This document shows positions 1-9,508 of a stretch of DNA of 9,508 nucleotides, one piece after another. The DNA is taken from positions 1 to 9,508 of the forward strand of contig JAFGDV010000019.1 of the NCBI GenBank assembly GCA_016931955.1, written 5' to 3'. The position numbers and the translations under genes are program-made. The notes below the pieces were generated by a model that was given only the letters and a program-made list of their open reading frames with translations, was not told where the DNA came from and made no database searches. Each line of letters begins with the position of its first letter. Positions within the stretch are counted from its first letter, which is position 1. Source of the DNA: Candidatus Altarchaeota archaeon. Its GTDB lineage: Archaea > Altiarchaeota > Altiarchaeia > IMC4 > QMZM01.

Positions 1-120
1 AGATTGCTGAGGCTGCTGAGACTGCTGAGGCTGCTGTTGCTGAGGTTGAGGGGGCTGAGATTGCTGAGGCTGCTGAGACTGCTGAGGAGGCTGCTGCTGA
101 GGTTGAGGAGGCTGAGATTG
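1..120. repeat. 57-bp tandem repeat coding for Q/P/S tract
   Basis: Bases 1-57 and 58-114 are nearly identical, with about four mismatches, and a third copy begins at 115. The period of 57 bases equals 19 codons, so the frame is kept. The smaller internal unit is CTG/AGG triplets, giving Gln and Pro on the minus strand. The copies are recent enough to look like slippage or unequal exchange. Confidence 0.8.
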
Positions 121-198
121 CTGCACCAACACCTGCATCCGCGCGTCTAATTTCTTTTCTATGGCCTTTTTTAGTTGTTGTTCGTCGGCGGTCGTCAT
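1..198 (-). CDS. Gln/Pro-rich repeat protein, N-terminal part (cut by window edge)
   Basis: The frame is open from an ATG at 198 to the left edge: 66 codons, no stop. The first 26 or so residues (MTTADEQQLKKAIEKKLDAR...) are charged and probably helical. From about residue 27 it is almost only Gln, Pro and Ser (PQQSQQPQQSQPPQ style), encoded by a 57-bp tandem repeat. There is no signal peptide or membrane segment in the visible part, so it may be cytoplasmic. The ATG lies 4 bases after the TGA of the preceding gene (TGATAAGATG), which makes it the last visible member of the leftward pilin operon and suggests coupled translation. I do not recognise the family. QP-rich tracts are often flexible linkers, so a folded domain may follow off the edge. 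The reading frame is well supported; the function is unknown. Confidence 0.7.
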   Translation of the reverse strand, partial: MTTADEQQLKKAIEKKLDARMQVLVQQSQPPQPQQQPPQQSQQPQQSQPPQPQQQQPQQSQQPQQS

Positions 199-202
199 CT
201 TA

Positions 203-1027
203 TCATATAAGCCATATGTAGTCTTCGCGTGTTAGTTTATTCTCTAACCGCAAATAAATACTTGATGTTACCCCCACATCTTCTTCGACTTCCTCTAGGA
301 CTATGTTTGTTGTCACATGTCCTTGAGTGTTACCCGTCACCTTAGCAGTCATTGAACTGTCTCTGTTTTCGCCATCTATCATGTTTCCTCCGAAGCTCAG
401 GAATAGGCTGCAGTTGCAGTTCAAGAAGTTGAAGGTCCAAGAGGAGGTGTCGTTTCTGGCGACTGAGATTGAGCTACTGTGTTCGGTGTTCGCGAATTTC
501 GCGTTTATGACCACCTCCAAATCCCCTGAAGCGGATTGGTTTACCACACCTGCAAGGTTTTCGTCGAAGTCTATTTCTATCACGTATTTTTCTATCGCGG
601 CCGCGTCTCCGCTTTTATTGTATACTTGGATCTCTTCTTTGTCAAAGCTCGGATATCCATAGACTATGTCATATGGCTTTATCGTGAATCTTGGATCTGA
701 TAGGCCGGTTATGGTCAAGTCGGCTCCTATCTCTTGGGAGTAATGATCTTCTATGAAGTCTTTATAAAGGATCATCGTGTTTGCCCCGTTTTTCAGAGGA
801 AGATTATCTTTGAAGGAGACTGTTATGTGACCACCTGCCCGTTCTATGGAAGCAGAAATCCCAAGCATGTCTTCTACGTCTGTTTCTACGTCGTCGAATA
901 CGTTGCTGGCCTTCTCAGCCAATAGGTCTCTTGGAATTCTCTCTGTTGCGAAAAAACTAGCTAAGCTGACGATTGATAGCGATATCAGAATCGTCAATAT
1001 CGTGAACAGGAACCCCTTATTGTCCAT
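203..1027 (-). CDS. pilin-like secreted/membrane protein, 274 aa
   Basis: The N-terminus is a short charged leader ending in Lys-Gly (MDNKG), then a hydrophobic stretch at about residues 6-27 (FLFTILTILISLSIVSLASFF). This is the layout of type IV pilin-like proteins with a possible cleavage after Gly5, although the class III Gln is absent. The rest is a soluble, beta-rich looking domain with several N-glycosylation sequons (NKS, NQS, NDT, NCS) and a CNC pair near residue 205, consistent with an extracellular position. The ATG overlaps the end of the preceding gene by 11 bases. KGFLFT-type proteins beside other pilin-like genes occur in archaeal surface loci (family memory, not checked). A minor pilin or pilus-associated protein is an inference. 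The length is larger than a typical class III pilin. Confidence 0.75.
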   Translation of the reverse strand: MDNKGFLFTILTILISLSIVSLASFFATERIPRDLLAEKASNVFDDVETDVEDMLGISASIERAGGHITVSFKDNLPLKNGANTMILYKDFIEDHYSQEIGADLTITGLSDPRFTIKPYDIVYGYPSFDKEEIQVYNKSGDAAAIEKYVIEIDFDENLAGVVNQSASGDLEVVINAKFANTEHSSSISVARNDTSSWTFNFLNCNCSLFLSFGGNMIDGENRDSSMTAKVTGNTQGHVTTNIVLEEVEEDVGVTSSIYLRLENKLTREDYIWLI

Positions 1028-1406
1028 TATACCACATCCTCAGACTGGCGACATAGAATTGGGAGTTGGAGACAACCGATCTCTTGACGAGGGAACTCCT
1101 CTTAGGTTCCTCGCATTCGGAACCATAGTGGAACACTAACTCATTGTTTTGGTCCAGGATATCTAAGTCAAAACATAAGTCGTCAGGTAGAGAAGAACGC
1201 ATCTTCTCTACACCTATGGGGTCACCATCCACTGCCTTCCTTAGGTGGCCTTGTTTTTCTGCCACAGTCAACACATCCAAGGAAAGAGAGTATAGATGTT
1301 CTTCGTAGGATATCTTTGGTGTAGATACCAAGTATAGGGAAACAGATATTATCCCCAAAGCAACAGCCAACGCCCACATTGAATCTACTGTAAAGAGACC
1401 CGTCAT
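1017..1406 (-). CDS. small single-pass pilin-like protein, 129 aa
   Basis: A short N-terminus (MTGLFTVDS) leads into one hydrophobic segment at about residues 10-28 (MWALAVALGIISVSLYLV), followed by an exported domain of about 100 residues. Two cysteines (in LPDDLCFDLDI and YGSEC) could pair. The end contains RSVVSNSQFYVASLRMWYNG, a basic then beta-strand then WY ending that I associate with archaeal minor-pilin-like proteins; this recall is unverified. It starts 41 bases after the preceding stop and overlaps the next gene by 11 bases, so it sits inside the operon. A promoter-like sequence lies in that 41-base gap. A minor pilin or pseudopilin is the best guess; a plain membrane-anchored hypothetical is the alternative. 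Confidence 0.7.
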   Translation of the reverse strand: MTGLFTVDSMWALAVALGIISVSLYLVSTPKISYEEHLYSLSLDVLTVAEKQGHLRKAVDGDPIGVEKMRSSLPDDLCFDLDILDQNNELVFHYGSECEEPKRSSLVKRSVVSNSQFYVASLRMWYNGQ

Positions 1407-1435
1407 CTTCTGTTATCTTTTGCTCTTTCACAAAG

Positions 1436-1448
1436 AAATACTTTACGC
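1436..1448 (-). promoter_or_regulatory. possible internal promoter (BRE/TATA-like)
   Basis: The only real gap in the leftward operon (1407-1447) contains, on the minus strand, CGTAAAGTATTT. It shares the CGTAAAGT core with the promoter elements at 4826 and 4850. It is 30-40 bases upstream of the ATG at 1406, which would give a leaderless or near-leaderless transcript for the last three genes. It is inferred from sequence similarity and spacing only. Confidence 0.35.
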
Positions 1449-1945
1449 TAATAGTACAGTTTAAGGCTCAATCTGACCAGATTGTCTTCTAAGATCGCGT
1501 ATCTGTCGACGCGGATGTGTGACCTGTTGATGCTGTTTCCGAATGAGTACAGTGGAATCTCGTCGGCTCCCTTTACGTCGTGTATGAGCAGGTGGAAGTC
1601 TTCCCTGCTTAAGCCGAGAAGATCCCTCATCTGCTCATACTCGAATGTGTCAAATCTCTCCAGTTTGTCCTTATCCAAGACATTCGGCTGAGAAGAGAAT
1701 CCTACAGCGTAGACTGTGCTTGGATTCAGTGTATCAAGTTGCTCCCAGTTAGGCGGATTGCCGGGAGTTTTTACCAGCATCTCGGTTATATCCAGTCCCT
1801 TGTAGTAAGTCGACCTCCTGTCCTCGAAGTGGTTTATTTTGTTTGTCATCTCACCCCATGTGCCGATCATGACGAATAATATGAACAGGAATATGCCCGC
1901 AGCTATTACTAGATCGAAATTTGAGATCTGGGCTTTCTTATGCAT
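1448..1945 (-). CDS. pilin-like membrane-anchored protein, 165 aa
   Basis: The N-terminus reads MHKKAQISNFDLVIAAGIFL: basic residues, Ala-Gln, then a hydrophobic segment to about residue 29, resembling a type IV/class III prepilin leader although the usual E five residues after the cleavage Q is replaced. The exported part includes ITEMLVKTPGNPPNWEQLD, AVGFSSQPNVLDKDKLERF and RDLLGLSREDFHLLI, a pattern I associate with a recurring archaeal minor-pilin-like family next to class III pilins (recognition from memory). I chose the ATG at 1945, which overlaps the previous stop by 8 bases (ATGCATAA). An ATG at 1966 would add seven residues (MVQSTWK) before the leader and overlap by 29 bases. The role is probably a minor pilin or scaffold of the same surface structure. 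Confidence 0.75.
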   Translation of the reverse strand: MHKKAQISNFDLVIAAGIFLFILFVMIGTWGEMTNKINHFEDRRSTYYKGLDITEMLVKTPGNPPNWEQLDTLNPSTVYAVGFSSQPNVLDKDKLERFDTFEYEQMRDLLGLSREDFHLLIHDVKGADEIPLYSFGNSINRSHIRVDRYAILEDNLVRLSLKLYY

Positions 1946-2393
1946 TTTCCAAGTAGATTGTACCATTTATGTTGCTTATCTTGATGATTCCCGGATTTAG
2001 GTCTAATCCGTTCTGCGCACCATATATGTCCCTTGTCAAGGTCCTATGTGAGGGATTCCTCTCCTCTCTTATGGAGTAATTCAACATCACCATGCCAGGG
2101 AATACCTTTATTCCGTAGGCCCTTCCACCGTGGAGGGTTATGGGCAGCGTCACATACTTCACTGCGCCGTTTCCTGCCAGGTATTGGCTGTTTATCTCCT
2201 GCGCCAGTTTTTCTGCGACATGTTTTGAATTCAAGCCTTGTATGGTCTCTTCGGTTATCTTGTATTGTGTGTCGGCGTAATTCAATATAAAGGCGAAGAA
2301 GAACATTGCGATGATTATTGACACCAGGAAGTCCACTGAGACCTGGCCTCGTCTGTCCGTCTTACATGCAGCAGCAGTGTGTGTAGCCTTCAT
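1938..2393 (-). CDS. class III signal peptide pilin-like protein, 151 aa
   Basis: Residues 14-22 (RRGQVSVDF) fit the class III prepilin motif: basic residues, Gly, Gln17, Ser19 and an acidic residue at the E position (Asp21), directly followed by a hydrophobic helix to about residue 37. In Methanococcus such leaders are cut before the Gln by the peptidase EppA (family knowledge). The mature part has AEKLAQEINSQYLAGNG, LPITLHGGRAYGIKVFPG and MVMLNY, a helix followed by beta strands as in small archaeal pilins. The open frame extends to 2582, but that extension is low-complexity and antiparallel-free of leader features, and it lies inside the upstream gene. The ATG at 2393 puts the leader close to the N-terminus. 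This start overlaps the upstream gene by 32 bases. The A-rich MKATHTAAACKT prefix is unusually long for a prepilin leader. Confidence 0.8.
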   Translation of the reverse strand: MKATHTAAACKTDRRGQVSVDFLVSIIIAMFFFAFILNYADTQYKITEETIQGLNSKHVAEKLAQEINSQYLAGNGAVKYVTLPITLHGGRAYGIKVFPGMVMLNYSIREERNPSHRTLTRDIYGAQNGLDLNPGIIKISNINGTIYLENA

Positions 2394-4260
2394 CTTTGAT
2401 GCAGTAGGTGTTTCCGGAGAGCACATTATTCCAGCCGATGGAGCAATTGTTTTCGCAGTTCCAGCTGCTGTAGTTTTTATTAAGACATGCGTCCATGCAG
2501 CTGATATAGCAACAGCAGGTGTCGGTCGACGGCTCATGTATGCTACAGTATCTTTCGCTTCCGAAGGGGTTGTAGCCTTCATAGTTCATGTTGCATTCGC
2601 TCTGGTTTTCCCTGCACAATCCACTATAAAACTTGCTGTACTGACACCATTCGCCGCAGTCCTCCGTTGTCACGTTAACCACCAATGTGGCGTTAGTCAG
2701 TGCTTCACTTGTGACCGTTATATCCCCAGTATATACTCCGAGGGAGGCATTCTCCGGGACCTGGAGGATAGCGTTCTTGTACACGCAGGCAGACGGGGAC
2801 AGATCACCTAGGTTCTTCCCCTCCGGGAACAGTATCCAGTCGGCGGCTTCAGAGGTCGTTATCATGACACCATAAAGCTTAGTGTCACCTGTGTTGCATA
2901 TCGACAATACCTTGGTTTCCCGCCACCCAGCCCCGACCGAAGTATTCCACAAGTTGGGGGATATCTTCAGTATCTCCCTCCGCTTCACCCAGATGGACAA
3001 GTCCACGTACAATAGATCCGTGCCTGAATCTACCTTGACCTGCCCATAATAGTAGCCTTTGGGTAGATAAAAGGGCGGATAAACGCCTACTGTCGCTATT
3101 TCGCTGCCAAACGCAGGTATTGTTAAGAAATCTGGTTCTATGGTGACCCAACCCTGGATTATGGATCCGACAACGGAGAGGGTTACATTAGTCGCATTCT
3201 CCCCCTCATTGATGATCTCTATATCCCTGATATGGGGCGGAAGCAATGAAAACGTGTAGCAGTCAACGACCTCCATATAGGTCCCATTACCGCCTGCCGT
3301 GCCGTCTACGCCTGCAGAAGCCCCAGGCGAACCCCCCTCAACCAATGATTCCCCAGTGATATTCAAGGTGCAACCTACCAGCTTCACCCTACCACCTGAG
3401 CCGCCTCCGCCACCACCCCCACTACCTCCACCACTACCTCCAGTGCCCCCGCTTACGTCTATTGCGCCTGTGAAATTCAGCCTCGGTGATGCAAGTAATA
3501 CGCCACCTCCAGCGCCCCCTCCTCCACCACCGCCATCAGAGCCACCAGATACTAATCCATTACCCCCCGTCTGACCGCCACAGTCTATGCTCCCCTCTAT
3601 TGTTATGGAATGGGCTGCAACGATTTCTAATGCAGCTCCTCCGTCACCTCCCTTACCTCCGCCAGCAGCCTTAAAGCAGGAAGCTGCCCCGCCCCCTCCA
3701 CCAGAACCCATCCTAGCCTCATATGAGTCACTGGAGCCATATATTGAGCCCCCTAAACCCGGGATCCCTTTATTGCCTTTCTCGTTCCCTCCAACGCCAC
3801 CAGTTCCGCCATAGGCACCGCCGCCGCCGCCCGCACCCTCCACCTTGCTGCCAATTGAGTAACCCCCCTCGCCAGCACCTATCCTATCAGCCCGGTCCTT
3901 TGCCGGGCCGCCGTAGGGGTCTTCACCATCCTCACCGGGGTTGTTGCTGCACACCGTAGAGCCCTGACCCCCCACGTATCCACTGCCCTCGCCGATTATC
4001 TGTGAAGTGGAATCCACGTAAACCCTCAAGGCGTTAATCCTCAGCCTGCCCCCACCACCCACACCATGCTCCCCAACATGGAGTATTGCCCCATTCGTTA
4101 GATTCACCGTCTCATAGTTTTTGGTATCAGACAGAGTAGCTGTACCCCCGTTAAGGATAAGATCCACGGCGCATACTGTATGGGACAACAGTAACATAAG
4201 CCCTAACAGGAATGCGTACACAATCCTTCTTCCGCCTTCATTGGATATTGTCTTGACCAT
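2362..4260 (-). CDS. large secreted Gly-rich adhesin-like protein with Ig-like region and duplicated Cys-rich C-terminus, 632 aa
   Basis: Layout (numbered from the ATG at 4260): a Sec-type signal peptide (basic start, hydrophobic core 13-26, likely cleavage near Ala31); a short beta region; a Gly-rich region of about 66-326 with runs of up to eight Gly alternating with strand-like segments (ALEIVAAHSITIEGSIDCGG, GVLLASPRLNFTGAIDVSGG, GRVKLVGCTLNITG), suggesting a parallel beta-roll or helix; an Ig-like beta region of about 335-530 rich in N-glycosylation sequons; then a Cys-rich end with two copies of an eight-cysteine module (535-584, 588-631). There is no C-terminal membrane anchor or sorting signal. 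The ATG at 4260 sits one base after the preceding gene's TAA; an ATG at 4281 would add seven residues ahead of the signal peptide. It is the largest product of the pilin operon and most likely a surface adhesin or tip protein. That role is inferred. Confidence 0.85.
   Translation of the reverse strand: MVKTISNEGGRRIVYAFLLGLMLLLSHTVCAVDLILNGGTATLSDTKNYETVNLTNGAILHVGEHGVGGGGRLRINALRVYVDSTSQIIGEGSGYVGGQGSTVCSNNPGEDGEDPYGGPAKDRADRIGAGEGGYSIGSKVEGAGGGGGAYGGTGGVGGNEKGNKGIPGLGGSIYGSSDSYEARMGSGGGGGAASCFKAAGGGKGGDGGAALEIVAAHSITIEGSIDCGGQTGGNGLVSGGSDGGGGGGGAGGGVLLASPRLNFTGAIDVSGGTGGSGGGSGGGGGGGSGGRVKLVGCTLNITGESLVEGGSPGASAGVDGTAGGNGTYMEVVDCYTFSLLPPHIRDIEIINEGENATNVTLSVVGSIIQGWVTIEPDFLTIPAFGSEIATVGVYPPFYLPKGYYYGQVKVDSGTDLLYVDLSIWVKRREILKISPNLWNTSVGAGWRETKVLSICNTGDTKLYGVMITTSEAADWILFPEGKNLGDLSPSACVYKNAILQVPENASLGVYTGDITVTSEALTNATLVVNVTTEDCGEWCQYSKFYSGLCRENQSECNMNYEGYNPFGSERYCSIHEPSTDTCCCYISCMDACLNKNYSSWNCENNCSIGWNNVLSGNTYCIKDEGYTHCCCM
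2368..2658 (-). repeat. tandem eight-cysteine protein module (two copies)
   Basis: The coded protein repeats the spacing C-x3-C-x9-C-x(3,6)-C-x(13,15)-C-x(8,9)-CCC twice, 16 cysteines in about 97 residues. Both copies end in a triple cysteine, and the second ends the protein (CCCM, stop). The sequence between the cysteines has diverged, so the spacing rather than the DNA shows the duplication. Confidence 0.8.
3283..4065 (-). repeat. Gly-rich coding region (poly-Gly runs)
   Basis: On the plus strand this appears as long CCN/CCACC runs, for example around 3400-3440, 3500-3545 and 3810-3835, coding for poly-Gly on the minus strand. Its C content on the plus strand is clearly above that of its neighbours. 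The repeat unit at protein level is a strand segment of about 20-25 residues followed by a Gly-rich turn region. Confidence 0.75.
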
Positions 4261-4261
4261 C

Positions 4262-4732
4262 TTAGTCGATGTATACTGCAAAATTAAGCGACGTTGGATT
4301 CACCTTAAGTTTGGGTTCGCCTATGTAGACGCAGTTCCTCCTGCTCTGCATGTTGATCCAGTAGCTGCCTGAATAGGTCGGGACCTCGCCAACAAGGCAG
4401 GCGTCAGAGCATTCGTGTTTTTCATGGATCTCATCGCCGATGTAAAATCTCATGAATACGCAATTATCTGAGAGTATGATCTCCTGCACATCCTCCGGCA
4501 TGGTCACATACACCTTCGTTTTTGCGTTCTCGCCCTGAGAATGCACGAGGTTGGCTGCGTTGACTATGTCCTTTAAAGTAGCTCTTGCCTGAATGGATTT
4601 CACCGCCTCCTTTGACGAGATGTAGCTTTTCTGACCCATCGCCAGAAGGATTATGAAGACCACTAATACAGTGGATAATACAACCAAGAACTCAACACTG
4701 GTTTGCCCATTCTTCCTCAGAGTCTCAGACAT
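4262..4732 (-). CDS. class III signal peptide pilin-like protein, 156 aa (first gene of operon)
   Basis: The leader MSETLRKNG is followed by Gln10, Ser12, Glu14 (GQTSVEFL), an excellent class III prepilin motif, and a hydrophobic helix to about residue 32. Such proteins are exported, cut before the Gln by an EppA-type peptidase and assembled through the helix (family knowledge). The mature part has a helical segment (KSIQARATLKDIVNAANLV), beta strands (KVYVTMPEDVQEIIL) and four cysteines (91, 108, 112, 134) that could form two disulfides. The last residues, KLKVNPTSLNFAV, look like the opening strand of an Ig-like domain that then stops. The next gene starts one base after the TAA. A TATA-like element about 30 bases upstream of the ATG suggests a very short leader. 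It is probably a pilin or pilus-like subunit. Confidence 0.88.
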   Translation of the reverse strand: MSETLRKNGQTSVEFLVVLSTVLVVFIILLAMGQKSYISSKEAVKSIQARATLKDIVNAANLVHSQGENAKTKVYVTMPEDVQEIILSDNCVFMRFYIGDEIHEKHECSDACLVGEVPTYSGSYWINMQSRRNCVYIGEPKLKVNPTSLNFAVYID

Positions 4733-4758
4733 CTCAATAAGAACTACGTCGTTCCAAG

Positions 4759-4773
4759 TTAAAAACTTTACCG
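4759..4773 (-). promoter_or_regulatory. promoter of leftward pilin operon
   Basis: The minus strand reads CGGTAAAGTTTTTAA, with the same GTAAAGTTT core as the two plus-strand elements across the intergenic region. The T/A part lies about 27-35 bases before the ATG at 4732, so with archaeal spacing transcription would start within a few bases of the start codon. Confidence 0.55.
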
Positions 4774-4825
4774 TATGAAAAGCCTGCCTTAATTGCGAGC
4801 AACACCGAAAATCAACACAAAAAAA

Positions 4826-4840
4826 CGTAAAGTTTATAAA
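4826..4840 (+). promoter_or_regulatory. distal BRE/TATA element of the rightward pilin gene
   Basis: CGTAAAGTTTATAAA fits an archaeal BRE (C-R-N-A-A-A) followed by a TTTATA box. The expected start of transcription would be near 4860-4865. Its first 13 bases recur exactly 24 bases downstream. Confidence 0.6.
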
Positions 4841-4849
4841 GGAGAAGAG

Positions 4850-4863
4850 CGTAAAGTTTATAT
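4850..4863 (+). promoter_or_regulatory. proximal BRE/TATA element of the rightward pilin gene
   Basis: This is a second exact copy of the 13-mer CGTAAAGTTTATA, followed by T. Transcription would start near 4886-4890, leaving a leader of about 30 bases that contains the ribosome binding site. The two copies may be tandem promoters, or the upstream one may serve as a regulator site. Confidence 0.6.
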
Positions 4864-4902
4864 TGAGGAGGTTAAATTCTCTTTAAGTCTTGACAAAAAT
4901 TA

Positions 4903-4908
4903 GAGGTG
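4903..4908 (+). promoter_or_regulatory. ribosome binding site of the pilin gene
   Basis: GAGGTG lies 7 bases ahead of the ATG at 4916 and is the clearest Shine-Dalgarno sequence in the window for a pilin gene. It suggests strong expression compared with the leftward operon's first gene, which lacks one. Confidence 0.75.
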
Positions 4909-4915
4909 AAAAAAT

Positions 4916-5371
4916 ATGGATAGGAAAGGACAAGCATCTGTCGAGTACCTTGTTATACTCGCAGTGGTCTTGATTATAGCCTTGGTTGTAGTCGCCGCCT
5001 TAGGTGGATTCATCAACATCGGAGGCCGGGCTGGATCGCAGGCGAGTCAGACCTACTGGAGGACAGCGGAAATAGGGCTCGCAGACTGGGTCATGAGTTC
5101 AGCTGGAAATGATACATTGGTAATTAAAAACAACATGGACTACAGGATCAGGGTTGTGAATGTGACGCTAATAGGCGTAGGTGGCGCAGAAGCAGTGGTT
5201 AACGTAGACCTTTCACCTGGAGCGACCGCGACTGTGTCAAGGGCTTGGTCAACCTGCACTTCAGGGAACCCCTTCAGCTATGACGTGACGTTTGAATACA
5301 CCAACTTGGACTACAACATAACAGGCAAGAGCTTTATAGGTGTATCGCCTATAGAAGGGAATTGCGCATAA
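4916..5371 (+). CDS. class III signal peptide pilin, probable major subunit, 151 aa
   Basis: MDRKG followed by Gln6, Ser8, Glu10, Tyr11 (GQASVEYL) is a textbook class III prepilin leader, and the helix continues to about residue 32. The mature domain has a WRTAEIGLADWVMS helix, then beta strands (DTLVIKNNMDYRIRVVNVTLIGVGG, VVNVDLSPGATATVSRAW), N-glycosylation sequons (NDT, NVT, NIT) and a likely disulfide between Cys114 and the penultimate Cys150. The gene is alone on its strand with duplicated promoter elements, a strong ribosome binding site and a T-rich terminator. This is what one expects of an abundant structural subunit, while the divergent operon carries the minor parts. The pilin class is clear; calling it the major subunit is inferred. 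Confidence 0.9.
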   Translation: MDRKGQASVEYLVILAVVLIIALVVVAALGGFINIGGRAGSQASQTYWRTAEIGLADWVMSSAGNDTLVIKNNMDYRIRVVNVTLIGVGGAEAVVNVDLSPGATATVSRAWSTCTSGNPFSYDVTFEYTNLDYNITGKSFIGVSPIEGNCA

Positions 5372-5378
5372 ACTTCCC

Positions 5379-5400
5379 TCTTTTTCTTTTTATTCTATTT
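5379..5400 (+). terminator. T-rich archaeal terminator after the pilin gene
   Basis: The stretch just after the TAA at 5371 is almost entirely T and pyrimidine (CTCTTTTTCTTTTTATTC). Archaeal RNA polymerase stops at such U-rich tracts without a hairpin. Some read-through into the ATPase gene 64 bases on is possible. Confidence 0.55.
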
Positions 5401-5435
5401 AAGCCCTTCTCTTTAATAAGTATACAGGAGAGAAT

Positions 5436-6146
5436 ATGGACGCAATACCGCCCAGTAGAGTAGCTACTGGAATACCCGGCATGGACGAGATGATCCAGGG
5501 AGGCTTGGAGAAGAACAGCAGCGTCTTGGTCGCAGGCACCTGCGGTACTGGGAAGACTACATTCTGCATGCAGTACATCTATAATGGAGCAATCCAGTTC
5601 AATGAGCCCGGCGTTTACGTCAGCTTTGAGGAAAAAACAGAGAAACTGAGAAAACACATGCTGAACTACGGCTGGGACCTGAAGGCGTTAGAGGACCAGG
5701 GGAAGGTAAGGATCCTGAGGATCGCCCCCAAGGAGGTGATGCACATAATAAAAGAGGAATACGGGGAGATACTCAACGCCATAAACGACATACAGGCTAA
5801 GAGGGTGGTCATAGACTCAGTAAGCAGCATCGAGATAATGATAGACAACGAATTCGACAGAAAAGAGAATGCGATAAAACTCTGTGAGTGGCTTTCCGGT
5901 CATGATTGCACTTCACTCATCATCTCAGAATCAGAGCAGGGCACAGTGCAGTACACACGGCATGGCATCATGGAGTTCGTAGTGGACGGCATAATCGTCC
6001 TCTACAATATAAGGAAAGGCAATACCCGAGTGAACGCGTTAGAGGTTCTTAAGATGAGGGGGACAAAACACGACAAATCATTGGTACCCTTCAACATAGA
6101 CAGGGGATTGACAGTATACCCCCAAGAACAGGTATTCACCGAATAA
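5436..6146 (+). CDS. KaiC-like RecA-superfamily ATPase, single domain, 236 aa
   Basis: It has the KaiC/RadA-like order: an opening RVATGIPGMDEMIQGGL, Walker A GTCGTGKTT (34-42), the paired acidic residues of the strand YVSFEE (Glu65, Glu66) that carry the catalytic Glu, Walker B VVIDS (124-128), and the C-terminal LKMRGTKHD motif typical of the family. KaiC itself has two such domains; this is one, as in many archaeal KaiC-like proteins and in ArlH (FlaH) of the archaellum. The Walker A carries Cys36 where Pro is usual (GGPGTGKT). The RBS is AGGAGAG, 3 bases from the ATG. It is soluble. The substrate or partner cannot be read from sequence. Its position behind a pilin gene makes a role in regulating or assembling the surface structure possible, but many KaiC-like genes have no known role. 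Confidence 0.88.
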   Translation: MDAIPPSRVATGIPGMDEMIQGGLEKNSSVLVAGTCGTGKTTFCMQYIYNGAIQFNEPGVYVSFEEKTEKLRKHMLNYGWDLKALEDQGKVRILRIAPKEVMHIIKEEYGEILNAINDIQAKRVVIDSVSSIEIMIDNEFDRKENAIKLCEWLSGHDCTSLIISESEQGTVQYTRHGIMEFVVDGIIVLYNIRKGNTRVNALEVLKMRGTKHDKSLVPFNIDRGLTVYPQEQVFTE

Positions 6147-6152
6147 ATATCG

Positions 6153-7028
6153 CTACATGTCTCCGACTTTCTCATAGCATATCCCTCTCCAGTCTAGATT
6201 GTCTACGCTTTCACATGTCGTCTGGTTTCCTGTTTTTTTCGCTATGAGCAGATGACACTTGTCCCTGTCGTCTACGGAGGACACACCCTTACACAAAATT
6301 GGATTGTTTTCCGCTAGGGCGCGGCAGTATTCTCTCTCCTCTTCCTTCGTAATCTTGTTGCAGTGTGCTGAGTCGTTGGTTATGGCACCGTAGCATTTGA
6401 GCTTCAAGTACAGGTACTCCTTCGAAACGTGTTCGCAGACCCACTGCTCTCCCCCCAGTATACCAACATAGCTTATACAGTAGTCCCTGAAGTAGGGTGA
6501 TGCAGTGATTTTTTCGCAGAGTGCTTCATCCTCTTTGAGGAATCCGAGGTTCAGGTAACACTCCGTCTGCGCATACTGACCGGATGTTATCCGATCACAG
6601 TATCTATGCTCTCTGGACTTTACTGCGAGGTCAAGATAGCATTGGTCTCTCTCCCTGTAGTCGACCACCTTCTCCGGCTCATCCTGCCAAGGCACTTCTA
6701 GGAAGGTTATCGTCGGCCCAATATATCTGCAGTTGTCTTCATAGGTTGGCTTAGTGGTTGAAGTCGACGAAGTCGTAGTGGTTGAAGTAGAGGATGTAGT
6801 CGAGGTAGTGGTTGTCGTCGAGGTTGTGGTAGAAGTCGATGTGGTCGAGGTAGTTGTGGACGTAGTGGTTGAGGTAGTGGTTGACGTAGTTGTCGTAGTA
6901 GTGGTTGAGGTAGTTGTGATAGTGATCGAAGTCGGCGAGAGCACGTCCAAAACCAGCGTGAAAAAAAGTAGAGACACAACAAATACTGTTCCTAGAAAAA
7001 AAACAGCCTTAACCATCTCAGACGCCAT
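6153..7028 (-). CDS. membrane-anchored protein with Ser/Thr stalk and Cys-repeat domain, 291 aa
   Basis: One hydrophobic helix at about residues 8-27 anchors the protein. Residues 38-92 are entirely Ser and Thr (55 in a row), which in archaeal surface proteins is usually an O-glycosylated stalk. The C-terminal part (100-291) has 14 cysteines spaced 11-14 residues apart after the first, in a repeated pattern: R-D-x-C-Y-x-x-(L/I)-A..., then C-x-x-(I/V)-x5-R-x-x-C. This makes about six units of 24-28 residues, each with two cysteines, probably helical hairpins joined by disulfides. Similar short Cys/helix repeats are common in DPANN surface proteins (unverified recall). The ATG at 7028 is about 25-30 bases from a TATA box, so the transcript is probably leaderless; Met5 (7016) is an alternative start. 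It ends 6 bases from the convergent KaiC-like gene. Function unknown. Confidence 0.8.
   Translation of the reverse strand: MASEMVKAVFFLGTVFVVSLLFFTLVLDVLSPTSITITTTSTTTTTTTSTTTSTTTSTTTSTTSTSTTTSTTTTTSTTSSTSTTTTSSTSTTKPTYEDNCRYIGPTITFLEVPWQDEPEKVVDYRERDQCYLDLAVKSREHRYCDRITSGQYAQTECYLNLGFLKEDEALCEKITASPYFRDYCISYVGILGGEQWVCEHVSKEYLYLKLKCYGAITNDSAHCNKITKEEEREYCRALAENNPILCKGVSSVDDRDKCHLLIAKKTGNQTTCESVDNLDWRGICYEKVGDM
6753..6917 (-). repeat. Ser/Thr-coding low-complexity repeat
   Basis: ACN and TCN-type codons alternate in short imperfect units (TTTS, TTTTTS, TSTTTS). On the plus strand it reads as GTAGTGGTTGAGGTAGT-like repeats. Units vary in length, typical of slippage-prone stalk regions, so length differences between strains are likely. 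Confidence 0.85.
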
Positions 7029-7050
7029 AGAAGAATATTACATCAGATGA

Positions 7051-7059
7051 TGATATAAG
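7051..7059 (-). promoter_or_regulatory. TATA box of the Ser/Thr-stalk protein gene
   Basis: The minus strand reads CTTATATCA, 23-31 bases upstream of the ATG at 7028, with no Shine-Dalgarno sequence between. This is the spacing of a leaderless archaeal promoter. Confidence 0.5.
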
Positions 7060-7065
7060 AGCATC

Positions 7066-7072
7066 TTTTATA
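7066..7072 (+). promoter_or_regulatory. TATA box of the 7098 gene
   Basis: TTTTATA lies 26-32 bases ahead of the ATG at 7098. AGG directly touches the ATG, too close to act as a ribosome binding site, so a leaderless transcript is likely. It partly faces the opposing TATA box 7 bases away. Confidence 0.5.
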
Positions 7073-7097
7073 CTTGAGGTTGGATAGTTAAACTAGG

Positions 7098-7469
7098 ATG
7101 GAATCCAGGGGGTTGTCTATTAGAGGTTGCGACCCTAATCAGTTGGCTGATGCACTCAGGGGGCGAAACTACGTCCTGGTTTTTTCTTCGGATAGATTCT
7201 TTGTGTTGTGCATGGAGAGGTACTACTTCAGGGCAAGCAGCAAACTGATGGCTGTCGCCATCCTCGACTTTGATGACGGCTTATGTAACGTCAGAGTAGT
7301 CGCCGGCGGCGGCAAAGACTTCCTGGGCATCAGCTGGGGGGCTGAGAAGAGCCTCAGTCATAGGGTCATAAAAGACCTGGAAGAGGTCTGCAAACAAAAA
7401 GGGTGGCAGACAACAACACAACAACAGAAAGAAAAAACATACGACAGCGGGATAATCAGGAAGGGATAA
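7098..7469 (+). CDS. small soluble protein of unknown function, 123 aa
   Basis: There is no signal peptide or membrane helix. The protein has an alternating beta pattern (NYVLVFSSDRFFVLCMERYYFRASSKLMAVAILDFDDG, NVRVVAGGGKDFLGISWGAEKSL), then a helix (SHRVIKDLEEVCKQKG) and a polar tail with Gln/Thr repeats (TTTQQQKEK). The GGG...WGAE stretch faintly recalls small uncharacterised proteins such as those of the DUF6054 type, but this is a weak memory and not a family call. It stands alone on its strand between two minus-strand units, sharing a divergent promoter region with the Cys-repeat surface protein, so the two may be regulated together. The coding frame is supported by promoter spacing and balanced composition. 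Confidence 0.65.
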   Translation: MESRGLSIRGCDPNQLADALRGRNYVLVFSSDRFFVLCMERYYFRASSKLMAVAILDFDDGLCNVRVVAGGGKDFLGISWGAEKSLSHRVIKDLEEVCKQKGWQTTTQQQKEKTYDSGIIRKG

Positions 7470-7525
7470 TTGAGATGACGACATAATAACATGGTTCTAT
7501 CTCAACACAGCAATATACCAACATC

Positions 7526-8179
7526 TCAACGTGGTGATATATCCTTGATTTCCACCTTCAGCGTATCCCCATCCTTCAGCTTGTGTTTCTCCCTCAGATT
7601 TTCCCTAGCTATGATCTCCAACTCCTTCTTATGGTGGGTGCGTTTAGGCAGGATAAGGAAGCAGTCCTCATACCAGCTGTCTCCAATCAAGGAAACCGGG
7701 ATGTACTTGACTTCGCCGAACATACGGTCACCCCTCCTAAAAGGCTTGATGACGCCGGAAACAAAACGCTCCAAGGAAGGGCAAAAACCAATGAGCTGAA
7801 GATTCAAGGTACCAAAAAACGGCTTAAAACCAAGTTGCTTCTCAAACAAAGGAGAATACTCGCAGACATAATAGGCGCCTTCCCCTATACCACTAACGAC
7901 CCTGCCCTCAACCACCAGAGGGAGAGAAGACTCAAAGAAATCATGCAAGCAGAGATAAAGCTCTCGGAGGAGAGAAACACCCTCAGAGGTTAGAGAAACC
8001 CTCCTGCCAGAATGAAAAATAAAGCCTCTGCGCTCTAATTCAGAGAGATAACGAGAAGCAGACTGCTGAGAAATGCCCAATAGAGAGCCGAGTTCGCTGG
8101 AGGAGATGGATAAAGAATCTGATTCAGACTTCAAACGCCTGCAAAGCTCAACAAGTACGAGAAGACAACGGTCCATCAT
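7526..8179 (-). CDS. ribK: CTP-dependent riboflavin kinase with N-terminal winged helix
   Basis: The protein converts riboflavin to FMN using CTP rather than ATP, the archaeal route. Residues 1-85 form a winged helix-turn-helix (SSELGSLLGISQQSASRYLSELERRGFI), as in archaeal RibK fusions that may also regulate genes. Residues 88-217 are the kinase: GIGEGAYYVCEY (97-108) matches the family's nucleotide/flavin loop, LGFKPFFGTLNLQL (116-129) carries the conserved G-T-L-N, and LPKRTHH (177-183) and LKDGDTLKVEI follow near the end. The length of 217 fits the fused form (about 220). Its ATG overlaps the tfb stop as ATGA; a second ATG is next to it (8176). No ribosome binding site is seen, so translation is likely coupled to tfb. 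The identification is firm; DNA binding by the winged helix is inferred. Confidence 0.9.
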   Translation of the reverse strand: MMDRCLLVLVELCRRLKSESDSLSISSSELGSLLGISQQSASRYLSELERRGFIFHSGRRVSLTSEGVSLLRELYLCLHDFFESSLPLVVEGRVVSGIGEGAYYVCEYSPLFEKQLGFKPFFGTLNLQLIGFCPSLERFVSGVIKPFRRGDRMFGEVKYIPVSLIGDSWYEDCFLILPKRTHHKKELEIIARENLREKHKLKDGDTLKVEIKDISPR

Positions 8180-9123
8180 ATATCAAGGTCAAGGGCGCGT
8201 GCCAGTTCTTCATAACGGTTACGGATGGTGACTTCAGTAACACCGACAAGCTTACCGGCAATACCCCTCTGAGTCTGCTTATCGTCGGTGATCTTACCAG
8301 CCAGATAGATGGCTGCCGCTGCAACACCCGTAGGGCCCTTGCCAGAGATTATACCCTTCTTAGCGGCCTCCTCGAGGATTTCAATGGCTTTGGCCTCAGT
8401 ACGGCCTGAAAGGCCCAACTCAGAGGCAAACCTTGGAACATAGTCTATGGGGGTTGCAACAGGCATCTTCACGTCCAAACGACGACACACAAAACGATAA
8501 CTGCGACCTATGTCCTTGCGCTTAACACCCGAGGCCTCCTCCAGCTCCTCCAAGGTCTTCGGGAGATGATGCTTTCGTGATATAAGGTAGATGACGGCTG
8601 CGACAACGCATTCGATGGAACGCCCTCGGACCAACCCCTTGGAGACAGCGCGACGATACCACATCGCACACTCCTCCTTGATGTTGTTGGGTATGTTGAG
8701 ATAGGCGCACATCCTGTCAAGCTCAGGCAAAGCAATAGATAGGTTGCGTTGAACGGAATCAGACATCCGAGAACGACGCTGCCACTTACGAAGGCGATAA
8801 AGCTGAGCCTTCCGCTCAGGTTGGATAGCTCCGCCGCGGATGTCGCGGTCATAGCGGTCTATCTCAGTAGTCAAGCCCTTATTCAATTTAGCATAACGTA
8901 CCAGGCCACCGGTGCGGGAGCGGCGACTCTTCTGGTCTTCATCAAAGGCTCGCCATTCTGGCCCAAAATCAAACATTGCATCCTCTAAGACGAAACCACA
9001 TTCACGGCAGACTATCTCGCCATGGGAATAATCAGTATAGAGATTACTGCTCGCACAATGGGGGCAGACACCCTTCGTTTTCTCGGCTGAATCCCCCTCA
9101 AATGAATCCTCAAACTCGTTCAT
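8176..9123 (-). CDS. tfb: transcription initiation factor TFB
   Basis: This general factor (TFIIB homologue) bridges the TBP-TATA complex and RNA polymerase and reads the BRE. The zinc ribbon uses Cys20, Cys23, Cys39 and Cys42 (CPHC...CREC). The B-reader/linker follows with GPEWRAFDEDQKSRRSRTGG (54-73) and NKGLTTEID. Two cyclin repeats cover about 122-210 and 216-308, the second with the helix-turn-helix GIAGKLVGVTEVTIRNRYEEL that contacts the BRE. The 315 residues are the normal length and no key residue is missing. The start ATG overlaps the gar1 stop as ATGA and the stop overlaps ribK the same way. gar1-tfb adjacency is a known conserved archaeal arrangement. It seems to be the ordinary TFB rather than a diverged paralogue. 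Confidence 0.97.
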   Translation of the reverse strand: MNEFEDSFEGDSAEKTKGVCPHCASSNLYTDYSHGEIVCRECGFVLEDAMFDFGPEWRAFDEDQKSRRSRTGGLVRYAKLNKGLTTEIDRYDRDIRGGAIQPERKAQLYRLRKWQRRSRMSDSVQRNLSIALPELDRMCAYLNIPNNIKEECAMWYRRAVSKGLVRGRSIECVVAAVIYLISRKHHLPKTLEELEEASGVKRKDIGRSYRFVCRRLDVKMPVATPIDYVPRFASELGLSGRTEAKAIEILEEAAKKGIISGKGPTGVAAAAIYLAGKITDDKQTQRGIAGKLVGVTEVTIRNRYEELARALDLDI

Positions 9124-9338
9124 TTTATTTCCACGGTTTTACCAGGCACGCAACCGCCAGAAAGCCTCACGACAAATAAAGGACTTTCCACACTGCCGAT
9201 TACGTCAAAAACCCTGCCAATCTGCCTACCGTCACAGAAAACCGGTTTGCCCAGAAGCCCGCTGATAGAGTATTTTGGAATTACGGGCGATACAGTCGCC
9301 ATATCACCCACACATGAAGTGACTTCTCCCAGTTTCAA
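9120..9338 (-). CDS. gar1: H/ACA RNA-protein complex component Gar1
   Basis: Gar1 binds Cbf5 in H/ACA RNPs that guide pseudouridine formation in rRNA. At 72 residues it is the minimal archaeal form: a small beta barrel with KLGEVTSCVGDMATVSP, GKPVFCDGRQIGRVFDVIGSV (core G-R-V-x-D-V-I-G-x-V) and SPLFVVRLSGG, lacking eukaryotic Gly/Arg arms. The start is TTG at 9338. It is the only start codon in frame here, with GAGGGTG five bases upstream; an ATG at 9353 is out of frame. It is the first gene of gar1-tfb-ribK, and its stop overlaps the tfb start. Confidence 0.92.
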   Translation of the reverse strand: MKLGEVTSCVGDMATVSPVIPKYSISGLLGKPVFCDGRQIGRVFDVIGSVESPLFVVRLSGGCVPGKTVEIK

Positions 9339-9343
9339 GATAG

Positions 9344-9350
9344 CACCCTC
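9344..9350 (-). promoter_or_regulatory. ribosome binding site that fixes the gar1 TTG start
   Basis: GAGGGTG on the minus strand, five bases before the TTG, is a strong match to the anti-SD sequence of archaeal 16S rRNA and supports TTG over any upstream start. Confidence 0.75.
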
Positions 9351-9383
9351 ATGACTTAAACCAAAGAAAAAAAGTCAAAAAAG

Positions 9384-9396
9384 TATATAATATAAC
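9384..9396 (-). promoter_or_regulatory. TATA box candidate for gar1-tfb-ribK
   Basis: The minus strand reads TTATATTATATAC, giving a start near 9360 and a leader of about 20 bases that includes the ribosome binding site. A second A/T box, TTTATATTTGG at about 9408-9418, could be an alternative promoter. Confidence 0.5.
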
Positions 9397-9411
9397 TACG
9401 AGTTTCCAAAT

Positions 9412-9455
9412 ATAAATAAAGAAAAAAATAAACTTCCCCGCCCTGAAGGGCGGGG
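9412..9455 (-). terminator. GC hairpin plus T-rich tract
   Basis: Bases 9436-9455 form a perfect 8-bp stem (CCCCGCCC/GGGCGGGG) with a four-base loop. On the minus strand it is followed by AAGTTTATTTTTTTCTTT, the form of an intrinsic terminator for a transcript entering from the right. GC-rich palindromes of this type also occur at the ends of archaeal IS200/IS605 elements. Confidence 0.6.
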
Positions 9456-9457
9456 TA

Positions 9458-9508
9458 TTATGTAATTAAAAATGTGTCAATGTAGTTTGGTTGGGGAAGT
9501 GCCAGCCG
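9458..9508 (-). CDS. possible C-terminal end of a gene beyond the window
   Basis: A frame is open from the edge for 16 codons (RLALPQPNYIDTFLIT) and stops with TAA at 9458, two bases before the hairpin. The stop-then-terminator layout is the only support. The fragment is too short to recognise, and a second frame is open for 13 codons. Confidence 0.25.
   Translation of the reverse strand, partial: RLALPQPNYIDTFLIT

Follow-up and report, generated by a model that had tools for sequence, protein, structure and literature searches.

A conserved type IV pilus operon in an Altiarchaeota genome, with a putative split pilin-adhesin

Genes of the window

The stretch of DNA analysed here (the window, 9,508 bases) is an entire contig, C33, of a genome bin of 46 contigs and 1.55 Mb. 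Seven leftward frames with overlaps or gaps of at most 41 bases were found at coordinates that agree with a first-pass annotation, and since other archaea carry orthologues of five of them in matching order, they are genes and not chance frames. All on the minus strand, they comprise a class III minor pilin of 156 aa (g1, 4262–4732), a secreted Gly-rich protein of 632 aa from the ATG at 4260 (g2, 2362–4260), another class III minor pilin (g3, 1938–2393, RRG/QVSVDF), a minor pilin with an alternative start possible at 1945 (g4, 1448–1966, KKA/QISNFD), a minor pilin-like protein (g5, 1017–1406, G/LFTVD), a large minor pilin without an acidic residue before its hydrophobic helix (g6, 203–1027, NKG/FLFTIL), and a frame that is open at the contig end (g7, 1–198). 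Facing them on the plus strand are a predicted major pilin of 151 aa (4916–5371, RKG/QASVEYL) and a KaiC-family ATPase (5436–6146), a candidate regulator.

A 13-base direct repeat, CGTAAAGTTTATA, lies upstream of the major pilin (4826–4838 and 4850–4862, plus strand, starts 24 bases apart), and is a possible promoter or operator element. A scan for sigma-70-type promoters, a model not apt for archaea, returned hits at chance level, and an Rfam search gave no match.

The facing gene, already called a class III pilin in the first-pass annotation, scores above the Pfam Class_IIIsignal cut-off, and is alone among the pilins in doing so; since the others are too divergent for Pfam, comparison with relatives was needed. 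The g1, g3 and g4 proteins and their homologues share [GA]/Q...[ED] before the helix. Homologues of the major pilin are 147–172 aa long, and a PDB profile search with it gave weak matches, the best to a DUF4352-named protein (E = 1.4e-5), with pilin- or flagellin-named entries next (E = 0.01–0.3).

Gene order in related genomes

A search with g4 gave matches in 31 of 61 genomes, and synteny was assessed using per-gene profiles from three rounds of search. The order g1-g3-g4-g5-g6-ATPase-TadC1-TadC2 is present as a single run in G022, G018, G058, G047 and SI047_bin88, with one to three extra genes inside the run in G018, G022 and SI047_bin88, and the same run extends in G024 from g1 until the contig ends inside TadC2. 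Orthologues of the major pilin follow TadC2 in G022, G058, G047, SI047_bin88 and others, KaiC genes adjoin g1 or sit at the 3' end in several related operons, and a MinD-type ATPase is encoded within the operon in G022 and, as judged from sequence, in SI047_bin88. The pilin block of Micrarchaeota is divergent from the ATPase gene, and the protein at the g5 position is 941–1244 aa long; the pilin set also lies beside the ATPase in a Nanohaloarchaea locus (L103).

The operon type, counted where the ATPase core is more than 50% identical along its full length and a pilin block also exists, is present in 5 of 29 Altiarchaeota genomes (the window genome G000, G018, G022, G023 and G024), pilins and ATPase lying on different contigs in G023. 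Among these 29 genomes, the window genome is the only one of its own family to carry it, and a search of the same-genus genome G001 did not find the operon. The first-pass annotation had proposed an operon for a surface appendage in which several minor pilins surround one large, secreted, Gly-rich protein, a description borne out by the frames and by the relatives' gene order, and it had made this proposal depend on conservation of that order; g1-g3-g4-g5-g6 does recur in other archaea. The cluster belongs to a type IV pilus operon whose conservation, in Altiarchaeota and DPANN relatives, reaches far past the genus.

Contig ends and the motor and platform genes

Repeats lie at both ends of C33. 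The right end carries a perfect hairpin, CCCCGCCCTGAAGGGCGGGG (9436–9455), which occurs five times without mismatch in the genome. The four copies whose distance to a contig end was computed (on C4, C6, C7 and C33; the fifth is on C45) lie at most 150 bases from one, and the hairpin is probably part of a mobile-element repeat where assembly breaks. The left end is a Q/P repeat. Because both ends of the window are contig ends, its lack of ATPase and platform genes is uninformative about the operon.

The Q/P repeat was searched for genome-wide, and is present only at the left end of C33 and within bases 1–180 of contig C41 (12 of 12 matches). C41 opens in frame at base 1 inside QPPQQQPPQ..., and downstream of this stretch follow winged-helix-like segments, a T2SSE ATPase (the frame spanning C41:1–2463, E = 9.1e-31), and two T2SSF platform genes of one domain each, TadC1 (C41:2435–3352) and TadC2 (C41:3349–4347). 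No exact overlap between the ends of C33 and C41 was found; such an overlap can be missing when assembly stops within a repeat. Since intact relatives show the same gene order, and since the repeat is otherwise absent from the genome, the join of C33 and C41 in one operon is a strong inference from sequence. The g7 frame, described in the first-pass annotation as a complete Q/P protein, is instead read as the beginning of the C41 secretion ATPase, comprising its N-terminus and the first part of its Q/P linker, cut by the contig end.

The linker between the N-terminus and the winged-helix-like region of this ATPase (L067, G000:C41 1–800) is long and Q/P-rich, with at least 35 residues on C33 and about 63 on C41, and Iainarchaeota orthologues likewise have long low-complexity N-termini.

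The ATPase of C41 shares 63% identity with its G022 counterpart, and an ATPase tree, built with no Epd reference, pairs the two (99/94 support). The enclosing group (99/99) comprises operons of Altiarchaeota, Micrarchaeota and Diapherotrites/Iainarchaeota, and excludes the other two ATPases of the window genome sampled in the tree. The closest solved structure is 2oap from Archaeoglobus fulgidus (E = 3.1e-82), with FlaI next and CpaF weaker.

That a PilB-type ATPase and platform seem to be missing is an artefact of assembly, the break lying within the repetitive part of the motor gene. The machinery that the first-pass annotation had suggested looking for elsewhere in the genome was found as the T2SSE/T2SSF set on C41, together with three loci for A24 prepilin peptidases, and its supposition that assembly would rely on distant machinery or on another mechanism is contradicted by the ATPase and two platform genes of C41, which in relatives are directly downstream. 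Profile matches in the genome number seven each for T2SSE and T2SSF, and include at least two further ATPase systems of the same superfamily (C14, C9/C19). A stand-alone appendage operon whose pilins use the type IV pilus machinery of C14 or C9/C19 would be in keeping with these additional systems, and with the point made in a survey of archaeal pili (PMC4858521) that an ATPase/TadC set can act on pilins in trans, but C41 starts inside the very repeat that ends C33, and in relatives with the same pilins an ATPase and a TadC pair of the C41 type follow immediately, making this arrangement very improbable. An operon devoid of machinery is rejected on the strength of C41 together with synteny.

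Minor pilins and the filament tip

The residue preceding the first uncharged 14-residue run of each pilin was scored by script as acidic when it was D or E. This residue is acidic in g1 (18/18), g3 (25/26), g4 (30/30), g5 (11/11) and the major pilins (15/15), the sole g3 protein missed by the script (L089) having D by eye. Not one of the 20 g6 proteins has an acidic residue there. In bacterial filaments, the subunit without Glu5 caps the tip complex (PMC10191384). Because archaeal pilins often have no Glu5 (PMC4471445), its absence is by itself weak evidence in archaea, and assignment of g6 as tip cap rests on the contrast within the system. We lean slightly towards g6 being the predicted cap, by analogy with the bacterial subunits. 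It could also be merely an atypical pilin, with all five minor pilins located at the filament base or along its length, as in the model drawn for archaeal type IV pili by Makarova et al. 2016 (PMC4858521); the loss of the acidic residue is, however, confined to g6 and complete there, which is the pattern of bacterial cap subunits (PMC10191384), and we consider that placement somewhat unlikely.

The g1 and g2 proteins

Relatives encode fused g1 proteins of 366–740 aa, in four cases a pilin joined to two Ig/PapD-like domains. Aligned to a profile of four fused g1 proteins, window g1 covers positions 3–147, and g2 covers positions 209–338 (E = 4.8e-18) without overlap with the g1 piece, while nine single-domain g1-type proteins stop at 131–135. 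Past the single-domain stop, window g1 still follows the fused proteins over some 15 residues, and then ends after the first Ig1 strand, its last 15 residues (LKVNPTSLNFAVYID, 4265–4309, minus strand) matching the first strand or strands of Ig1 in the fused homologues. The remaining Ig1, Ig2 and Cys-rich parts lie on g2, behind a signal peptide and a Gly-rich region (37% Gly over residues 96–330), with Ig1 starting at about 3261, Ig2 at about 2979, and Cys-rich modules at 2664 and 2505. A modular pilin in one chain is seen in homologues and not in the window, where it is split over g1 and g2.

A model of the G022 fusion (mean pLDDT 75) contains a 59-residue helix, a pilin head and two Ig/PapD-like domains, with the first Ig strands at residues 136–147, matching the end point of window g1; solved PapD/ASH-type domains align to this fusion from residue 133 onward. 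In Foldseek/VIA searches, the Ig part matches Ig folds of the PapD/ASH/MSP type, and since this fold is common, the matches give no function. The AF2 model of g2 has a mean pLDDT of 47 and is poor except for Ig2, with values below 50 for Ig1 and of 25–35 for the Gly-rich region, and it is weak over the Cys-rich module as well.

Taken from their sequences, g1 and g2 look like a split pilin-adhesin, the adhesin being predicted, and a pilin-adhesin fusion has apparently been converted to a two-protein arrangement. We judge that g2 probably belongs to the pilus. The split is so far seen in one genome, and Gly-rich stretches like that of g2 also occur in unrelated exported Altiarchaeota proteins (G004, G007, G010), as expected if g2 were unrelated to the pilus, a secreted or cell-wall protein whose gene had come to lie between g1 and g3 and which had acquired Ig and Cys domains by chance; we find this unlikely, since the g2 ATG is one base past the g1 stop, its Ig half corresponds to the missing C-terminal half of the relatives' g1 fusion, and a separate secreted Cys-rich protein is encoded in two more related operons (L034, 327 aa; L042, 505 aa and more). 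If g2 does belong to the pilus, the strand kept by g1 might complete Ig1 of g2 and clamp the adhesin at the pilus tip by strand complementation. This is a speculation that we hold to be doubtful; were it true, the trick of chaperone-usher pili would be at work in a type IV pilus.

The Cys-rich C-terminal module (C-x3-C...G-x-C...CCC) occurs twice in g2 (2365–2664), its C-x3-C...G-x-C core being seen by eye. In G022, near-identical copies end both g1 and g6 (L033:2763–3998 and 5349–6362), and the module is also found in exported proteins of G005, G011 and G001.

Proposed working and comparison with known systems

In the reading that we consider quite probable, the window holds the pilin half of a single type IV pilus operon, g1-g2-g3-g4-g5-g6-ATPase-TadC1-TadC2, with the major pilin and KaiC genes divergent, and the pilus works as follows. 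The prepilins would be cleaved by one of the three A24 prepilin peptidases present in the genome. By sequence and bacterial analogy, g3, g4, g5 and g6 would prime the filament, with g6 capping the tip, and by homology, the major pilin would polymerise below them, driven by the ATPase and a two-subunit platform. The g1 protein would be the pilin that in relatives bears the adhesin-like part as a fusion, here placed on separate Sec-secreted g2; g1 may tether this protein at the tip or close to it, possibly via the Ig1 strand kept in g1. The likely function is attachment to surfaces or cells.

The first-pass annotation had not recognised the composition as a known pilus operon. The core of pilins, ATPase and platform is in fact a known type, described by Makarova et al. 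2016 (PMC4858521), and the split of g1 and g2 is the part that does remain unusual. With the archaeal two-TadC pili of that survey (clade 1/Epd and clade 2), the operon shares a secretion ATPase, two single-domain platform proteins, class III minor pilins, a stand-alone major pilin, and nearby KaiC and MinD-type ATPases; it differs in a major pilin of 151 aa instead of about 70 in Epd/Tad-like pili, in a secreted tip candidate without a DUF2341 match, and in the Q/P-linked N-terminal extension of its ATPase. In the sections of the survey that were consulted, no mention is made of a five-minor-pilin set g1-g3-g4-g5-g6. Clusters of Nanohaloarchaeota and Undinarchaeota likewise hold a VirB11-type ATPase, TadB/TadC and kaiC in DPANN archaea (PMC9563170), but their pilins were left unannotated, whereas the pilin set is identified here beside the ATPase. 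A pilin set is now assigned to a group of type IV pilus machines in DPANN archaea and Altiarchaeota, including Nanohaloarchaeota, where pili are suspected of host attachment (PMC9563170). A literature search with most subscription journals outside its reach found no description of Altiarchaeota type IV pilus operons.

The modular pilins PilB and PilC of Streptococcus sanguinis (PMC8179133, PMC9934059, PMC10191384) carry a grafted module, as does the relatives' fused g1, whereas the window has the module in a secreted protein distinct from the pilin, and the module's adhesive role is putative. The bacterial PilHIJK/GspHIJK tip complex with PilY1 (PMC10191384, PMC7541494) also combines a minor pilin set, one large Glu5-less member and a non-pilin secreted protein, a likeness seen in set composition and residue pattern. 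The prediction is that assembly of these archaeal pili begins, as in bacteria, with a tip complex whose capping subunit lacks the acidic residue, in contrast to the published model (PMC4858521), which places minor pilins near the base. Altiarchaeal hami are surface appendages of the same phylum (PMC4460559); no feature supporting a link to them was found, and their proteins resemble S-layer proteins, unlike the type IV pilins here.

Other genes of the window

The gene at 6153–7028 encodes a single-pass protein with a Thr/Ser-rich stalk and Cys repeats. It was ruled out as an operon-specific part, since it belongs to a multicopy family with 19 genome matches on 8 contigs; one family copy lies on C41 soon after TadC2. 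A separate leftward cluster at 7526–9338 encodes a CTP-dependent riboflavin kinase with an HTH domain, TFIIB, and a 72-aa Gar1-like protein; TFIIB homologues near archaeal type IV pilus loci, like the KaiC association, are reported in PMC4858521.
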